Shown piece by piece: positions 1 through 64,000 of a stretch of DNA of 64,000 bases (position 1 is its first letter; every line of letters begins with the position of its first letter). The notes under the pieces were generated by a model. It saw only the letters and a program-made list of their open reading frames with translations. It made no database searches and was not told the DNA's origin. The stretch is taken from contig NZ_CP134951.1 of the NCBI RefSeq assembly GCF_032116555.1, positions 124,001 to 188,000 on the forward strand, written 5' to 3'. A program made the position numbers and the translations under genes. The DNA comes from Halobaculum sp. XH14 (GTDB taxonomy: Archaea; Halobacteriota; Halobacteria; Halobacteriales; Haloferacaceae).

Positions 1-1
1 T

Positions 2-907
2 CGACGGCTCGCGGCCCGGACCCGCCGCCGTGACGTGTCCGCGCTGGTGACGCTGCTGGTCGTCGGGCTCCCGCTGCTGCTCGTCATCGCCTACACCGGG
101 CTCGTCGCGCTCCGCGAGGTCGGACAGCTGTTCCAGGGCGATCAGCTCGAAGCCTACCGGGAGATGCTGGCCCCGTACGTGAACATCGCGTCGCTGGCGC
201 GGCCGGACGAACTGGTCGGGCTCCTGGGTGAGAACGCCGACCTGCTCGCGGACTCGGCGGGGGCCATCTTCATCTGGTTCGTCCGCCTGTTCGTCATCCT
301 CACGGTCGCGTTCTACCTGCTCCGGGACGGCCACGCTGCCGCCGCGTGGTACCGCCGGACGTTCGGCGGCGTCGACGGCGCGGTGGCGTTCGCGGAGGCC
401 GTCGACGCCGACCTCTCGACGGTGTACGTGGGCAACGTCCTCACCGTCGCCATCACGGCGGTCATCGCCGCCGTCGTGTTCCTGGCGTTCAACCTCGTCG
501 CCCCGCCCGACGCCGGCGTCACCCCGCCACTCCTGCTCGCGCTGCTCGTCGGCGTCTTCACCCTCTTGCCGGTGCTTGGCATCAAGATCGTCTACGTCCC
601 GTACGCCGGCTACCTGCTCGTCCGGAGTCTCACCGGCGACGTGGTGCCGCTGTGGGTTCCGGTCGCGTTCTTCGTCGTCACCGTCGTCGTCGTGGACACG
701 GTTCCGGACGTGTTCATCCGCTCGTACGTGTCGAAGGGGAACGTCAACATGGGGCTGATGCTGCTCTCGTACGTGTTCGGCACGTTCGCGTTCGGCTGGT
801 ACGGGCTGTTTCTGGGTCCCGTCGTGCTGGTGCTGTTCGTCCACTTCGCCACGCGGATCCTCCCGAACCTGGTCGAGACGGGTCGGAAACGGGTGTTCAC
901 CGAGTGA
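2..907 (+). CDS. AI-2E family transporter (PerM/YdiK-like), 5' end cut by the window
   Basis: The reading frame is open from the first bases of the window, so the true start lies outside; about 300 residues are visible and the family is usually 330-370, so only the N-terminus is missing. The protein is almost wholly hydrophobic: two helices at the start, a soluble stretch with conserved polar residues, then the long cluster of five or so helices typical of this family. The C-terminal part has the usual glycine-rich hairpin (LLVGVFTLLPVLG) and the ending FGWYGLFLGPVVLVL. Members sit in the cytoplasmic membrane and export small molecules, or exchange sodium for protons in some haloalkaliphiles; the substrate cannot be told from sequence. 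A GTG codon at 35 is not the start, because arginine-rich coding sequence continues before it. Confidence 0.85.
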   Translation, partial: RRLAARTRRRDVSALVTLLVVGLPLLLVIAYTGLVALREVGQLFQGDQLEAYREMLAPYVNIASLARPDELVGLLGENADLLADSAGAIFIWFVRLFVILTVAFYLLRDGHAAAAWYRRTFGGVDGAVAFAEAVDADLSTVYVGNVLTVAITAVIAAVVFLAFNLVAPPDAGVTPPLLLALLVGVFTLLPVLGIKIVYVPYAGYLLVRSLTGDVVPLWVPVAFFVVTVVVVDTVPDVFIRSYVSKGNVNMGLMLLSYVFGTFAFGWYGLFLGPVVLVLFVHFATRILPNLVETGRKRVFTE

Positions 908-969
908 CCGGTCACCCTCGTAGCGGTCGCGGGGCGGGGGAAACGGCGGCCGGCGAACCCCGGCCCGTC

Positions 970-3291
970 CTACTCGGTAGTGTTGGTGGTATCAATGGCG
1001 TCGGTGGCGGTGGTACCGTCGGTCGTCTCGGTCGTCTCGTTGCCCATCGCGGTTCCGGTCGCCGTCCCCGTCGCGTCGGTTTCGTTTCCGACGGCGTCGG
1101 TCCCGGTCGGCGTCCCCGTCTCCTCGGGCGTCTCGCCCTCCTCCGGCGGGACGATCCTGACGACGCGGCCGGTGTCGCCCTCGGGGACGCCCTCCTCGTT
1201 GACGAGGACGTACAGCTCCCCGTCGTTGTCCCGCCCGAACATCCGGACGAAGAAGCTGAACCCCTCGGTGAAGACGAGTTCCTCCATCTCCCAGAGCTCG
1301 TCGCGCGGCACGTCGCCCTCGGAGGGCCCCCCGGGGGTCCCCGTTCCAGTTCCGGTCCCGGTTCCGGTCTCCGTGCCGCCCCCGGTCTCGTTGCCGACGG
1401 CCGTGCCGGCGTCCGACTCGTTCCCGCCGGCGGTCCCGGTACCGTCGGGCGTCGTGGTCGCCCCGTCGCTGTCGAACCCCGCGGGCGGCGTCGCCGTGAG
1501 CACCCGACCGTCGGGTTCGGCACGGGCCGGGTCCGAGGTCCACACGCCGTAGACGTACTTGCCCGTCAGGCCGGGGATGGTGCTCGCCTCGTAGCGGTGG
1601 CCGCCGACGATGGTGATGCCGACGCTCTCGCCCTCGTACTGGTGGGGGAACTCCACGATGGGGTCCTGCAGTTCCGACCCGTCGTAGGGAGCCTCGTTCG
1701 GCTCCGTGTCGGGACAGTCGGTTACGGCGTCGACCTGGCTCGGGTCCTCCGTGCTGAAACAGTGGGTACCCTCCTTCACGTTCCAGCCGTAGTTGCCGCC
1801 GTTCTCGACGAGGTCGGCCTCCTCCCAGAGGTTCTGGCCCGCGTCGGCGACGAACAGGTTCCCCTCGCCGTCGAACGAGATGCCGAACGGGTTGCGGAAG
1901 CCGTAGGCGTAGATCTCGTCGAGGCCGGGGGTATCCTCGCCCGCGAACGGGTTGTCCTCGGGGATGCCGTAGTTCCGGGCTCCGGCGTCGCCGTCGCCCG
2001 GAGCGGCCGTCTCCGTGCCCTCGGGCGTTCCGGTCCCGTCTTCCGTCGCGGTGCCGGCGGGCGTCCCCGTCGGCGTGTCGGTTCCCGTGCCGGTTCCCGC
2101 GTCGCCCGCGGCGTCGCCGCCGTCGACGTCGATCCGGAGCACGTCGCCCAGGAGGTTGTCCTCGACGTCCTGCCCGTTTCCGCCCGCGTTGGCGTCGTAC
2201 CAGTCGTCGACGTGGCCGTACATGTCGTCGTTGGCCCCGCCGCCGTCTCCCATCGGGACGTAGAGGTAGCCGTCCGGGCCGAACGCGATGGGGCCGCCGT
2301 CGTGGTTGTACTGGGGCGAGGGGATCGAGAGCAGGCGCGTCTCGCTGTCCGCGCTCGCACTGCTCAGGTCTTCGGCCGCCTGGAACTCGGAGACGACCTC
2401 CACGTGGTCCCAGCCCATGTCGATGAGTTCCTGGGTCGGGGGCGCGCTGTAGTGGAGGTAGAACCGCCCGTTGCTCGCGAACTCGGGGTGGAACTCGACG
2501 CCGAGCAGGCCGCGCTCGTCGTACGACTGCGTCTGGCTGGCGTAGGAGCCGTAGAACGTCCCGAGTTCGACCATCAGGTCGCTCACGTCGACGAACGGCT
2601 CCGACCGGCGGCCGCCCTCGGGGGTGACGACCCAGAGTTCGCCGGTCTGGTCGGCGACGAAGTAGCGTTCCTGCTCCCCGTCGGCGACCGCGAAGTCCGT
2701 CGGCGCGGTCATCCCCTCGGCGACCGTCTCGTAGCCGACCTCCGTGCCGGGGGCGAAAAAGCCCGTGTTCCCGAGCGCGTCGGTCCCCCCGCCGCTCCCG
2801 CCCGCCGTCTCGACGTCGCCGATCATCGTGTTCGGGTGGGCCTCACAGAGGTACGTCGTCATCTCCTCGCTGGCCGTGAACGTCACCGTCTGGGTCGCGC
2901 CCTGCTCGCTCATGAGCTCGGTCCGGACGAGGTCGTTCCCCTGGTCGTCCTGCACGACGAAGTTGTGCGGCTGTCCGTCGCCGTTCTCCCACGTCACCTC
3001 GTACTCCTGGCCGGGCTGTAGCCGGAGGGTCGGGTTCGTCGTGCTCGTCCCGCCGATGTACGGCGCGGACGTGTCCCCCTCGTACTCCCACCCGGGAGTC
3101 ACGCCGAGCAGTTCGATCACGGTCGTCTGCTGGGCGAAGCTCGCGCCGGCGAAGCCGGACGCGATTCCTCCCGCCGCCGCGGCACCCAGGAGCCGCCGCC
3201 GTGACGTCCGCCAGGTCCCCCGTGGTTCGCGGCCGCCCGCCTCGTCCGTCGACGCCTGCTCGTGCCGGTCGGATGTCTCATCTGGTGGCAT
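970..3291 (-). CDS. Tat-exported blue-copper domain / glucose-sorbosone dehydrogenase fusion protein
   Basis: 773 residues from the ATG at 3291; an upstream in-frame start would put 26 extra residues before the signal. A twin-arginine signal (TSRRRLLG, residues 29-36) is followed by a hydrophobic stretch ending near FAQ. Residues 60-160 form a plastocyanin-like domain with the type-1 copper ligands H109, C149, H152 and M156. From about 185 the protein is a six-bladed propeller of the PQQ-dependent sugar dehydrogenase (GSDH) family, with the signature HDGGPIAFGPDGYLYVPMGDGG-like block. Two Thr/Gly/Pro-rich low-complexity runs interrupt the propeller and a third forms the tail. Inference: an extracellular quinoprotein oxidoreductase that passes electrons to its own copper domain or to the neighbouring halocyanin-like protein. 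Whether PQQ is bound is not shown. An A/T-rich tract 25-35 bases upstream fits a leaderless promoter. Confidence 0.85.
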   Translation of the reverse strand: MPPDETSDRHEQASTDEAGGREPRGTWRTSRRRLLGAAAAGGIASGFAGASFAQQTTVIELLGVTPGWEYEGDTSAPYIGGTSTTNPTLRLQPGQEYEVTWENGDGQPHNFVVQDDQGNDLVRTELMSEQGATQTVTFTASEEMTTYLCEAHPNTMIGDVETAGGSGGGTDALGNTGFFAPGTEVGYETVAEGMTAPTDFAVADGEQERYFVADQTGELWVVTPEGGRRSEPFVDVSDLMVELGTFYGSYASQTQSYDERGLLGVEFHPEFASNGRFYLHYSAPPTQELIDMGWDHVEVVSEFQAAEDLSSASADSETRLLSIPSPQYNHDGGPIAFGPDGYLYVPMGDGGGANDDMYGHVDDWYDANAGGNGQDVEDNLLGDVLRIDVDGGDAAGDAGTGTGTDTPTGTPAGTATEDGTGTPEGTETAAPGDGDAGARNYGIPEDNPFAGEDTPGLDEIYAYGFRNPFGISFDGEGNLFVADAGQNLWEEADLVENGGNYGWNVKEGTHCFSTEDPSQVDAVTDCPDTEPNEAPYDGSELQDPIVEFPHQYEGESVGITIVGGHRYEASTIPGLTGKYVYGVWTSDPARAEPDGRVLTATPPAGFDSDGATTTPDGTGTAGGNESDAGTAVGNETGGGTETGTGTGTGTGTPGGPSEGDVPRDELWEMEELVFTEGFSFFVRMFGRDNDGELYVLVNEEGVPEGDTGRVVRIVPPEEGETPEETGTPTGTDAVGNETDATGTATGTAMGNETTETTDGTTATDAIDTTNTTE

Positions 3292-3670
3292 GAGCGAAAA
3301 CGTATCGACCTGCCGTTCAAAAAATGCCCACGTTCGTTTACCCGTGCTCGACCGGAATAACACCGTCATTCGTCCCGTCAGGTGCTGAAACGGTGTCTTA
3401 CGTCCGCGATGTCGGCGTCGTCACTCCGCCGGACGGGTCGCGTTCGCTCCGATCCCGTTCGGCGGGCTTACCGCCGATAGCCACCGTCTATCCCCCGGAA
3501 CGGTCGAGTATCTGAACGAACCATCGCTCGGCGGGGCCGCGAGGGGCCGCCGGCGTCTCACGCGCGGGTCGTGGCGACGAGGATAGTCCCGTCGAACGGA
3601 CGGTAGGAGGGCTGAAACCCGGCATATACAACCCGACCCGTCAAGCGGACGCTGTCGCAACGCGGGAGGT
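3292..3670. other. Divergent intergenic region with promoters for both copper-protein genes
   Basis: About 380 bases without a convincing gene. On the minus side a T-rich tract near 3315-3325 lies where the TATA element of the dehydrogenase fusion gene should be. On the plus side GCATATACAAC around 3620-3630 is a good TATA box for the halocyanin-like gene. A GGAGGT at 3665-3670 directly abuts that gene's ATG, which is too close to act as a normal ribosome binding site. No long repeat was seen. Confidence 0.5.
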
Positions 3671-4300
3671 ATGGACCGTCGGACGCTGCTTCGTGGAGCG
3701 AGTGTCGTAAGCATCGGCGTCGCCGGCCTCGCGGGGTGCTCGTCGCCCCAGGACGGCGAGGGGCTGGGCACCGAGACGGACGCCGGCGACGGAACCGAAC
3801 CCGCGACCGGAACGCCGACACGAACCGCGGAGGAGACGTCGACGGAGACCGACACCACCGCGGGGGAGGCGACCGACACCGCGACCGGGGAAGGGACGGA
3901 CACCGAAACGGGGACCGAAACCGACGCCGCCACCGGGACCGAAACGGGGACCGGAACCGAAGCGGGAACCGAAACGGCCGGCGGTGCGGGCAGCTACGAG
4001 TTCACCGGGGTGGTCGAGGCGTGGACGGGCGAGGCTCCCGCCGCGATCGCCGGACGGGAGAACCCGACGCTCCAGTGGCAGGCGGGCCAGCAGGTTGAGG
4101 TCAGCTGGGAGAACGGCGACGGCCAGCCCCACGACTTCACGGTGCAGGACGCCGACGGCAACGTGCTCGAACAGAGCGAACGGACCTCCGAGCAGGGCGT
4201 GGTGACGACGTTCTCGTTCACGGTCACCGAGGAGATGACGACCTACGTCTGCACGATCCACCCGACGACGATGGTCGGCGAGATCGCGGTGAGCGCCTGA
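3671..4300 (+). CDS. Halocyanin-like plastocyanin-domain lipoprotein
   Basis: 209 residues. The N-terminus MDRRTLLRG followed by a hydrophobic run and lipobox LAGC (C23) marks a Tat-exported, lipid-anchored protein. Residues 30-105 are a Thr/Glu/Gly-rich linker made of irregular TGTET-type repeats. Residues 108-209 form a cupredoxin domain with copper ligands H154, C194, H197 and M201. The block WENGDGQPH occurs identically in the fusion protein encoded on the other strand, so the two domains are close paralogs. Halocyanins are mobile or tethered electron carriers outside the cytoplasmic membrane. Inference: this one may accept electrons from the adjacent dehydrogenase fusion. Confidence 0.85.
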   Translation: MDRRTLLRGASVVSIGVAGLAGCSSPQDGEGLGTETDAGDGTEPATGTPTRTAEETSTETDTTAGEATDTATGEGTDTETGTETDAATGTETGTGTEAGTETAGGAGSYEFTGVVEAWTGEAPAAIAGRENPTLQWQAGQQVEVSWENGDGQPHDFTVQDADGNVLEQSERTSEQGVVTTFSFTVTEEMTTYVCTIHPTTMVGEIAVSA

Positions 4301-4370
4301 GGACGGATCCTCCACGCGTCGGCGGCCGAAGAAGATCGGCGGGGTGACCCGGTCGGTCCGGGCGTCCGTG

Positions 4371-4631
4371 CTACAGGTCGGTTCGGAGACGGACCGCGTC
4401 GTCGGTGACCCGCGCCACCGTCTCCTCCTGGAGCGGATACGCTCCCTCCTCGTCCGACGCGTCCGCCCAGCCAAGTTTCGCCGAGATGGTCTCGACGATT
4501 CCCGGGTCGGGGTCGACGTACGCCGTCCCGTGTCGCACGTCGACGATTCGCCCGACGGTGTCCTCGCCGTACACGACCTCCTTGCCGACGTCGTCCTCGG
4601 TGACCGAGCGGTCGGTGTCGTTGTTTTCCAT
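4371..4631 (-). CDS. Small PRC-barrel-like protein
   Basis: 86 residues, acidic, no signal or membrane segment. The pattern DVGKEVVYGEDTVGRIVDVRHGTAYVDPD is the beta-rich start of a PRC-barrel, and the ending with alternating valines and charged residues fits the remaining strands. Haloarchaea carry many such single-domain proteins; the fold binds RNA or protein partners but this member has no defined role. It is convergent with the halocyanin-like gene and may be transcribed alone. Confidence 0.65.
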   Translation of the reverse strand: MENNDTDRSVTEDDVGKEVVYGEDTVGRIVDVRHGTAYVDPDPGIVETISAKLGWADASDEEGAYPLQEETVARVTDDAVRLRTDL

Positions 4632-4703
4632 CGCGGGAGACGATTGGTCAGGTGCCGGAAAACCCCCGTGCCCGTATTTGCAAGCGGGACGCCCGTCCGG
4701 GGG

Positions 4704-5087
4704 TCAGTCGACCGACGAGTCGACGAGCGAGCGGAGCCGGGTCAACAGCGCCAGTTTCTCCCCGTCCTCGACGGTGACCGTCTCCGTGCCGTAGTCACAG
4801 TCGACGAGTCCGACGTCCTCCAGTTTCGGCAGGTGGCTGTGGAACATCGTCAGCCGGACCTGGTCGTGACGCTCGACGTCGGGGCCCTGGCCCCGCGCGC
4901 GGCGCTCCTGCCGGACGACGTCGGCGACGAGGTCGTCGAGGGGCCGTTCGTCGGCGTCCTCGAGCGCCCGGAGGAGGTACCGGCGACGCGGGTGACGGAG
5001 GACGTCGAACAGCTCGTCGACCTCACTCGACTCCAGCGTCCGGATTCCTGCAGGCTGGGGCGACGCAGTCCTGTCGGTGTGGGGCAT
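4704..5087 (-). CDS. DUF7344-type winged-helix regulator
   Basis: 127 residues from the ATG at 5087; an in-frame extension upstream is possible but has no protein-like character. The core (residues 20-100) reads SEVDELFDVLRHPRRRYLLRAL, then HDQVRLTMFHSHLPKLEDVGLVDCD, the arrangement of a haloarchaeal DUF7344 winged helix: a recognition helix with HLPKL followed by a wing. A relative lies at 57627-57974. These proteins are presumed DNA-binding regulators with unknown targets. The upstream region (5088-5324) holds no other gene and separates it from the sensor regulator transcribed in the same direction. Confidence 0.75.
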   Translation of the reverse strand: MPHTDRTASPQPAGIRTLESSEVDELFDVLRHPRRRYLLRALEDADERPLDDLVADVVRQERRARGQGPDVERHDQVRLTMFHSHLPKLEDVGLVDCDYGTETVTVEDGEKLALLTRLRSLVDSSVD

Positions 5088-5324
5088 ACAGGTGGAGATG
5101 GAACCGCCGAGGGATATGCATACAGCCTCAACACTTAGGCACTGCGTGTGCACCGGTAATCCGATCCCACCGACGGACGGCGTTCCGGCGGGACGGCGCG
5201 TCGCCTGCTCGTCGAATCGGCGTGGGACGGACGTCGAGTGAACGGCGTGCGTCCGTCGAGGTGTCATCGGGCGCACGGTGAGCGCACCGACCGGCCGCCG
5301 GAACCGGCCCGCGACCGCAACCGC

Positions 5325-7367
5325 CTACGACGAGACCGCGACCTCCGAGAGGAGCTGTTCGAGCACGGTGCCCTGGGCCTTCCGCAGGTGCTGGTGGAAC
5401 GTCGACCCGGCGATGTCGAGCGACTCGGCGACCTCCTCGCCGGTCGCGCCGCGCGGCCACTCGAAGAAGCCGGCGAAGTAGGCCGACTCGATCACGGTGC
5501 GCTGGCGCGTCGTCAGTTCCCCGAGCACCGACGTCCCGAGCGTCCCGGGCCGGGGCGACGGCTCGGACACCTGGCGCTGGGAGACGAACTCCACGTCGGG
5601 GTACGACTCCCGGACCGTCCGCAGGACCCGCCGCACGTCGGTTCCCGGCGACAGCTGCACCACGATGTGGTAGTCGCCGTCCCTCACGACCGCCTCGGTG
5701 AGCCGGCTCCCGCGCCTCGCCATGATGCAGCTCAGCGGCGGCTCCGAGAGTCGCGACTCGAACCGGACGCGCGCGTCGGTCTCCTCGCGGACGTGAAGCT
5801 CGTCCACGAAGTCGAGCCGGTCGGGCAGCAGCCGCAGCGTCTCGACCATCTCCGGCGTCGCGGTCCCGTACTCGAGGTACTCGCCGCCCTCCAGCGGGAT
5901 CGCGCGCTCGAACCGGATCTCCCCGTCGGCGTCGGGCAGGTCGAACGCCGACGGGAGGTCCCGGAGGCGCAACTCGAGTTCGACCATCTCGTCGTTCGTC
6001 AGCGCCCGCTTCCGCTCGAGGGCGGCGATGGCGTGGCCGACCGTCCTGCCCAGCCCGTCGACCATCGCCCGGCGCTCGCCCGCGAACGCGTTCGGGCGGC
6101 CGGCGTACACGTTCAACACGCCGTAGCGCGTGTCCTCGTGGCTGATCGGGACGGCGACCGCGGAGCGGTAGCCGTGCTCGCTCGCGTGTTCGCGCCGGTG
6201 CTCGTACTCCGGGTCCGCGCGCACGTCCGAGACCACCTGCGGCTCGCCGGTCCGGACCGCCCGGCCGGTCGGTCCCCCGCGACCCTCCTCCCGGAACTCG
6301 ATCCCGGTCCCGTCGAGATACTCCTCGACCCCCGCCTCCGCGCGCAGGGTCACCTCCTCGCTCCGGGAGTCGATCCCGCCGATCCAGGCGAACGCGACGG
6401 CGTCGACGGCCGCGAGCCGGTCGCAGACGAACCGCTCGATCTCGTCCCGGGTCGGCTGCCGGACGACGCCCGCGCTGATCCGGCTGACGATCGCCGCAAA
6501 CTCGTCGTCCCCGCCACGTCGCTCCCCCGTCCCGTCGGCCGGATCGCCCGCGGCCGTCCGGTCGGTGGCGTCGACGACGACGCCGTCGATGGCGACCGGC
6601 TCCCCGTCCGGCCCGCGAACCGCCCGACCGTACTCGTTGACCCGACGGGTGCCGCCCCCGGCGGGCCGGATGCGGTACGCCGTGGCGAACGAGTCCCCCC
6701 GGGTCACCGCCTCCCTGACCGCCCCGCGGACGCGGTCGCGGTCCTCGGGGTGGACGACGTCGTCGCGCCAGCCCACCGCGCCCGACTCCAGCGCCTCGGG
6801 GTCGTAGCCGGCCACGTCGACGCTGCCGTCGGTGACGACGTCCGGGGTCCCGCCGGGGTCACGGCAGCGGTAGGCCATCGCCGGCAGGTCGTCGACGAGC
6901 CCCGGGAGGTCCGGGCTCGCGTCGATCGACCCGTCGTCGGCCGGCTCGCCGAGGACGGCGACGGTCCGACCGGCCGCGGCGGGGCGGGCCGCATCGAGCC
7001 TGAGTTCGCGCGCGAGGCGCTCGCCGTCGCCGGTCACGAACCGGGCGCGGACGGCGTCGAACCGCACCCCGTCGGTCGCGTTCTCCGAGTCGTACCAGCT
7101 CAACACGGCGGAGAGACGCGGGCGGTCGTCCGCCACGACGAACGCCGAGAGCGCCTCGCCGAGCAGCGCCGACCGCTCGCGGCCGAGGGTTTCGAGGAAC
7201 GCGCCGTTGACCTCGACGACCGCGCCGTCGGCGTCGAGCCGACAGACGCCCGTCTCGAGCAGCCCGAGCAGCGGGTCCCGCTCCGCTCCTCCCGTCAGGT
7301 TCCGGTCCCCGTCCGTCGTCCGGTCCCGGCCCGAGCCGAGCCTCGACTGCGCGTCGCGGTCGGACAT
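5325..7367 (-). CDS. PAS-PAS-GAF sensor with bacterio-opsin-activator type HTH
   Basis: 680 residues, soluble. Two PAS-like regions (about 30-130 and 155-265, the second with the SVDVAGYDPEAL start and HPEDRDRVR motif) are followed by a GAF domain (about 290-425, GYRSAVAVPISHEDTRYGVLNVYAG). A Bat-type linker domain (445-600) precedes a C-terminal HTH (about 615-675) with LTTRQRTVIESAYFAGFFEWPR and a recognition helix ending HLRKAQ. The architecture is that of haloarchaeal Bat-like one-component transcription factors sensing redox, light or small molecules. No histidine kinase domain is present, so it probably acts directly on DNA. Its targets are not evident from the neighbours. A TATA-like tract at about 7396-7406 fits a near-leaderless start at 7367. 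Confidence 0.85.
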   Translation of the reverse strand: MSDRDAQSRLGSGRDRTTDGDRNLTGGAERDPLLGLLETGVCRLDADGAVVEVNGAFLETLGRERSALLGEALSAFVVADDRPRLSAVLSWYDSENATDGVRFDAVRARFVTGDGERLARELRLDAARPAAAGRTVAVLGEPADDGSIDASPDLPGLVDDLPAMAYRCRDPGGTPDVVTDGSVDVAGYDPEALESGAVGWRDDVVHPEDRDRVRGAVREAVTRGDSFATAYRIRPAGGGTRRVNEYGRAVRGPDGEPVAIDGVVVDATDRTAAGDPADGTGERRGGDDEFAAIVSRISAGVVRQPTRDEIERFVCDRLAAVDAVAFAWIGGIDSRSEEVTLRAEAGVEEYLDGTGIEFREEGRGGPTGRAVRTGEPQVVSDVRADPEYEHRREHASEHGYRSAVAVPISHEDTRYGVLNVYAGRPNAFAGERRAMVDGLGRTVGHAIAALERKRALTNDEMVELELRLRDLPSAFDLPDADGEIRFERAIPLEGGEYLEYGTATPEMVETLRLLPDRLDFVDELHVREETDARVRFESRLSEPPLSCIMARRGSRLTEAVVRDGDYHIVVQLSPGTDVRRVLRTVRESYPDVEFVSQRQVSEPSPRPGTLGTSVLGELTTRQRTVIESAYFAGFFEWPRGATGEEVAESLDIAGSTFHQHLRKAQGTVLEQLLSEVAVSS

Positions 7368-7604
7368 CCTGATTGGTCAAGGTGTAAGGCCGTACAAGAA
7401 ATTACTGGGTTGAACCGACGAGAGAGACGATGAGGACCGATTTTTCGTCGTTTTCCGTCCAGTTTATATCGGGTTACGTGCCTCCCGATTGGCGGAAAGT
7501 CGTACGTGGTTACCAGTAGGCTTCGTTTGCTCACCGGTACCCGCCGCCTGCTCTTCGTGGCCTGCTCCCGGCCTGGTGACGACTCCCGCCCGTCGAGCCG
7601 CCGG

Positions 7605-8432
7605 TCAGGTGCCGGCTCCCGGGCCGTCCGCGTCGGCGCGAACGTCCGCGACCCAGTGGAGGAACGCCGCCGCGTCGTCAGGGGCCGGCACGCGGATCGA
7701 CGCCGCCGTGTCCTCGCGGTCGCCGACGAGGACGGCGACGCCCTCCGTCGGGAGCGCACGGAACGCGTCCTCGTCGGTGACGTCGTCGCCGACGAACAGC
7801 GGGAGCGCGTCGGGGTGGTGCTCGCGGAGCCGCCGGACCGCGCGGTCCTTCCCGCCGGGGACGTCGGGCCGCAGTTCGAGCACGCGCTTGCCCTCGGTGA
7901 GCCGGAGCCCGTCGGTCGCGGCGGCAGCCTCGCGGGCCGCCTCGCGGACGGTCGGGACGTGTTCGTCGGGCGTCCGTCGGTAGTGGACCGACGCGGTGAC
8001 GCCCTTGTCCTCGACGATGCAGCCGGGGACGCCGTCCAGTTCCGCCCGGAGCCGCGCGACGGCGGCCTCGACGGCCGGCCGTCGCGCGACGGCCTCCGGG
8101 TCCACCGTCGACGCCGAGCCCTCGTCGAGTTCGAGCCCGTGGTTGCCCGCGTGGACGACGTCCGCGACGTCGACGCGCTCGCGGAGGTCCGCGAGCGAGC
8201 GACCGCTCACGACCGCCACCGTGACGGTCGGATCGCCGGCGAGCCGCTCCAGCGCCGCGCGGGCCGCCGGGAGCAACTCGGCGTCCGCGGGGTCCTCCAC
8301 GATGGGCGCGAGCGTCCCGTCGAAGTCGAGACAGCACAGGATTCCCGGCGCCGATGCGAGCCGGTTCCCGAGCGCCGGATGCGGCTCCAGATGGGTGAGC
8401 GCCGGGGGACCGTCGGCGATCCCGTCGGACAC
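7605..8432 (-). CDS. otsB: Trehalose-6-phosphate phosphatase
   Basis: 275 residues, HAD superfamily. The nucleophile motif CCLDFDGTLAP (D36, D38) is near the N-terminus, VAVVSGRSLADL is motif II, and GDDVTDEDAF near residue 220 is the acidic motif IV. It removes phosphate from trehalose-6-phosphate in the cytoplasm, completing synthesis of trehalose, an osmoprotectant in many haloarchaea. It begins one base after the stop of the synthase gene, so both are surely one transcript, synthase first. Confidence 0.95.
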   Translation of the reverse strand: MSDGIADGPPALTHLEPHPALGNRLASAPGILCCLDFDGTLAPIVEDPADAELLPAARAALERLAGDPTVTVAVVSGRSLADLRERVDVADVVHAGNHGLELDEGSASTVDPEAVARRPAVEAAVARLRAELDGVPGCIVEDKGVTASVHYRRTPDEHVPTVREAAREAAAATDGLRLTEGKRVLELRPDVPGGKDRAVRRLREHHPDALPLFVGDDVTDEDAFRALPTEGVAVLVGDREDTAASIRVPAPDDAAAFLHWVADVRADADGPGAGT

Positions 8433-8433
8433 C

Positions 8434-10020
8434 TCAGCTCCCCCCCGGTCTGGCCTCGCGGACCGCCCCGGCCGTCTCCAGCACGTCGTCGAGCCACGCC
8501 GAGAGGTCCCCCTCGTGAACCCGGCGGCGGAGCGCTCGCATCCGGGAGCGGCGCTCCCGGTCGTCCATCTCGATGGCGCGCTCGATGGCGGCCGCGCCCG
8601 CCGCCGTGTCGTACGGGTCGAGTTCGACCGCGCCCTCGGCCAGCGCCTCCGACGCCCCCGCGAGCGGGCTGAGCAGCAGCACGCCGTCGTCCTCGACCTG
8701 GGCCGCGACGTACTCCTTGGCGACGAGGTTCATCCCGTCCCGCAGGGGGCTGACGAGCGCGAGGTCGCTGAACCGGTAGAGCTCACAGAGCCGGTCGTAG
8801 TCGAACATCTCGGTCGTGTACACCACCGGCTGCCAGTCGTCGGTGCCGAAGCGGTCGTTGATGCGCTCGACGCCGTCCTCAACGCGCTCGCGGAGCCGCT
8901 GGTAGGCGGGGACCCGCTCGCGCGTCTCGCCGCCCTTCTGGACGTACGTGAGCTCCCCACGCAGCGACGGGCGCGTCTCGAAGAGGTGTTCGAGCATCTC
9001 CAGGCGCTCCGGGATGCCCTTCGTGTAATCGAGGCGGTCGACGCCGAGCGCGACGGTCACGTCGTCGTCAATGTCGTGGGCGTGCCGAAATCGCGTCCAG
9101 AAGATGCCGTCCGCGCCCTCGCTCTTGGCCCGGATGTCGTCGGCGTCGACGCCCAGCGGGAACGCCCGGACCGTCGTCGTGTGGCCCTCGTAGTGGACCT
9201 CGCCGCCGCCCCAGTCCACGGCCGCGCTCGGCAGGTGTTCGTCGACGCACTCGAGGAACCGGGCGCAGTACTGGGGACAGTGGAAGCCGAGGAGGTCGTT
9301 CCCCAGCAGCCCGTCGAGCAGGGCCGCCCGCTGGGGACAGATGCGGAGCACGTCCGCGGCCGGCCACGGGATGTGGAAAAAGTGCATCAGGAACGCCTCG
9401 GGTTCGGCGGTCTTGACCATCCGCGGCGCGAGCGCGAAGTGATAGTCCTGGAACCAGACGACGCCGCCCGACTCCGCGTGGGAGAGGACGGCGTCGGCGA
9501 ACTCGCCGTTCACGTCCCGGTACCGCTCCCAGTGGTCGGCGTCGAAGCGCGCCCGGCACGTCGCGGTGTGATAGAGCGGCCAGAGCGCCTGGTTCGCGTA
9601 GCCGTCGTAGTAGCCCCGGACCTGCTCCTCGGACAGTCGGACCCGCTGGAGCGTGTAGGCCGGGTCCTCGGGCGGGACGGCGACGCGGTCCGCCTCGTCG
9701 GCGACCGCGAAGTCGGCGTCGCCGTCGCCCCAGGCGACCCAGGTGCCGTCGAGCCGACGCATCACCGGGTCGAGCCCGGCGGTTAGCCCGCCGACCGGGC
9801 TGTCGACGGCGACCCGCCGCCCGTCCTCGGCCGACCCGCCGCCCCCTCCTTCGTCGTCGCCCGCCTCGTCGGTTCCCGCGTTCTCCCCCCCTGCGTTGTC
9901 GACTGCCTCGTACCGGTGACGGTACGGCTGACGGTTCGAGACGAGCACGAGGTTCTCCCCGATGCCGTACGTCTCCGGCCGCGTCCGGCCGACCGGAGTC
10001 GACTCCGAGTTCGGATTCAT
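8434..10020 (-). CDS. otsA: Trehalose-6-phosphate synthase, GT20 family
   Basis: 528 residues, the usual length for an archaeal enzyme (with an acidic, glycine-rich insertion around residues 45-65). Recognisable GT20 blocks are LVLVSNRQPYRH at the N-terminus, PVGGLTAGLDP, VWFQDYHFALAPRM, HIPWPAADVLR, DRLDYTKGIPERL (sugar-nucleotide binding loop), and LVSPLRDGMNLVAKEYVA near the C-terminus. It joins glucose from a nucleotide sugar to glucose-6-phosphate. The first gene of the otsA-otsB operon; a TATA-like GAATATGC (complement, about 10067-10074) lies about 50 bases upstream of the ATG. Confidence 0.95.
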   Translation of the reverse strand: MNPNSESTPVGRTRPETYGIGENLVLVSNRQPYRHRYEAVDNAGGENAGTDEAGDDEGGGGGSAEDGRRVAVDSPVGGLTAGLDPVMRRLDGTWVAWGDGDADFAVADEADRVAVPPEDPAYTLQRVRLSEEQVRGYYDGYANQALWPLYHTATCRARFDADHWERYRDVNGEFADAVLSHAESGGVVWFQDYHFALAPRMVKTAEPEAFLMHFFHIPWPAADVLRICPQRAALLDGLLGNDLLGFHCPQYCARFLECVDEHLPSAAVDWGGGEVHYEGHTTTVRAFPLGVDADDIRAKSEGADGIFWTRFRHAHDIDDDVTVALGVDRLDYTKGIPERLEMLEHLFETRPSLRGELTYVQKGGETRERVPAYQRLRERVEDGVERINDRFGTDDWQPVVYTTEMFDYDRLCELYRFSDLALVSPLRDGMNLVAKEYVAAQVEDDGVLLLSPLAGASEALAEGAVELDPYDTAAGAAAIERAIEMDDRERRSRMRALRRRVHEGDLSAWLDDVLETAGAVREARPGGS

Positions 10021-10584
10021 GTACCCGTCGTCCCCTTCCCGTGCTGGACCCTATCCTCGTTGCCGGCATATTCATCCCGCCCGCTCGGCGGCGCGGGACC
10101 GCGGCCGAACGACGCGCTTACACGGGGCAGGCGAGGCCCCCGGGACCGCGACGCGAGGCGGACGCCGGCCGTCGTGTCGGGGGGAAAGCGCCTCGAAACC
10201 GGCGCGGTCGGGGCGAGGCTCACCGGTTAGGCGGGCCGTCGAACGGCCCCGGTGACCGCTCGAACCCGGTAACCTGGGCTGAACGACTCCCGCGTGACTG
10301 CGGGGCGGTCGGCCGGCCGCATGTGCTTGAATCTGCAAGCCGAACAGTTTCGTCCCCGTACGGGACCGCCTCGCCCGCCGGGAATCGGCCGCGAGACCCG
10401 TCGAGCGCCGCCGGCCACTGCCGGCACGACAGTTACGGATGGCGGTGGGTCCGTCCCGGAGCCTGGCGCCGGACGGGGCGTTTGGAGCGCCGGGCGGCGG
10501 TGGCAGGGTGGTTGGCGGCACAGGGCGACCGCGCTGGGCGGGGGCGCGAACGGATTTATTGGCCGTGGCGACGAACCGGAGCCC
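10021..10584. other. Divergent intergenic region without a recognised gene
   Basis: About 560 bases between otsA and the acetyltransferase gene. It holds the otsA promoter near 10070 and the leaderless promoter of the acetyltransferase at 10551-10560. Open frames here are arginine/glycine-rich and lack protein-like features, so none is called. A short GCTTG...CAAGC hairpin occurs near 10324-10339. No tRNA-like fold or tandem repeat was seen. Confidence 0.4.
10551..10560 (+). promoter_or_regulatory. TATA element of the zinc-ribbon acetyltransferase gene
   Basis: CGGATTTATT ends 24 bases before the ATG at 10585. That spacing places transcription start at or within a few bases of the start codon, giving a leaderless mRNA, and it supports the chosen start over longer in-frame openings. 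Confidence 0.6.
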
Positions 10585-11439
10585 ATGGAGTTCGTCCCGC
10601 TCGACGTCGCGCGCGACGCCGCGTCGGTCGCCAACGTCGTCTCCCGCTCGATGCGGGCCTCGTACGCGCTGAGCCCCGACCAGATCGACGCCGTCGTCGA
10701 CGAGGAGTTCGCCGAGGCGGCGCTCGCCGGGAAAGCCGACCGCGAGGACGTCGTCATGCTCGTCGCCCGCGGGGAGGGCGACGCCGGCGGCGGGCCGGCC
10801 GGAGCCGCGGACGAGACGGGGGACGGCACGGAGGTCGCGGAGCCGGGGGAGGGAAAACCGGTCGAGGGGTTCGCGGAGGGCGAGTTCGGGGACGACGGCG
10901 CGGTGATCCGCTGGCTCCACGTCGACCCCGAGGCGCGCGGCGCGGGCGTCGGGACGGCGCTGTTCGAGCGGCTCACGGACGCGTTCGACGAGCGCGACGC
11001 GCGGACGGTCCGCTCGAACGTCCTCGCCGAGGACGTCGAGGGCGGCACGTTCTGCGAGCAGTTCGGCTTCGTCCGCGTCGACCGCGCCGACGTCGAGTTC
11101 GGCGACCTCTCGCTCGTCGCGGAGGTGTACGCCAGCCCGAACGCGGTCGACCCCGCCGAGACCGAGGGGTTCGACCCGCTGGCCGAGGGCGAGGAGCCGC
11201 CCGAACGCGCCGAGGCTCCCGACGGGACCGAGGTGTTCGTCGACCCCGAGGACCCGCTCTCCGGCACCATCGCCCCGTTCTTCGCGGCGTTCGAGTCCGC
11301 GGAGTTCGAGGCGCGCCACGGCTACTTCTGCGGGGCGTGCCGGACCGTCACGACCGAGGTCGACCAGCAGGACCGGGTCGTCTGCCCGGCGTGTGGCAAC
11401 CGCCACCGGCCGTCGGACTGGGACGGGTCGTACCTCTGA
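10585..11439 (+). CDS. GNAT acetyltransferase with C-terminal zinc ribbon (DUF5816-like)
   Basis: 284 residues. Residues 1-190 are a GNAT fold: HVDPEARGAGVGTALFERL is the acetyl-CoA pyrophosphate-binding motif (R/QxxGxG/A), and CEQFGFVRVDR is the typical C-terminal helix and strand. An acidic, Gly-rich insertion (about residues 70-100) splits the domain. The last 70 residues form a separate unit ending YFCGACRTVTT...VVCPACGNRHRP, two CxxC pairs that should bind one zinc, followed by DWDGSYL as in the haloarchaeal DUF5816 family. The substrate is unknown. The gene is monocistronic, facing a convergent small gene. Confidence 0.85.
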   Translation: MEFVPLDVARDAASVANVVSRSMRASYALSPDQIDAVVDEEFAEAALAGKADREDVVMLVARGEGDAGGGPAGAADETGDGTEVAEPGEGKPVEGFAEGEFGDDGAVIRWLHVDPEARGAGVGTALFERLTDAFDERDARTVRSNVLAEDVEGGTFCEQFGFVRVDRADVEFGDLSLVAEVYASPNAVDPAETEGFDPLAEGEEPPERAEAPDGTEVFVDPEDPLSGTIAPFFAAFESAEFEARHGYFCGACRTVTTEVDQQDRVVCPACGNRHRPSDWDGSYL

Positions 11440-11491
11440 GGACCCGACGGTCCGTGGTCGCCGCGGCCGCGTCCGGATCGGCGCCGGCGTC

Positions 11492-11800
11492 TCACTCCTC
11501 CGAGACGTCGCGCCAGTAGCCGGCGATCAGCGCCTCCGCCGTGTTGATTCGCCGGTTGACCTCCCCGTCCGTCCGGCCCGCGAGCGCCGCGAGCTTCTCC
11601 TCCAGCTCCTCGATCCGGTCGGCGTGCGGGGCGGCGTCCGCGGTCGCCTCCCCGCCCACGATCTCCCGGAACCCCTCCTCGATGGAGCGGAGCTGTTCCC
11701 TCCGTTCGGCGTCGGCCGCGGCGGCGGCGCGGTCGAGTTCCTCCAGGGCGCGCCCGGGTCTCCGCCCTCCCTCCGACTGGCCGTCCTCCTCGTCCACCAT
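11492..11800 (-). CDS. Small acidic coiled-coil protein of unknown function
   Basis: 102 residues from the ATG at 11800. The sequence is almost all charged and alanine-rich helix, with heptad-like spacing in ALEELDRAAAAADAERREQL and RIEELEEKLAALAGR, so a coiled coil is likely. No signal, membrane segment or metal motif is present. It is not recognised as a named family. It sits 53 bases downstream of the next minus-strand gene, whose stop is at 11854, and could share its transcript. Confidence 0.65.
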   Translation of the reverse strand: MVDEEDGQSEGGRRPGRALEELDRAAAAADAERREQLRSIEEGFREIVGGEATADAAPHADRIEELEEKLAALAGRTDGEVNRRINTAEALIAGYWRDVSEE

Positions 11801-11853
11801 GGGGACCGTTGGCCGAGCAAAGAAAAAAGCGTACGGCCGGCTGGTCCCGGCCG

Positions 11854-12363
11854 CTACTCGTTCGACCCGACCCAGGTGCCGAGCGTCAGCCCGTAGACGA
11901 GGTGGCTGACGTGGAAGACGAACCGCTCGTCGGGGTCGAGGTCCAGGCCGAGCAGGCGGTCGAGGAGGACGGCGACGCCGAACGCCGACAGCAGCGCGCC
12001 GTAGGCCGCACCCAGCGCCGTCGCCCGGCGCTCCCGCGTCGCTTCCGCCCCCGACAGGAACGGGTCGGTAAGCACGCCGAAGACGCCGCCCGCGACCGTC
12101 CCGTACAGCAGGTGCAGGAGGAGGCCGACCCCGACGTGGTCGGACGGATCCCCGCCGCGAACCCGTGCGAGGAGCCACGCCGTCGGCGGCGGCGACCGCG
12201 CGACGGGAAGTCGGAACGCCGACATGACTCCCGTGGCCAGTGCGCCACCGGACAGGCCGACGACCGCCGCGTGCAGGCGTCGCTCCGCGTCGCTCGCCGC
12301 CCCGTCGTCGCCGTCCGTGACCGACCGCGCGGTCGACCGCGCGAGTGACTTCAGGCTCGTCAC
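11854..12363 (-). CDS. Conserved haloarchaeal membrane protein (YagU-like topology)
   Basis: 169 residues using a GTG at 12363; a later ATG at about residue 48 would remove the first helix, so the GTG is preferred. A short basic/acidic head (about 30 residues) is followed by four hydrophobic segments: GLSGGALATGVMSAFRLPV, LLLHLLYGTVAGGVFGVL, GAAYGALLSAFGVAVLLD and FHVSHLVYGLTLGTWVG. The small-residue-rich helices and paired His-Leu-Tyr-Gly elements (HLLYGTV, HLVYGLT) suggest an internal duplication. It resembles the DUF1440/YagU inner-membrane proteins, but the function is unknown. Confidence 0.65.
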   Translation of the reverse strand: MTSLKSLARSTARSVTDGDDGAASDAERRLHAAVVGLSGGALATGVMSAFRLPVARSPPPTAWLLARVRGGDPSDHVGVGLLLHLLYGTVAGGVFGVLTDPFLSGAEATRERRATALGAAYGALLSAFGVAVLLDRLLGLDLDPDERFVFHVSHLVYGLTLGTWVGSNE

Positions 12364-12526
12364 CGTGGGGAGACTGTCGGACGGCAGCGGGAAAAACGTG
12401 GGCGCTGCAGGGGCACGGCGACGGACGGCCGGGTCGACGACCGATCGGTGTCGACCGCCGGCCGGCCCCACCGGAGTAGGGTGACCTTTCCAACCGCCGA
12501 CGGACGGGGTGAACCGATCCACAAGG

Positions 12527-12532
12527 CATATG
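12527..12532 (+). promoter_or_regulatory. TATA-like CATATG 25-30 bases before a short leader reading frame
   Basis: CATATG in the context AAGGCATATGCG is the only AT-rich element upstream of the endonuclease-family gene. Its distance to the ATG at 12557 fits leaderless initiation there. The endonuclease start at 12658 is about 130 bases away, so the transcript should include the 34-codon reading frame. Confidence 0.5.
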
Positions 12533-12556
12533 CGTAGGCTGGCATCCAACCCGAGT

Positions 12557-12661
12557 ATGAGGACGGACGACCCGCGCGGCGCGGGACAGGGGGGTTCGAC
12601 CGGCCGGGGGGACGGCCCGGCGGGACCGCGGGGAGCGGTAGGACGGGTGAAACCGCAGTGA
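12557..12661 (+). CDS. 34-residue leader reading frame overlapping the endonuclease gene
   Basis: It begins MRTDDPRGAGQGG, is rich in Gly, Arg and Pro, and ends with a TGA that overlaps the GTG start of the next gene (GTGA). Together with the TATA element 25-30 bases before its ATG, this is the arrangement of a leaderless first cistron coupled to a second one. There is no recognisable domain, so it may be a leader peptide whose translation delivers ribosomes to the GTG. Alternatively it is chance, and the downstream gene has an untranslated leader. Confidence 0.4.
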   Translation: MRTDDPRGAGQGGSTGRGDGPAGPRGAVGRVKPQ

Positions 12662-13587
12662 GTGACGATGACGCCGGGACGGCGGGCACGACGACGCGGC
12701 TCTCGGTGATGTCGTACAACGTGCGCTTCGACAACCCGCCGGTGGACCCGTTCACCTGGCGCGAGCGCCGCGACGACGTGGCGAGCGTGGTTCGGTTCCA
12801 CGGCCCCGACGTCGTCGGGCTCCAGGAGGCGCTCCACGACCAGCTCGCGGACCTGCGCGAGCGGCTGCCCGGCTACGAGTGGCTGAGCGCGGGCCGGGCG
12901 GCGGCGCGCAACGCCGGCGAGTACGCCGCCGTCGGCTACGACGCCGACCGGTTCGAGCGCGTCGACGGCTCGACGTTCTGGCTCTCGGAGACGCCCGACG
13001 AGCCGGGGAGCGTCGGCTGGGACGCCGAGTTCCCGCGGCTGGTCCGGTGGGTTCGCCTCCGCGAGCGGACGACCGGCGCGGAGCTCGTCCACTTCAACAC
13101 GCACTTCGACCACAAGGGCGAGACCGCGCGGGTCCGGAGCGCGGAGCTGCTCCGCGAGCGCGTCCGCCGGCACGCCCCGGGAACGCCGGTCGTCGTGACC
13201 GGCGACCTGAACTGCCTCGCCGGCGACGCGCCGTACCGGCATCTGGTGGGGACCGAGCGGGCCGGCGAGGTGGACGAGGCGGACCGCGGAGACGAAGCGG
13301 CGACGCCGTCCCTCCGGGACTGCCACCACGCCGCCGAGACGCCCCACCACGGCCCGCTGACGACCCGGACCGAGTTCGACGCGCTCGTCCCCGACCGCAA
13401 GATCGACCACGTGCTCGCCTCGCCGGACGTCCCGGTCACGAGCCACGCGATCGCCGCGGACACGACCGCCGACGGCCGCTACCCGTCGGACCACCTGCCC
13501 ATCGTGGCCGACCTCGCCGTGCCGGTGCCCGACCGGGCGGGCGTCTCGACGCCGGCGACGGGGACCGGCAGCCCTGTCGGCGAGTAG
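12658..13587 (+). CDS. Endonuclease/exonuclease/phosphatase family hydrolase
   Basis: 309 residues from a GTG; translation is probably coupled to the short upstream frame. The fold signatures are in order: VMSYNVRFDN (Asn, residues 17-26), VVGLQEALHDQL (metal-binding Glu), FNTHFDHKG, VVTGDLNC (Asp/Asn pair), KIDHVL and YPSDHLPIVADL (catalytic Asp-His). This is a Mg-dependent phosphoesterase of the Mg-dependent nuclease/inositol-phosphatase superfamily. No signal peptide is seen, so it is cytoplasmic. The substrate could be DNA, a phospholipid head group or a sugar phosphate and cannot be decided here. Confidence 0.85.
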   Translation: MSDDDAGTAGTTTRLSVMSYNVRFDNPPVDPFTWRERRDDVASVVRFHGPDVVGLQEALHDQLADLRERLPGYEWLSAGRAAARNAGEYAAVGYDADRFERVDGSTFWLSETPDEPGSVGWDAEFPRLVRWVRLRERTTGAELVHFNTHFDHKGETARVRSAELLRERVRRHAPGTPVVVTGDLNCLAGDAPYRHLVGTERAGEVDEADRGDEAATPSLRDCHHAAETPHHGPLTTRTEFDALVPDRKIDHVLASPDVPVTSHAIAADTTADGRYPSDHLPIVADLAVPVPDRAGVSTPATGTGSPVGE

Positions 13588-13789
13588 GGGCGGCGTACGT
13601 CGCGGTCGCCGCCCGTCGGCCCGCCCGCGTTCCGGCGATAGCGGCGTCGAATCGGACGAATTCGACCCGATCGGGGGTCGCGTGGCGCACCTTTATGCGG
13701 TAGTCGGTAAAACAAACGGTGTCATACGGGCCGGTATGGAGCGGCCGAGCGCTATCGCCGTCAGCTCCCGAGAGGCCCACCGAGGTGAT

Positions 13790-14779
13790 ATGATGGTACC
13801 TATCCTGTACACGTTCGATCGGCCGTTCATGCGGAAGACGTACGAGGCGATCGACCGACACGTCGACGTCGAGTCGGCCTTCCTCGCGCTCGGGCCGGAG
13901 GCCGAGGGATGCTCGGACGCGCTCCGGGAGGTCGAGCGCGAGCCGGGCGAGTCCATCGACGCCGCCGTCGAGCGGGTCGACCCGGCCGTCGTCGTCCGGA
14001 ACCACACGCTCGACCCCGGCGGGTTCGCCTTCGATGGCGAGCGAACCGTGGTCCACGTCCGCCACGGCGCGTCCGTCGGGCGGGGCGAGGTCGGGACGAC
14101 GCTCGGGCGGCTCCGCGACGTCGTCGACGTCGCGCTCGCGCCGGGCGAGCGCTGGGGCGAGCGCTACCGCGAGGGGTTCCCGGACGGCGTCACGGTGGCA
14201 GTCGTCGGCGTCCCGGAGGCCGACGCGCTGGTCGAGGCCGACCCGCCCCGCGAGGGGCGAGTACTCTACGCGCCGACGAACCACAACTACGGCGGCGGGA
14301 GCTACCTGCACACGGCCGAACACGTCCTCGACACGTTCGCCGACACCGAGTACGAACTCCTGTTTCGCCCGCACCCGATGGATCGGCGAGAGGAGCCAGG
14401 GAAGTCGGTGACAGAACGGTGCCGCGAGCGCATCGCGTCGCTGCCGAACGTCACCTTCGACGAGGGAGGGACGCCGGGCGAGAGCCTGCTCTCGGCGGAT
14501 GTACTCGTCTCCGACTACTCCGGCATCGTCACCGAGTGGCTCCACACGGACCGCCCGCTGATCCAGCTCACGGCCCTCGACGCGGACGACCGCGAGGTTC
14601 CGCCCGCGGGCTACCGGACCGATCGACTCGACCTCGAGACGGTGGACGACCTGTACGCGCACGGCCCGCCCGAGGCGGTTCGGGAGCGCCGGGCGGCGTT
14701 CCGGGCCGACCTCGGGATCCCGATGGACGGTCGTGCCGGCGAACGCGCGGCGACGGAGGTGCTGGCATGCACGCGGTGA
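13790..14779 (+). CDS. CDP-glycerol glycerophosphotransferase-like (TagB/TagF) enzyme
   Basis: 329 residues from the ATG at 13790, chosen because GAGGTGAT just before it is a ribosome binding site; an ATG at 13736 in the same frame is possible. The C-terminal half has the family's nucleotide-binding signatures: LYAPTNHNYGGGSYL, YELLFRPHPMD and ADVLVSDYSGIVTEWLHTDRPLI. In bacteria such enzymes transfer polyol or sugar phosphates from CDP-activated donors to build teichoic acids. Here the acceptor is unknown. The last 13 bases overlap the next gene, a cytidylyltransferase-like enzyme that could make the donor. Confidence 0.75.
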   Translation: MMVPILYTFDRPFMRKTYEAIDRHVDVESAFLALGPEAEGCSDALREVEREPGESIDAAVERVDPAVVVRNHTLDPGGFAFDGERTVVHVRHGASVGRGEVGTTLGRLRDVVDVALAPGERWGERYREGFPDGVTVAVVGVPEADALVEADPPREGRVLYAPTNHNYGGGSYLHTAEHVLDTFADTEYELLFRPHPMDRREEPGKSVTERCRERIASLPNVTFDEGGTPGESLLSADVLVSDYSGIVTEWLHTDRPLIQLTALDADDREVPPAGYRTDRLDLETVDDLYAHGPPEAVRERRAAFRADLGIPMDGRAGERAATEVLACTR

Positions 14780-15429
14780 TCCTCGCCGCCGGGGAGGGGA
14801 GTCGGATGGGCGAACACACCGAGGACGTGCCGAAGGCGTTCATGGAGGTCGGCGGGCGGACGCTGTACGAGTACCAGCGCGAGGCGATCGACCCGCACGT
14901 CGAGGACGTGACCGTCGCGCTCGGCTACCGCCATGAGAAGGTGCTCGACCGCGTGCACACGGCCCAGGCCGTCGTCGTGGAGGCGTGGGACGAGTACGAC
15001 AACGCCGAGTCGCTCTACCGGGCGCTGGAGGGGATCGACGACGACGTGCTCGTGCTCAACGGCGACGTGGTCGTCACGCCCGAGGCGGTCGCCAGCGTGC
15101 GCCGGCGCTACCGGGACCTCGAGGGCGAGAGCGTCGTCGTCCACCTGCCCGGGATCCAGACCGAACACACCGCCATCCGGCTGGACGAGCGGAGCCGAGT
15201 CACCGACTACGGGGAGATCACCGGCTTCCGCCACGCCGGGATGGGCGTCCTCGACCGCGAGCACATCGACGCGGCGGCCGCCCACCTCCGCCGGAACCGG
15301 GGCGGCTGGTACCCCTCGATGTACCTCACCGTGCCGACCCGCGGCGTCGAGATCCCGGAGTCTGACCACGTCGAGATCAACCGTCCGCGGGACAGGCGCG
15401 CCGCGAAAGGACGGCTGCCGCTGGGCTGA
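14767..15429 (+). CDS. Sugar-phosphate / phosphocholine nucleotidyltransferase (LicC-like)
   Basis: 220 residues. The N-terminus MHAVILAAGEGSRMGEHTEDVPKAF is the nucleotide-binding signature of the family, DVLVLNGDVVV holds the metal-binding Asp, and the length matches LicC-type CTP:phosphocholine cytidylyltransferases rather than the longer RfbA/GlmU types. The pattern AWDEYDNAESLYRAL matches the LicC block before that Asp. It should activate a small phosphorylated alcohol or sugar with CTP (or another NTP). The overlap with the upstream transferase gene implies coupled expression and a shared pathway. Confidence 0.75.
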   Translation: MHAVILAAGEGSRMGEHTEDVPKAFMEVGGRTLYEYQREAIDPHVEDVTVALGYRHEKVLDRVHTAQAVVVEAWDEYDNAESLYRALEGIDDDVLVLNGDVVVTPEAVASVRRRYRDLEGESVVVHLPGIQTEHTAIRLDERSRVTDYGEITGFRHAGMGVLDREHIDAAAAHLRRNRGGWYPSMYLTVPTRGVEIPESDHVEINRPRDRRAAKGRLPLG

Positions 15430-15479
15430 ATCGGTGCGCCGGACACCCGTCCACGCGGCGAACACGCCGGGGTGAGCGG

Positions 15480-15632
15480 ATGGTCGAGGCCTACGAGGTC
15501 GCGCTCGTCGGGGCAGTCGTCCTCCTCTCGGCGGTCGTCCACGGGGTCTCGGCCAGCGCCGTGAAGGACGCGGTCGACCGCCGGACGGACGCCCGGGTCG
15601 ACGCGGAGGCCGGGGACGGGACGGCCGAGTAG
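15480..15632 (+). CDS. 50-residue single-helix membrane protein
   Basis: The ATG at 15480 is preceded by GGTGAGCGG, a good ribosome binding site. The product begins MVEAYEVALVGAVVLL and has one membrane helix (about residues 6-24), followed by a charged tail ending in acidic residues (GDGTAE). It lies 50 bases after the nucleotidyltransferase and likely ends that operon. Function is unknown; a small anchor or accessory subunit for the envelope enzymes is possible. Confidence 0.55.
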   Translation: MVEAYEVALVGAVVLLSAVVHGVSASAVKDAVDRRTDARVDAEAGDGTAE

Positions 15633-15654
15633 CCCCCGCGGGGAGCCTCCCGCG

Positions 15655-15864
15655 TTATCGCTCGTCGTGGACCGGGAACGCCACCTCCGCGGTCGCCTTG
15701 TACTGGGTGATCTCCCCGTCCTCGACCTCGGCGGTCCAGCCCTCCACCTCGACGCCGTGGATGTCGTCGATCGTCTCGTTCGCTTCGGCGATGGCCTCCT
15801 TCGCTGCGTCCTCCCAGGACTGCTCGGACGTCCCGAGGACTTTGATTATCTTGATCGTCGTCAC
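15655..15864 (-). CDS. Dodecin family protein
   Basis: 69 residues, the standard dodecin length. The start IKIIKVLGTSEQSWEDAAKEAI and the end ITQYKATAEVAFPV match the first strand, helix and last strands of the fold. Dodecins form twelve-subunit shells that store flavins (riboflavin in Halobacterium) in the cytoplasm. The tryptophan that stacks on the flavin in Halobacterium (in the xxWAEV element) is replaced: this protein reads IHGVEVEGW, with the only Trp several residues later. It may belong to the variant subfamily that binds a different ligand or none. Confidence 0.85.
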   Translation of the reverse strand: MTTIKIIKVLGTSEQSWEDAAKEAIAEANETIDDIHGVEVEGWTAEVEDGEITQYKATAEVAFPVHDER

Positions 15865-16261
15865 GGGCGTAGTACGACGAACTCGGATTAGGTTCTTGGG
15901 GTGGTTCGCTCCGTCTCCCGGCCGAAGCCGTCGCGTTCGGCCGAACGGAGGGAGACTGACGCGACGTAAGAAGAGCTTACCCCCGCTCCCGACGTGGAGC
16001 CGGGGAACCGGGACGGGTTGTTACAGTACTAGCTCTGTAATTGCGTTGGCTCCCCCACGCGTCGGACGTGCGGGACGCCCCCGCCGGAGTAAGCCGGTGT
16101 TAGCCCGGAGTAGTCGGCGTGAATCGTCAGCCGGGGGCGGCGTGGGGGGTCGTGCTCCACGCGGCGGTAGGTCGGGTGAAACCCGCGGCCCGGGCGGCTC
16201 CTCGTCCGCCGGGTGTGCTCCCGGATTCGGCCGACTCGGGCGGCTCGGCCGTCCGACGGCG
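15865..16261. other. Intergenic region with an inverted repeat at 16021-16040
   Basis: Nearly 400 bases between two minus-strand genes with no protein-like frame. TTACAG (16021-16026) and CTGTAA (16035-16040) are perfect inverted arms around an 8-base loop. They lie in an AT-richer patch about 240 bases downstream of the CBS gene, so this may be an operator for an unseen transcript or a terminator. The rest is GC-rich without recognised elements. The dodecin promoter should be near 15890, where AATCCGAGTTCG is read on the minus strand. Confidence 0.4.
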
Positions 16262-17149
16262 TCAGTACCGGGGCGACTGTGCCCGGATGATCGCCGCTGC
16301 GTCGTCGAGTTTCGAGCCGAGCAGGACGAGGACGTCGTCGAGCGTGACGATTCCCTCGAGCCGTCCGTCGGCGTCGACGATGGGGAGCCGGCGGACGCCG
16401 GCCTCCTCGAGGACGCCGATGGCGTCGAAGACGCTCGACTCCATCGTCGCCGTCACGGGGTCGGTCGTCATCACTTCCTCGACGTCTCGCTCGGCGACGT
16501 CGGGCGTCGCGTCGAGCGCCAGCGCCACCGAGCGGTCGGTGACGATGCCGACCGGCCGGTCGTCCTCGACGACGACGATGCTCCCGACGACCTCCTCGGC
16601 CATCGTCCCGACGGCCGCCGACACCGGCTCGTCGGGCGCGACGGTGACGACGTCGGTCTGGACGACCTCCTCGAGCGCTACCGGCCGAAGCCGGGCGCGC
16701 CCCCCGAACTGCTGGTCGCCGCCGGCCTGCGCGCTCGGTGGCTGCATCTGAGACTGCATCCCTCGTCCCTGGGGCTGCTGCTGTGACGCGGTGTTCGGCT
16801 GGTGTCGATACTGGGGCGTTCCCCGGGGTGGCTGCTGGGCGTACCCCTGCTGAGTCTGCTGTCCCTCGTAGCCGGACTGGCCGCCGGCCCCCTGGGGGTG
16901 CTGGCCGTAGCCCTGCTGGTCGAGTCCCTGCTGGTCGAGTCCCTGCTGGCTCACTCCCTGCTGGTTCATCCCCTGCTGAGTCTGCCGTCCCTGCTGTTGT
17001 CGCTGCGGGTTCTGCCGGGAGCGGGCCCCCGCCGGCTGCTGGCCCTGCTGCCCGTAGCCCTGGCGGCTCCGCCGTGCTGACTCGCGCTGGGGGTGCTGAT
17101 ACGACGCTTCCGTGCGAGCGTAGGGGTCGTTCTCCGTTGGTCCGTACAT
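16262..17149 (-). CDS. CBS-domain pair protein with Gln/Gly-rich disordered N-terminus
   Basis: 295 residues from the ATG at 17149 (MYGPTEND). Residues 15-155 are extremely rich in Gln and Gly with scattered Tyr and Arg, including repeats such as GLDQQGLDQQGYGQ and many QQG units; this is a low-complexity, prion-like region. Residues 160-285 are two CBS motifs: VVTVAPDEPVSAAVGTMAEE...IVTDRSVAL and VMTTDPVTATMESSVFDAIGVLEEAGVRRLPIVD...GIVTLDDVLVLL. CBS pairs bind adenine nucleotides or metals and usually sense energy state. The Gln-rich tail is unusual among acidic haloarchaeal proteins and may drive self-association. No partner enzyme is encoded nearby. Confidence 0.85.
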   Translation of the reverse strand: MYGPTENDPYARTEASYQHPQRESARRSRQGYGQQGQQPAGARSRQNPQRQQQGRQTQQGMNQQGVSQQGLDQQGLDQQGYGQHPQGAGGQSGYEGQQTQQGYAQQPPRGTPQYRHQPNTASQQQPQGRGMQSQMQPPSAQAGGDQQFGGRARLRPVALEEVVQTDVVTVAPDEPVSAAVGTMAEEVVGSIVVVEDDRPVGIVTDRSVALALDATPDVAERDVEEVMTTDPVTATMESSVFDAIGVLEEAGVRRLPIVDADGRLEGIVTLDDVLVLLGSKLDDAAAIIRAQSPRY

Positions 17150-17312
17150 GGTGATACCTGCTAGCCGACGCGCCGGCGCTAGCAAGGAGCCGATACGCGT
17201 GACGTCCCGATAAAACCGGGGGCACGCCACGGGCGTCGGCCGCCCGCGAGGGGACAGCCGCGGACGCGCGTAACCCGGCTATAACAAAGCCTGCGGCCGT
17301 GGGGGAGGAGAC

Positions 17313-17672
17313 ATGGCACTCATCGACACCGTCATCGTCTTCCTCGTCGGCCTCCTCATCGGGGCCCTCGGGATCTACGTCGGGGCACGGGTGCTCACCG
17401 ACGCCGACGACTACACGTACGCCATCGTGACCGCCCTGATCGGCTCGGTCGTCTGGGCCGTCATCGCCTTCTTCGTCGGCGGGATCCCCTTCCTCGGCCC
17501 GCTGCTGGCGCTAATCGCGTACCTCGGGGTCATCAACTGGCGCTACCCGGGCGGCTGGACCACGTCGGCCGGCATCGCGCTCATCGCCTGGGTGTCGGTG
17601 CTCGTCATCCTGTACGTCCTGGCGTTCCTGGAGCTCGCCACGTTCGAGGCCGTGGGGGTCCCCGGGCTCTAG
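17313..17672 (+). CDS. Small four-helix membrane protein
   Basis: 119 residues, nearly all hydrophobic: helices at about 5-28, 37-58, 62-80 and 88-115. A Gly-rich first helix (VGLLIGALGIYVGARVL) and the GIPFLGPLLALIAYLGVINW block are typical of conserved haloarchaeal inner-membrane proteins without assigned function. GGGGGAGGAG lies before the ATG and a TATA-like CTATAAC at about 17279-17285. It is divergent from the CBS gene. Confidence 0.7.
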   Translation: MALIDTVIVFLVGLLIGALGIYVGARVLTDADDYTYAIVTALIGSVVWAVIAFFVGGIPFLGPLLALIAYLGVINWRYPGGWTTSAGIALIAWVSVLVILYVLAFLELATFEAVGVPGL

Positions 17673-17689
17673 GGCGGCGAGTCAGTCCC

Positions 17690-18556
17690 TCACAGAGCGC
17701 GGGGTCCGTCGGGACGCCGTCGGCGTGGCCGGGGCGGGGATCGCCGTCGATACCGCCAGCCGTCGCCACGGACACGACTCACGCCGGGAAGCCGGGCGAA
17801 CGCGGGGCGGACGAGTCCGGCCGTCCACGCGTCCGGCGTCGGGTAACCGGCGGGGTGGTCCGGGAACGTGGCGGCGGCGACGTCGCGCTCGGACGCCTCG
17901 CCCCGCCGCCGGACGACGCCGAACGCGGCCCGGACGGCCTCCCGTTCGGCCGGAGCGAGCGCGAGCGACTCGATGGCCTGTTTCACGCTGCCGAACGGAC
18001 GATGGCCGCCGCGGCCGAGCCGCCGCGTGCCGTCCGCGCCCGACGTCGCCGATTCGGGCGGGCCGGCGTACCGCCAGGAGTCGGTCGGCCGCGTCGGCGC
18101 GACGACGCGGGGGAGCGCGGCCAGCGGGTCGCGCACGCAGTCGGTCCACCACGTGTCGCCGGTCGCGTACCCGGCGGGTTCCTCACGGTGGATGGCGTCG
18201 ATCAGTTCGTCCGGGGTGGCCCGCCCCCAGTAGCGGAGGAACGCGAACGAGTCCCTGACGGCGTCGGCCTCGTCCGGACGGAGCCGGAACGTCGCGAGCA
18301 CGCGCTCGACGGCCGGCGTGGTGTCGATGCGGCTGTCGGTCGCGCCGGCACGCCTGGCGGCGACGCGACGACCGCTGTCGGTCCGCCGAACGTCGCCCCC
18401 CGTCGACTCCGTGACCAGCCCGTTGTCCGCGAGCGCCCGCAACCGACTCCGGAGTTCGTCCGACGGGCGGTCGAGGTCGGCCGCGAGCGCCTCGACCGTG
18501 TGCTGGTCGTCGCCGAGCGCCGACAGGAGCGCCTGGTCCGTCCCATCGAGTTTCAT
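17690..18556 (-). CDS. HTH protein with two copies of an unnamed helical domain
   Basis: 288 residues. Residues 1-65 are a winged helix (TVEALAADLDRPSDELRSRLRALADNGLV). Residues 83-163 and 190-270 are two diverged copies of one domain. Each has a helix with LRPDEADAVRDSF or LAPAEREAVRAAF, then a WGRAT/RGEAS turn, an 'EEPAGY-TGD-W' or 'DHPAGY-TPDAW' element, a PLAALP or AFARLP helix, and a final WRY. The tail is Arg/Pro-rich. The domain is not recognised as a named family. A DNA-binding role follows from the N-terminus only. Confidence 0.65.
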   Translation of the reverse strand: MKLDGTDQALLSALGDDQHTVEALAADLDRPSDELRSRLRALADNGLVTESTGGDVRRTDSGRRVAARRAGATDSRIDTTPAVERVLATFRLRPDEADAVRDSFAFLRYWGRATPDELIDAIHREEPAGYATGDTWWTDCVRDPLAALPRVVAPTRPTDSWRYAGPPESATSGADGTRRLGRGGHRPFGSVKQAIESLALAPAEREAVRAAFGVVRRRGEASERDVAAATFPDHPAGYPTPDAWTAGLVRPAFARLPGVSRVRGDGWRYRRRSPPRPRRRRPDGPRAL

Positions 18557-18630
18557 TCGCGGATGTACCGACGGGGGCCCGGGGCTTCAACCTGCACGCT
18601 CGGCCCCGGCGGACTGACGCGGGACGCGAC

Positions 18631-18969
18631 TCAGCGGTCCGTGGTCGACCCGCCCTCGCTCCCCTCCAGGCGCCCCTCCTCGAACTCGGAGACGAGCGCC
18701 TCGAACGCTTCGTCGGGATCCGCGAAGCTCCGGTCGAGGCGGCCGAACGCGCTGCCGAGCGACTCCGTCTCGTTCGGCAGGTCCGTCGGGTCGTCGGCGT
18801 AGTAGGCAGCCAGGTCCTCGCTGGTGACGGGGTACTGGTGGGTCCCGAGGTCCGCCCGAACGGCCTCCAGGGTGGTCTCGACCGACTCGGCGCGCTCGTG
18901 CTGCCGGCGCTCGGCGGCGTCCTGGACGCTGTCGCGAGCGTCGCGCTCGGCGGGGTCGTCGGGTGCCAT
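18631..18969 (-). CDS. DUF5789-like small acidic protein
   Basis: 112 residues from the ATG at 18969. A charged helical N-terminus is followed by GTHQYPVTSEDLAAYYADDPTDLPNETESLGSAFGRL, the core of the haloarchaeal DUF5789 family (a short DNA-binding-like or DUF2795-like unit), and an acidic C-terminus. Soluble, no signal. No function is established for the family. Confidence 0.65.
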   Translation of the reverse strand: MAPDDPAERDARDSVQDAAERRQHERAESVETTLEAVRADLGTHQYPVTSEDLAAYYADDPTDLPNETESLGSAFGRLDRSFADPDEAFEALVSEFEEGRLEGSEGGSTTDR

Positions 18970-19107
18970 GGGTGCGTGTCGGGTGCGATGACTCAAGTAT
19001 TCACGGTCGCGGGTCCCTCCCGACCGTCTGGGGTCGCCCGTCCCGCGCTTCGGGACGGGTCGGAGCCCACGGATAGACCTTTGCTCCCAGCCCCCGAATC
19101 GGGTCGT

Positions 19108-19443
19108 ATGAGCGGACGTGGAGAGACGCCGATGGAGGAGGGCGAGGACGCCGGCGCCGACGGAGCCGACCTCGCGTTCGGACAGACGCTGTACACGGAA
19201 GAGGGCGACCCGGTCGGGATCATCCGCGGCCTCGAGGAGGGTGGCCTGTTCCTCAGCCTCCGGGACGGCGTCGAGTCGCTCAGCATCGCGCACGCCCGCT
19301 CGGGGCAGGCGTTCGGCGAGGCCGAGCTGATGTGGCGCTGTCTGAACTGCGGCGAGATGGGCGAGATCGACGACGGCCTGCCCGCGCGGTGTCCCAACTG
19401 CGGCATCGAGCGCGAGGCGCTGATGTACTGGACGGAGGACTGA
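19108..19443 (+). CDS. Rubredoxin-like zinc-ribbon protein (DUF7130-like)
   Basis: 111 residues from the ATG at 19108; CTTTG about 28 bases upstream supports a leaderless start. The first 75 residues form a small beta domain (FGQTLYTEEGDPVGIIRGLEEGGLFLSL). The C-terminal 35 residues carry CLNCGEMGEI and CPNCGIERE, two CxxC knuckles like those of rubredoxin or a zinc ribbon. This arrangement is common in haloarchaea in single-gene transcripts. It could be an electron carrier if iron is bound, or a structural zinc protein. Confidence 0.7.
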   Translation: MSGRGETPMEEGEDAGADGADLAFGQTLYTEEGDPVGIIRGLEEGGLFLSLRDGVESLSIAHARSGQAFGEAELMWRCLNCGEMGEIDDGLPARCPNCGIEREALMYWTED

Positions 19444-19576
19444 CCGTGCGGGCAGCGTCCCCGGGCCGCTCGACCGCGCGCGGCCCCTCCGGCCCACCAC
19501 GGCACGCCCGCCGCGAGGGACCTCAACAGTTAGGGGAACACCTCTTATCCGATAGTTGTGAATCCACCATAGCACC

Positions 19577-20245
19577 ATGACGACGATCGTGAGAGCCACG
19601 CTACCGGCAGGACAGTTCGCGCTCGAGAACACGTTCCAGCGGGTGCCCTCGGCCGAGTTCGAGATCGTGCGCGTGGTCGCCAACAGCACGGACCGCGTGC
19701 TCCCGCTCCTCTGGGCGACCGCCGACGACGGGGCCGCGTTCGACTCGCTTCCCGACGCCGTCCGGGAGGACCCGACGACCCGGGAGGTGTCGGTCGTCAC
19801 CGAGTTCGACACCGAGTACCTCCTGAAACTCGAGTGGGAGATGCACGTCCGCGTCCTCTTTTACGTCCTCCAGGAGGAGGACGCGACCATCCTCGACGCG
19901 AGGACGAAAGCGGACGACTGGCACTTCCGGATCCTGTTCCCGGAACACGACTCGGTCGCCTCGATGTACCAGTCGTGCCAGGAGTACGACGTGTCACTCG
20001 ACATCAAACAGATAACTCAACTTTCCGACTCGTTCAGGCGGGGGTGGTTCGGACTGACCGAGCACCAGTACGAGACCATCGTCGGCGCGTACCGGGAGGG
20101 GTACTACGCGGTCCCGCGGGAGGCGAACCTGGAGGAGCTCGCGGGCAGCTTCGGCGTCTCGCATCAGGCGCTCTCCGAGCGGCTCCGGCGCGGTCACGAG
20201 AAGCTCATCGCCAACGCGATGCATCTGGAAACGTCCACGGTCTGA
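19577..20245 (+). CDS. Bacterio-opsin-activator family HTH regulator
   Basis: 222 residues. The N-terminal 150 residues are the Bat-type sensory linker (ATLPAGQFALENTFQRVPSAEFEIVRVVA start). The C-terminal HTH_10 domain reads LTEHQYETIVGAYREGYYAVPREANLEELAGSFGVSHQALSERLRRG. It is the same architecture as the minus-strand gene at 58020-58703. Such proteins are transcription factors with mostly unknown targets. A hairpin and T-rich tract follow the gene. Confidence 0.85.
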   Translation: MTTIVRATLPAGQFALENTFQRVPSAEFEIVRVVANSTDRVLPLLWATADDGAAFDSLPDAVREDPTTREVSVVTEFDTEYLLKLEWEMHVRVLFYVLQEEDATILDARTKADDWHFRILFPEHDSVASMYQSCQEYDVSLDIKQITQLSDSFRRGWFGLTEHQYETIVGAYREGYYAVPREANLEELAGSFGVSHQALSERLRRGHEKLIANAMHLETSTV

Positions 20246-20311
20246 ATCGGCGGCGACGGTGACGGCCGCGACGTGAGCGATGTGTTCGCGGTGAGACGTG
20301 GTACTCTTTCC

Positions 20312-20357
20312 GGAACTACGTCATAGTTCCTTTCGAACTTCTTAGTTTTCTTCTTTT
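20312..20357 (+). terminator. Hairpin plus T-rich tract after the HTH gene
   Basis: GGAACTA (20312-20318) and TAGTTCC (20324-20330) are perfect seven-base inverted arms with a five-base loop. They are followed by a pyrimidine tract rich in T (about 20331-20357, with TTTTCTTCTTTT). This resembles an archaeal terminator about 65 bases beyond the stop at 20245. The inverted repeat could instead be an operator for the winged-helix gene at 20497, whose promoter lies just downstream. Confidence 0.45.
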
Positions 20358-20496
20358 AAGTACCTGACCGGATCGAACGGCGGCGGAGCCGGGCGAGGAG
20401 TTCGGTGCGGGACCGGGCGTCTCGGGCGGGCGGCCGTCAGTCGCCGCCCGGGGCGTGGGAAGGAGTAAAACCCCCTCCCCGGAAACGGGACCCCCG

Positions 20497-20892
20497 ATGG
20501 AGGACGTGCTCTGGTACCTGCTCGCGAGTTCCCGCGGCGGGCCGACACGGACGCGTCTCCTCCGACTGCTCGACGAGCGGCCGCGCAACGCCAACCAGCT
20601 CGCGACCGCGCTCGAGCTCGATTACACGACCGTCAGACACCACCTCGACGTGCTGATGGACAACAACGTCGTCCGGCGGGCGGGCGACGACTACGCGGCC
20701 GTCTACCTGTTCACCGAGCAGGTCGAGACGAACTGGCACACGGTCGAGGAGATCCTCGACACCGTGGACGGCGGAGACGCCGCGGCGACGGGTGACGAGA
20801 CGGGAGCCGGAAGCGAGCCGGAGACCGGGGCGGAAAACGGGAGCGGGACGGCGACCGAGGAAACCGACACGGAGGACACCGAAGGCTCATGA
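20497..20892 (+). CDS. ArsR-like winged-helix regulator paired with a membrane protein
   Basis: 131 residues from the ATG at 20497; GTAAAA at about 20465-20470 is a fitting leaderless promoter element. Residues 8-75 are a winged helix (TRLLRLLDERPRNANQLATALELDYTTVRHHLDVLMDNNVV). The rest is an acidic Gly/Thr/Glu-rich tail. It is followed after 58 bases by a three-helix membrane protein, an arrangement common in haloarchaea in which the helix protein may hold or release the regulator. Confidence 0.8.
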   Translation: MEDVLWYLLASSRGGPTRTRLLRLLDERPRNANQLATALELDYTTVRHHLDVLMDNNVVRRAGDDYAAVYLFTEQVETNWHTVEEILDTVDGGDAAATGDETGAGSEPETGAENGSGTATEETDTEDTEGS

Positions 20893-20950
20893 TTTCGGAC
20901 GAATATGGGACAGCACTGAAAGGGGCGGCCGACCGACCGCGGAGGCGACG

Positions 20951-21253
20951 ATGACCATCTGGCTCGAGGCCGCGCGGGTCGCCGCGGGGGTGAACACGCT
21001 GTTGCTGCTCGCGCTGGGCACCGTCTGGCTCCGGAACTACCGGCGGCACGGCGCCGAACACACGCTCGGCCTGCTCGTCGTCGCCGGATTCCTGCTCGTG
21101 GAGAACCTGCTGTGGCTCTACTTCTATCTCGCCCACCCGGCGTTCATCGGCTGGTTCGTGGCGTCGGGGGCCGACGTGCAGGCGGGCGTGACGATGCTGT
21201 GCGGGCTGGAACTCGTCGCGCTCGCGTTCCTCGCGCGGCTCACCCTGCGCTGA
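20951..21253 (+). CDS. Three-helix membrane protein (DUF7521-like), partner of the winged-helix gene
   Basis: 100 residues with hydrophobic segments at about 5-25, 38-60 and 73-97. The arginine-rich loop WLRNYRRHGAEH separates helices one and two. Size, topology and position directly behind a winged-helix gene match the haloarchaeal wHTH/DUF7521 pairs. No catalytic residues are evident. A second such pair lies at 22114-22978. Confidence 0.65.
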   Translation: MTIWLEAARVAAGVNTLLLLALGTVWLRNYRRHGAEHTLGLLVVAGFLLVENLLWLYFYLAHPAFIGWFVASGADVQAGVTMLCGLELVALAFLARLTLR

Positions 21254-21394
21254 CCGACGACCGACCCGACGCCGTCCACAGCCCCCGCACCGGATCCGAC
21301 GCCGCTCCCGCCGAGCCGAACGTCACGCGACGTTGGACGAACTTTGGACGGAGTCCGGAAAACGTTCTTTCGCCGATTTCGCGTCCTCCCGGCC

Positions 21395-22060
21395 ATGGCA
21401 CCGACACGACGCGCGCTGCTCGGCGCTGCCGGCGCGGCTGCCGCGACGCTCCCCCTCGCGGGCTGTATCGGCAGCGACGGCGGCGACGGCGGCGACGGCG
21501 GCACGGACTCGCCAGGGTCGACCGAGGAACCCACCGTGGAGCCGACCGACGAGCCGACGGCTGCATCGACCGACGGAACCACGACCGGATCCGACGCCGC
21601 GGAGGCGACGGTCGCCGTGCGCTCGCATCCCGAGCACGGCGACGTCCTCGTGGGTCCGGACGGGCTGACGCTGTACATGTTCGACTCCGACACGCGGGGC
21701 GCGGGCGCGAGCACCTGTTATGACGGCTGCGCGTCGGCGTGGCCGGCGCTCACCGTCGACGGCGAACCGACCGCAGGCGAGGGCGTCTCGGCCGAACTGA
21801 CGGCGTTCGAGCGCGAGGACGGGGCCACGCAGGTCTCGGCGAACGGCTGGCCGCTGTACTACTTCGCCAGCGACGCGGAACCGGGCGACGCCAGCGGCCA
21901 GGGAGTCAACGACGTCTGGTGGGTACTGACGCCGGCGGGGGTTCCGATCCGTCCCGGCGAGGGGACGACGACCCCGGCGGGGACTGCCGCGACGACCGCC
22001 GCCGGGGAAACCTCGACCGCCGCCGACGGGGACGGTTCGGGCGACGGCGGGCGCTACTGA
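21395..22060 (+). CDS. Secreted lipoprotein with two 'Lipoprotein_15' repeats
   Basis: 221 residues. MAPTRRALLG plus a hydrophobic run and LAGC (C24) mark a Tat-exported lipoprotein, followed by an acidic Thr/Ser linker. Residues 75-190 contain two copies of the COG4315/PF03640 repeat: GPDGLTLYMFDSDTRGAGASTCYDGCASAWPALTV and the NGWPLYYFASDAEPGDASGQGVNDVWWVLTP half. The paired Cys in CYDGC may form a disulfide. In bacteria this family is found with electron-transfer and stress proteins but has no defined activity. A Thr/Ala-rich tail ends the protein. Confidence 0.8.
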   Translation: MAPTRRALLGAAGAAAATLPLAGCIGSDGGDGGDGGTDSPGSTEEPTVEPTDEPTAASTDGTTTGSDAAEATVAVRSHPEHGDVLVGPDGLTLYMFDSDTRGAGASTCYDGCASAWPALTVDGEPTAGEGVSAELTAFEREDGATQVSANGWPLYYFASDAEPGDASGQGVNDVWWVLTPAGVPIRPGEGTTTPAGTAATTAAGETSTAADGDGSGDGGRY

Positions 22061-22113
22061 GCCCGCGTCGCGGACCGAAAGCCCGACGTACTCCGGCCGC
22101 CGAAGACGGACGA

Positions 22114-22434
22114 ATGCGATCTGTGCTCCTCGCCGGCGGCCACGGCGGCGACCCGTGGTACGCGCTCGTCCTCGGCCTCGCGGCCGTCGGCGGGGCGATC
22201 CTGCTTGGCGGGGGGTTAGCGGCGTTCCTCCGGCGCGGCACGCGGTCGTACCTGCTCGTCGCGCTCGCGCTCGGGACGCTCCTGGCGCGGACGGCGCTGG
22301 CGGTCGGCGCGGCGTGGGGCGCGGTCGACGCGAACACGCACCACTTCGGCGAGCACGTCCTCGACGTGGCGATGGCGGGGCTGGTCATCGCCGCGGTCGT
22401 CTACGCCCGCAGGACGGGAGGTGTCGGCTCGTGA
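22114..22434 (+). CDS. Three-helix membrane protein (DUF7521-like), second copy
   Basis: 106 residues with helices at about 15-40, 45-70 and 80-100, and a basic loop RRGTRSYLL. The histidine pair in NTHHFGEH between helices two and three could bind a metal. It precedes a winged-helix gene by 25 bases, mirroring the pair at 20497-21253 in reversed gene order. Confidence 0.65.
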   Translation: MRSVLLAGGHGGDPWYALVLGLAAVGGAILLGGGLAAFLRRGTRSYLLVALALGTLLARTALAVGAAWGAVDANTHHFGEHVLDVAMAGLVIAAVVYARRTGGVGS

Positions 22435-22459
22435 ACCGCCGGGGGAGGTGGCTCGCCCG

Positions 22460-22978
22460 ATGAGCCAGCCCCCGACCCGGGAGCGGGTCGCCTCGTACGT
22501 CCGGAGCCACCCCGGCCTCCACTTCAACGAACTCGTCCGCCGGCTCGACCTCGCGCCGGGGCAAGCCCAGTACCACCTCCGCGGGCTGACCGGCGACGGC
22601 GACCTGTGCCGCGAGGAGGTGTCGGGCCGGACCCACTACTTCCCTGCCGAGTACGGTCCCGACGACCGCCTGCTCGTCGCGCTGTTGCGCCGCGAGACCG
22701 CGCGGGACGTCTGTCTCGAACTGCTCGAGACGCCCCGCCGACCGGCGTCGCTGGCCGAGGACCTCGACGTCGCCCGGAGCACGCTGGAGTGGCACCTCGA
22801 CGGCCTCGTCGACGCCGACGTGGTCCGAAAGCGGCGCGACCAGCGCGGGCGCGTCACGCTCGAACTCACGGACCCCGAGGCGACCGCGCGGGGGCTGCGG
22901 GTCGTCCGCCCGTCGCTCCCGGACCGCCTGCTCGACCGCTTCACGCGGCTGGTCGACGGGCTGCTGGAGGGCGAGTGA
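22460..22978 (+). CDS. Tandem winged-helix regulator
   Basis: 172 residues from the ATG at 22460. Two winged helices: residues 5-65 (ERVASYVRSHPGLHFNELVRRLDLAPGQAQYHLRGL) and 72-135 (ARDVCLELLETPRRPASLAEDLDVARSTLEWHLDGLVDADVV). This tandem arrangement is a familiar haloarchaeal transcription factor type. It probably forms one operon with the preceding membrane protein. Confidence 0.8.
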   Translation: MSQPPTRERVASYVRSHPGLHFNELVRRLDLAPGQAQYHLRGLTGDGDLCREEVSGRTHYFPAEYGPDDRLLVALLRRETARDVCLELLETPRRPASLAEDLDVARSTLEWHLDGLVDADVVRKRRDQRGRVTLELTDPEATARGLRVVRPSLPDRLLDRFTRLVDGLLEGE

Positions 22979-23035
22979 GTTCGGGACGGCCGAATCCGAC
23001 GAAAGGACTACCCGTCAGCCGCCCCTGCGGCCGCC

Positions 23036-23443
23036 GTGTTCGACGCGGAACCGGGGCGGCGCGTCCTCGCCGTCGGCCTCGCGGGCGTGGCGGTCGCCGC
23101 GCTCGGCACCCTCCTCCCCTGGGTCGCCGAGACGCGGCTGCAGGTGTACGTGCTCGGGATGGACTCGGGGCTCGAACGCCGCTGGACGAGGGCGCTCGCG
23201 CTCTGCCTGCCGATCGGAACTGTCGCCGTCCTCGCGGCGGTGGGACGGTTCGATCGGGGCGGCCTCGCCGCGCGGCTGCTGGCCGTCCTCGGCGGGCTCT
23301 CGGTGCTCGTCGCGGTGCTGGCGAGTCCGCTCACCGGCCGCTGGACGCCCGGCGTCGGCGTCTACGTGACGATTCTGGGCGGGGTCCTCCTGCTCGTCCC
23401 CGCCGCCTCCGCCGGGTCGAGGCTCCTCCCCGACGCGACGTGA
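23036..23443 (+). CDS. Four-helix membrane protein of unknown function
   Basis: 135 residues from a GTG. Four hydrophobic segments at about 10-30, 50-70, 80-100 and 108-128, with charged loops such as GLERRWTRAL. No family is recognised. It begins 57 bases after the tandem winged-helix gene and may be read from the same transcript. Confidence 0.6.
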   Translation: MFDAEPGRRVLAVGLAGVAVAALGTLLPWVAETRLQVYVLGMDSGLERRWTRALALCLPIGTVAVLAAVGRFDRGGLAARLLAVLGGLSVLVAVLASPLTGRWTPGVGVYVTILGGVLLLVPAASAGSRLLPDAT

Positions 23444-23462
23444 GGCGTTCGACGGCCACACC

Positions 23463-23475
23463 ACAACCCCCTTTC
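23463..23475 (+). promoter_or_regulatory. ACAACCCCCTTT core promoter element of the Dyp-like gene
   Basis: The run CCCCCTT lies 32 bases before the ATG at 23499. Nearly the same string at the same distance precedes the two Tat-protein genes at 30175 and 31090, so it probably is the core promoter (BRE/TATA position) for leaderless transcription. Confidence 0.5.
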
Positions 23476-23498
23476 GTGCGGCCCGATTACCGCCGGCA

Positions 23499-24794
23499 AT
23501 GACCGACACCGACGGCCTCTCGCGGCGCGAGTTCGGGAAGGCCGCCGTCGCCGCGGGCGGCGCTGCCGCGCTCTCGGCCTGCGTCGAGCGGCTCGACCCG
23601 GCCGACCCCATCCCGTCCGGCGACGGTGCCGCCGCACACCCGACCGGCCAGCACGAGTGGAACGAGTTCCTCCGCACCGACGACGCGGGCAACCATCGGC
23701 TTCCCCGACACCACGTGTTCCTCTACTGTTCGGTCTCGGGCGGGGGGACGCCCGGGACGGCCGCCCGCGAGTCCGTCGCCGGGGCGTTCGACGCGCTGGA
23801 CGAGGCGTTCGCGTGGGGGCCGGAAGGGCTGTTCCACTCGGTCGGCTACTCGCCCGCGTACTTCGACCGCTACGACGGGTCGCTCCCCGACTCGGTCGAC
23901 CTCCCGCACCCCGAGCCGCTGGCGCCGTTCGAGACGCCGACGTTCGACGAGCAGGACCTGCTCGTCCACCTCGCCTCGGACCGTCCCGACGCCGTGCTGG
24001 CCGCCGAGGAGGCGCTGACGGGCGAGCGCGACCGGGCCAACGGCGTCGCGGTCCCGTCCGCGCTCGCCGGGGCTGCAACGGTCGACTCGCGCCGGACCGG
24101 CTTCATGGAGGTCGGCAAGCCCCACGCGGAGGGCGACGACCTCTCGGGCGTGCCACAGCCCAACCCCATCCCCGAGGAGTCGCCGCTGTTCATGGGGTTC
24201 GTGGCCGGCCTCCGTGCGAACCAGGCGACCGAATCGTACGTCACCCTCCCCGAGGGCCCGTTCGCCGGCGGCACGACGAAGGTCGTCTCCAACTGGCGAC
24301 AGCGCCTGAACGACTGGTACGGAGAGCAGGGCGACGAGGAACGCGTCACCGAGATGTTCTCGCCCGGCCACACGGCCCGGGGGCTCGTCGAGGGCGTCGG
24401 GGAGAACCTCGGCGACGACAGCGGCGTCGACGCCTTCATCGACGACGTCGTCGCGGACGCCGAGGAGTACGGCCGGGTCGGCCACGCGCAGAAGGCCGCG
24501 CGGGCGAACCGCGACGAGGACGGCAACGTGCGGCTGCTGCGCCGGCACGTCGAGTCGACCGACGACGACGCGGCGAGCCTCCACTTCCCGGCGCTCCAGC
24601 GCGGGATCACCGCGTTCGAGGAGGTGCGCCGCGCGATGAACGGCACCGACGCGACGGCGGCGACGCCGGCGGTCCGCCAGCGGGTGAACAACGGCATCCT
24701 CGAGTACATCTTCGTCCGGCGGCGCGGCTACTTCCTGATCCCGCCGCGGGACCTACGGGCGCTGCCGCGACCGGTCGGGGGCGCCGGGGGGTAG
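23499..24794 (+). CDS. Dyp-type peroxidase-like Tat protein (DUF7405-like) with altered active site
   Basis: 431 residues. LSRREFGKAAVAAGG (residues 8-22) is a twin-arginine signal. The body follows the Dyp-peroxidase fold: HHVFLYCSVSG start, LLVHLASDRPDAVLAAEEAL, then GFVAG (233-237) where Dyp enzymes have GFxDG. GHAQKAARANRDEDGNVRLLRRH (about 328-350) aligns with the heme-ligand block AHxRxxNPR, so H329 would be the heme ligand. LHFPALQRGITAFEEVRRAM matches the C-terminal helix. The distal aspartate needed for peroxide cleavage is an alanine here. It may bind heme or another tetrapyrrole outside the cell without normal peroxidase activity. Confidence 0.75.
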   Translation: MTDTDGLSRREFGKAAVAAGGAAALSACVERLDPADPIPSGDGAAAHPTGQHEWNEFLRTDDAGNHRLPRHHVFLYCSVSGGGTPGTAARESVAGAFDALDEAFAWGPEGLFHSVGYSPAYFDRYDGSLPDSVDLPHPEPLAPFETPTFDEQDLLVHLASDRPDAVLAAEEALTGERDRANGVAVPSALAGAATVDSRRTGFMEVGKPHAEGDDLSGVPQPNPIPEESPLFMGFVAGLRANQATESYVTLPEGPFAGGTTKVVSNWRQRLNDWYGEQGDEERVTEMFSPGHTARGLVEGVGENLGDDSGVDAFIDDVVADAEEYGRVGHAQKAARANRDEDGNVRLLRRHVESTDDDAASLHFPALQRGITAFEEVRRAMNGTDATAATPAVRQRVNNGILEYIFVRRRGYFLIPPRDLRALPRPVGGAGG

Positions 24795-24913
24795 CGGCCG
24801 CGTCGGAGGGTCGGAGGAGGTTGGGGACGACGTGCAGTGGGAGTCGGCGGGGGCGACCGCCGGCGGTGGCTCGACCGGAACGCCGTGCGGGAGCCGGTGG
24901 ATCGGTGGGATAA

Positions 24914-24946
24914 TTAGAGTTCAGACTATAATAGTCTTGTTTCTAA
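24914..24946. promoter_or_regulatory. 33-bp AT-rich dyad upstream of the DUF234 ATPase
   Basis: Two nested pairs of arms share one centre at 24930: TTAGA/TCTAA (24914-24918, 24942-24946) and AGACTA/TAGTCT (24923-24928, 24932-24937). The intervening four-base blocks do not pair. It lies 40 bases before the GTG at 24986, where a promoter is expected, and is far richer in A/T than its surroundings. It is a likely operator or combined promoter/operator. Confidence 0.55.
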
Positions 24947-24985
24947 CTCCGAAGAGCCTATGTCGCCCCGGTCCCACGTGCGGCC

Positions 24986-26401
24986 GTGAAACAGTTCGTG
25001 GATCGCGCCGCCGAACTCGACCGGCTTCGGACCCTGTACGGGACCGACGAGGCGGAACTGGCGGTCGTCTACGGTCGGCGACAGATCGGGAAGAGCGAAC
25101 TCGTCCGGCAGTCGATCGCGGGCCGGGACGACGCGGTGTACTACCAGGCGGTCCAGGGGACGCCCACCGTCCAGTTGAACCGGTTCGTGGAGGCCGCCGA
25201 GGACGCGTATCCGAGCGTCACGTCGATCAAGGAGGAGTGGGAGCCGCTGCTCGCACACCTGATCGATCGGGACGCGGTAGTCGTGATCGACGAGTTCCCG
25301 TACCTCGTCGAGTCGAACGAGGCACTTCCGTCCGTCGTCCAGCACCTGTGGGACACGAGCGTGGACGGGAGCCGGGCCACGGTCGTGCTGACCGGCTCCG
25401 CCGTCGGGATGATCCACACGCACGTCCTCGACGGGGGCGCGCCGCTCTACGGGCGCGTGTCGCAGCATCCGAACGGTCGGATCGAACTGGAACCGCTCCC
25501 GTTCCGGGCGACGAAGGCGTTCGTTCCGGGGTACGACGCCGAAGAGCGGGTGTTCGTCCACGGCGTGTTCGGAGGGACCCCCCGGTATCTCGACCCGCTC
25601 GACGCCGATTCGAGCGTCGGGGAGAACGTCTCCCGACTCCTCCTCGACCCCGACGGGACGCTCCACGACGAGCCCGAGACCGTGCTGCAGATGGAACTCA
25701 CGGAGGTGAACACGTACTTCTCGCTCCTCGAGTCGATGGCGAGGGGGAACCGGAGCCGGAACGACATCGCCCAGGACGCGGGCGTCGAGAGCACGAACAC
25801 GTCGTACTACTTCGACCGCCTCGAGACCCTCCGGATCGTGGGAACCGACCACCCGGCGCTCGCCGACCCCGCACGGAGCAAACGGACCCGCTACCGCATC
25901 CGTGACCCGCTGTTCCGGTTCTACTTCCGGTACCTGTACGGGCGGGACGGTCGGTACGAACTGTACGGCGAGGACGCCTACGCCGACCTCGTCGAACCCG
26001 AACTCCCGGACTTCGTCAGCGAGACGTTCGAGTCGCTCTGTCACGGGGCGCTTCCCGCGCTGTATCCGGCGTACACGCTCACGCGGGTGCCCGGTCAGTG
26101 GTGGCGCAAGGGGCGCGAGATCGACGTCGTCGCGCCGACCGACGAGGGGACGCTGCTCGTCGGGGAGGCGAAGTTCACCGGCGGCCCCCTCGGGTACGGG
26201 GTGCTCTCGACGCTGGAGGAGGACGCCCGACGGGTCGACTGGACGCCCCCGGGGGGCGGCGAGCCGACGTACGAGTACGCGCTGTTCAGTCGGAACGGGT
26301 TCACCCGGTCAGTCGGGGAGGCGGCGGCCGAGCGCACCGACCTCGAACTCGTCCACCTCGCCGACGTGGTCGCCGCGCTCGACGGGACGGGAGCCGGGTG
26401 A
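24986..26401 (+). CDS. AAA+ ATPase with DUF234 nuclease-like C-terminus
   Basis: 471 residues from a GTG. Walker A is GRRQIGKSEL (30-39), Walker B VVVIDEFPYL (98-107), sensor-like TVVLTGSAVGMI follows. Residues 230-300 are a winged helix (RNDIAQDAGVESTNTSYYFDRLETL). The C-terminal DUF234 domain carries REIDVVAPTDEGTLLVGEAKF, a PD-(D/E)xK-type set E378/D380, E394, K396. Archaea hold many of these ATPases; they are often linked to mobile or defence-related loci, and the role is unknown. The gene is alone, behind a strong dyad. Its codon and base usage look like the neighbours'. Confidence 0.85.
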   Translation: MKQFVDRAAELDRLRTLYGTDEAELAVVYGRRQIGKSELVRQSIAGRDDAVYYQAVQGTPTVQLNRFVEAAEDAYPSVTSIKEEWEPLLAHLIDRDAVVVIDEFPYLVESNEALPSVVQHLWDTSVDGSRATVVLTGSAVGMIHTHVLDGGAPLYGRVSQHPNGRIELEPLPFRATKAFVPGYDAEERVFVHGVFGGTPRYLDPLDADSSVGENVSRLLLDPDGTLHDEPETVLQMELTEVNTYFSLLESMARGNRSRNDIAQDAGVESTNTSYYFDRLETLRIVGTDHPALADPARSKRTRYRIRDPLFRFYFRYLYGRDGRYELYGEDAYADLVEPELPDFVSETFESLCHGALPALYPAYTLTRVPGQWWRKGREIDVVAPTDEGTLLVGEAKFTGGPLGYGVLSTLEEDARRVDWTPPGGGEPTYEYALFSRNGFTRSVGEAAAERTDLELVHLADVVAALDGTGAG

Positions 26402-26559
26402 GCGACCGCGGGAGAGCGACTGCGGGTGAGCGGCTGCGGGAACACGAACGACGAGGCGGAGACCGAACCGACACGGGCCCGCCGAGCGGGGTGAAGTCGT
26501 ACCCTTCGAGCCACAACGGTATCGGCCGTAATCTGTCGGAAGCAGCGTCGTACGGGGCG

Positions 26560-26610
26560 GGATCATCTCATACCATCGTAATGAACGAAATATTCAAATG
26601 TTCATGATCC
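26560..26610. promoter_or_regulatory. Nested inverted repeats over the ABC/TetR operon promoter
   Basis: ATGAAC (26581-26586) pairs with GTTCAT (26600-26605) around an AT-rich core GAAATATTCAAAT that looks like the TATA box. GGATCAT (26560-26566) also pairs with ATGATCC (26604-26610). The right arm is shared by both pairings. The ATG of the first gene is at 26628. Since the operon ends with a TetR gene, this is the natural candidate for its operator. Confidence 0.55.
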
Positions 26611-26627
26611 GAACCTCGACGTGCCAA

Positions 26628-27767
26628 ATGACGCCGATTCACCTGGACGACCTGACGAAGTACTACGGGGAGACCCGGGGGATCGAGGACCTCTCGTTCG
26701 ACGTCCGCGAGGGGGAGGTGTTCGGGTTCCTCGGGCCCAACGGCGCGGGCAAGACCACGACGATCCGCACGCTGATGGGCTTTCAATCCCCGACCGGCGG
26801 GAGCGCGACCGTGCTCGGCCACGACGTCACCGACCGGGCGGGGATGATCGAGGCCAAGCGGCGGATCGGCTACGTCCCCGCCGAGATGGGGTTCGACGAG
26901 GGCGTCACCGGGCGGCGCTTCCTCCGATACCAGGCGTCGCTCAAGGGCGACGAGCGGAGCGGGGAGCTGTTGGAGCTGTTCGACCCGCCGATGGACCGGA
27001 AGATCGGCGAGTACTCGACGGGCAACAGGCGAAAGCTCGCGGTCGTGCTCGCGTTCATGCACGATCCCGACCTCGTCGTCATGGACGAGCCGACCTCGGG
27101 GCTCGACCCGCTGATGCAGGAGCGCTTCTACGAGTTCGTCCGCGACGAGCAGGAGCGCGGGACGACGTTCTTCTTCTCCTCGCACGTCCTGAGCGAGGTC
27201 CAGAAGATCTGTGACCGGGTGGGGATCGTCCGGAACGGCCACCTCGTCGAACTCGAGGACGTCGGGACGCTGCTCGACCGGGGCGGCAAGCGCGTCTCGG
27301 TGCGCGTGAGCGGGCCGGTCGACGCCCGGGAGTTCGCCATCGACGGGGTACACGACGTTACCGTCTCCGGTGACGAGCAGTCGCGGGAGCCCGCCACGGC
27401 CGACGGCGGCGAGCGCGACCGGTCGGCCGACGACGGGTCCGAGCGGGCCGACGACGTCCCGGCGACCGAGGACGCCGAACGGCCGGACGGGGCGGGCGAC
27501 TCCCCCGGCTCCGGCGGGCGCCAGGGGACCTCGGTGAGCTTCACCTTCACGGGCGATTACAACACGCTGCTCGAACACCTGCTGGGCTACGAAATCCTCG
27601 ATCTGGACGTCTCGGACGCGCCGCTGGAGGACGTGTTCATGCGCTTCTACGGCGACGTCGACCCCCAGGGAGGGACCGGGGCTCTCGAGGGGCGATCAGA
27701 TGGCGGGACGGTCGGTGAGGCGCGGGCTGGTGGGGAAGGAGGCGACGGGGGATGGGCGGATGTTTGA
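26628..27767 (+). CDS. ABC-2 transporter ATP-binding protein
   Basis: 379 residues from the ATG at 26628. Walker A GPNGAGKTT (36-44), a Q-loop region, the signature YSTGNRRKLAVVLAF, Walker B DLVVMDEPTSGLDP, and the switch histidine in FFSSHVLSEV are all present. After the ATPase domain (about 215 residues) there is an acidic low-complexity insertion (about residues 252-305) within the C-terminal domain. It should power the two permeases encoded next; its end overlaps the first one by 8 bases. Substrate unknown; relatives export drugs or lipids. Confidence 0.9.
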   Translation: MTPIHLDDLTKYYGETRGIEDLSFDVREGEVFGFLGPNGAGKTTTIRTLMGFQSPTGGSATVLGHDVTDRAGMIEAKRRIGYVPAEMGFDEGVTGRRFLRYQASLKGDERSGELLELFDPPMDRKIGEYSTGNRRKLAVVLAFMHDPDLVVMDEPTSGLDPLMQERFYEFVRDEQERGTTFFFSSHVLSEVQKICDRVGIVRNGHLVELEDVGTLLDRGGKRVSVRVSGPVDAREFAIDGVHDVTVSGDEQSREPATADGGERDRSADDGSERADDVPATEDAERPDGAGDSPGSGGRQGTSVSFTFTGDYNTLLEHLLGYEILDLDVSDAPLEDVFMRFYGDVDPQGGTGALEGRSDGGTVGEARAGGEGGDGGWADV

Positions 27768-28545
27768 GGTCGCGCGCTACGAGGGCGAGCGCCGGCTGGT
27801 GCTCGGGGCGACCATCGCGGCCGCGGCGAGCTTCTACGGCGCGATGTTCGTCGCGCTCTCGCCGGCGTTCACCGACTTCGACGTCGAGGCGATCTTCGCG
27901 AACTTTCCCCGACAGTTCACCGAGGGGCTCGGCGTCACGGCGCTCGACACCCTCGCTGGCCTGCTCGCGGTCGAACTGTTCCAGGTCGGCTGGGTGCTGG
28001 TGCTCGGCCTCTATCTGGCCTACAGCGCCGCCTCGATGATCGCGGGCGAGGTCGAGTCGGGCCGGATGGACACCCTGCTCGCCGCGCCGATCTCCCGGTC
28101 GAGGCTCGTCCGCGAGGAGTTCCTCTCGCTCCTGGTGCCGATCCTCGCCGTCAACGTCGTCACCCCCATCGTGCTCTACGTGGGCTCGGTGGTCATCGGC
28201 GACCCGCTCGTCGTCGCGAACCTCGTCGTGCTCCACGCGCTGGCGGTGCCGTACCTGCTGTGCTGTGGGGCGGTCGGGTTCGCGGCGTCGGCGTTTCTCC
28301 GCGATGAGAGCCTCGCCCGGTACGCCTCGATGGGCGCGCTGCTCGTGGCGTTCCTGGTCGAGACGCTGCTCATCGGCACCGACTACGAGGTCCTCGGCGT
28401 GATCGCCCCGATGAACTACTTCGACCCGACCGAGATCCTCGTCGAGGGCACCTTCGACTTCGCGGGCGGGGCCATCCTGCTCGCGGCCGCCGCGGCGCTG
28501 GTGCTCGCGGGCCAGTGGCGGTTCGAACGGGTGGACGTCCGATGA
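27760..28545 (+). CDS. ABC-2 type permease, first of two
   Basis: 261 residues from the ATG at 27760, inside the end of the ATPase gene. Six hydrophobic segments; LYLAYSAASMIAGEVESGRMDTLLAAPISRSRLV is the conserved coupling element of ABC-2 permeases. The blocks LHALAVPYLLCCGAVG and APMNYFDPTEIL recur almost unchanged in the next gene, so the two are paralogs likely to form a heterodimer. Confidence 0.85.
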   Translation: MFEVARYEGERRLVLGATIAAAASFYGAMFVALSPAFTDFDVEAIFANFPRQFTEGLGVTALDTLAGLLAVELFQVGWVLVLGLYLAYSAASMIAGEVESGRMDTLLAAPISRSRLVREEFLSLLVPILAVNVVTPIVLYVGSVVIGDPLVVANLVVLHALAVPYLLCCGAVGFAASAFLRDESLARYASMGALLVAFLVETLLIGTDYEVLGVIAPMNYFDPTEILVEGTFDFAGGAILLAAAAALVLAGQWRFERVDVR

Positions 28546-29345
28546 CGCTCGACGTGTTGCGCTACGAGGGGAGCCGCCGGGTGAGGAGCGCGCTCGGGAT
28601 CAGCGTCGCGTTCGCGCTGCTGGCGCTGCTGTTCGTGGCGACCGCCCCGCTGATCACGACCGACATCGCGGCCAGCGCCGAGTTCGAGCGGGTCATGTCA
28701 CAGCTCCCCCAGCCGTTCGTCGAGGCGTTCGGCCTCCGGAGCATGACGAGCCTCGCGGGGCTGCTCGCCGGGGAGTTCTACACCCTGATCTGGGCGGTGT
28801 TCTTCGGCATCTACCTCGCGTACAGCGCGGCGGGGTCGATCGCGGGCGACGTCGACGCCGACCGGATGGACGTGCTGCTCTCCGCGCCCGTCTCGCGCAC
28901 GAGCGTCCTCCTCGAGAAGTTCCTCGCGCTGCTCGTGCCCATCGTCGTCGCGAGCGTCACCACGCCGGCCGTCGTCCACGTCGGCTCGCTGTTCATCGAC
29001 GCCTCGATCGACCCCGCGGCCCTGCTCGCGGTCCACGCGCTCGCGGTGCCGTACCTGCTGTGCTGTGGGGCCGTCGGGCTCGTGTGCTCGGTGTTCCTCG
29101 ACGGCGAGGACGCGGCCCAGAACGCGGCCGTCGGCGTGCTGTTCGCGCTGTACCTGCTCCAGTCGTTCGTCCCCGTCACCGACTACGGCTGGCTGGCGAA
29201 CGTCGCCCCGATGACGTACTTCGACGCGAACGAGATCATGCTCGACGGGACGTACGACCTCGCGGGCGCGGGCATCCTGCTCGCGGCGACGGTCGTGCTG
29301 CTCGTCGTGAGCCAGGTCAGGTTCACACGGATGGACATCCGGTGA
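28542..29345 (+). CDS. ABC-2 type permease, second of two
   Basis: 267 residues; ATGA overlap with the first permease. It shares with its neighbour the N-terminal YEGSRRVRSAL, the coupling element IYLAYSAAGSIAGDVDADRMDVLLSAPVSRTSVL, LHALAVPYLLCCGAVG and APMTYFDANEIML. Six membrane helices. It should pair with the first permease in a heterodimeric exporter driven by the ATPase encoded upstream. Confidence 0.85.
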   Translation: MTLDVLRYEGSRRVRSALGISVAFALLALLFVATAPLITTDIAASAEFERVMSQLPQPFVEAFGLRSMTSLAGLLAGEFYTLIWAVFFGIYLAYSAAGSIAGDVDADRMDVLLSAPVSRTSVLLEKFLALLVPIVVASVTTPAVVHVGSLFIDASIDPAALLAVHALAVPYLLCCGAVGLVCSVFLDGEDAAQNAAVGVLFALYLLQSFVPVTDYGWLANVAPMTYFDANEIMLDGTYDLAGAGILLAATVVLLVVSQVRFTRMDIR

Positions 29346-29411
29346 GCCGAGTTGCGCGCGAAACCGGTGGAACCACACGCATGACCCCCGAACCCACTGA
29401 CGACACCGACG

Positions 29412-30020
29412 ATGCCACGCTTCACTGACGAACGGCGGGAGCGGATCCGGGAGACGCTTCACGAGACCGGGCGCGAACTGTTCGCCCGGTACGGGCTGGG
29501 AAAGACGACGATCGCCGAACTGACGGAGCCGGCCGGCATCGCCACCGGCACGTTCTACCAGTTCTACGACTCGAAGGAGGAGCTCTACATCGAGATTCTG
29601 GAGGCGTACGGCGAGGAGCTGATCCCCCGGCTGCTCGGCAACTCCTTCGAGGCCCACGACGATCCGGAGGAGGCGATCACGGCGTTCCTCGAGCTGCTGC
29701 TCGCCGAGTTCGAGTCGAACCCGTTCGTCCACCAGATCATCGTCGAGAACGAGTACGAACGCATCAAGGCGCAGTACACCGAGGAGGAGCTGGAGGCCGA
29801 GCGCGAGCGCGGCGCGGCCTACATCCTGCCGTACGTCGAGGAGTGGTACGACGAGGGCCGGATCGACGGCCCGGACCCCGAGACGATCGCACACGCCATC
29901 GAGTCGGTGTCCTACGTCGCGCTCCACGAGGACGACATCGGCGAGGAGCGCTACCCGGCGGTCCGGGACACGGTCATCTCGGCGGTCGCGGCCGGGCTGA
30001 CGAGCGACGAGCCGTCCTGA
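29412..30020 (+). CDS. TetR family transcriptional regulator
   Basis: 202 residues. The N-terminal HTH (about 8-55) reads RERIRETLHETGRELFARYGLGKTTIAELTEPAGIATGTFYQFYDSKEELY, a clear TetR signature. The ligand-binding part is acidic and helical. It lies 66 bases after the second permease in the same direction, so it probably represses its own operon from the dyad at 26560-26610 and releases it when the exported compound binds. Confidence 0.9.
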   Translation: MPRFTDERRERIRETLHETGRELFARYGLGKTTIAELTEPAGIATGTFYQFYDSKEELYIEILEAYGEELIPRLLGNSFEAHDDPEEAITAFLELLLAEFESNPFVHQIIVENEYERIKAQYTEEELEAERERGAAYILPYVEEWYDEGRIDGPDPETIAHAIESVSYVALHEDDIGEERYPAVRDTVISAVAAGLTSDEPS

Positions 30021-30137
30021 CCGACGAGCCGCGGGAGCGACGAGCGGCAGGGTCGACGGTCCGGGGCCGCCGCGCGCACGCGACGGCGACCGCCGGCGAC
30101 GCCGACGCGGCGACCGCCGCCCGGTTCGACGGGCGAA

Positions 30138-30151
30138 CCAGAACCCCCTTC
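30138..30151 (+). promoter_or_regulatory. CCAGAACCCCCTTC promoter element of the rhodanese gene
   Basis: CCCCCTT starts 31 bases before the ATG at 30175. The element and most of the following leader match the upstream region of the next gene. Confidence 0.5.
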
Positions 30152-30174
30152 TCCCCGAAGCCGATAGCGGGAGC

Positions 30175-30960
30175 ATGGACAGACGTTCGTTCCTCCGGGC
30201 CGCCGGCGCGGCCGGGATTACCGGGACCGCCGCCACGGCAGGCTGTCTGGGCGGCTCGGGCGGCGAGCCCGTCGAACTGACGAACGAGACGGACGGCTAC
30301 CCGCAGCCCCCCGAGAACGTGCCCGAGGAGCGCTCCATCGACACCGCGAGCTTCTCCACCACGAGCGTCGAGGGGACGGACGTCCCGCTCGCGCCCATCG
30401 AGGCCGCGCTCTACTGGCACCGGCGCCGCGAGGCCCGGTTCGCCGACGCGCGCGGCGAGAGCCAGTACGAGCGGTCGCGGATCACCGGCGCGGTGCTCAG
30501 CCCCGCGCCCGACGGCGGCGACTCCGACCCGGTCGCGGCCTGGCCCGAGGAGGACCGGATCGTCTGCTACTGCGGCTGTCCCCACCACCTCTCGTCGTTG
30601 CGGGCCGCGAGCCTCATCGAGAGCGGCTACGAGGAGGTGTACGTCATCGACGAGGGGTTCTGGGCGTGGCAGGACGGCGGCTACCCGATGGCCGGCTCGG
30701 CGGTCACCGACCGCCCCGAGACGCGGGCGATCCGCGGGCGGACGGGCGCCGAGTTCGCCGGCGAGATGGCCTGGGCGTGGCACGACGCGTCGGGCCAGCG
30801 GGAGGCCGCGCCGATCGACGCCGACGGGGGGTACCTGCTGGAGCTGAAGTTCTCCGGGCTCACCCGGACGACGCCGATCCGCGTCGAGACGCCAGCCTAC
30901 GAGCTGCAGGCGCCGCTGGGCGACCTCCTGTCGGGGGTCGTCACCGGGCCGGACGAGTAG
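30175..30960 (+). CDS. Tat lipoprotein with rhodanese-like domain
   Basis: 261 residues. MDRRSFLRAAGAAG plus lipobox TAGC (C24) gives a Tat-exported lipid-anchored protein. Residues 75-180 are a rhodanese-like domain: AALYWHRRREARFADARGESQYERSRITGAV, then RIVCYCGCPHH with the active-site Cys at 133 and two more Cys at 131 and 135, then EVYVIDEGFWAWQDGGYPM. The last 70 residues form a beta-rich domain. Rhodaneses move sulfur between thiols; three Cys in the active loop are unusual and could bind a metal. It precedes a P19-like iron protein with almost the same leader. Confidence 0.8.
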   Translation: MDRRSFLRAAGAAGITGTAATAGCLGGSGGEPVELTNETDGYPQPPENVPEERSIDTASFSTTSVEGTDVPLAPIEAALYWHRRREARFADARGESQYERSRITGAVLSPAPDGGDSDPVAAWPEEDRIVCYCGCPHHLSSLRAASLIESGYEEVYVIDEGFWAWQDGGYPMAGSAVTDRPETRAIRGRTGAEFAGEMAWAWHDASGQREAAPIDADGGYLLELKFSGLTRTTPIRVETPAYELQAPLGDLLSGVVTGPDE

Positions 30961-31052
30961 CGTCGGACGGGTCCGGGCCGGTGACCTGCGGCGCGCGTCG
31001 AGCCCGGCACGTCGTCGAGCCTCGGCCGACCGGCAGCCGTTCGAGAGCCGTA

Positions 31053-31067
31053 CCAGAACCCCCTTTT
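31053..31067 (+). promoter_or_regulatory. CCAGAACCCCCTTTT promoter element of the P19-like gene
   Basis: CCCCCTT starts 31 bases before the ATG at 31090. It is a second copy of the element found before the rhodanese gene, in the same register to the start codon. Confidence 0.5.
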
Positions 31068-31089
31068 CCGCGGCCCCGATAGCGAACGC

Positions 31090-32169
31090 ATGGACAGACG
31101 AACCTTCCTCCGGGCCGCCGGAGCCGCGGGACTCGCCGGGACGAGCGCGACGGCGGGCTGTCTCGGGTTCCAGCTCTCGGAGGGCGGCGTGCCGCCGGTC
31201 GTCGAGGACCGCCCCGACGCGGTGTACTACCCGAGCCACGTCGAGGGGATGGAGATGGCCGGGATGGGAACGGGCGGGGACTACCAGGTCGCGGTGATGT
31301 ACTCGTTCCCGCACCGCTTCTGGAACGTGAACGCCGAGTCGGTCGAGCGGACCGACATCCGGGGCGAGGACGCTGTCCACCTGATGACGGCGATCTGGGA
31401 CCCCGACACAGGGCAGATCCTCCCCGACACGGGGCTCTCGGTCGAGATCCTGCAGGACGGGGAGCTCGTCTCACAGGAGGTCATCTACCCGATGCTCTCC
31501 CAGCCGATGGGCTTTCACTACGGGGCCAACTTCCCGCTGCCCTCGGACGGCACCTACACCGTCCGCGCCGACGTCGGCGCGGTCACCACGCGCAAGACGG
31601 GCGCGTTCCGGGAGAAGTTCGCGGAGGCGGCGACCGTCGACGTCGCGTTCGAGTACAGCCAGTCCGCCGTGGACGACATCCAGTTCGAGACGCTCGACGA
31701 CGCCGGCGAGACGGGCGCGGTCGAGCCGATGTCGATGGAGATGCTCCCGCCCTCGACCGCGCCCGCGACCGACGAGCTCCCCGGGCGAGTCGTGGGCGAG
31801 GCGACGAGCAACGACGCGGTGCTGGTGGCGACCGTCCTCGACTCGCCGCCCGAGGGCGTCGAGGGCGACGGCTCGTATCTGGCCGTCTCCGCCCGGACGC
31901 CGTACAACCGGATGCTCATCCCGGCGATGGGGCTCGACGCGGCGCTGACGCGCGGCGACGAGTCCGTCTACGAGGGCGAACTGACCGCGACGCTCGACCC
32001 CGACCTCTCGTACCACTACGGCGCGGTCGTCGACGGCGTCGAGGACGGCGACGAACTCGAACTGACGCCGACCGTCTGGCCCCAGACCGCGCGCCACGAG
32101 GGGTACGAGACGGCGTTCGGCGCGCTCCAGGGCGGAATGCCCCCGGTGACGATCACGGTCGGGAACTGA
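31090..32169 (+). CDS. Tat lipoprotein of the P19/Tp34 iron-binding type (DUF7350-like)
   Basis: 359 residues. MDRRTFLRAAGAAG and lipobox TAGC (C24) mark Tat export and lipid anchoring. Residues 60-190 resemble the P19/Tp34 periplasmic iron-transport domain: YQVAVMYSFPHRFWNV, HLMTAIWDP, and the signature PMGFHYGANFPLPSDGTYTV. Met- and His-rich segments (EGMEMAGMGTG near residue 55) could be metal ligands. A second beta domain (about 235-355) has HYGAVV as a possible extra copy of the HYG element. P19 proteins bind iron or copper and work with FTR1-type permeases; none is encoded in this window. Confidence 0.7.
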   Translation: MDRRTFLRAAGAAGLAGTSATAGCLGFQLSEGGVPPVVEDRPDAVYYPSHVEGMEMAGMGTGGDYQVAVMYSFPHRFWNVNAESVERTDIRGEDAVHLMTAIWDPDTGQILPDTGLSVEILQDGELVSQEVIYPMLSQPMGFHYGANFPLPSDGTYTVRADVGAVTTRKTGAFREKFAEAATVDVAFEYSQSAVDDIQFETLDDAGETGAVEPMSMEMLPPSTAPATDELPGRVVGEATSNDAVLVATVLDSPPEGVEGDGSYLAVSARTPYNRMLIPAMGLDAALTRGDESVYEGELTATLDPDLSYHYGAVVDGVEDGDELELTPTVWPQTARHEGYETAFGALQGGMPPVTITVGN

Positions 32170-32336
32170 GCCCGCGCGACCGAAACCGATCCGCGCGCTC
32201 GACCGACCCCGCCCGCTGACTGCCGTCGGCTCCACGACGGTCGACGGTCTCAACGACGGTCGGCCCCTCCACAACGCGTTCCTACCGGACGAAAGGCGGG
32301 TGCTAACGATGGCTCCGGGGACGGACCCTCTCCACG

Positions 32337-33479
32337 ATGGCGAGCGAGTCCGACGGGCAGGGGCGCCTCCCGACCGGAATCCCCTGGTCGTCGCCGACCG
32401 TCCGCGTCGTCCTGTTGAGCACCGTGCTGGCGCCGCTGGGCGTGCCGCTGATCAGCCCCGCGCTCCCGACCATCAGGGACGTGCTCGCGCTCACCGACGC
32501 GCAGGCGAGCCTGCTCGTCGACCGCGTCGGCCGGCGTCGCGTGCTTATCCCGTCGCTGTTCGCCTTCAGCCTCCTCGGGGCCGCCGTCGCGCTCGGGCCG
32601 CCGTACTGGGTCGTCCTCGCGGTTCGCGTCGTGCAGGGGACCGCCGCCGCGGCGCTTTTCATCACCACGGTCACGCTCATCGGGGACACGTTCGAGGGCG
32701 TCCGGCGGAACACGGTGCTCGGGGTGAACGTCGCGGTCCTCTCGGCCGGCGCGGCGGTCTACCCGCTCGTCGGCGGCGCGCTCGCGGCCGTCTCCTGGAA
32801 CGCGCCGTTCGCGGTGTACCTCGTCGGCCTCCCGGTCGCCGTGCTGGCCTACCGCGTCCTGCCGGAACCGGCCGGCGAGCGCGAGCGCCGGTCCGTCTCG
32901 TACCTCCGGAACGTCGTCTCCGCGCTCCCGGCGCGGGAGGCGGCCGCCCTCTACGGCTCGGCGTTCCTGATCGAACTGCTGCTGTTCGGCGCCGCGCTGA
33001 CGGCGGTCCCGTTCCTGCTCGACGGCACCTACGACCTCCCGGCGGTGCTCATCGGCGCGGTGGTGACGCTGACGGAGGTCGCCTCAGTCGTGACGTCCGC
33101 GCTGAACGGCGGGTTCTCGAGGCGCGTCTCGAACCACGGCATCATCGCCGCCGGCTTCGGCATCGTCGGCGGTGGCCTCGTGGCGGCGTGGTGGGCACCC
33201 ACGCTGGGCGTGCTCGTCGCGGCGACGGCCGCGCTCGGCGCGGGCTGGGGGACGGTGCTCCCGTCGCTCGACGCCGGCGTGAGCGAGGGCGTCGAGACGC
33301 GCTTTCGGGCCGGGGCGCTGAGCTTCCGGAACAGCACGACGTTCCTCGGCCGGGCGCTCGGGCCGTGGCTGTTCACGACGCTCGTGGTCGGGCGCGGCTA
33401 CCGGCCGTTGTTGCTCGTCGCCGGCGGCTGCGCGCTGGCTTTCGTGCCCGTCGTGCTGTTACTGGGACGGCGAGGGTGA
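32337..33479 (+). CDS. Major facilitator superfamily transporter apparently lacking helix 2
   Basis: 380 residues. It begins with helix 1 (VRVVLLSTVLAPLGVPLISPALPTI), then LALTDAQASLLV runs directly into DRVGRRRVLIPSL. In related transporters about 20 hydrophobic residues (helix 2 and the Gly of motif A) stand between these. The remaining helices are normal, with RVVQGTAAAALFITTVTLIGDTFEG as helix 4 and GALSFRNSTTFLGRALGP near helix 11. The reading frame is intact, so this looks like an in-frame deletion of about 60 bases near 32517. Substrate unknown; relatives are drug/sugar efflux proteins. Function may be lost. Confidence 0.8.
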   Translation: MASESDGQGRLPTGIPWSSPTVRVVLLSTVLAPLGVPLISPALPTIRDVLALTDAQASLLVDRVGRRRVLIPSLFAFSLLGAAVALGPPYWVVLAVRVVQGTAAAALFITTVTLIGDTFEGVRRNTVLGVNVAVLSAGAAVYPLVGGALAAVSWNAPFAVYLVGLPVAVLAYRVLPEPAGERERRSVSYLRNVVSALPAREAAALYGSAFLIELLLFGAALTAVPFLLDGTYDLPAVLIGAVVTLTEVASVVTSALNGGFSRRVSNHGIIAAGFGIVGGGLVAAWWAPTLGVLVAATAALGAGWGTVLPSLDAGVSEGVETRFRAGALSFRNSTTFLGRALGPWLFTTLVVGRGYRPLLLVAGGCALAFVPVVLLLGRRG

Positions 33480-33503
33480 CGAGTGGACGACCGCCGGGGG
33501 TCG

Positions 33504-36134
33504 CTACGCCTCGGACGCCGCCGTCACGGCGTCCCCGGATTCGGCGCCCTCGTCCGCGGGCGAGATGCGCGCCAGCCGCATCGCGTTGGCCGTCACGCCC
33601 GTCGTCATGCCCGCGTCGCCGACGAGGACTGCCGCCCAGATGGGGACCAGCCCGAACGGGACGCCGAGCGCGAGCGCTGCCTTCGCCGCGAGGCTCGTCC
33701 AGACGTTCTGCCGGATGATGCCGTTGCCCGTGTTCGCCAGCTCGTAGAGGTACGGGAGCTTCGTGAGGTCGTCGGCCAGCAACGCGATGTCGGCCGTCTC
33801 CAGGGCCGTGTCCGTGCCGGCCGCGCCCATGGCGACCCCGACGGTCGCGGTCGCCAGCGCCGGCGCGTCGTTGATGCCGTCCCCGACCATCGCGGCCGTG
33901 CCGTGCTCGGCCTGCAACTCCTCGACGGCCGCCACCTTCTCCTTGGGCAGGAGTTCGGCGCGGTACTCGTCGACGCCGACCTCCTCGGCGATGGCCCGCG
34001 CCGTCCGGTCGTTGTCGCCGGTGAGCATCGCGGTGGCGACGCCGGCCTCGCGGAGCCGTTCGACGGTCCGTCTCGCCTCGGGGCGGACTTCGTCGGCGAC
34101 GGCGATGACGCCCTCGAGTTCGTCCTCGGTTCCCACCAGGACGACCGTCTTCCCCTCCGACTGGAGCGCCGGGACGGTGTCCTCCAGCAGGTCGAGACAG
34201 TTGTGGCGCTCGCAGAGTTCGCGGGTCGTTCGGGTGACGACGCCCCCGTCGGTCGCGGCGTGGACGTGCGAGAGGTCGAAGCCGAGCTCCTCGAACAGCC
34301 CCGGCTTCCCGGCGTAGTGCTGCCGACCGCCGAGTTCGGCGGCGACGCCCTTGCCGGTGATGCTCTCGAAGGCCGAGATCTCCCGCTCGGCAGCGTCGCC
34401 GGCCGCGCCGTTCGATCCGGCCGATCCGGCCCTCCCGTCCCCGTTCCCCTCGGCGTGCTCGACGATGGCGTCGCCGATGGGGTGCTCCGAGCGGAGTTCG
34501 AGCCCGCGGGCACACTCCAGCACGTCAGCCTCCGAGCGGTCGCCCAGCGGGACGACGTCCGTGACCGCCAGTTCGCCCCTCGTCAGCGTGCCCGTCTTGT
34601 CGAACGCGACCGCGTCGACGTCGCCCATCGCCTCCAGGTGGTCGCCCCCCTTCACGAGCACGCCGTTGCGCGCCGCGCTCGTCAGCCCCGAGACGACCGT
34701 CACGGGCGTCGAGATGACGAACGCGCACGGGCACGCCAGCACGATCAGCGTCAGCCCGTAGACGACGTACTGCTGGGCCGGCGCGCCGAACGCGAGCGGC
34801 GGGACGACCGCGAGCAGCGCCGCCGCCGTCACGACGACCGGGGTGTAGTAACCCGCGAAGCGCTCGACGAACTGCTCGCGCTCGGTCCGGTTCGCCTGCG
34901 CGTCCTCGACGAGGTCGACGATGCGCGCGAGCGTGTCCTCGCCCGCCGCCGAGGTCACCTCGATCTCGAGGTAGCCCTCCTCGTTGACGGTGCCGGCGAA
35001 CACCTCGTCGCCGGCCGTCTTGTCCACCGGGACGCTCTCGCCGGTTACTGGCGCCTGGTTCACCGCGCTGGTCCCGTCGCGGACGACGCCGTCGCGGGGG
35101 ATCTTCTCGCCCGGCCGCACGACGACCGTCTCGCCCACGTCCACGTCCTCCGCCGGGACGGTCACCTCGTCGCCGTCGCGGACGACCGTCGCCTCGTCCG
35201 GCGAGAGATCCATCAGCTCCCGGAGCGAGGTGCGCGCGCGGTCCATCGCGTACTCCTCCAGCAGCTCGGCGACGCCGAACAGCGTCGCCAGCATCGCGGC
35301 CTCGAAGTAGAACGGCTCGGCGAAGCCGACGCTGACGATCACCGCCCCGGAGATGGCGACGCTCATCAGCAGATCCATGTCGAGGCTGCGGTTCCGGAGC
35401 GAGTAGTAGCCGTTCCGGAACACGGCGGCGCCGGCGAGCGCCACGGCCGCGAGGTAGAACAGCGTGCCGACGACGACGGTCGTCCCCGCCACCTCGACGG
35501 TCGGTCCGGTCGCCTCCGTGAGCGGGTTCGCGAGCAGGAAGCCGACCGCCGTCGCGCCGGCGGCGACCCACGTCGAGACCGCGCGCCTGCTCCGCCAGAC
35601 GCTCCCGCGGTCGGCGGCCGACCCGTCGCTCTCGTCCGCCGTCTCGACGACCTCGTAGCCCGCGGACTCGACGGCCGCGACGAGCGCCTCGCGGTCCGTC
35701 GCGTCGGGGGCGTACCGCACGAGGACGGTGCCGGTCGTCGGCATCGTGTCGTACTCGCGGGCGCCCGCGACGCCCTCGATGGCCGCAGAGACCTTCCCCG
35801 CACAGGAGGCACAGTCCATGTCGGGAACCGAGAGCCGCAGCGAGGGTTCCTCCCCGTCGGCGACCTCGTAGCCGGCCGCCTCGACGCGCCCCGCGACCGC
35901 GTCGGCGTCGGTAGTGCCGCGGTCGTAGGTGACGACCAGCCGCCCGGTCGTCGGTCGTGCGTCGATCCCCTCGACACCGTCGAGCCGCGAAACGCTCGAC
36001 TCCACCTTGTCGGCGCACGAGGCGCAGTCCATGTCGGGGACGGAAAGGGAGACGACGTCGCCCTCGTCGGGACGATCACCCTGGAACGGGTCCCCGTCGG
36101 CGGGCCCATCCGGTCCGTCGCTCGAATCGGTCAT
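33504..36134 (-). CDS. Zn/Cd/Pb-type heavy-metal P-type ATPase with two N-terminal metal domains
   Basis: 876 residues. Two heavy-metal-associated domains with MDCASC (C37/C40 and C108/C111) precede eight helices. The transmembrane CPC motif (468-470) sits in ACPCAFVISTPVTVVSGL, with TGES at 364-367, DKTGT at 512-516, the SEHPIGD nucleotide motif and GDGINDAPAL. CPC followed by STPV, with a Lys and an Asp-Xaa-Gly pair in the last helices (AAKAALALG, LVGDAGM), marks subgroup P1B-2, which exports Zn, Cd or Pb rather than Cu. A low-complexity segment lies before the SAFESITGKG block. It probably confers metal resistance. Confidence 0.9.
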   Translation of the reverse strand: MTDSSDGPDGPADGDPFQGDRPDEGDVVSLSVPDMDCASCADKVESSVSRLDGVEGIDARPTTGRLVVTYDRGTTDADAVAGRVEAAGYEVADGEEPSLRLSVPDMDCASCAGKVSAAIEGVAGAREYDTMPTTGTVLVRYAPDATDREALVAAVESAGYEVVETADESDGSAADRGSVWRSRRAVSTWVAAGATAVGFLLANPLTEATGPTVEVAGTTVVVGTLFYLAAVALAGAAVFRNGYYSLRNRSLDMDLLMSVAISGAVIVSVGFAEPFYFEAAMLATLFGVAELLEEYAMDRARTSLRELMDLSPDEATVVRDGDEVTVPAEDVDVGETVVVRPGEKIPRDGVVRDGTSAVNQAPVTGESVPVDKTAGDEVFAGTVNEEGYLEIEVTSAAGEDTLARIVDLVEDAQANRTEREQFVERFAGYYTPVVVTAAALLAVVPPLAFGAPAQQYVVYGLTLIVLACPCAFVISTPVTVVSGLTSAARNGVLVKGGDHLEAMGDVDAVAFDKTGTLTRGELAVTDVVPLGDRSEADVLECARGLELRSEHPIGDAIVEHAEGNGDGRAGSAGSNGAAGDAAEREISAFESITGKGVAAELGGRQHYAGKPGLFEELGFDLSHVHAATDGGVVTRTTRELCERHNCLDLLEDTVPALQSEGKTVVLVGTEDELEGVIAVADEVRPEARRTVERLREAGVATAMLTGDNDRTARAIAEEVGVDEYRAELLPKEKVAAVEELQAEHGTAAMVGDGINDAPALATATVGVAMGAAGTDTALETADIALLADDLTKLPYLYELANTGNGIIRQNVWTSLAAKAALALGVPFGLVPIWAAVLVGDAGMTTGVTANAMRLARISPADEGAESGDAVTAASEA

Positions 36135-36158
36135 CGTCGGAGTTCGGGGGCGACCACC

Positions 36159-36229
36159 TATTAAACTGGCTGCTATGAGACGGCCGATGGAAGGTAATGA
36201 ATAGTATTTCTACCCGGCTATTTTATTAA
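36159..36229. promoter_or_regulatory. Divergent promoters of the P-type ATPase and CaiB genes
   Basis: On the minus strand TTTAATA (36159-36165) is 25-31 bases before the ATPase ATG, a leaderless fit. On the plus strand TATTTTATTAA (36219-36229) lies 57-67 bases before the CaiB ATG, giving a leader of roughly 30 bases. The whole 36160-36230 stretch is much richer in A/T than its surroundings. Confidence 0.6.
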
Positions 36230-36285
36230 CTCGTGTGGCGGGCGGCGGTCGTGACACACTTGGTGCGGGGCGGCGAGTCGGAGCC

Positions 36286-37566
36286 ATGGTCGGAGAAGCC
36301 GAGCACCCGTCCGGGGAGACGGGACCGCTCGACGGCGTGACGGTGCTCGACGCCTCCCGCGTGCTCGTCGGGCCGTTCTGCACGATGCAACTGGGCGATC
36401 TGGGCGCGGATGTCATCAAGGTCGAACGGCCGGGCACCGGGGACGGGACCCGCGAGTGGCACCCGCCGCGCTACGGCGACGCCACGGACAGCGCCTACTA
36501 CATGAGCGTCAACCGGAACAAGCGCTCGGTCACGCTGGCGCTCGACACCGAGGCGGGCCGCGACGCCTTCCGCGAACTGGCCGCCGACGCCGACGTGCTC
36601 GTCGAGAACTTCCGTGTCGGCCACATGGACGACTGGGGGCTCGGCTACGCAGACCTGCGCGAGCGCAATCCCGGGCTGATCTACTGTGCGCTCTCGGGCT
36701 ACGGCGAGTGGGGACCCGACCGCGACCGGCCCGCATACGACATCATGATGCAGGCCGAGGGCGGGCTGATGTCCATCACGGGCGTCGACGGCGGCGCGCC
36801 GGTCCGCGTGGGCGTCGCGCTCGCCGACGTCGGGGCGGGGATGTACGCGACCCAGGCCGTCCTCGCCGCGCTGTTCGAGCGGGAGTTCGGCGACGGCACC
36901 GGACAGAAAGTCGACGTCAGCCTGCTCGACGGGCAGGCCGCCTGGATGAGCTACATGGCGACGAACTACTTCGCCACGGGCGACCCGCCGGGGCGGATGG
37001 GCAGCAAGCACCCGAACCTCGTCCCGTACCGCGCGTTCGAGACGGCCGACGACTACGCCGTCGTCGCGGTCGCCAGCGAGCACGTCTGGGAGCGCTTCTG
37101 CCGCGCGCTCGACCGTCCCGACCTCTACGCCGACGAGCGGTTCGAGACGAACAGCGACCGGGTCGCCAACCGCGAGGCGCTCGACGCCGAACTCGAACCG
37201 TGGTTCGCCGAGCGCGGGACGGAGGTGGTGCTCGCGCGACTCGAAGCCCACGACGTGCCCGCGAGCGGTGTGAACGACGTGGCCGACGTGTTCTCGCACC
37301 CGCAGGTGCTCGCCCGGGGGATGCGCGCGAGCGTCGAGCATCCCACCGCCGGGGAGGTGAACGACCCGAACCGGCAATCGACCGCCGGGGAGGTGGAGTT
37401 CCCCGGCAGCCCCATGCACCTCTCGCGGACGCCGACGACCGTCCGCCGCCACCCGCCGCTGCTCGGCGAGCACACCGACGAGGTGCTCCGCGAGCACGGC
37501 TACTCGGAGTCACGGATAGCGAACCTGTACGAGGCGGGCGCGCTCGGCGAGCGGGGCGACGAGTAG
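36286..37566 (+). CDS. CaiB/BaiF family CoA-transferase
   Basis: 426 residues from the ATG at 36286. The family pattern is complete: GVTVLDASRVLVGPFCTMQLGDLGADVIKVERP at the N-terminus, NRNKRSVTLAL, VLVENFRVGHMD, PAYDIMMQAEGGLMSITG, and VRVGVALADVGAGMYATQ with the expected catalytic Asp at 181. Such enzymes move CoA from one acyl-CoA to a free acid through an aspartyl-CoA adduct. The substrate is not indicated; neighbours are unrelated (metal ATPase, cupin). Confidence 0.9.
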   Translation: MVGEAEHPSGETGPLDGVTVLDASRVLVGPFCTMQLGDLGADVIKVERPGTGDGTREWHPPRYGDATDSAYYMSVNRNKRSVTLALDTEAGRDAFRELAADADVLVENFRVGHMDDWGLGYADLRERNPGLIYCALSGYGEWGPDRDRPAYDIMMQAEGGLMSITGVDGGAPVRVGVALADVGAGMYATQAVLAALFEREFGDGTGQKVDVSLLDGQAAWMSYMATNYFATGDPPGRMGSKHPNLVPYRAFETADDYAVVAVASEHVWERFCRALDRPDLYADERFETNSDRVANREALDAELEPWFAERGTEVVLARLEAHDVPASGVNDVADVFSHPQVLARGMRASVEHPTAGEVNDPNRQSTAGEVEFPGSPMHLSRTPTTVRRHPPLLGEHTDEVLREHGYSESRIANLYEAGALGERGDE

Positions 37567-37616
37567 CCGTGGCGGCGGGGACCGCCCGCCAGCGTCGCCT
37601 CACTCCCGGTCCCGAC

Positions 37617-38093
37617 TCACTCCTGGACGTTGCCGCACTCGGTGCAGGTCAGCCGGAACCGGCCGTCGGCCATCGCCACGTCCTTGACGCGCTCTTCGTC
37701 ACACTCCGGGCAGTAGGCGTGCGACTGGAGTTCGTCCCAGTCGTGCATCGCGCCGGGCGCGCCGAGCGCCCAGCCGGCGACGCGCTCGTCGCCGTCGTTG
37801 TACCCCGTCTGGAACTGGCCCGGCGGGAAGCGGATCAGTTCGCCCGCGTCGACGGCCACCGACTCGCGGTCGACCCCGACGTCGAACGTCGCGGTCCCGG
37901 ACTCGACGTAGAACACCTCCTCCTGGTCGTTGTGGCGGTGGAGGCCGCCCGAGAACGACTCGCCGGGTTCGAGCTCGAAGTAGTTCATGGCGAAGTCGGT
38001 CGTGCCGAGCGCCCGCGAAACGGGCTTGCGGACGCTGTGGACCTCCATCGGGTTCAACTCGTTCTCGACGGCATCGACCGCGACTTTCTCCAT
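37617..38093 (-). CDS. Cupin-domain protein with C-terminal zinc ribbon
   Basis: 158 residues from the ATG at 38093. Residues 35-110 are a cupin: GGLHRHNDQEEVFYVESGTATF supplies the HxH...E metal motif and a distal PPGQFQ turn. The last 45 residues hold CPECDEERVKD and CTECGNVQE, two CxxC pairs of a zinc ribbon. Cupin plus ribbon fusions recur in haloarchaea, but no activity is known; the ribbon may mediate protein or nucleic-acid contacts. It converges with CaiB. Confidence 0.8.
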   Translation of the reverse strand: MEKVAVDAVENELNPMEVHSVRKPVSRALGTTDFAMNYFELEPGESFSGGLHRHNDQEEVFYVESGTATFDVGVDRESVAVDAGELIRFPPGQFQTGYNDGDERVAGWALGAPGAMHDWDELQSHAYCPECDEERVKDVAMADGRFRLTCTECGNVQE

Positions 38094-38201
38094 GGCGGGG
38101 TGCTGGGGCGAACGCGTCAAAAAACGGACGGCCTCGGGCCGAGGCGGCTCTCCGGCGACCGCTCCGAACCGCTTTTGCGCCCTGGGCACCCTCCCCCCCT
38201 C

Positions 38202-38540
38202 GTGCCCAGTCGACTCGTCCACGGCGTCCGGGTCCGCGGCGTCGACGTCGACTCCGAGACGCGGTGTGCCCACTACGGGACCGAACGGGACGTGATCGCG
38301 CTCCGGTTCGGCTGCTGTGGCGAGTTCTTCCCCTGTTTCGAGTGTCACGACGCGGTGGCCGAACACGGCTCCGAGCCGTGGCCCCGCGACCGGTTCGACG
38401 AGCCGGCGGTGCTGTGTGGCGGTTGCGGGGCCGAACTGACGGTCGAGGAGTACCGCGACTGCGACCACTCGTGTCCCCGGTGCGACGCCGATTTCAACCC
38501 CGGCTGTGCCGAGCACGAGGACCGATACTTCGAGCCGTGA
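38202..38540 (+). CDS. CHY zinc-finger protein
   Basis: 112 residues from a GTG; CTTTTG about 27-32 bases upstream supports a leaderless start there. The family pattern is CAHYGTERDVIALRFGCCGEFFPCFECHDAV, then CGGCGAELTVEEYRDC and CPRCDADFNPGCAEH: about ten Cys plus several His that should bind three zinc ions. In eukaryotes CHY fingers act in ubiquitin ligases and mitochondrial import (Hot13); archaeal versions may help metal loading or folding. It overlaps no gene and is followed by nikR. Confidence 0.85.
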   Translation: MPSRLVHGVRVRGVDVDSETRCAHYGTERDVIALRFGCCGEFFPCFECHDAVAEHGSEPWPRDRFDEPAVLCGGCGAELTVEEYRDCDHSCPRCDADFNPGCAEHEDRYFEP

Positions 38541-38582
38541 AATGCCAACTCGATGGGCGAATCAGCCGTCAGTTCATCAAAC

Positions 38583-38590
38583 TTTATTAA
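38583..38590 (+). promoter_or_regulatory. TATA element of nikR
   Basis: TTTATTAA ends 22 bases before the ATG at 38613, a leaderless arrangement. The bases between it and the ATG contain TCATAC, half of the E. coli NikR operator, but the matching left half is absent. Confidence 0.6.
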
Positions 38591-38612
38591 TCCAAGCCGC
38601 CTCCATTCATAC

Positions 38613-39032
38613 ATGACGGTCGTCAGCGTCTCGATGCCGGACGAACTGGTCGACAGGATCGACGAGTTCACCGAGGAACACGGCTACACGGGCCGAAGCG
38701 AACTGCTGCGGGAGGCCTCCCGCAACCTGCTCGGCGAGTTCGACGACAAGCGCCTGGAGGACCGGGAACTGATGGGCATCGTCACCGTCGTGTTCGACTA
38801 CGAGGGCACGGCCGTCGAGGAGCGCATGATGCAGTTGCGCCACGAGCACGAGGACATCGTCGCCTCGAACCTCCACAGCCACGTCGGCGACCACAACTGC
38901 ATGGAACTGTTCATCCTGGAGGGAAGCCTCGAGGAGATCTCCGCGTTCGTCGGCAAGATCCGCGCGACACAGGACACGACCACCGTCGACTACTCGGTGA
39001 CGCCCATCGACAGCGGCGACCTGCTGGAGTGA
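38613..39032 (+). CDS. nikR: Nickel-responsive regulator NikR
   Basis: 139 residues from the ATG at 38613. A ribbon-helix-helix DNA-binding domain ([37 protein letters not shown]) is followed by the ACT-like nickel domain. The four nickel ligands of E. coli NikR (H76, H87, H89, C95) are matched by H77, H88, H90 and C96, in [27 protein letters not shown]. It should repress nickel uptake genes when nickel is plentiful. No nickel permease is assigned nearby; the peptide/nickel-type ABC operon 4 kb downstream is a possible but unproven target. Confidence 0.92.
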
Positions 39033-39153
39033 CACGGGGTGAACGCCCGCCGGCCGAACTAGCGGCTGGCCCCGCCGATCACCGCGAGATCGGGAGGGAT
39101 AGCACTCGAAAACCGGGGTGTAGACTTTTCGCGAAACGGCGCGTGGAGCACGT

Positions 39154-39546
39154 ATGGACCCGCACATCACGATCGTCACGCTCGGCGTCGAGGACGTCGA
39201 CCGCGCCATCGAGTTCTACCGCGACGGTCTCGGCCTGCCGATGCAGGACCGGAACGGGGAGGAGATCGCGTTCTTCGAGCTCGAGGGCGCGATGCTCGCG
39301 CTCTACCCCTGGGGCCTGCTGGCCGAGGACGCCACCGTCCCGCCCGAGGGGTCCGGGTTCAGGGGCGTCACCGTCGCCCACAACGTCGCCGACGACGACG
39401 CGGTCGACGCCGTGCTGGCGGAGGCCGAGGCCGCCGGCGGGGAACTCGTCAAGCCGGGGCAGGAAACCGACTGGGGCGGCTACTCCGGCTACTTCGCCGA
39501 CCCGGACGGCCACCTGTGGGAGGTTGCCTGGAACCCGTTCCTCTGA
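39154..39546 (+). CDS. VOC (glyoxalase/bleomycin-resistance) family protein
   Basis: 130 residues. Two beta-alpha-beta-beta-beta modules are seen: ITIVTLGVEDVDRAIEFYRDGLGLPM and the closing FADPDGHLWEVAWNPF, whose His and Glu with an N-terminal His (H4) would form a metal site. Length and pattern match single-domain VOC proteins. The substrate is unknown. CTTTTCG at 39126-39132 is a leaderless promoter element. Confidence 0.85.
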   Translation: MDPHITIVTLGVEDVDRAIEFYRDGLGLPMQDRNGEEIAFFELEGAMLALYPWGLLAEDATVPPEGSGFRGVTVAHNVADDDAVDAVLAEAEAAGGELVKPGQETDWGGYSGYFADPDGHLWEVAWNPFL

Positions 39547-39723
39547 GTTTCGGTGCCCCCGCCAGTCACCCGCCCGAACTCGCGGCGTCGAGCCGTGGCG
39601 TTCGGTCACGTCGCCGAACCGGGGTGTTCGGTCACGACGTCGAGTCACGGCTTCGAGTCCCGACGTCGAGACGTCCACGGGTCGATTTCTCACGGTCGAC
39701 GTGTCCAATACCTCCTAGTATTC

Positions 39724-39742
39724 TTCCGTCTATTTTACGGAA
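39724..39742. promoter_or_regulatory. Inverted repeat TTCCGT...ACGGAA upstream of an acetyltransferase gene
   Basis: Six-base perfect arms surround CTATTTT, which itself resembles a TATA box. The ATG is 44 bases further on, so the element covers the likely promoter and may be an operator; a second AT-rich run (GCTAAAAAGG) follows. Confidence 0.45.
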
Positions 39743-39785
39743 AGCGCTAAAAAGGTGTTCGAACGATACGTAATCGAGACGAGAA

Positions 39786-40478
39786 ATGAGTAATTCAGCC
39801 CTCGATCCCGACTCTCCTGTTCGTCCGTGGGAATCGCTTCCGCCCGACGACGCGGCCGAACCGCTCCCGACCCGGACCGCGACCGACCGCCGGGACCGCG
39901 AACTCGAACTCGCGGCGGTCGAGTACGCGTGCCCGGAGGAGATCGGCGACGTCGTCGAGATGTACGAGGACTTCGACGAGCGGCACGTCGCGCAGGGGCT
40001 GCCGCCCCGCGGCGACGACGCGCTCCGCGAGTGGCTGGCCGCGCTCGCGCGGGGGCTCCACGTCGTCGCCCGCCACGCCGGTCGGACGGTGGGCCACGCG
40101 ACGCTCGTCCCGCGCGAGGACGAGGAGGACGAGGACGCCGGGGACGAGTCTGCCGGGAACGGAGCGACCGCCGACGAGGCGAACGAAGCGGAGAGGACGA
40201 CCGGCAAGCGGGAGGAAGGGGCCGGGGAGTCGGGCCACGAACTCGCCATCTTCGTCCACCAGGACTACCGTGGTGCCGGCGTCGGGACGCGGTTGCTGGA
40301 GACGCTGTGCTCGTACGGCGAGCGCGTCGGCGTCGAGGACGTCCGGCTGCTCGTCGAACGACACAACCGCCCGGCGATCAGGCTGTACGACGGCATCGGG
40401 TTCGAGACGACCGAGGCGTGGGGCGGGACGATGGAGATGCGGCTCGACCTGCCGGCGGAGCCCGGCGCGGGGGAGTAA
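39786..40478 (+). CDS. GNAT family acetyltransferase
   Basis: 230 residues. The acetyl-CoA motif is FVHQDYRGAGVGTRLLETLC and the C-terminal part VERHNRPAIRLYDGIGFETTEAW is typical of the ribosomal-protein/antibiotic acetyltransferase branch. An acidic insertion (about residues 115-150) separates the early strands from the CoA motif. Substrate unknown; the preceding dyad suggests regulation. Confidence 0.85.
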   Translation: MSNSALDPDSPVRPWESLPPDDAAEPLPTRTATDRRDRELELAAVEYACPEEIGDVVEMYEDFDERHVAQGLPPRGDDALREWLAALARGLHVVARHAGRTVGHATLVPREDEEDEDAGDESAGNGATADEANEAERTTGKREEGAGESGHELAIFVHQDYRGAGVGTRLLETLCSYGERVGVEDVRLLVERHNRPAIRLYDGIGFETTEAWGGTMEMRLDLPAEPGAGE

Positions 40479-40593
40479 CCGGGGTTTCAGTCACCGCGGT
40501 CCCGGATCTCCTCGGTCCGGCGTCGACGCCGATCACCGCGATCGGGTCCGGTCGGCGACGGGAGTTATACCGGCGAGCGCCCTTTCGGACGGT

Positions 40594-41295
40594 ATGGGAC
40601 TCCCCGTCGCGTTCGGCTGGCGGCACCTCCTCTTCGAGAACTGGCCCGTGGACGCGACCCTCCTGAACGATCACCTGCCCGACGCCCTCCCGGCCGCGAC
40701 CCACGACGGCAGCGCCTGGCTCTCGGTCGTCCCGCTCACGAACGTCCACGTCAGGCCGCGCGGCCTCCCGGCCCGGGCCGGCGTTCGGCTCCCGGAGCTG
40801 AACCTGCGGACGTACGTCACCCACGACGGCGACCCGGGCGTCTACTTCTTCAGCCTCGACGCCCAGGGCGTCCTCAGCGTCCTCGGCGCCCGCCTCCTCC
40901 ACCACCTCCCGTACTTCTACGCGCGGATCGACCACCGGGTCGAGGGCGACCGCGTTCGGTTCGAGAGCAGGCGACTCCACCCCGGCTCCCGGCCGGCCCG
41001 CTATGCGGTCAGCTATCGGCCGACCGGCGACCCCTTCGAGGCCGACCCAGGGTCGCTGGCCGAGTTCCTGACCGAGCGCCGGCGACTGTACACGCAGGGC
41101 CGGGACGGTGCAGTCCGGTACACGGACGTCGAGCACGACCGCTGGACGCTCCACCCGGCCGCCGTCACGACCGACGAGAACACGCTGTTCGAGGCGGGCG
41201 GGTTCGCCCACCCGGAGTCCGAGCCGGTGTGCTACTACAGTCCCGGCGTCGACGTCGTCACCGGCCCGAGCAGGCGTGCGACGCCGCGCGCGTGA
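40594..41295 (+). CDS. YqjF-like DUF2071 protein
   Basis: 233 residues from the ATG at 40594, with GTTATACC 23-30 bases before it. The pattern WRHLLFENWPVDATLLNDHLPDALP, then VVPLTNVHVRPRGLP, LNLRTYVTHDGDPGVYFFSLDA and LPYFYARI is that of the DUF2071 (YqjF) family, a lipocalin-like beta barrel. No enzymatic role is established. It converges with the following minus-strand gene at a 10-base gap. Confidence 0.85.
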   Translation: MGLPVAFGWRHLLFENWPVDATLLNDHLPDALPAATHDGSAWLSVVPLTNVHVRPRGLPARAGVRLPELNLRTYVTHDGDPGVYFFSLDAQGVLSVLGARLLHHLPYFYARIDHRVEGDRVRFESRRLHPGSRPARYAVSYRPTGDPFEADPGSLAEFLTERRRLYTQGRDGAVRYTDVEHDRWTLHPAAVTTDENTLFEAGGFAHPESEPVCYYSPGVDVVTGPSRRATPRA

Positions 41296-41305
41296 GCCGG
41301 GTGGG

Positions 41306-42004
41306 TCACTCCTCGTCGTCGTCCGCATCCGCCCCGTCCGCGTCGTCTTCCTCCCCGGTCGTCTCGACCTCCTCGGCGGCCTGTTCCGTCGTCGCGGCGG
41401 CGGACTCGACCCGTTCGGCGGCCAGGTCGCCGCCCTCGTCGATCCGGGTGGCGGCCCGCCGGGTCCGCTCCCGGATCCGGGCGGCCGCCTCCTGGCCCCC
41501 CTGCTCGACGCGGTCGGCGGCCCCGCCGGTGACCTCCTCGATCTGCTGGGCCGCGCCCTCCGCCCCGTCGGTCGTGCCGCGGGCGACCGTCCGGGTCCGT
41601 TCGCCGACGCGGTCGAGGGTCCGCCCGACGGACTCCGACCGGCGGCCGAGCGCGTAGCCGAGCGCGACGAGGAGGCCGGCGCGGAACAGCCTCGAGAGCG
41701 CCCGCCGCCCGCGGCTCCCGCGGCCGGACCCCGCGTCGTCGCTCGGCCCCGTCGACCGGCGGCCGTCGTCCGATCCGCCCGCCATCAGCCGTCCGCGGAG
41801 CGCCCTGGCTGCCACGCCCACCGCGGCGACCACGAGCCAGCGGGGGAGCCGGCGGCTCCCGGACGTGGCCGACGGGTCCGCGGACGGCTCCGCGTCCAGT
41901 TGCGTCGTCGCTTCCCTGAGGCCCTCCCGGACGGCGACCGTCAGCGACCGTGCGAGCGTCTCCCTCCGCTCGGGCGTGAGAACAGCGTCTGTGGTTGACG
42001 GCAT
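41306..42004 (-). CDS. Membrane-anchored amphipathic-helix protein of unknown function
   Basis: 232 residues from the ATG at 42004. A helical, charged N-terminus (TPERRETLARSLTVAVREGL), one hydrophobic stretch at about 55-70 (WLVVAAVGVAARAL), a Ser/Gly/Arg linker and a second at about 110-125 (LFRAGLLVALGYALG). Residues 130-220 are long amphipathic helices with 11-residue-like periodicity, rich in Arg, Glu and Ala, resembling LEA or apolipoprotein-type helices. The tail is strongly acidic. No family is recognised; it may bind membranes. Confidence 0.6.
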   Translation of the reverse strand: MPSTTDAVLTPERRETLARSLTVAVREGLREATTQLDAEPSADPSATSGSRRLPRWLVVAAVGVAARALRGRLMAGGSDDGRRSTGPSDDAGSGRGSRGRRALSRLFRAGLLVALGYALGRRSESVGRTLDRVGERTRTVARGTTDGAEGAAQQIEEVTGGAADRVEQGGQEAAARIRERTRRAATRIDEGGDLAAERVESAAATTEQAAEEVETTGEEDDADGADADDDEE

Positions 42005-42148
42005 CCCCGGGTCCGTCGTCCACGGCGCGCAAAACCGTTCGGCCTGCAGGCTCCTGCCGTGTTTCACGTGGACCCGGACGAGGTCCCACGGTCGACCCGG
42101 GTCACGCGAGCGGCAGGGGGGAGCGATCGGAGGATCGCCCGCCCGTCG

Positions 42149-42751
42149 TTACTCGAACAGTTGGGTGGCCTGGTCGTAGCGGGCTGCGGGTTCCTCCCAG
42201 TCGACGACTTCGAAGAACGCGTCGACGAAGTCGCCGCGTGCGGGGCCGTAGTCGTAGTAGTAGGAGTGTTCCCACACGTCGAGCGCGAGGATGGGGTGAC
42301 CGCCCCAGATCGCGCCCTGGTCGTGTTTGTCCACGACCACGTTGCGCAGTTGGTTCGAGAACGTGTCGTAGACGAGCAGCGCCCAGCCCGAGGCGTTGCC
42401 CGCGGCAGCCTCGAACTCGCCCTTCCACGCCTCGTAGGAGCCGAAGTCCTCGGCGATCCGGTCGGCGAGCGCGCCCGACGGCTCGTCGCCGCCCTCCGGG
42501 CTCATGTTCTGCCAGAACAGGTCGTGCAGGATGTGGCCCGACGAGTTGTGCGTCACGTTCCGGATCGCTCCCGGCGACGACCCGAACTCTCCGGATTTAC
42601 GGTTCTCTGCAAGGGTTTCTTCCGCCGCGTTCCAGCCGTTGACGTACCCCTGATGGTGCGTGTCGTGGTGCCACGTCAGCACCTGCTCGCTGATGTGCGG
42701 TTCCAGCGCGTCGTACTCGTACGGTAACGGATCGAGTTCGTACTCTCCCAT
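42149..42751 (-). CDS. sod: Superoxide dismutase, Mn/Fe type
   Basis: 200 residues, the normal length. Metal ligands by alignment are H28 (LTWHHDTHH), H76 (GHILHDLFW), D158 and H162 (LALDVWEHSYYYDYGP). The sequence is strongly acidic as in haloarchaeal enzymes, which use manganese. It converts superoxide to oxygen and peroxide in the cytoplasm. It has its own promoter region of about 100 bases after the ABC operon end. Confidence 0.95.
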   Translation of the reverse strand: MGEYELDPLPYEYDALEPHISEQVLTWHHDTHHQGYVNGWNAAEETLAENRKSGEFGSSPGAIRNVTHNSSGHILHDLFWQNMSPEGGDEPSGALADRIAEDFGSYEAWKGEFEAAAGNASGWALLVYDTFSNQLRNVVVDKHDQGAIWGGHPILALDVWEHSYYYDYGPARGDFVDAFFEVVDWEEPAARYDQATQLFE

Positions 42752-42857
42752 GTGCGTGTCCGAACACGCGGGGATGGGGGAAGAAGGTTCCCTGAAACCC
42801 GTTTCAGTAGCGGGGTCGGGGAGGGTTCCGTAGCGGGCGCGGGAGGGGTGATGCCGG

Positions 42858-44156
42858 TCACTCCTCGATCCGCTGGTGGGGCTGTAACACCTCGTAGATC
42901 GCGTTCCCGAGGTGGTTGATGGCGTAGGCCGTACAGACCAGCATCAGCGCCGGGAACAGGAACGCCCACCAGTCGAACGACCCGCCCGCCGAGAGCCCCG
43001 CCGCGATGGCGCTCCCCCACGAGTCCGTCGAGGCGTCGACGACGCCGAGATACGAGAACGTCGCCTCCATCACGAGGATGAACGGGATCTGGGTCGTCAG
43101 CCCCGCGACGATGGTCCCCGAGACGTTCGGGACGAGGTGGCGGCGGATGACGTCGAACCTGCTCGCGCCCGCGCTCTCGGCGGCGACGACGTAGCCCGCG
43201 TCGCTGCGGCGCGAGGCGTCGTTGCGGACGCGGCGGGCGACCCGGTCCCAGTCGAGCAGGCCGAACAGCAGCACGAGCGCGACGACGCTCGCCTCGTAGA
43301 CGAACTGAATCATGAAGTAGGCGATGAACGCCGGGATCGCCTGCTGGAAGTCGACGTAGCGCATCAGGACCGCGTCGACGCGGCCGCCGAAATACGCCGC
43401 CACGGAGCCGACGACGGTGGCGATGGGGACGAGGATGACGGCGGTGATGACGACCACCTTCAGCGCGAGGCGCGCGCCGGTAAGGAGGAACGCGAGCACG
43501 TCGTACCCGCGGACGGTCGTCCCGAGCGGGTGGATCGTCGTCCCGTGACACCGCCCGTCGACCACGCCCGTCGGACACCAGTTCCGGCCCGCCATCCCCG
43601 TCGAGTCCCAGAACGGCGGGAGCGAACTCGGCTCGCCCCGCACGCGGAGTTCGGTCCACAGCGGCGCGTTCTCCGGGCCGCCCCACACCTCCGGTCCGAG
43701 CGCGGCCGCGAGGACGAACAGCCCGAGGTACGCGAGGCTGAGCTTCGCTCCCGGCTGAGCCAGCAGTTCCCGCCCGTATCGCTTCGTGAGCCGCGGCGAC
43801 GACGCCAGCGGCACGACGACGTAGAACGTCAGGACGATGGCCGAGAACAGCGAGAGCCAGTCGAGCACCGTCGGGTTCCAGCTTCCGACGAGCAGCAGCC
43901 CCTTCGGGACGAACAGGTAGTCGTAGAGGAACAGCGCGAACAGCGCCAGCAGCGACCCCACGAACGCGACGGTCGTCCGGGTGACGAGGAAGCCCGACCC
44001 GTCGTACTCGTCCCAGTCGAGGTCGGTGAACGTCGGGCCGGCGGCGGCCGCGCCGCCGTCCGTTCGGGCACCTCCCCCCGTCGAAACGACGGGCGACCGG
44101 GCGTCGGTGTCCCTCCCGGCGTCGACGTCGGTGCCGACGTCTGCATCGTCCGCCAT
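42858..44156 (-). CDS. Peptide/nickel-type ABC permease, DppC-like
   Basis: 432 residues from the ATG at 44156, which shares one base with the stop of the preceding gene (TGATG); a GTG three bases earlier is also possible. An acidic disordered N-terminus of about 45 residues precedes helix 1, and an unusually long extracellular segment (about 125-215, with WDSTGMAGRNWCPTGVVDGRC) lies between helices. The coupling element is AGYVVAAESAGASRFDVIRRHLVPNVSGTIVAG, and the C-terminus has SWGSAIAAG. It is the second permease of the operon. Confidence 0.9.
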   Translation of the reverse strand: MADDADVGTDVDAGRDTDARSPVVSTGGGARTDGGAAAAGPTFTDLDWDEYDGSGFLVTRTTVAFVGSLLALFALFLYDYLFVPKGLLLVGSWNPTVLDWLSLFSAIVLTFYVVVPLASSPRLTKRYGRELLAQPGAKLSLAYLGLFVLAAALGPEVWGGPENAPLWTELRVRGEPSSLPPFWDSTGMAGRNWCPTGVVDGRCHGTTIHPLGTTVRGYDVLAFLLTGARLALKVVVITAVILVPIATVVGSVAAYFGGRVDAVLMRYVDFQQAIPAFIAYFMIQFVYEASVVALVLLFGLLDWDRVARRVRNDASRRSDAGYVVAAESAGASRFDVIRRHLVPNVSGTIVAGLTTQIPFILVMEATFSYLGVVDASTDSWGSAIAAGLSAGGSFDWWAFLFPALMLVCTAYAINHLGNAIYEVLQPHQRIEE

Positions 44157-45124
44157 CACCCCTCACCCCCCGAGACCCGCGGATCGATGGCCGCGGAGAC
44201 CACGTCCATCGCCAGGTTGGCGACGAGCGCCGTCGAGACGAGCAGCGTCACGGTCGTGAGGATGAGCCCGAAGTCCCGCTCCATGAACCCGCGGAACGAG
44301 ACCATCCCGAGCCCCGGGATGCCGAGGACCACCTCGACGACGTAGATGGTGACGAACAGCACGACGAGCACCTCCGAGACTACCAGCGCGAGCAGCGGCG
44401 AGGCGGCGTTCCGGAGGACGTGCTCGTACACGCGCCGGGGCGACACGCCGTTGGCCCGGAGCATCTTGACGAACTCCTCGGCGAGGATGTCCCGCGTCTC
44501 GGTCCGCACCCAGAGCACCTGCGCGCCGTAGAGGTTGACGCCGAGGACGAGCGCGGCGGGCGCGAGCGCGAGGAGGTTTCCCGTGCTCGTGACCGGCGCC
44601 GACGCGGTGTAGCCCAGCAGCGCGTCGAGCCCGAAGTCGGTCTCGCCCGCGAGGATGATGAGCCCCTCGCCCAGCACGAACGCCGGGAGGCTGAGACAGA
44701 GGTAGCCGAGCGCCCGGGTCGCGCGGTCGGTGCGACCGCCACGCAGTGCCGCCGCGGTCCCGCTCGCCAGGCTGAGCGCGCTCGCCACGACCACGCCGGG
44801 GACGAGGTACGCGACCGTCCGCGGGATGGACCGCGAGAGCACCTCGGTGACGCTCGCCTCGTAGGCGAACGACGGGCCGAAGTTCAGCGTGAGAAAGGAG
44901 ACGAGCCAGCCCCCGTAGCGGGCCAGCAGCGGCCTGTTGCGCCCGCGGACGGCGCGGTAGGCCGCCTGGGCCTCCGCGCCCTCCTCGCCGCCGCCGGCCG
45001 CCCATCCGACGAGCGCCTCGTTCGGGTCCGGCGTGAACGCCAGGAAGAGAAACAGGAGCGTGAGGAACAGCCACGCGGCGAAGGCGGTCCAGCCGACCCG
45101 GAGCGCGAGGAACCGCCTGTTCAT
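44156..45124 (-). CDS. Peptide/nickel-type ABC permease, DppB-like
   Basis: 322 residues, six helices. The family coupling motif appears as TRDILAEEFVKMLRANGVSPRRVYEHVLRNAASPLLAL, and the C-terminal EVVLGIPGLGMVSFRGFMERDFGLILTTVTL block is diagnostic. It overlaps the upstream ATPase gene by four bases (ATGA) and pairs with the DppC-like permease. Confidence 0.92.
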   Translation of the reverse strand: MNRRFLALRVGWTAFAAWLFLTLLFLFLAFTPDPNEALVGWAAGGGEEGAEAQAAYRAVRGRNRPLLARYGGWLVSFLTLNFGPSFAYEASVTEVLSRSIPRTVAYLVPGVVVASALSLASGTAAALRGGRTDRATRALGYLCLSLPAFVLGEGLIILAGETDFGLDALLGYTASAPVTSTGNLLALAPAALVLGVNLYGAQVLWVRTETRDILAEEFVKMLRANGVSPRRVYEHVLRNAASPLLALVVSEVLVVLFVTIYVVEVVLGIPGLGMVSFRGFMERDFGLILTTVTLLVSTALVANLAMDVVSAAIDPRVSGGEG

Positions 45125-46479
45125 CGGGGAGCCACCTCCGCGGGAGACGCGACGGCCTCACGGTGGAGGTGACACGCGACGCGGCGCTCGGCCGTTTCTT
45201 CGCCGCCGTCGACGGCGGCGCCCGGGAAGGCCGAATCCGGTGGCGCGGCCCCGGGGGCGACGTGGTCGGGCACCCGTTCCATGCAGGGCGACCGTAGGGG
45301 CTCGGCGGCGGCGGGAACGCCGGCCTCGCGCTCCCCGCGGACGATGCCGACGGCGGCCTCGACGAGCGCCGGTTCGGCTGTCGAGGCCGGTCCGTCGGCT
45401 GGGGCCGATCCGTTCCCGATCCCGGACAGGCCGTAGGCGTCACGGACGAGCGCCGGCAGGTCGTCGGTCGGGACGTCCGCGCCCGCCCGCTCGGCGAGCC
45501 CCTCCCGGTCGACCGCGCCCTCGCGGACGTCGACGTAGAGCCGCATCAGCCGGCGGTATCGCGCCGGGTCCAGCGCGACGTCATCTGGCGGGATGAGCGA
45601 CGGACAGCGCGGGTGGAACCGGCAGCCGTCGGGCGGGTCCGCCGGGTCGGGCACCTCGCCGGCCAGCCCGCTCCGGGCGCCGACGTCGCCGCCGATGGTC
45701 GGCACCGCCTCGGTCAGCGCGCGGGTGTACGGGTGTGCCGGGTCGGCGAACAGCTCCTCGGTCGGGCCGACCTCGACGAGTTTGCCGGCGTACATCACGC
45801 CGACGCGGTCACACACCTCGCGGACGACGTTCATGTCGTGGCTGATGAGCAGCACCGAGAGCCCGAGCTCGGCACGGAGCGAGGAGAGCAGGTCGAGCAC
45901 CTGCGCCTGGATGGAGACGTCGAGCGCCGACACCGGCTCGTCGGCGACGAGCAGGTCCGGGTTCAACACCAGCGCCCGGGCGATGGCGGCGCGCTGCTTT
46001 TGCCCGCCGGAGAGTTCGCGCGGGTACCGGGTCGCCACGTCGGCCGAGAGGCCGACCCGGTCGAGCAGGTCGAACACCACCGACTCGCGGACGTCGGCGT
46101 CGCGGACGCCGTGCAGCTGGAGCGGCTCGGCGACCGACTGGCGGACGGTCATCCGCGGGTCGAAGCTGTCGGCCGGGTTCTGGAGGACGAGTTGTGCCCG
46201 GCGGCGGAACGCTCGCAGTTCCTCGTCGTCGAACGCCGTGAGGTCCGCGCCGTCGAACCGGACCGTGCCGGCGGTCGGTTCCTCCAGCCGGAGCACGTTC
46301 CGCGCCGCCGTGGACTTGCCACAGCCGGACTCGCCGAGCAGGCCGAACACCTCGCCCTCGCGGACCGCGAAGTCGATGCCGTCGACGGCGCGGACGTGGC
46401 CGGTCGTCCGGTCGAAGAGGCCCGACGACACCGGGTAGTGCTTCTCTAACCCCTCGACCGAGAGCAGCGGGTCGCTCAC
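45121..46479 (-). CDS. Peptide-type ABC ATPase, DppF-like, with expanded C-terminus
   Basis: 452 residues; relatives have 320-350. Walker A GESGCGKST, signature ELSGGQKQRAAIARAL, Walker B LLVADEPVSALD and switch H in LISHDM are intact. The C-terminal oligopeptide-ATPase motif starts normally (GCRFHPRCPSL) but its usual end (RRVACHL) comes about 135 residues later. The insertion contains helical and Ala/Gly-rich sequence and a Cys (SPCMERVPDHV). ATGA overlaps on both sides tie it into the operon. Confidence 0.9.
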   Translation of the reverse strand: MSDPLLSVEGLEKHYPVSSGLFDRTTGHVRAVDGIDFAVREGEVFGLLGESGCGKSTAARNVLRLEEPTAGTVRFDGADLTAFDDEELRAFRRRAQLVLQNPADSFDPRMTVRQSVAEPLQLHGVRDADVRESVVFDLLDRVGLSADVATRYPRELSGGQKQRAAIARALVLNPDLLVADEPVSALDVSIQAQVLDLLSSLRAELGLSVLLISHDMNVVREVCDRVGVMYAGKLVEVGPTEELFADPAHPYTRALTEAVPTIGGDVGARSGLAGEVPDPADPPDGCRFHPRCPSLIPPDDVALDPARYRRLMRLYVDVREGAVDREGLAERAGADVPTDDLPALVRDAYGLSGIGNGSAPADGPASTAEPALVEAAVGIVRGEREAGVPAAAEPLRSPCMERVPDHVAPGAAPPDSAFPGAAVDGGEETAERRVACHLHREAVASPAEVAPR

Positions 46480-47504
46480 TGCTCCACCCCCGTCGGCGCG
46501 GCGTCGTCCAGCGCTGCCGGGTCGGCCTCGACGCCGTCGTCGTAGTAGACGCAGGCGGCACGGCGACCCTCCGCCCGGCCGAGCCGATGGAGCGGCGGCC
46601 GCTCGCCGCCCCGGCAGGCGTCGACCGCGTCGGGACAGCGCGGGTGGAACCGACAGCCGGCGGGCGGGTCCGCCGGGTCCGGCGGCTCGCCCTCGATGGG
46701 GCGCATCTCGCCGCCCTGGCCGGGGAGGCTGGCGAGCAGCCCCCGCGTGTACGGGTGGGCCGGGTTCCCGAACACCGACTCGGCGGTGCCCGTCTCCATC
46801 ACCGTCCCGCCGTACATGACGACGACGCGGTCGGCGACCTCGTAGACGACGCCCAGGTCGTGGGTGACGAGCAGGACCGCCATGTCGCGCTCCTCGCTCA
46901 GCTCCTCGAACAGCCGCAGGATCTGCGCCTCGGTCGTCACGTCCAGCGCCGTGGTCGGCTCGTCCGCGATGAGCAGGTCGGGGTCCGAGGCCAGCGCCAT
47001 CGCCACGAGCACGCGCTGTTTCATGCCGCCGGAGAACTGGTGGGGGTACTCGTCCGAGCGGTCGCGGGGGTTCGGAATGCCAACGTCTGCGAGCAGTTCG
47101 ACGGCGCGCTCGCGGGCGGCGGATTTGCCGACGTCACCGTGGGCGCGGATCGCCTCGACGAGCTGGTCGCGGACGGTATACACCGGGTCGAGCGCGTTCT
47201 GCGGGTTCTGGAACACGTGGCCGACGTCGTTCCCGCGGATCTCGCGGAGCCGGGAGGCGGGCGCGGCGAGGAGGTCCTCGCCGGCGAACTCCACCCGCTC
47301 GGCGCGGACGGTCGCCGGCGGGCTCGGGACGAGTCGGGTGATCGACTCGCAGGTGACCGTCTTGCCGGAGCCGGACTCGCCGACGATGCAGACCGTCTCG
47401 CCGGGGGCGACCGAGAGGTCGACGCCGTCGACAGCGCGGACGGTGCCCTCGTTCGTCTCGAACGTCGTCCGGAGGTTCCGGACGCGCAGCAGTTCCTCGC
47501 TCAT
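46476..47504 (-). CDS. Peptide-type ABC ATPase, DppD-like
   Basis: 342 residues from the ATG at 47504. Walker A GESGSGKTVT, signature FSGGMKQRVLVAMAL, Walker B LLIADEPTTALDVT, switch LVTHDLGV, and the C-terminal GCRFHPRCPDAVDAC motif are all present at normal spacing. First gene of the four-gene operon DppD-DppF-DppB-DppC order. No substrate-binding protein is encoded in it. A 90-base upstream region carries two dyads. Confidence 0.92.
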   Translation of the reverse strand: MSEELLRVRNLRTTFETNEGTVRAVDGVDLSVAPGETVCIVGESGSGKTVTCESITRLVPSPPATVRAERVEFAGEDLLAAPASRLREIRGNDVGHVFQNPQNALDPVYTVRDQLVEAIRAHGDVGKSAARERAVELLADVGIPNPRDRSDEYPHQFSGGMKQRVLVAMALASDPDLLIADEPTTALDVTTEAQILRLFEELSEERDMAVLLVTHDLGVVYEVADRVVVMYGGTVMETGTAESVFGNPAHPYTRGLLASLPGQGGEMRPIEGEPPDPADPPAGCRFHPRCPDAVDACRGGERPPLHRLGRAEGRRAACVYYDDGVEADPAALDDAAPTGVEQ

Positions 47505-47589
47505 CGGTCGCGTCGACCGGGGAGCGGGCGATCGAGCGATGCGAGACGGGGATCGAGGTGGGAGACCATACCGCGGTGGGCCCCTCGTG

Positions 47590-47628
47590 ACACGTAAATC
47601 GTGTGAAAGCTGAAATCCGTGCTTCAGC
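47590..47628. promoter_or_regulatory. Two dyads in the promoter region of the peptide-type ABC operon
   Basis: ACACG (47590-47594) and CGTGT (47600-47604) flank TAAAT; read on the minus strand this is ACACGATTTACGTGT and overlaps a TATA-like core. GCTGAA (47609-47614) and TTCAGC (47623-47628) form a second perfect dyad. They lie between the divergent ABC operon (start 47504) and the gene at 47706. Confidence 0.5.
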
Positions 47629-47705
47629 GACGCCGCCGGTTCGCACGCGCTGAGAACGGGGACCCGCACCTTATGACCCCCCGGGCGTCATGCCGGGGTA
47701 GATAG

Positions 47706-48806
47706 ATGGGCACTGCGGCAGCGGTCCTGTTCCAGCAGAACAGTCGACGGACGGCGACGCGCGTGTTCAAGGGGTACCGGCTCGCGGACGTCGAGGCCAC
47801 CGACCGGCTGGTCGAACGGCTGGAGCGGTATCTCACGAGCCAGCGGTTCACCGAGACTGTCGACGCCCCCCACTGGCTCGACACGGGGACGCCGATCGGC
47901 GAGGCGACCCTCCCGGAGTTCGGCTCGCGGCTCGACGCGTTCGACACGTTCCTGCTCGTCGCCGTGACCGACCGGGCCGTCGAGACGTTCGTCGGCGTCC
48001 CCCTCGCGGTCGACGTGCTCCCGGCCCTCGCGGAGGGGATCCGCGTCCGGGAGTACGGCGCCGCCGACCGTGCGGACGGCCGCCCGCGGCCGGACGCGAC
48101 CCCGGCCCGCACGTTCGACGCCGACACGTTCGGCCCGCCGCTGACCGGGGCTGCCGCCGAGGGCGGCCTGCTCGAGTGGTGGCACCTGTTCGCGCTCCAG
48201 GCCGGGACCAGGCTCCGGGAGACGCCCGCGGACGACCGGGAGACCGGCCCGGACGGCGTGGCGACCCTCCGGGTCGCCCACGGCGACGGCCTGGTCTGCG
48301 TCGACCTGCTCGACCCCGACGTGCTCGACGCGCTCGCCCGGGAAGCGGTCTACGTCAACGTCGGCTCGCTCGGCGAGCACGCGGCCGACGGCGGGGCAGG
48401 GGCGGGAAGCTCCCCAGCGGAGGGAGCGACCGCGGACGCGTCCCTCGAGGAGAAGCTGACCGGGACCCTGCGGACGACGGCGACGCGGCGATACCGCTAC
48501 GCGCGACACCTCTGGGCGGTTCGACACGGAGGCGACGAGCGACTCGGGGACTCGAACGCGACGCTGGCCGAGGAGCGCGAGACCGCGCAGGCACACATGC
48601 TCGCCGACCTCGATTCGAGATGCGGCGAGGCGCTCGGGCCGTTCTCCGGCGGCTCGTTCGGCGCGCTGCTCCGCGCGGAGACCGCGACGCGGCCGGACAC
48701 GTTCGCGCTCAACACCACGCCGGACCTGGATCGGGACACGGTGGCGAGCGACCTCGCCGGCATCGACCCCGACTACAACCCGGAGCACGACCCGATGCTC
48801 CGGTAG
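47706..48806 (+). CDS. Uncharacterised haloarchaeal protein
   Basis: 366 residues, soluble, acidic, with no recognised domain. The N-terminus MGTAAAVLFQQNSRRTATRVFKGYRLADVEATDRLVERLERYL looks conserved. Middle features are DTFLLVAVTDRAVETFVGVPLAVDVLP and LEWWHLFALQAGTRL. A low-complexity loop (about residues 229-245) separates the N-terminal part from a helical C-terminus (EEKLTGTLRTTATRRYRYARHLWAV). The ending GIDPDYNPEHDPMLR is distinctive. CCTTATG about 30-38 bases before the ATG is a TATA candidate. Confidence 0.7.
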   Translation: MGTAAAVLFQQNSRRTATRVFKGYRLADVEATDRLVERLERYLTSQRFTETVDAPHWLDTGTPIGEATLPEFGSRLDAFDTFLLVAVTDRAVETFVGVPLAVDVLPALAEGIRVREYGAADRADGRPRPDATPARTFDADTFGPPLTGAAAEGGLLEWWHLFALQAGTRLRETPADDRETGPDGVATLRVAHGDGLVCVDLLDPDVLDALAREAVYVNVGSLGEHAADGGAGAGSSPAEGATADASLEEKLTGTLRTTATRRYRYARHLWAVRHGGDERLGDSNATLAEERETAQAHMLADLDSRCGEALGPFSGGSFGALLRAETATRPDTFALNTTPDLDRDTVASDLAGIDPDYNPEHDPMLR

Positions 48807-48819
48807 GTCGGGCGGCGGT

Positions 48820-49017
48820 TCAGACGTCGCCGTTGACGACCGCCGCGACCTCGGTCCGGTCGAACAGCCACTCCTCCTCGGGGATCTCCGGATAGTGCTC
48901 GCCGTCCTCGTACCCCGGCCGCTCGCCGAACCGGTCCGGGTGGAGCTGTTTCGCGCCCGTCTCGATCCGGAAGCGGTTCATGATCGGCCCCCGGTACCGC
49001 ATGCCGACGGCGTACAC
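48820..49017 (-). CDS. Small protein downstream of the flavoprotein gene
   Basis: Up to 65 residues from a GTG at 49017; ATG codons at 49002 and 48981 are alternative starts. The core RFRIETGAKQLHPDRFGERPGYEDGEHYPEIPEEEWLFDR is acidic with several aromatic residues and looks like a real protein. No family is recognised. It follows the flavoprotein stop by 42 bases on the same strand and is likely co-transcribed, so it may share its iron-linked control. Confidence 0.5.
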   Translation of the reverse strand: MYAVGMRYRGPIMNRFRIETGAKQLHPDRFGERPGYEDGEHYPEIPEEEWLFDRTEVAAVVNGDV

Positions 49018-49059
49018 GCGGTCCCCCTGGACCGCGCCGAAAGAAACGAGGCCCTTTCG

Positions 49060-50106
49060 TTACTCCGCCGCGTCCGCCGGGAGCGAGTCGGCGTACGTCC
49101 GGATCCTGTCGTCGGCGACGACCTCGAGCAGCAGGTCGTCCGGCAGGTGCTCGGCGAGCCGGCGCTTGCCGTCCTCGGCCCGCCCCTCGATCGTCTCCTG
49201 GTCGAGGTAGGCGTCGAGGCGGCGGTCGATCTCCCGCTCGCAGATCCGGTCGTACGGCTCCTCGGAGATGTCCACGCCGTCTGGGGCCTGCTCGGCGGCC
49301 CACTCGCGCCAGTGCTCGCGGACGCTCCCCTCGTCGTCGATCTCGCTCCGGCGGCGGAGCCAGTCCCAGTAGCCGTCGACCGGGTCCCAGTAGCCCTGCT
49401 CGCGCCGGCGGTCGCGGAGCAGTTCGCGCGCCACGCTGGCCCCGTGGCCGGCGGCGACGATGGCCTGGTCGGCCGCGCCCGCCATCGGCCCGGCGACGTA
49501 GAGCCCCTCGATCGGCGTCCGTCCGTCGTCGTCCGGGTACTCGCCGTCGAAGTGCTCGTGCTCCTCGCCGCCGTGCTCGTGCGTCTCGAACATCGCCGCC
49601 TCGTCGTCGAGCGGGCGCAGGTAGTCGGCGTCGTACTTCGTCGTCGCCACGACCGCCTCGGCCCGGACCGTCCGGCCCTCCTGGGTCTCGACGAGGAAGC
49701 CGCCCTCGTCCGCGCGCTCGACCCGCTCGACGAGGTCCGGGACGACCTCGCCGCCCGACTCGGCGACCTGGGCCTGGGCCAGGTCGGTGAACGTCCCGAC
49801 GTCGATGCCGGCGGGGAAGCCGAGGTAGTTCTCCAGGTACGCACAGCGGGCCAGCGAGGAGTTCCCGCGGTCGAACACGAGCGTCTCCAGCCCGTAGCGC
49901 GCGGCGAACACCGCCGCCGAACAGCCCGTCGGCCCGCCGCCGACGACGACCACGTCCGCGGACGCCTCGGACCCGTCCACGTCGGTCTGCTCGCCCGTGC
50001 TCCCCGCGGACGTCTCTGCCCCGTTCTCTCCGGTCGACTCGGCCCCGTCCGCGTCGCTCACGCCGACCACGCTCCCGGCCCCGCGATCCCGGAGGACGTC
50101 CGGCAC
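49060..50106 (-). CDS. Thioredoxin-reductase-like FAD protein without the redox cysteine pair
   Basis: 348 residues from a GTG at 50106; a second GTG at 50061 (SDADGAEST) is equally plausible because the first 50 residues are low-complexity acid. The FAD motif is VVVVGGGPTGCSAAVFAARYG, with ARCAYLENYLGFPAG and a second FAD element TPIEGLYVAGPMAGAADQAIVAAGHG. The CxxC and the NADPH-binding domain of thioredoxin reductases are missing; about 110 residues of helical, Trp-rich sequence follow instead. Electron donor and acceptor are unknown. An iron-regulator-like box lies 29-42 bases upstream. Confidence 0.8.
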   Translation of the reverse strand: MPDVLRDRGAGSVVGVSDADGAESTGENGAETSAGSTGEQTDVDGSEASADVVVVGGGPTGCSAAVFAARYGLETLVFDRGNSSLARCAYLENYLGFPAGIDVGTFTDLAQAQVAESGGEVVPDLVERVERADEGGFLVETQEGRTVRAEAVVATTKYDADYLRPLDDEAAMFETHEHGGEEHEHFDGEYPDDDGRTPIEGLYVAGPMAGAADQAIVAAGHGASVARELLRDRRREQGYWDPVDGYWDWLRRRSEIDDEGSVREHWREWAAEQAPDGVDISEEPYDRICEREIDRRLDAYLDQETIEGRAEDGKRRLAEHLPDDLLLEVVADDRIRTYADSLPADAAE

Positions 50107-50134
50107 CGCCGGCTCGTTCGGTTCGTCATGTGGA

Positions 50135-50148
50135 TTAGGCTCGCCTAA
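50135..50148. promoter_or_regulatory. DtxR/SirR/Idr-type iron-regulator box
   Basis: TTAGGC-TC-GCCTAA is a perfect palindrome matching the core of the DtxR-family consensus (TTAGG...CCTAA). AGGCTAA follows at once, giving a possible third half-site. It lies 29 bases before the GTG of the flavoprotein gene, where it would cover the promoter. Confidence 0.7.
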
Positions 50149-50399
50149 AGGCTAATAACGGTTTTCGTGTCGGCCGGCCGGGTCGGTCGGACACGTCGGA
50201 CTGTCTCATCTATTCGGTTTAAGTGTGACACTCTCTCACGGACCGTTGGGTAAGCCCGGTTGACTGTCGGACTCGCCCACGCGGCCCCAGCGGGAGGGGA
50301 GCGCCCGTGGCGACACGGGCGCGATTTCCGTGCGACCGGTCGACGAGAGTTCCCGGGTTCGTGCCGCGGCGCGCACCCGTCCTACCGGGGAACTTATCA
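50149..50399. other. Rest of the flavoprotein / ABC-2 divergent intergenic region
   Basis: About 250 bases with no convincing gene. TTCGGTTTAAG at about 50212-50222 is AT-rich but points at no near start codon. A short GTGTGACACTCTCTCAC stretch follows. No repeat or RNA fold was recognised. Confidence 0.35.
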
Positions 50400-50419
50400 C
50401 TGACTGACCGTTCAGTTAG
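50400..50419. promoter_or_regulatory. Palindromic operator candidate before the drug-type ABC-2 operon
   Basis: ACTGA-CCGT-TCAGT (50403-50416) is a perfect-armed dyad, and the CT...AG flanks extend it. It begins next to CTTATC, a TATA candidate, and ends four bases before the GTG at 50423. The TGACCGTTCA core resembles TetR-family operators; no regulator gene is adjacent. Confidence 0.5.
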
Positions 50420-50422
50420 CCC

Positions 50423-51517
50423 GTGTCTTCCACGTCCGAGGCCATCCGCGTCGAGTCGCTTCGCAGGGAGTTCGACGCGACGACGGCCGTCGACGGCCTC
50501 TCGTTCGCCGTCGAGGAGGGCGAGCTGTTCGGCCTCCTCGGCCCCAACGGGGCGGGCAAGTCGACGCTCATCAACATGCTGTGTACGCTCCTGGCGCCCA
50601 CCGGCGGGACCGCCTCGGTCGCCGGCCACGACGTGCGGACCGACACGGCCGGCGTCCGCGACAGCATCGGCATCGTGTTCCAGGAGCCGGCGCTCGACGA
50701 GGAACTGACCGCCGAGGAGAACCTCGCCTTCCACGCCCGGCTGTACGGGCTCGACCGGGCCGAGCGCGCCGAACGCATCGGCGAGGTGCTCGCGCTCGTG
50801 GACCTCGTGGACGAGCGGGACACGCTCGTCAAGCAGTTCTCCGACGGCATGAAGCGCCGCCTGGAGATCGCGCGGGGACTCGTCCACCGGCCCGCCGTGC
50901 TGTTCCTCGACGAGCCGACGCTCGGACTCGACGCCGGAACCAGACGCGACACCTGGGCGTACATCCGCCGGTTGAACGACGAGGCCGGCGTGACGGTGGT
51001 GCTGACGACCCACTACATGGACGAGGCCGACCAGCTCTGTGACCGGGTCGCCGTCGTCGATTCGGGCCGCATCGTCGCGCTCGACGCGCCGCAGGCGCTG
51101 AAGGACGACCTCGGCGGCGACGTGATCTCGGTCGAACTGGCCGACGGCGACGACGCCGACCGTCTCACGGCCGCGTTGCGCGACCGTCCCTGGGTGGCGA
51201 GCGTCGAGGAGACGGCCGACGGGCTCGCCGTGACCGTCGAGCGCGGCGAGACGAAGATTCCCGCGCTCGTGGGCGTCGCCGCCGACGTCGGCGCGACCGT
51301 CACCGCCGTCGGCCTCCACTCGCCGACGCTGGAGACGGTGTTCCTCTCGCTCACCGGCACCACGATGGCCGAATCCGCCGAACCGGACGCGTCCTCAGAG
51401 GCGTCCGAGTCGGATGATTCCGGGAGTTTGGAGCGTTCGGACAGTTTTGACGGGCGGGACGGCCGGGTCGGCCGCGACGGGGCGACGGCCGCGACCGCCG
51501 CGGAGGGAGACGAATGA
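50423..51517 (+). CDS. DrrA-like ABC transporter ATP-binding protein
   Basis: 364 residues from a GTG. Walker A GPNGAGKST, signature FSDGMKRRLEIARGL, Walker B LFLDEPTLGLD, switch TTHYMDEADQLCDRV, and a DrrA-type C-terminal domain (VEERGETKI-like strand, SPTLETVFLSLTG). An acidic Ser-rich tail of about 45 residues follows. It is coupled by ATGA overlap to the permease gene. The family exports drugs, lipids or polysaccharides. Confidence 0.9.
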   Translation: MSSTSEAIRVESLRREFDATTAVDGLSFAVEEGELFGLLGPNGAGKSTLINMLCTLLAPTGGTASVAGHDVRTDTAGVRDSIGIVFQEPALDEELTAEENLAFHARLYGLDRAERAERIGEVLALVDLVDERDTLVKQFSDGMKRRLEIARGLVHRPAVLFLDEPTLGLDAGTRRDTWAYIRRLNDEAGVTVVLTTHYMDEADQLCDRVAVVDSGRIVALDAPQALKDDLGGDVISVELADGDDADRLTAALRDRPWVASVEETADGLAVTVERGETKIPALVGVAADVGATVTAVGLHSPTLETVFLSLTGTTMAESAEPDASSEASESDDSGSLERSDSFDGRDGRVGRDGATAATAAEGDE

Positions 51518-52284
51518 GTCTCGTCGAACCGGGCGCGATCTACGCGCTCTGGCTCCGGGACGTGAAGCGGTTCGTGCGGTCGCCCTCGCGGGTCGTCGGC
51601 TCGCTGCTGACGCCGCTGCTGTTCCTCGTCTTCCTCGGCTCGGGACTGAGCGGCGCGCGCATCCCCGGGATGCCGGAGGGGGTCGACTACCTCCAGTACC
51701 TCGTGCCGGGCATCGCCGGGTTCGCCATGCTGTTCGGGGCCTCGTTCGCCGGGCTGTCGATCCTCGCCGACCGGGACGTCGGCTTCCTCAAGGAGATCCT
51801 CGTCGCGCCGGTGAGCCGCACCTCCATCGTGCTCGGCTGGATCGCCGGCGGGTCGACGACCGCGTTCGTCCAGGGGAGCCTCATCATCCTGCTGTCCATC
51901 CCGCTCGGCTTCCGGGTGCAGAGCCCGCTCTCGCTCCCGCTCGCGGGGGTCGTGCTGGTGCTGCTGGCGACGACGTTCGTCGGCTTCGGCATCGCGCTCG
52001 CGTCCGGGTTCAAGGACAGCCAGGGGTTCGGGCTCATCATCCAGTTCGTCATCTTCCCGCTCTTTCTCCTCTCGGGGGCGCTGTTCCCGCTCTCGGGGCT
52101 GCCGACGCCGGTGCAGTACCTCGCGCTGGCGAACCCGCTGACCTACGGCGTCGACGCGCTGCGGGGCGTCCTCATCGGCACGTCGACGTACCCGCTGGCG
52201 CTGGATTTCGCCGCGCTCGCCGCCTCCGCGACCGTCATGGTGGCGCTCGGGGCCGCGCTGTTCGAGCGCGTCGAGGCTGTGTAG
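51514..52284 (+). CDS. DrrB-like ABC-2 permease
   Basis: 256 residues, six helices. VKRFVRSPSRVVGSLLTPLLFLVFLGSGL at the N-terminus, DRDVGFLKEILVAPVSRTSIVLG as the coupling element and FPLFLLSGALFPLSGLP plus NPLTYGVDALRGVLIG at the C-terminus are diagnostic of the ABC-2 (DrrB/NodJ) type. It should homodimerise and work with the ATPase encoded upstream. Confidence 0.92.
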   Translation: MSLVEPGAIYALWLRDVKRFVRSPSRVVGSLLTPLLFLVFLGSGLSGARIPGMPEGVDYLQYLVPGIAGFAMLFGASFAGLSILADRDVGFLKEILVAPVSRTSIVLGWIAGGSTTAFVQGSLIILLSIPLGFRVQSPLSLPLAGVVLVLLATTFVGFGIALASGFKDSQGFGLIIQFVIFPLFLLSGALFPLSGLPTPVQYLALANPLTYGVDALRGVLIGTSTYPLALDFAALAASATVMVALGAALFERVEAV

Positions 52285-52317
52285 CGGGGCCGGACGCGAC
52301 AGTCTCGGTTGCGAGGT

Positions 52318-52332
52318 GGGTGGGTGGGTGGG
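52318..52332 (+). repeat. (GGGT)n run, canonical G-quadruplex sequence
   Basis: Four GGG tracts separated by single T bases begin 34 bases after the ABC-2 permease stop and are followed by AAATG. Single-base loops give the most stable parallel quadruplexes. On the transcript it would lie in the 3' untranslated part, where it could act as a terminator or stability element. On the other strand it lies just beyond the EamA gene's stop. Confidence 0.6.
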
Positions 52333-52397
52333 TAAATGCGGAGTGAGCGAGCGCGACACGGTCGGCGAGGGTGTACCGCAGTTGCCGAACTCTCCCC

Positions 52398-53306
52398 TCA
52401 GCCGAACGCGGTGATGACCCCGATTCCGACGACCACGCCGGTCGCGGCGACGCCGAGTTTCCAGGTCACGCGCTCCAGCCTGCTCGGCATGAACAGCGAC
52501 GAGAGCACGACGACGAACAGCGTGTTCGTGATGATGACCGGCGTGACGACGCTCACGGGTGCGATCTCCAGGGCGACGTAGTAGCCGACCAGAAACAGCG
52601 TGTTCGAGAGCCCCGCGAGCACGAACCAGCGCATGTCGGCCGAGCGGAACGTCGATCGGGCCGGGAGCCCTCCGCGGAACCTGAGATAGAGAACCAGTCC
52701 GAGGATGGCGGCGACGGTCTTGACGACCAGGCCGACCGGGGCCGGCGTCCCGGCGGCGAACCCGAACTTGGCGAAGACGGGTTCCATGCCGTACGCGACC
52801 GCCGCGGCGACGGGGATCAGGAGCCCGAGCGAGAGCTCCCGCCGCGAGAGGTCGTCCGGGTTCTCGTGGTTCGTCTCCCACGCGATGACGACGATGCCGA
52901 CGACGACGAGCGCGATGCCGACCGCGTGGATCGCGGACAGCGCCTCGTCGAGGAACACGACGCCGGCGACCGTCGAGACGAGCGCCCAGGCGGCGACGAT
53001 GGGTGCGGTCCTGCTCGCGCCGATCCGCTCGATGCTGGTGTAGCTCAGGATGCGGCCGAGCATCGTGCCGACCATCCCCGCCGCGGCGAAGGAGAGCCAC
53101 GAGACGGGGGTGAGTCCGTAGTCGGGGTAGTAGAGGACCGCGACCGAGGGCAGGAGGACGAGCACGTTCACCGCGATGACGACGACGACCGCGTCGGTCG
53201 CCCGGCCCTCGTCGGTCCCCTTCCGGACGAAGAGGTTCTGGGCGGCGATGCCGAGCGCCGCCACGAGCGAGACGAGCACGGCGACGAGCGTCGTTACGTC
53301 TACCAT
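52398..53306 (-). CDS. EamA/DMT family transporter
   Basis: 302 residues with ten membrane helices in two repeated halves (residues 3-140 and 150-300), the standard drug/metabolite transporter fold. The first-half element RIGASRTAPIVAAWALVSTVAGVVFLDEALS and the second-half EIAPVSVVTPVIITNTLFVVVLSSLFM are the matching EamA motifs. Substrate unknown. It is convergent with the ABC-2 pair. Confidence 0.9.
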   Translation of the reverse strand: MVDVTTLVAVLVSLVAALGIAAQNLFVRKGTDEGRATDAVVVVIAVNVLVLLPSVAVLYYPDYGLTPVSWLSFAAAGMVGTMLGRILSYTSIERIGASRTAPIVAAWALVSTVAGVVFLDEALSAIHAVGIALVVVGIVVIAWETNHENPDDLSRRELSLGLLIPVAAAVAYGMEPVFAKFGFAAGTPAPVGLVVKTVAAILGLVLYLRFRGGLPARSTFRSADMRWFVLAGLSNTLFLVGYYVALEIAPVSVVTPVIITNTLFVVVLSSLFMPSRLERVTWKLGVAATGVVVGIGVITAFG

Positions 53307-53412
53307 CGGATGTGTGCGTGAGGTTCGGGTTGTTCCGGTCCGGACATGAGCGGTTCGATTCCGGTGATTTGGCTGCTATGGGTGCATCGCGTTCGGTGGA
53401 GTCCCGGGTGTC

Positions 53413-53908
53413 GTGACGACCGGCTCGAAAGCCCCCGACTGGCTACGCTCCCGCGGCACGCTCTGTGCTCCTCGCGCTCCCTCCGGTCGCGCTGTGGTGC
53501 TTGAGGCGCCGGGGTTCGCGTAGCCAGCCGACCCTTTCAGTCCCACCCACCGCACCTCGCCCTCCCCAGCCTCCTGCGCTCCTCGCCTTCGGCTGCGGTG
53601 CTCGTCCCTCGCACGAGCGGCCGCGCGCCACGTAGCCCGTCCAGCCGAGTGCGGTCGGCGCGCGTGTCGGCGAGCCCCGCAGGGGCGAGCAGACGCGCGC
53701 GAGGGGTGAGCGAGGAGCGGAGCGACGAGCGAATCGGCTGGGGAGGCGTGTGGCTGTGCGGTGCGGTCGTGGTGGGTGGGACTGAAAGGGGCCGGCGCTC
53801 TCGGGGACGGCGGACGACGCAAGCACCACAGCGCGAGCGGAGCGAGCGCGAGGAGCGCAGCGAGGCCCCCGACCCGAGAGCGCCGGGGGCTTTCGAGGCG
53901 TGCGTCAC
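53413..53908. repeat. Imperfect inverted repeat of about 500 bp, gene-free
   Basis: The two halves mirror each other about a centre near 53660. Perfect paired blocks, all centred within a few bases of that point, are: 53424-53437 with 53884-53897 (14 bases), 53487-53502 with 53821-53836 (16), 53532-53549 with 53773-53790 (18, containing TTTCAGTCCCACC), and 53561-53570 with 53737-53746 (10). GTGAC and GTCAC close the ends. Frames through it give arginine/serine-rich nonsense. The inner part is built of short GCGAG-type strings. It could be a miniature mobile element, a structured RNA or a chromosome-organising site. Confidence 0.7.
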
Positions 53909-53955
53909 AATGACCGAACCAACTCTCGCGGTCGCCACGAAACATCCCACGCGAT

Positions 53956-53979
53956 ACATTCCAACAAGTAACGGAATGT
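53956..53979 (-). terminator. Hairpin 10 bases beyond the MaoC stop
   Basis: ACATTCC (53956-53962) and GGAATGT (53973-53979) are perfect seven-base arms around a 10-base AT-rich loop. Read on the minus strand it follows the MaoC gene's stop at 53990 at once, fitting a terminator or 3'-end stabiliser. Confidence 0.45.
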
Positions 53980-53989
53980 CGACCCAGAA

Positions 53990-54388
53990 TCACTCCCCGT
54001 GCGGAACCGAGAGCACCACGGCCTCCCCGGACACGACCCGCTCGTCGTCGACGAACGCGACCGTCTCCACGCGAACCCGGTCGCCGCCGACGTGTTCGAC
54101 CACCTCCACCTCGGCCCGGACCGTCGCCCCCGGCCGGACCGGGTTCTCGAACGAGAGGTCCTGCGAGAGGTAGATGATGTCGCCCGGGAGCGTCGCCAGC
54201 GCGGCGCTCACCACCCCGGCCGAAAACATCCCGTGGGCGATACGGCCGCCGAACGTCGTCTCCCCGGCGTACGCCTCGTCCAGATGAATGGGGTTGTGGT
54301 CGCCCGTGAGGTCGGCGTAGGCGTCGATGTCGGCGGCGGTGACCGCGCGCTCGGCGCTCGCCGCGTCGCCGACTGCTGCGATGGGCAT
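53990..54388 (-). CDS. MaoC-like (R)-specific enoyl-CoA hydratase
   Basis: 132 residues from the ATG at 54388. The hydratase-2 motif is YADLTGDHNPIHLDEAYA (D30 and H35 catalytic), with FGGRIAHGMFSAGVVSA completing the hot-dog active site. Such enzymes hydrate trans-2-enoyl-CoA to (R)-3-hydroxyacyl-CoA in fatty-acid or polyhydroxyalkanoate metabolism. It is divergent from the hydrolase and acyl-CoA ligase genes, sharing an 87-base promoter region. Confidence 0.9.
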   Translation of the reverse strand: MPIAAVGDAASAERAVTAADIDAYADLTGDHNPIHLDEAYAGETTFGGRIAHGMFSAGVVSAALATLPGDIIYLSQDLSFENPVRPGATVRAEVEVVEHVGGDRVRVETVAFVDDERVVSGEAVVLSVPHGE

Positions 54389-54424
54389 ACTCCCTCCTCC
54401 GCCCCGGCGGCGAAAAACGACCGG

Positions 54425-54437
54425 GTTAACATGTGAA
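54425..54437. promoter_or_regulatory. Operator candidate GTTAACATGTGAA (copy 1)
   Basis: The 13 bases centre on ACATGT and are close to a GTTnACATGTnAAC palindrome. The same 13-mer occurs, inverted, at 60257-60269. It lies between the divergent MaoC and hydrolase genes, 37 and 39 bases from their starts, so one bound factor could act on both. Confidence 0.55.
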
Positions 54438-54475
54438 GTGCGCCCTTGAAGGCGGAGCGTCGTGACCACCCGGCC

Positions 54476-55285
54476 ATGCCGAGAGCGGACAACGACGGCG
54501 TGGCGCTCGTCTACGAGGAGCGGGGGCGCGAGGCCGCCGACGCGGGGACCGTCGTCCTCTGTGAGGGGCTGGGCTACGGCCGGTGGATGTGGAACTGGCA
54601 GGCCGAGGCGCTCGCGGACGACTACCACCTCCTCCTCTGGGACAACCGCGGCACCGGGGAGTCCGACGAGCCAGAGGGACCCTACTCCATCCCCGAGATG
54701 GCGGCCGACCTGGAGGCCGTCCTCGCCGACGCCGGCGTCGACGAGGCGCACGTCGTCGGCGCGAGCATGGGCGGGATGGTCGCCCAGCGCTACGCGCTCG
54801 AGTACGACCGGGCCGCCTCGCTCGCCCTGCTCTGCACCTCGCCGGGCGGTCCCGACGCCCACCCGACGCCCGAGTCCACGATGGCACGGATGCTGTCGGT
54901 GCCCGAGGACGCCGACGAGCGCGAGACCATCCGCTACCGAATGGCCCCCGCGATGACCGACGAGTTCGTCGAGTCCAACGACGCGCTGGTCTCGGACGTC
55001 GTCGACTGGCGGCTGGCCTCGGACGCGTCCGAGGCTGCCCGCGAGGCGCAGGTCGCCGCCGTGGCCGCCTTCGACGCGAGCGACGAACTCGGCGAGGTGG
55101 ACGTCCCGGTCCTGCTCGCACACGGCACCGCGGACGAGGTGGTTCCGGTCGAGAACACGGAATTGCTCGCCGAGCGGCTCCCCCACGCGACCGTCGAGTA
55201 CGTCGAGGACGGCCCGCACCTGTTCTTCATCGAGGACGCGGCGCGCGTGAACGACATGCTCTCGACGTTCCTCGCCGATGCGTGA
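54476..55285 (+). CDS. Alpha/beta hydrolase
   Basis: 269 residues from the ATG at 54476. The nucleophile elbow is HVVGASMGGMVAQ (S97), the oxyanion region LCEGLGYGRWMW, DNRGTGESDEP follows strand 4, the acid lies in AHGTADEVVPVEN and the catalytic His in YVEDGPHLFF (about 248). Closest in pattern to 3-oxoadipate enol-lactonase/peroxidase-like hydrolases. It overlaps the acyl-CoA ligase gene by 8 bases, so the two are translated together. It may open a lactone or ester to the acid that the ligase activates. Confidence 0.9.
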   Translation: MPRADNDGVALVYEERGREAADAGTVVLCEGLGYGRWMWNWQAEALADDYHLLLWDNRGTGESDEPEGPYSIPEMAADLEAVLADAGVDEAHVVGASMGGMVAQRYALEYDRAASLALLCTSPGGPDAHPTPESTMARMLSVPEDADERETIRYRMAPAMTDEFVESNDALVSDVVDWRLASDASEAAREAQVAAVAAFDASDELGEVDVPVLLAHGTADEVVPVENTELLAERLPHATVEYVEDGPHLFFIEDAARVNDMLSTFLADA

Positions 55286-56969
55286 GTTCGCGCCGGCCCC
55301 GCCGGCGAACGAGTGGGTGGGCGACTGGAGCGCCCGCCGCGCCCGCCTCTCGCCCGAGAAAGTGGGGCTCGTGGACGCGACGAGCGGCGCGGAGTTCACC
55401 TACGCCGAACTGGACGAGCGCGCGAACCGGACCGCCCGCCTGCTCCGCGAACGCAGCGTCGACAGGGGCGACCGGGTCGCGGTCGTCTCGCGCAACCGGC
55501 CCGAACTCGTCGACCTGTTCTTCGCGACCGGGAAGCTCGGCGCGGTGCTCGCGCCGCTCTCCCACCGGCTCGCGCCGCCCGAACTCGCCGAACTGCTCGA
55601 CGCCGTCGACGCCGCGCTGCTCGTCGTGGAGGACGAGTTCGCCGACCTCGTGGGCGACGGAGCGGGCGACTCCGGCGGCGAACCGGCGGCCGAGCTCGCG
55701 GCCGGTGACGCCGGCACGCTCCCCGACGGGCTGGTCGTCGGCGACGACGCGGAATCGGTCGCGGGGGCCGCGGCCGACCTCGCGGGCGAGGCGGCCGACG
55801 ACGTGGACGGCTGGGCCGACGCGCTCCCGGCCGACGGCTCCCCGGTCGAGCGCCCCGACGTGGCGATGGACGACCCGCACCTGTTCCTCCACACCGGCGG
55901 CTCGACCGGCGTCCCGAAGGAGACGATCATCCCCCACCGCGCGGTGCTGTGGAACTCGTTCAACACCATCACCGCGTGGGGGCTCCGGCCCGAGGACGCC
56001 ACGCCGATGACGTTCCCGATGTTCCACACCGGCGGCTGGAACGTGATCACCGTCCCGCTGTTCCACCTCGGGGGCACCGTCGTCATCGCCCGCGACTTCG
56101 ACGCCGGCGAGGTGCTCGGCATCGTGGACGAACGCGACGCGAGCGTCCTCGTCGCCGTCCCGGCGGTGCTGCGGATGATGGCCGACCACGGCGACTGGCC
56201 CGACACGGACCTCTCGTCGCTCCGGGTGGCCAAGTCCGGCGGCGGCCCCTGCCGGGGGTCGGTCATCGACGCCTGGCGCGAGCGCGGCGTCGACCTCTCG
56301 CAGGGGTACGGGCTGACCGAGTGCGGCCCGAACAACTTCTCCATGCCCGACGGCTGGGACCGCGAGAAGACGGACGCGGTCGGCGTGCCCGCGATGCACG
56401 TCGACGCCCGCGTCGTCGACGGCGACGGCGACCCGCTCCCGGACGGCGAGGTCGGCGAACTCGAACTCTCCGGCCCGCACGCGGCCGACGGCTACTGGCG
56501 GAACCCGGCCGAGAGCGGGGCGACGTTCGGCGCCCGGAGCGACGGCGCCACGGATGGCGATGACGGGTCGGCCGACGCCGGGGGCGACGCGGCCGGGTGG
56601 GTGTCGACGGGCGACCTCGCCCGCGTCGACGCCGACGGCTACTACCACATCGAGGGCCGGGAGAAGAACATGTTCGTCAGCGGCGGCGAGAACGTCTACC
56701 CGCCCGAGGTTGAGGACGTCCTCGCCGACCACCCGGCCGTCGACGACGTGGTCGTCGTCGGCGTCCCCAACGAGGAGTGGGGGACGGTCGGCCTCGCGGT
56801 CGTCGAGGGCGACGAGTCGCTGACGCTCGCGGCGCTCCGCGAGTTCTGTGACGGCCGGCTGGCGCGGTTCAAACACCCCCGCGACCTGGCGTTCGTCGGG
56901 GGACTCCCCACGTCCGGCCCGTCGAAGATCGATCGCGTGGCGGTGCGGGAACGCTTCGGCGACGGCTAG
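55278..56969 (+). CDS. Acyl-CoA synthetase (AMP-forming)
   Basis: 563 residues. Class I adenylate-forming motifs: LFLHTGGSTGVPKETIIPHR (phosphate loop, about 195-214), QGYGLTECGPNNF (A5), STGDLARVDADGYYHIEGREKNMFVSGGENVYPPEVEDVL (A7-A9) and the catalytic Lys in GPSKIDRVAV near the end. Two acidic Gly/Asp insertions (about 125-185 and 415-435) are haloarchaeal additions. It makes acyl-AMP and then acyl-CoA from a fatty or aromatic acid. Downstream partner of the hydrolase; the shared palindrome links it to the liv-type operon. Confidence 0.92.
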   Translation: MREFAPAPPANEWVGDWSARRARLSPEKVGLVDATSGAEFTYAELDERANRTARLLRERSVDRGDRVAVVSRNRPELVDLFFATGKLGAVLAPLSHRLAPPELAELLDAVDAALLVVEDEFADLVGDGAGDSGGEPAAELAAGDAGTLPDGLVVGDDAESVAGAAADLAGEAADDVDGWADALPADGSPVERPDVAMDDPHLFLHTGGSTGVPKETIIPHRAVLWNSFNTITAWGLRPEDATPMTFPMFHTGGWNVITVPLFHLGGTVVIARDFDAGEVLGIVDERDASVLVAVPAVLRMMADHGDWPDTDLSSLRVAKSGGGPCRGSVIDAWRERGVDLSQGYGLTECGPNNFSMPDGWDREKTDAVGVPAMHVDARVVDGDGDPLPDGEVGELELSGPHAADGYWRNPAESGATFGARSDGATDGDDGSADAGGDAAGWVSTGDLARVDADGYYHIEGREKNMFVSGGENVYPPEVEDVLADHPAVDDVVVVGVPNEEWGTVGLAVVEGDESLTLAALREFCDGRLARFKHPRDLAFVGGLPTSGPSKIDRVAVRERFGDG

Positions 56970-57099
56970 ACTGGTCGGCGACGCCACGGGCTCACGCCCG
57001 CGCCGTCGACGCCGTCGAGCGGTGATTGGCCGCGGACGGGAGAGACGCCGCGGGCAGTCGAGACGCACGGGGCGACCGAGACGTCCCGGGAGGGACGGC

Positions 57100-57321
57100 C
57101 TACGGGTCCCGACGTGACTCCTCGATCCCGGTCAGCGCACGGAACGCGAACATCAGTCCCGGGCCGATCTCGGCGCGGATGGGCGGGAGCGACGGCGAGT
57201 CGTCGGAGCTGATCGAGTGTCCGGTCTCCCTGGCGTGGTCGATGGCGCGCTCGGAGGAGTCGGTTCCCGTCCGGTCGGCCGAATCGCGGCTCGACCACTC
57301 GCAGTCGAGACAGTACTTCAT
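57100..57321 (-). CDS. Small C2-His zinc-knuckle-like protein
   Basis: 73 residues. MKYCLDCEWSS carries a CxxC pair, and AIDHARETGHSI supplies two His at zinc-finger spacing, a layout seen in several small haloarchaeal proteins. The C-terminus is GPGLMFAFRALTG. Its ATG overlaps the stop of an upstream 54-residue reading frame (ATGA), implying a two-gene operon. Function unknown. Confidence 0.7.
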   Translation of the reverse strand: MKYCLDCEWSSRDSADRTGTDSSERAIDHARETGHSISSDDSPSLPPIRAEIGPGLMFAFRALTGIEESRRDP

Positions 57322-57482
57322 TCGGACGCGGCGTCGTTGCGGGCGTCTTCGAGCGGGTCGATGGCCTCCGGTAACGACGCACGGTCCGTCCGGTTCGGGT
57401 CCGTCGGGCCTGCGGGCTCGCGGACGGTCGTCGCGGACGGCGGCGTGCCGTCCGCCTGGGGGGTCTGGCCGGAACGGTCCAC
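57318..57482 (-). CDS. 54-residue protein, first gene of a two-gene operon
   Basis: Starts at a GTG (57482) and ends with a TGA overlapping the next gene's ATG. TTAACC on the minus strand (57506-57511) lies 24-29 bases before the GTG, fitting a leaderless promoter. The product begins MDRSGQTPQADGTPPSATTV and ends EAIDPLEDARNDAASE: Pro/Thr-rich, acidic, probably disordered, with no recognised domain. The overlap and promoter are the evidence that it is real; the zinc-knuckle gene behind it has no promoter of its own. Confidence 0.6.
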   Translation of the reverse strand: MDRSGQTPQADGTPPSATTVREPAGPTDPNRTDRASLPEAIDPLEDARNDAASE

Positions 57483-57626
57483 ATCACGCGTTCCGCGCGC
57501 TATCGGTTAAGGGCGGGGAAAAATCTCTCGGCGCAGCCGCTGAACGGAAGGCCGAATCCGTGCGGAGTCGTCGAGTCGTGGCTCGAACCGGCAGTCACCC
57601 CGTTCGAGCGGGCGGGCGGGAGCGAG

Positions 57627-57974
57627 TCACGCGGTCTCGGCCTCGGTCACCCCTCGAACCGTCCTCAGGACGGAGACCGCGCGGTCGAACACGGGACCGG
57701 TCCGGACGCTGTCGTCCGCCGGGTCGTGTTCCACGACCGCCGCGTCGGCCAGTTTGGGGAGGTGGTTGTGGTGGATCCGGATCCTGACCGAGTGGAGTTG
57801 TTCGGTCGAGAGCTCCCGAATCGGGGTCTCGTGGAGCCGCTTGGCCACGTGTTCGACCAGCGTCGAGACCGGGAGGGCCCGGTCGACTTCGTCGAGCACT
57901 TCGAGGAGGTGCCGCCGCTGGGCGGTGTCGAGCAGCCGGTGCAGGTCGTCGACCTGACGTGGCCCTTCGACCAT
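57627..57974 (-). CDS. DUF7344-type winged-helix regulator
   Basis: 115 residues. DLHRLLDTAQRRHLLEVLDEVD, then RIRIHHNHLPKLADAAVVEHDP is the same helix-turn-wing pattern as the gene at 4704-5087. It stands alone between two other regulators. Target unknown. About 140 bases downstream of the 54-residue gene's promoter no other gene is seen. Confidence 0.75.
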   Translation of the reverse strand: MVEGPRQVDDLHRLLDTAQRRHLLEVLDEVDRALPVSTLVEHVAKRLHETPIRELSTEQLHSVRIRIHHNHLPKLADAAVVEHDPADDSVRTGPVFDRAVSVLRTVRGVTEAETA

Positions 57975-58019
57975 ACCGTATCGAGCCGGCCCGGCCGGAG
58001 GAACCCTCGCCCTGAAATT

Positions 58020-58703
58020 TCAGTCGTTTATCCCGGAGACCGGCGTGTCCTCCGAGGGCGGGGCGATCGTGAGCGCGTTGGCGATCCAGGTCTGGTTGGC
58101 CCGTCGCAGCCGCCCCGACAGCGACTGGGCCGAGATGCCCAGCTCGTCCGCCACCTCCGTCAGCGTCGCCTCGCGGGGCGTCTCGAAGTAGCCCGCCTCC
58201 CAGGCGGTGACGAGCGCGTCGTGCTGCTTCTGGGTCAGCCCGTACTTGACGCCGCTCTGCGGGTTCGAGATGTCGTAGAGCCGGCGGAGTTCGAACGAGA
58301 TCTCGTTCGCCTGGCAGTACTCGCGGAAGTCGGTGAGCCGTTCGTGGCTGTCGAAGCGGATGCGGAGCTCCCACTGGTCGTTCTCGCCTTTCGCCTCGAG
58401 GATGGTCGCGCCGACGTTCGTGTAGGCGTACGCGATCGCCTCCGTGTTCTCGGTCCACTCGGCCCGGTAGAGCGCGGACTCGTCGAACTCGTCGAGCTTC
58501 CGGAGGCGCTGGACCGACGGGTCCTCCGCGACCGCCGCCTCGAACGCGTCGAACTCCGTGACCGAGACCCAGAAGTACGGGGTGAGCAGTTCGCGGCTCG
58601 CGACGACGCGCTCGATGTCGATGACGGCGTCGGGGACCGACTGCAGGGTCCGGTTGAGCGCGAACGCGTCCGAGGGGACGAGGAACTCGCCGAAGAGAGT
58701 CAC
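58020..58703 (-). CDS. Bacterio-opsin-activator family HTH regulator
   Basis: 227 residues from a GTG at 58703 (VTLFGEFLVPSDAFALNRTL, the typical start of this family). The Bat-type sensory domain covers 150 residues. The HTH_10 domain reads LTQKQHDALVTAWEAGYFETPREATLTEVADELGISAQSLSGRLRRANQ. It is divergent from a second regulator of the same class, sharing about 245 bases of promoter DNA. Confidence 0.85.
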   Translation of the reverse strand: MTLFGEFLVPSDAFALNRTLQSVPDAVIDIERVVASRELLTPYFWVSVTEFDAFEAAVAEDPSVQRLRKLDEFDESALYRAEWTENTEAIAYAYTNVGATILEAKGENDQWELRIRFDSHERLTDFREYCQANEISFELRRLYDISNPQSGVKYGLTQKQHDALVTAWEAGYFETPREATLTEVADELGISAQSLSGRLRRANQTWIANALTIAPPSEDTPVSGIND

Positions 58704-58949
58704 GGCTCCAGTTCGGCGTCGACCGACAAAAACTGCCGGGCGGGCCGGCCGCCTCGGCGACGAGCCTCGGACCTCAGGCGACGCGATTCGGCGGCTTCGC
58801 GGGCCACGCGTGCCGACGATGGCACACGACCCGGCGGAACTACCGGCAATAGTTACAGACTGTTCGCCGTGGACGGAACCGTAAACCGTATTACCGGCCC
58901 AACGAGAGGTTCGCGCCAACCCGAGTGAACGACCGTGTTAGATGTCACA

Positions 58950-59636
58950 ATGGACGTGGAGCAGTACGACTGCCCGTTCATCGACGCCACGGAGGAGCAC
59001 GGGGTGGCGTTCTCCGCGGTCCACTGGGAATTCGACACGGCGACCGAGTCGCTCGAGACCCGGATGGTCGTCGAGGGCGAGGACCGGCACGAGCTCGCGT
59101 CGGGGCTCACCGAACTCCGGGACCACGAGACGCTGGGCGACTACTCGCTGCTCTCGAAGGCCGACGGCGTCGCCCACATTCGCACGATCATCGACCAGAC
59201 GGCGGCGATGGAGACGATCCGCGAGGGCGGCGGCTACATCACCGGCCCGTTCTACATCGCCGACGGGAGCGAGATGTGGCACGTCGGCTTCGACGACCGC
59301 GGCGAGGCCGACGGGACGCTCTCGCGGCTCGACCGCGACAACGAGTACGAGATCGTCGAGCGGCGCGAGCCCGACATGCCCGAACTCCAGGGGTTCGTCC
59401 AGAACGTGGGGGCGGCGATGACGCTCATCGAGGGCTGTCAGGACCTCTCGCCGGTCGAGCGCGAGACGCTGGAGACGGCGGCCTCCGAGGGCTACTTCGA
59501 GAGCCCGCGCTCGGCGACGCTGGGGACGCTCGCGGAGCGGTTCGACGTCTCGAAGCCCGCGGTGTCGAAGAATCTCCGGCGAGGCCAGCGGAAGATGCTC
59601 GAACGCGTCGTCGAGGCGATGGGCGAACTGGAGTAG
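58950..59636 (+). CDS. Bacterio-opsin-activator family HTH regulator, divergent partner
   Basis: 228 residues from the ATG at 58950; a GTG at 58935 would add five residues. MDVEQYDCPFIDATEEHGVAFSAVHWEFD starts a variant sensory domain with Cys and His, possibly a metal or redox site. The C-terminal HTH reads LSPVERETLETAASEGYFESPRSATLGTLAERFDVSKPAVSKNLRRGQRK. Direct repeats ACCGTAAACCGTA about 60 bases upstream may be binding sites. Target genes are unknown; the acyl-CoA and liv-type genes on either side are candidates. Confidence 0.85.
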   Translation: MDVEQYDCPFIDATEEHGVAFSAVHWEFDTATESLETRMVVEGEDRHELASGLTELRDHETLGDYSLLSKADGVAHIRTIIDQTAAMETIREGGGYITGPFYIADGSEMWHVGFDDRGEADGTLSRLDRDNEYEIVERREPDMPELQGFVQNVGAAMTLIEGCQDLSPVERETLETAASEGYFESPRSATLGTLAERFDVSKPAVSKNLRRGQRKMLERVVEAMGELE

Positions 59637-59682
59637 CCGGTCGTCCCCCTGGTCTCACGGCTCCCCCGGCCCCGCCGCGTCG

Positions 59683-60117
59683 TCACCGCGGCTCCTCCGC
59701 CAGTTCGATGCCGTCCCGGTACTCCTCGAACGCGTGGTCGAGCTCCCGCTTGATCGCGTCCCGTTCGGCCTCCGACAGCTCCCGGCCCTCCTCGGCGGCC
59801 AGGATTCCGCGCGCGAGCAGCTCGTTGCTCATCCGCATCGACGGCCCGGCGAAGTTCGTCGAGAGGTCCTGCCGGTCGCGTGCCATTTGGTTCCAGACGC
59901 CGCCCTCGGTGTAGAGGTAGGTGAACGCCAGCGTCCCGGCGCCAATGACGCCGATGAGCGGCCAGGCGTACTCGCCGTGCCCGTACTGCCGAAGCGTCAG
60001 CGTGGCCGTCGAGATCCCTGTCAGCCCGAGCATCGCCAGCCGAATCATCCCCGACACGCCGTCCACCCTCGCCAGCCAGCGGGCGGCGAGCCGGACCCAC
60101 CATCTGTTCGCTGTCAT
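59683..60117 (-). CDS. Two-helix membrane protein
   Basis: 144 residues from the ATG at 60117. Hydrophobic segments at about 22-42 and 52-70 (YAWPLIGVIGAGTLAFTYLYTEGGVW) are followed by a cytoplasmic helical tail with two amphipathic stretches (LLARGILAAEEGRELSEAERDAIKRELDHAFEEY). No family is recognised. Its promoter is in the region shared with the liv-type operon. Confidence 0.65.
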   Translation of the reverse strand: MTANRWWVRLAARWLARVDGVSGMIRLAMLGLTGISTATLTLRQYGHGEYAWPLIGVIGAGTLAFTYLYTEGGVWNQMARDRQDLSTNFAGPSMRMSNELLARGILAAEEGRELSEAERDAIKRELDHAFEEYRDGIELAEEPR

Positions 60118-60256
60118 GCGTTCACCGGAGAGAGTTCGCCGCTCGGATAAAAAGGCGCGGGCGACGGGTCGGGGGGCCGACATCGATCTCCCGTGACGGG
60201 GACCGCGATCTCCGACGCCGGGCGGACTCGCCGCCGGAGGGCCGAATCCGGCCGTG

Positions 60257-60269
60257 TTCACATGTTAAC
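60257..60269. promoter_or_regulatory. Operator candidate TTCACATGTTAAC (copy 2, inverted)
   Basis: The reverse complement of these 13 bases is identical to 54425-54437. With the preceding G it is GTTCACATGTTAAC, a 14-base near-palindrome (12 of 14 positions symmetrical). It lies 40-52 bases before the ATG of the binding-protein gene, just upstream of its TATA region (GTATTTG at about 60276-60282). Confidence 0.55.
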
Positions 60270-60308
60270 CCGGCAGTATTTGGGGTATCCTTTTATAGAA
60301 CACTCCGT

Positions 60309-61733
60309 ATGAGCCAGCGTATCACACGGCGCCGGGCCATCGCGGCGATCGGCGCGGCGGGCGTCACCGGCCTCGCGGGCTGTTCCGGGGGCGGGGACGG
60401 GACCGACACGCCGACCGACGCCAGTGGCGGGAACGACACGGGGACGACGCAGAACGGGACAACAATGGGAGATTCAGGCGGCGCGTCCGGGTCGGTGAAG
60501 ATCGGGGTTCTCCAGCCGATTTCGGGGGATCTCCAGTACTACGGCCAGCAGTCGGTGTGGGGCTTCTCGTCGGGGCTCGCCTACAAGGCGGGTACGGAGC
60601 CGCAGGTCGCCGCCGAGTCCGGGAGCCAGACGGTCACCGTCGGCGACGTCGACTACGAACTGCTCGTCCGCGACAGCGGCTTCTCGGCCGACCAGGCCCA
60701 GTCGCTCGCGACGAACCTCGTCACCGACGAGGAGGTCGACATGCTGTTCGGCTGTGCCTCCTCGGGGGCGGCGACGCGGGTGAGCGAGCAGGTCGCCCAG
60801 CAGGCCGACGTCCCGTACATGATGGGCCCGGCGGCCTCCGCGGCCGCGACCGCCGAGCAGTCGAGCTGTGGCGACATGATCTTCCGCGCCTCCGAGAACA
60901 CGGCGATGGACGCCCGCTCGGGCGGGAAGTACGTCGCCCAGGAGTCGGACGTCTCGACGGTGTACCTGTTCGGCGCGGACTACTCGTTCGGCCGCGCGGT
61001 CGTGAACAACTACGAGGACGTGCTCACCGAGGAGGGCGTCGAGATCGTCGGCAAGCGCTTCGTCCCGCAGGGGTACAGCGAGTGGGAGGGCCTGCTCGAC
61101 AACGCCGCCGAGGCGGGCGCCGAGGGCATCGTCACCGGGTTCACGGTCGCCACGCTCCCCAACCTGTTCACGACGTTCCTCAACGGCGACTACGAGTTCC
61201 GCGCGTTCGGCGGCATCGCCACCGAGATCACCAACGCGGTCATCGGCGGTCTGCTCCAGAACTCGCTCGGCGAGCCGCTCACCCAGGAGAAGCTCGACGG
61301 GCTCGGCATGGGGCCGTTCACGACGCGCTACCACTGGAACCAGTACGACAACGAGATCAACACGACGTTCGTCGAGGGGTACACGAACGCGTACGGCAAA
61401 GTGCCGGACCTGTTCAGTTCGGGCACGTTCGCGGCCGCCTCGGCCATCGTGCAGGCCGTCGAGGCGGGCGGCTCCACCGAGGGGGCCGACATCGCCGCGG
61501 AGCTCACCGGCATGACGATCGCCGAGACGCCGAAGGGGACGGACGCCTACACGTTCCAGGAGTACAACGGGCAGGCCCGCTCGGAGATGACCGTCGCCAA
61601 CCTCGTCCCGACCGCCGACGAGTGGAGCGAGTCGTGGGGGTCGGCCGTCCAGCCCGGCGAGCCGACCGCGCGCATCCCCGCCGACCAGACGACCATCCCG
61701 GCCGACGCGGACGGGATGAACTGCTCGCTGTAG
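60309..61733 (+). CDS. livK: Liv/urea-type ABC substrate-binding lipoprotein
   Basis: 474 residues. TRRRAIAAIGAAG and lipobox LAGC near residue 25 give a Tat-exported lipoprotein, with an acidic Thr/Gly linker to residue 60. The periplasmic-binding fold follows: VKIGVLQPISGDLQYYGQQSVWG, SGAATRVSEQVAQQADVPYMMGPA and YLFGADYSFGRAVVNNYEDVL are type I (LivK/UrtA/AmiC-like) blocks. Branched-chain amino acids, urea, amides or aromatic acids are bound by relatives; the link to acyl-CoA genes favours an acid. First gene of the operon. Confidence 0.88.
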   Translation: MSQRITRRRAIAAIGAAGVTGLAGCSGGGDGTDTPTDASGGNDTGTTQNGTTMGDSGGASGSVKIGVLQPISGDLQYYGQQSVWGFSSGLAYKAGTEPQVAAESGSQTVTVGDVDYELLVRDSGFSADQAQSLATNLVTDEEVDMLFGCASSGAATRVSEQVAQQADVPYMMGPAASAAATAEQSSCGDMIFRASENTAMDARSGGKYVAQESDVSTVYLFGADYSFGRAVVNNYEDVLTEEGVEIVGKRFVPQGYSEWEGLLDNAAEAGAEGIVTGFTVATLPNLFTTFLNGDYEFRAFGGIATEITNAVIGGLLQNSLGEPLTQEKLDGLGMGPFTTRYHWNQYDNEINTTFVEGYTNAYGKVPDLFSSGTFAAASAIVQAVEAGGSTEGADIAAELTGMTIAETPKGTDAYTFQEYNGQARSEMTVANLVPTADEWSESWGSAVQPGEPTARIPADQTTIPADADGMNCSL

Positions 61734-62600
61734 ATGCTGCGGACCCGAGGGCTCACCAGACGGTTCGGCGGTCTCACGGCCGTCGACGACGTGGGCCTGG
61801 CGCTCGGGGAGGACGAACTCTGTTCGCTCATCGGTCCCAACGGGGCCGGCAAGACCACCTTCTTCAACCTCCTCACGGGGGCGCTCGACCCCTCGGAGGG
61901 AACCGTCGAGCTCCGGACCGGCCGGGCCGGCGGGAACGCTGAATCCGACGACGCCGGCGTCGACGCGGACGGCTGGCGCGACGTCACCGGCGCGTCCCCC
62001 CACGAGGTGGCCTCCATGGGCGTCCACCGGTCCTACCAGATCACGAACGTCTTCCCCGCGAGCACCGTGCTAGAGAACGTCCGCGTCGCCGCGCAGGCGG
62101 CCGGCCCCGACGCCGCGAACTTCTGGCGCAACGCCGGCCAGCTGGACAGGTATCTCGACGAGGCGTACGCCGTCCTCGACCGCGTCGGCCTCGCCGACCG
62201 CGCCGAGGAGCCGGCGAGCGCGCTCTCCCACGGCGCGAAACGGCAACTGGAGGTCGGCATCGCGCTCGCGGGCGACCCGGACGTCCTGCTGCTCGACGAG
62301 CCGAACGCCGGGGTCTCCTCCGAGAGCGTCGACCGCGTCGTCGACCTCATCGAGGACGTCGCGGCCGACCACGCCGTGCTGCTGGTCGAGCACAACATGG
62401 ACATCGTGATGGAGGTCTCCGACCGCGTGGTCGTGCTCAACCAGGGCGCGGTCATCGCTGACGACGAGCCGGCGGCGGTCCGCGAGGACCCGGCGGTCCA
62501 GGAGGCGTATCTGGGCGGCTACGAGCCCGGCACCGCCGGCAGCGACGCCGACGGTGAGGCCGACGAATCGGGGGCCGCGACGGGAGGTGAGGCCGCGTGA
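61734..62600 (+). CDS. livG: Liv-type ABC ATPase, LivG-like
   Basis: 288 residues; the ATG follows the binding-protein stop with no gap. Walker A GPNGAGKTT (about 36-44), signature LSHGAKRQLEVGIAL, Walker B LLLDEPNAGV, switch LVEHNMDIVMEVSDRV. An acidic insertion (about 62-85) lies between Walker A and the Q-loop (HRSYQITNVFP). The C-terminus is Gly/Asp/Glu-rich low complexity. GTGA overlap with the next gene. Confidence 0.9.
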   Translation: MLRTRGLTRRFGGLTAVDDVGLALGEDELCSLIGPNGAGKTTFFNLLTGALDPSEGTVELRTGRAGGNAESDDAGVDADGWRDVTGASPHEVASMGVHRSYQITNVFPASTVLENVRVAAQAAGPDAANFWRNAGQLDRYLDEAYAVLDRVGLADRAEEPASALSHGAKRQLEVGIALAGDPDVLLLDEPNAGVSSESVDRVVDLIEDVAADHAVLLVEHNMDIVMEVSDRVVVLNQGAVIADDEPAAVREDPAVQEAYLGGYEPGTAGSDADGEADESGAATGGEAA

Positions 62601-63331
62601 GTTCGGACGCCGACGCTCCGACTCGGGGCGGCACACCGCTGCTCGAACTCGAAGGCGTCCGGACGTACTACGGCGAGAGCCACGTGCTCGAGGGCGTCGA
62701 CCTGGAGGTCCGCGAGGGCGAGGTCGTCGCGCTGATGGGCCGGAACGGCGTCGGCAAGACGACGACGCTCCGCTCGGTGCTCCAGCTCACCCCGCCGCGC
62801 GAGGGCTCGGTGCGCCTGCGCGGCGAGGAACTCGTCGGGCGCGGCACCCACGAGGTCGCCGACCGCGGCGTCGGCTGGATCCCGGAGGACCGCCGGATGT
62901 TCGCCCAGCTCACCGTCGAGGAGAACGTCCGCGTCGCGGTGCCCGACGGCGACGCGACCGACGAGGGGCTGGAACTCGCCTTCAAGACGTTCCCCGACCT
63001 CGCGGAGCGCCGCGAGGCGAAGGCGGGCGACCTCTCGGGCGGGCAACAGCAGATGCTCGCCATCGCCCGGGGGCTCGTCGGCGGGAACGACCTGCTGCTC
63101 GTCGACGAGCCGAGCGAGGGACTGGCCCCGCAGATCGTCGAGGCCGTCGCCGACGCGCTCGCCGACGCCGCCAGCGACACGACGATGCTGCTGGTCGAAC
63201 AGAACCTCCCGCTCGCGCTCGACGTCGCCGACCGCTTCTACGTGCTCGATCACGGCACGGTCGTCGACGAGGGCGACACGGCGGCGGTCGACGCCGACTC
63301 CGACCGGCTCAGGAGGTACCTCTCGGCATGA
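62597..63331 (+). CDS. livF: Liv-type ABC ATPase, LivF-like
   Basis: 244 residues from a GTG overlapping the LivG stop. VRTYYGESHVLEGVDLEVREGEVVALMGRNGVGKTTTLRS holds Walker A, then SGGQQQMLAIARGLVG (signature), LLLVDEPSEGLAPQIVE (Walker B) and VEQNLPLALDVADRFYVLDHG. The LivF-specific Gln-Asn switch replaces His. Pairs with LivG under the two permeases. Confidence 0.92.
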   Translation: MSSDADAPTRGGTPLLELEGVRTYYGESHVLEGVDLEVREGEVVALMGRNGVGKTTTLRSVLQLTPPREGSVRLRGEELVGRGTHEVADRGVGWIPEDRRMFAQLTVEENVRVAVPDGDATDEGLELAFKTFPDLAERREAKAGDLSGGQQQMLAIARGLVGGNDLLLVDEPSEGLAPQIVEAVADALADAASDTTMLLVEQNLPLALDVADRFYVLDHGTVVDEGDTAAVDADSDRLRRYLSA

Positions 63332-64000
63332 GCCCCGCGGCTTCCTCCCTCGCCGCCGTCGTCTCGGCTGGAAGCTCCCTCGCCGTGACGCTGTCGGCGG
63401 TCGACTCGGTGACGGTCGCGCCGCTGGTCGTCGACGCCATCGTCGAGTTCCTCTCGCCGAGGACGCTCGCGGAGGTGTTCCTCCGGGGGCTCGCGGAGGC
63501 CGGCCTGTACGTCATGATCGCGGCCGGCCTGACGCTCGTGTTCGGGCTGATGGGCGTGCTCAACTTCGCGCACGGCTCGCTGACGATGATCGGCGCGTAC
63601 CTGGGCAGCCTCGCGCTCGTCGCCACCGTCGGGGGGTCGAGCGGCGCGGCGTTCCGGCTCCTCATGTTCGGCGTCGCGGTCGTCGTCGCCTTCGGCGCGC
63701 TCGCCGCGCTCGGCGGCGCGCTGGAGGTCGGGCTCATCAGGCCCATTTACGACCGGCCGCCGCTGTACCAGATCCTGCTCACGTTCGGCGTGACGCTGAT
63801 GCTCGACGAGATCGCGCGCATCCTCGTGCTGTTCTACGGGCTCCAGCCCACGACCGTCTGGCAGGACGTGCTCGGCACGAAGCCGGCGTTCCTCTCGGAG
63901 ACGTACGGCGGCCTGATCGGCGGGCTGGAGCTGTTCCAGCTCCTCTTCGGCCTGCTCACCGTCGTCGGCGTCCACCTGTTCCTCACGCGGACGCGCTACG
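63328..64000 (+). CDS. livH: Liv-type ABC permease, LivH-like, cut by the window end
   Basis: The ATG at 63328 overlaps the LivF stop (ATGA), and 224 residues are visible before the window ends; the family has about 290-310. The LivH signature GLYVMIAAGLTLVFGLMGVLNFAHGSLTMIGAYLG is clear, followed by IRPIYDRPPLYQILLTFGVTLMLDEIARILV. The N-terminal 40 residues are longer than in most homologs. LivM should follow outside the window. Confidence 0.88.
   Translation, partial: MSPAASSLAAVVSAGSSLAVTLSAVDSVTVAPLVVDAIVEFLSPRTLAEVFLRGLAEAGLYVMIAAGLTLVFGLMGVLNFAHGSLTMIGAYLGSLALVATVGGSSGAAFRLLMFGVAVVVAFGALAALGGALEVGLIRPIYDRPPLYQILLTFGVTLMLDEIARILVLFYGLQPTTVWQDVLGTKPAFLSETYGGLIGGLELFQLLFGLLTVVGVHLFLTRTRY

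Follow-up and report, generated by a model that had tools for sequence, protein, structure and literature searches.

The locus described here is probably the remnant of an iron-repressed operon for ferric-siderophore uptake, and its flavoprotein would be a cytoplasmic ferric-siderophore reductase built on the FAD half of thioredoxin reductase (TrxR). We hold this reading with modest confidence. The locus lies in a 64,000-nucleotide stretch of Halobaculum sp. XH14 (the window), on a 196-kb contig (C3) of a genome of 3 contigs and 3.68 Mb. It carries an iron box, a promoter of the same layout as in related loci, a leader ORF that overlaps the flavoprotein start and a truncated substrate-binding protein (SBP) gene; relatives of the flavoprotein belong to siderophore-uptake operons. 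The strongest new points are this operon membership, the near-absence of known reductases from Halobacteria and the recurrent loss of the operon's first gene, with a leader kept in its place.

In the mechanism that we propose, a DtxR-family repressor would, when iron is sufficient, block transcription by binding TTAGGCGAGCCTAA, which lies between a TATA-like element and the point where a leaderless mRNA would begin; iron starvation would lift this block. Translation would begin at a 23-codon leader ORF, which stands in for the lost binding protein at the operon head, and ribosomes would then start again at the GTG of the flavoprotein gene, which overlaps the leader stop. The FAD would take electrons from a donor outside the protein, either ferredoxin or NAD(P)H directly, and pass them to the Fe(III) of an imported siderophore so that Fe(II) is released. 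The flavoprotein could still be useful after truncation of the neighboring SBP because it would act inside the cell on the cargo of any importer. Other SBPs and a FecCD-type permease with boxes are encoded elsewhere in the genome.

The iron box and its promoter

The sequence-only reading of this DNA had proposed a perfect DtxR/Idr-type box before the flavoprotein gene, and this was borne out. TTAGGCTCGCCTAA is found with zero mismatches at 50135-50148 as a perfect palindrome (TTAGGC-TC-GCCTAA), and the exact pattern TTAGGNNNNCCTAA occurs at 15 places in the genome versus 1 for the reversed pattern, which is far above chance. Mismatch-tolerant scans of the window alone were uninformative: with up to 3 mismatches there were 2 matches (one place, both strands) versus a shuffle mean of 1.12, and with up to 2 mismatches to TTAGGNNNNCCTAA there was 1 match versus a shuffle mean of 2.86. 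Seven of the 15 genomic boxes stand before siderophore-type ABC SBPs, 2 before flavoproteins of the window's kind and 1 lies 31-34 nt before a FecCD-type permease; the remaining 5 are elsewhere in the genome. At C1:2075966-2076006, two perfect boxes (L007 and L008) lie 27 bp apart between divergent genes that encode neither SBP, permease nor flavoprotein, and these are possible further members of the iron regulon.

Whether the box is kept upstream of orthologs, a check proposed with the same reading, was answered in related genomes. The 3-kb regions preceding 67 related genes, 198,608 bases in total, contain the box 83 times, versus 1 occurrence of the reversed pattern and none of each of seven other palindromes; the box is thus conserved before the orthologs or their operons. 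The genome also encodes DtxR-family regulators, as the DtxR-type profile PF01325 gave 9 matches, 4 of them over the cut-off. With a TTAGG-N4-CCTAA core enriched over controls, a place in the promoters of iron-uptake genes in its own and related genomes and a regulator of the right family, the box can be classed as a putative DtxR-type (FerR/Idr-like) operator. The DtxR consensus is given as TTAGGTTAGCCTAACCTAA, of 19 bases (PMC7762939), and a 'ferR regulon signal' is placed before haloarchaeal fhu genes (Leyn and Rodionov 2015, as cited in PMC11349517). The window box resembles the DtxR/IdeR-type operators and the ferR signal, as these two sources present them, in being a TTAGG...CCTAA palindrome at siderophore-uptake promoters. 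Unlike DtxR/IdeR operators, the haloarchaeal box precedes the start codon of leaderless-looking genes by 3-7 nt, and a second copy often lies 36 bp away.

The promoter reads on the minus strand. A BRE-like CGAAAA (50162-50167) is followed by a TATA-like TTATTA (50153-50158), the box, 5 nt and the leader ATG (50127-50129). We aligned 106 distinct promoters, the window's and those of related loci, in which a perfect box is followed by a start codon after 3-6 nt. Their columns favor C-G-A-A-A at -18 to -14 and are T-rich at -10 to -7 before the box, and the window's CGAAAA falls in the same column as the former. Likewise, 64 of the 112 full-length SBP genes that lie on the plus strand of the loci have an in-frame start 3-7 nt downstream of a perfect box. 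The second box, 36 bp upstream and with up to 2 mismatches, is present in 52 of the 106 promoters and is lacking in the window, which has 10 mismatches there.

A third half-site had also been noticed beside the box. GGCTAA is present at 50150-50155, but its proposed part in the operator was rejected: it is complete in 1 of the 106 promoters, the window's own, it overlaps the TATA-like TTATTA, and its resemblance to a half-site is coincidental. In the 19-base DtxR consensus, as shown in PMC7762939, the third half-site has the opposite orientation.

The box is palindromic and lies in an intergenic region shared with divergently transcribed genes for an ABC exporter (plus strand, from 50423), and could on these grounds be thought to regulate the exporter and not the flavoprotein. 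We consider this highly improbable. The box is 5 nt from the leader ATG but about 275 nt from the exporter start, and the BRE- and TATA-like elements face the minus strand. Moreover, Halobaculum halophilum keeps the box with its flavoprotein gene, while the gene upstream is a different one in the same direction.

A flavoprotein with the FAD half of thioredoxin reductase

The flavoprotein gene (49060-50061, minus strand) encodes 333 residues, in which profiles, alignment and structure prediction indicate a TrxR-type FAD domain and a helical C-terminal domain. Its start is most likely the GTG at 50061, which overlaps the leader stop; this codon was preferred over an alternative GTG at 50106 because the -1 overlap matches that of relatives. 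The ATG at 50129 was rejected as the flavoprotein start, being out of frame and opening an ORF that ends after 23 codons.

The matches in Pfam and NCBIfam are mainly to the FAD half of thioredoxin reductase. The profile matches end after this half, and 171-183 residues aligned in structure to chains of about 300 residues, so that the NADPH domain is absent, and CxxC was found in none of 50 aligned rows of the family. The earlier description of a thioredoxin-reductase-like protein without CxxC or NADPH domain therefore stands. The protein has the FAD domain of low-Mr thioredoxin reductases but neither their CxxC active site nor their NADPH-binding domain, and it differs in the same way from TrxR-like FNR enzymes and IruO, which combine a NAD(P)H domain with a TrxR-like FAD domain. 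Its fold, predicted to be FAD-only, would place it with proteins like TTHA0370.

The predicted structure (mean pLDDT 85.5, pTM 0.82) is nearest to TTHA0370 of Thermus thermophilus (2cvj; Foldseek E 7e-14), which is the best sequence match as well (E 1.5e-23). The structural alignment with 2cvj gave Z 23.9 and an rmsd of 1.9 Å over 178 aligned residues with 35% identity, a Z rank that counts as a tie because other TrxRs score within about 1. TTHA0370 (2cvj, 2ywl), annotated as thioredoxin reductase-related, likewise consists of the TrxR FAD half without the NADPH domain; unlike the flavoprotein, it has 180 residues, no C-terminal helical domain and no cysteine at the position of C73. A literature search returned no function study of TTHA0370, and in it we recognised no functional study of the flavoprotein family, which is no proof of absence.

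R72, C73, A74, N78, Y79, G81, F82 and P83 are invariant in the 50 rows. This RCA..xNYxGFP stretch, with its invariant cysteine, is one that we take to lie by the flavin in thioredoxin reductase. The C-terminal 112 residues are predicted to be helical (pLDDT 84.2, pTM 0.59). They matched nothing in Pfam at E <= 0.1 or in the PDB at E <= 0.001 (best E 4.1), and their best Z against 36 chains was 4.6 over 50 residues; these results speak neither for nor against a new fold. Metal binding by a His-rich motif was considered and dropped, as positions 161, 163, 168 and 170 are His in 36, 41, 35 and 33 of the 50 rows. Near these positions F171 is invariant, and G165, E166, D172 and Y175 are nearly so.

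These features also bear on what the protein might do other than reduce iron. It could be an enzyme induced by iron starvation that alters the siderophore or its breakdown product, as an oxidase, in a monooxygenase-like manner or by thiol chemistry. The fold matches DepH and HlmI, which are dithiol oxidases, as well; C73 is invariant in all 50 rows; and the operon context shows a link to siderophore use only. However, these oxidases generally need CxxC, which is missing in every one of the 50 rows, and the family accompanies genes of uptake (SBP, permease and ATPase). We regard such an activity as unlikely. Less likely again is a role as electron carrier or redox partner to another protein, such as a ferredoxin-linked reductase, the permease complex or a step of Fe-S repair, that does not touch the siderophore. 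The absent NADPH domain, the conserved helical domain and the tight coupling with SBP and permease genes would suit this role, but no partner reductase recurs in the neighborhoods, which were searched for SBP, permease, ATPase, HEAT-repeat and flavoprotein genes only.

Uptake operons and the candidate reductase

Relatives of the flavoprotein were examined at 67 loci in named genomes; more were present on plasmids, of which nine were taken, and neighbors were called with profiles built from annotated plasmid genes. An SBP or FecCD permease lies within 0.5 kb of the flavoprotein gene at 63 of the 67 loci, and the other four (L025, L028, L041 and L078) all have the box. A perfect box is present within 3 kb upstream at 56 loci, and every locus has either the box or one of these neighbors. 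A common order is box, SBP, flavoprotein, permease and ATPase, with matches of the permease to FecCD and of the SBP to PF01497. At 43 of 47 places where the flavoprotein follows the SBP, the distance between the SBP stop and the flavoprotein start is -11 to +6 nt; L027, L044, L051 and L063 are the exceptions. At six loci (L092, L095, L097, L100, L030 and L055), the boxed SBP or flavoprotein gene is immediately preceded by a gene for a HEAT-repeat protein of about 335 aa. L034, L056, L089 and L028 have an additional flavoprotein gene or a shorter match to the flavoprotein nearby, so the family has been duplicated or split there.

Of 242 Halobacteria genomes, 157 encode the flavoprotein family (E <= 1e-50) and 186 the SBP family (E <= 1e-40); 155 have both, 2 only the flavoprotein, 31 only the SBP and 54 neither, counts that share ancestry. 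Among 294 genomes of the phylum, all 32 matches fell inside the window's own order. The sequence-only reading had pointed to an iron-regulated redox protein not yet described. We infer iron regulation with good support, because the box is conserved before orthologs or their operons and the partners are siderophore-uptake genes; in the literature searched, 'not yet described' applies to the function only.

According to PMC7407949, iron must be reduced from Fe(III) to leave a siderophore, and the genes for siderophore export, import and reduction in Haloferax volcanii are unknown. Two families of cytoplasmic ferric-siderophore reductase, SIP and FSR, are named in PMC11965169. Their Pfam models, positive in E. 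coli and C. glutamicum controls, gave 1 marginal match (23.5 bits, cut-off 23) and 0 matches, respectively, in the 242 Halobacteria genomes. SIP and FSR (FhuF), as portrayed in PMC11965169, perform the job proposed here for the flavoprotein, but the families are unrelated to it: neither the FAD-binding PF08021 (SIP) nor the C-terminal 2Fe-2S domain PF11575 (FSR/FhuF) is among its 13 Pfam matches at E <= 0.01. A precedent is IruO, the TrxR-like enzyme of S. aureus, which is reported to reduce hydroxamate siderophores (PMC10294844). According to the same source, IruO and other TrxR-like FNR reductases of Firmicutes share a TrxR-like FAD fold and iron regulation; they have a NAD(P)H domain, whereas the haloarchaeal family has none. 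With the known families near-absent and IruO as precedent, a redox flavoprotein fixed in an uptake operon is therefore the natural candidate for the missing reductase, and the family offers one that is both specific and widespread. In the 31 of 186 SBP-bearing genomes without the flavoprotein, another route for freeing iron must exist, a point against the reductase reading.

The family may also constitute a third, haloarchaeal class of cytoplasmic ferric-siderophore reductase, with an invariant cysteine and with a helical domain that would serve a donor such as ferredoxin. Operons that lost their first SBP gene, as happened repeatedly, would keep the promoter and first codons of that gene as a translated leader ORF that solely ferries ribosomes to the start of the flavoprotein. 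We advance this extension tentatively and give it a little less than an even chance. An expression study of Haloferax mediterranei lists E6P09_02485, an 'NAD(P)/FAD-dependent oxidoreductase', with a log2FC of -4.06 in denitrifying cells, repressed together with siderophore genes (PMC11218638, Table 2). This gene, whose number adjoins those of an iron permease and an ATPase, may belong to the flavoprotein family. In that source SirR is suggested as a possible regulator.

Loss of the binding protein and the leader ORF

The small ORF behind the flavoprotein gene (48820-49035, minus strand) had been taken for a small unknown protein, which it is not. In tblastn, the SBP of H. halophilum (NZ_CP058530.1) matched it with 78.6% identity over 70 aa, corresponding to residues 344-413 of 414. 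The ORF is thus a C-terminal fragment, of about 70 residues and a stop, of a siderophore-type ABC SBP, and it has neither the signal nor the box of a complete one. An intact SBP gene comes next after the flavoprotein gene in H. halophilum. The flanking MaoC-like and GRP-type transporter genes stand in the same order in both genomes (88% and 87% identity), so the two places correspond. The window follows the intergenic region of H. halophilum up to the start of the box and jumps from there to about codon 344 of the SBP, and 49036-49059 (minus strand) is what is left of the promoter of the lost gene, its box gone. This fits one deletion that removed the box and the first ~343 SBP codons.

The flavoprotein has diverged more than its surroundings, with 60% identity to that of H. 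halophilum as opposed to 87-88% for the two flanking genes. This lower conservation counts against the reductase reading, as does the lack of an NADPH domain. Differences between the two flavoprotein genes fall at 108 third positions and at 56 and 66 of the other positions in 314 codons, an excess that fits purifying selection, though not strong.

With its SBP truncated, the window copy might be a decaying leftover without function, the more so as a chromosomal paralog at C1:2538680 has a box, a 31-aa leader and an intact boxed SBP. Yet the window copy has an intact reading frame, and its FAD motifs, promoter, box and start overlap are intact too; its terminal branch (0.22) is also shorter than the one leading to the H. 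halophilum copy (0.47). We regard decay as a doubtful explanation.

The leader ORF (50058-50129, minus strand) has 23 codons and a TGA; its ATG stands 5 nt behind the box and its stop overlaps the flavoprotein GTG. The leader of H. halophilum has the same length and the same overlap. Conservation as a peptide was not supported in this comparison, as 8 of 23 residues are identical between the two and the codon positions differ at 13, 7 and 11 sites. By script, 77 places (the window and 76 others) were classed as 47 SBP-flavoprotein, 29 box-flavoprotein and 1 other. We collected 28 leaders, from the window, the chromosomal paralog and 26 loci (L044 and L077 included, as well as L029 through its one-mismatch box). 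The leader ends within 12 nt of the flavoprotein start in 26 of the 28, in 15 of them by a -1 overlap, versus 6 of 126 ORFs that begin at other start codons in these regions. In L035 and L077, which do not follow this pattern, SBP fragments are still present between leader and flavoprotein. At L091, positions 1-120 of the 408 of the SBP model are kept, and at L025, L041, L078 and L089 the box runs directly into the flavoprotein gene.

A quick tree of the 77 flavoproteins requires 11 changes between the SBP-first and leader states, a count that does not tell gain from loss. Loss of the SBP at the operon head is favored because partial SBPs remain. Judging from these gene arrangements, such a loss would usually leave a short leader ORF that ends at the flavoprotein start. 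The leader is probably a vestige of the SBP signal in 9 of 25 cases (L097, L065, L088, L062, L029 and four close Haloferax), whose scores as SBP signal peptides exceed those of all 200 shuffles; this likeness was not supported for the leaders of the window (183 of 200 shuffles scored as high), H. halophilum and the chromosomal paralog. Termination-reinitiation has been tested for 9 gene pairs in H. volcanii (PMC6728339). The leaders may represent a natural series, with at least 11 changes on the tree, of an operon that loses its first gene while the second is still translated.

Elsewhere in the window, a perfect 20-nt inverted pair (GGTGGGTGGGACTGAAAGGG) at 53532-53551 and 53771-53790 flanks a short region with more inverted repeats. 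The core of the repeat, GGTGGGACTGAAAGGG, occurs 64 times in the genome versus 0 for the reversed sequence, in several cases as inverted pairs spaced by about 250-330 bp, and the pair looks like a dispersed repeat element.

Follow-up and report, generated by a model that had tools for sequence, protein, structure and literature searches.

The gene-free inverted repeat at positions 53413-53908 of the window, the 64,000-nt stretch of Halobaculum DNA analyzed here, is a tail-to-tail inverted pair of ~240-bp interspersed repeat units and not a unique palindrome. The preferred explanation, to which a probability of roughly 0.6 is assigned, sees in the pair two units, joined in inverted orientation, that belong to a non-coding family of dispersed multi-hairpin DNA repeats. 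This family ranges across the class Halobacteria, and on this reading it resembles REP/BIME (REPIN) or BOX repeats and is copied to new sites. Six properties of the family were observed directly: its copy number, its intergenic placement, its modular anatomy, the covariation of its stems, its class-wide spread and its presence/absence turnover between sister species. The inverted repeat is located on contig C3 of the 3.68-Mb, three-contig genome, and gene calls place it between two minus-strand genes, a transporter gene (52398-53306; the H. salinum plasmid carries the annotation 'GRP family sugar transporter') and a MaoC-type gene (53990-54388). All gene coordinates come from our own codon-usage caller and from no annotation, and orthologs were matched with our own scripts.

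The long symmetric structure and the absence of genes proposed in an earlier note on this DNA were both borne out. An inverted-repeat search recovered the arm pairs 53413-53462 with 53859-53908 and 53452-53537 with 53786-53871, the longer arms being 70-73% identical, together with a perfect 20-nt pair (53532-53551 with 53771-53790). The centers of these pairs lie at ~53660.5-53661.5, in agreement with a proposed common center near 53660, and small indels account for the one-base shift. This symmetry is far above chance: the longest exact inverted repeat spans 20 nt, compared to a maximum of 16 in 60 shuffles, and the predicted fold of either strand is much more stable than those of dinucleotide-preserving shuffles (z of -11.3 and -9.5), none of 100 shuffles being as good. 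The GTGAC/GTCAC ends and the internal TTTCAGTCCCACC string were likewise found, whereas the outer 32-base segments, said to differ at three positions, differ at seven, about three of them within the first 25 bases. What does not hold is the view of the structure as a single palindrome, as it consists of two oppositely oriented units of one repeat family, each half with its own internal hairpin and the two stems differing in sequence.

The repeat unit is composed of modules in a fixed order: motif E (TCGAAAGCCCCC), a ~95-nt hairpin termed HP1, motif M (CCCTTTCAGTCCCACCC), CTCCCCAGCC with a second hairpin (HP2), TCCCTCGCRCG, a third hairpin (HP3) and CGCGCGCC. Including its base, HP1 measures ~130 nt. 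The base is a 5-bp helix between GAAAG of E and CTTTC of M; above it come an internal loop rich in C, then the main stem (11-14 bp) and finally an inner stem that ends in a conserved tip, CTGCGCTCCTC...CTGCGGTGCTT. The insert between E and M is mostly 80-112 nt long. M is nearly invariant over 17 nt, far more conserved than the hairpin stems, and ends in the tail AGTCCCACCC. The segment from CTCCCCAGCC to the terminal CGCGCGCC, referred to as module B, starts 30-56 nt past M at 46 of 95 M sites; other right ends occur and HP1 is optional. Within the Halobaculum genome, E can be arranged in tandem at ~57-bp spacing, with up to three copies upstream of HP1 (L067, L109, L106, L086 and others), and some single E motifs occur without any M. 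Extra hairpins nested in HP1 or in the central part, e.g. TCGTTCGAAAATCGAAGA..., are common to copies (L086 2842-3005, L108 2807-3025) and give the impression that hairpins have been inserted at the tips of other hairpins. A G-quadruplex formed by the four G tracts of the M' strand was considered and not supported, as quadruplex-aware folding returned the same fold and energy, although such a structure may still form in high K+.

Both window copies follow this plan. The left unit (53425..53630, plus strand) reads E-HP1-M-CTCCCCAGCC/HP2-TCCCTCGCACG-HP3-CGCGCGCCA, a module order that matches other copies. Its E motif (53425..53436), recognized by genome count and sequence logo, forms the 5' base of HP1 (53437..53531), a 95-nt hairpin with the main stem GACTGGCTACGC/GCGTAGCCAGCC that is supported by folding and by covariation over 56 units. 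In the M motif that follows (53532..53548), CTTTC pairs with GAAAG of E and the remainder is the invariant tail. Module comparison places the start of module B, CTCCCCAGCC, at 53562..53571 and the end of the unit, TCCCTCGCACG...CGCGCGCC with a shortened HP3, at 53605..53629. The two tails meet in a junction (53631..53656; CGTAGC...GTGCGGTC) whose frame, GCGCGCCACGTRGC...TGCGGTCGGCGCG, is found at roughly a dozen loci. The right unit (53657..53896, minus strand) has the identical module order according to BLAST, module comparison and folding, with CTCCCCAGCC at 53736..53745, an exact M match at 53774..53790, HP1 with the stem GGCGCTCTCGGG/CCCGAGAGCGCC at 53791..53884, again seen in folds and covariation, and E at 53885..53896. 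On their outer sides, 5' of E, the units are bordered by weakly conserved sequence, namely GTGACGACCGGC (53413..53424, plus strand) and, at the opposite end, GTGACGCACGCC (53897-53908, minus strand); a logo of 155 E sites displays biased positions at -12, -7, -2 and -1 relative to E. The left M (53532-53548) may resemble the end of haloarchaeal CRISPR repeats, TTCAATCCCAC, a likeness that could be due to chance.

Copies of these modules are abundant. BLAST of the inverted repeat against its own genome yielded 117 pieces at about 45 loci, and BLAST combined with motif searches detected related motifs at about 80 dispersed loci. M is present in 62 exact copies and in 111 copies at two mismatches or fewer, with no hit for the reversed control in either search, and E (TCGAAAGCCCCCG) at one mismatch or fewer was found at 168 places compared to one for its reversed control. 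Placement was assessed for about 95 loci, using about 100 genome stretches: of the motifs that could be placed, called genes contain none of 96 M and 4 of 155 E, and copies adjoin gene starts and gene ends roughly in proportion to the available intergenic space. The window pair contains the only exact M motifs outside contig C1, every other locus being located on this main chromosome. The secondary replicons C2 and C3 make up about 10% of the genome and bear just the window copy.

The commonest form of the repeat is a single unit without a mirror half. The left unit (query 8-253) shares 85% identity with C1:48300-48552 and 68% with the right unit, while the whole composite (query 47-529) aligns at 77% with C1:2077118-2077626. 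Since the left unit is closer to a chromosomal copy than to its partner and the composite recurs elsewhere, the pair did not arise by recent local inversion but is a recurring composite of unlike units. Overall, copies share about 70-90% identity; being old and divergent, they give no sign of current activity.

Among the three guesses of the earlier note, a miniature mobile element comes closest, with ~80 dispersed loci and presence that varies between sisters in its favor, but the signature of a classical MITE was not found. Such an element would be a deletion derivative of an insertion sequence, bounded by terminal inverted repeats, flanked by target duplications and moved by the DDE transposase of that insertion sequence. 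A length of about 500 bp, inverted ends, missing coding capacity and multiple copies all fit this description. However, inverted ends exist in paired copies alone and are thus not obligatory, given that single units are commonest; E and M form the base of an internal hairpin instead of transposon ends; the 57-bp tandem E units extend the end variably; and no target duplication was seen, in flanks too diverged to read one. A classical MITE is considered very unlikely.

The stem sequences of the hairpins vary between copies while their pairing is kept. The longest run of pairs between true arms averages 9.2 in the own genome and 9.4 in other genomes, and drops to 5.4 and 5.1, respectively, when 3' arms are swapped between copies. 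Across 56 aligned units, 94.6% of cells pair, compared to 76.2% with shuffled 3' letters and 35-48% with slid arms. The same units contain 216 double changes, a number reached by none of 500 shuffles (68 in shuffles), and seven one-sided changes. Covariation extends to the basal E:M helix, in which GGAAG occurs with CTTCC five times and GAACG with CGTTC once. Stem mismatches comprise 16 G.T and 27 A.C among about 1454 Watson-Crick pairs, without an excess of wobble on either strand. A tRNA control from the same organisms likewise contained little G.U (2 of 112 pairs) and was of insufficient size, so wobble was not used to discriminate between RNA and DNA.

These compensatory changes are what a structured RNA, a further guess of the earlier note, would display, and they were indeed found to be conserved, but they fit DNA hairpins equally well. 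This alternative holds that the family is a class-wide structured ncRNA, with the C or the G strand transcribed, which acts as regulator, guide or processing signal and whose copies serve neighboring genes. It can draw on strong stem covariation combined with conserved unpaired parts (CCCCC, AGTCCCACCC) and on the conserved hairpin tip. Against it, no Rfam 15 covariance model matched at the gathering threshold or at E<=1, copies roughly follow the available intergenic space beside gene starts and ends, and dozens of copies with fast turnover are unusual for a trans-acting RNA; the missing strand preference in mismatches is a weak point in view of the G.U-poor tRNA control. On balance, an RNA is an unlikely explanation. 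In DNA, such stems are known to be created and mended when replication switches templates (PMC8794818), a process that would yield double changes without intermediates.

The family extends far beyond this genome: searches in the genome and in other haloarchaea, the check put forward in the earlier note, revealed many dispersed copies and a class-wide distribution. Of the 391 Halobacteria genomes sampled, 177 contain exact M, covering 60 of 86 genera; none of 204 genomes from other Halobacteriota does. Carriers among the matches listed include Haloarcula, Halorussus, Haloglomus, Haladaptatus, Halomicrococcus, Halomarina, Halohasta, Salinibaculum and Haloferax. A compact form, M - about 24 nt - M', exists in several genomes of Haloarcula and related organisms; in Haloarcula and Salinibaculum (L224, L233, L292 and similar loci), M and its reverse complement are spaced 40-45 bp from start to start and flanked by hairpin arms. 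At four Halorussus loci (L240, L257, L262, L269), tandem runs like GTGTCACCGGCCGTTTCCGGTGG follow M and replace module B. A search of a phage collection returned no match to the inverted repeat.

Comparison with the genus mates Halobaculum halophilum and H. salinum (plasmid records NZ_CP058530/NZ_CP058580 for the two), covering a systematic 800-kb sample of H. halophilum plus the window locus, indicates how individual copies fare. The intergenic gap that measures 683 bp in the window is smaller in both sisters, with 164 bp for H. halophilum and about 175-245 bp for H. salinum. The palindrome is missing at the matching site in both sister species, yet it is not absent without a trace, as an E-like remnant persists in both, fused to CTCCCCAGCC in H. 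halophilum, and the family is class-wide. M is retained at 3 of 13 comparable M-bearing sites in H. halophilum, and this low retention, together with the missing palindrome in two sisters, indicates that copies come and go. One matched site has HP1 in the sister copy and not in the own copy; a second site reads TCGAAAGTCCCACCC in the sister, as if HP1 had been excised at its base. Intergenic flanks are too diverged between species for a target duplication or an exact boundary to be read, and no insertion with clean ends was caught, so the turnover could reflect loss and not gain.

Distribution and turnover also bear on the third guess, a site for a chromosome-binding protein, for which the near-invariant 17-nt M would fit a recognition site and which the data neither support nor contradict. 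Here, the units would be binding or structuring sites for a chromosome-associated protein (nucleoid, SMC or gyrase-like), comparable to enterobacterial BIMEs, with selection keeping the copies. The conservation of M far above that of the stems, the intergenic position of E and M and the cruciform-prone DNA are in line with such a role. On the other hand, the family is patchy (exact M is missing from 214 of the 391 Halobacteria genomes), positions are not conserved between sister species and all but one locus are on the main replicon. As a primary explanation this is judged quite improbable, although patchiness, site turnover and the main-replicon bias leave room for what may be a secondary role.

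Known repeat systems provide several parallels for the preferred reading of a dispersed hairpin repeat. Like REP, BIME and REPIN sequences, the E/M family consists of extragenic, dispersed, high-copy units that form hairpins and bear a conserved tag next to the hairpin. It also shares singlets and inverted pairs with REPINs and REP dimers, as the composite aligns end to end with C1:2077118-2077626 and the junction recurs. REP pairs often combine unlike units into heterodimers (PMC3733652), and mobility as single-stranded DNA has been proposed for REPINs (PMC3116915). REP hairpins, however, span 20-40 bp and carry a GTAG or CGTC tag, in contrast to the ~240-bp E/M unit with its three hairpins and 17-nt tag. 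In addition, RAYT-associated REPs have a cognate RAYT/Y1 transposase (PF01797), usually flanked by units, whereas no PF01797 match was obtained in this genome with a search that was positive in 5 of 14 control genomes, including Haloferax volcanii. A survey of these proteins lists IS200-like as the sole subclass reported in Archaea (PMC6006769). The E/M family is thus not a member of the RAYT-associated REPs, since size and tag differ and Y1 is missing.

Streptococcal BOX elements (boxA-boxB(n)-boxC) are modular sequences of 67-637 bp between genes, with optional or tandem modules (PMC3049150). The E/M family resembles them in its ordered modules, its ~57-bp tandem E, its optional HP1 and a module B present at about half of the M sites. 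It differs in that BOX is unrelated in sequence and confined to one genus, while the E/M family is class-wide, contains near-perfect hairpin modules and is often duplicated tail to tail. ERIC of enterobacteria and Correia/NEMIS of Neisseria are likewise intergenic and palindromic, measure about 100-180 bp and turn over between strains; no sequence relation to the E/M unit is expected, and each is a single imperfect palindrome, compared to three hairpins and a long invariant tag in the E/M unit.

Within haloarchaea, the PATEs, MITEs and SMRs of Haloquadratum walsbyi are also dispersed and transposase-free, and PATEs contain palindromes (PMC3119063). The defining feature of MITEs and SMRs is their terminal inverted repeats; neither such a terminal structure nor a parent transposon was found for E/M units. 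A palindrome-associated element of the PATE kind, derived from IS605/IS200 and representing remnants of Y1-transposon ends, would agree with the hairpin-based anatomy, with the absence of a visible target duplication in the diverged flanks, with the haloarchaeal precedent (PMC3119063) and with the use of subterminal hairpins by Y1 enzymes (PMC6006769). Yet the genome encodes no detectable Y1 transposase by the search that succeeded in H. volcanii, and PATE palindromes are near-terminal and related to IS605-type ends (PMC3119063), while hairpins occur throughout the E/M unit. Such an origin is considered extremely unlikely.

For the dispersed, REP/BIME- or BOX-like family favored here, the following course can be proposed. 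Units would fold into hairpins when single-stranded, would be tolerated between genes and would be copied to new intergenic sites singly or as tail-to-tail pairs. Transposition may be the means of copying, with a single-stranded or looped-out form that is recognized by way of the hairpin built on E and M and its AGTCCCACCC tail. The enzyme would presumably act in trans and would not be a Y1 transposase encoded in this genome. Template switching at replication, along with exchange between copies, might keep the stems perfect, and deletion of HP1 could remove them. Speaking against this course, no mobilizing gene was found: the genome has no PF01797 match, and no transposase is among the genes flanked by units, which look like ordinary cellular genes. 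The near-invariant M and the conserved hairpin tip could also reflect a host function. More speculatively, the units may constitute a class-wide DNA-hairpin system with a near-invariant 17-nt recognition tag, copied by a so-far-unrecognized, non-Y1 host or plasmid enzyme or domesticated as a chromosome-organizing site; this extension is tentative and, if true, would give Archaea an equivalent of REP/BIME that relies on different enzymes.

Palindromic repeats dispersed through the genome are well documented in bacteria. Full-text searches, which covered few subscription journals, returned only unrelated papers for the motif strings and, among literature on haloarchaeal REP and interspersed repeats, nothing on the E/M family; judging from these searches, the REP/BIME-like family appears to be previously unreported, and no class-wide dispersed palindromic family was found reported in Archaea. 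E, M and the covarying hairpin base are exact handles for finding the copying enzyme, and the many copies with different yet paired stems offer a natural test of palindrome upkeep in GC-rich genomes. Finally, the E/M family explains many unannotated intergenic gaps of 300-700 bp in Halobacteria genomes.
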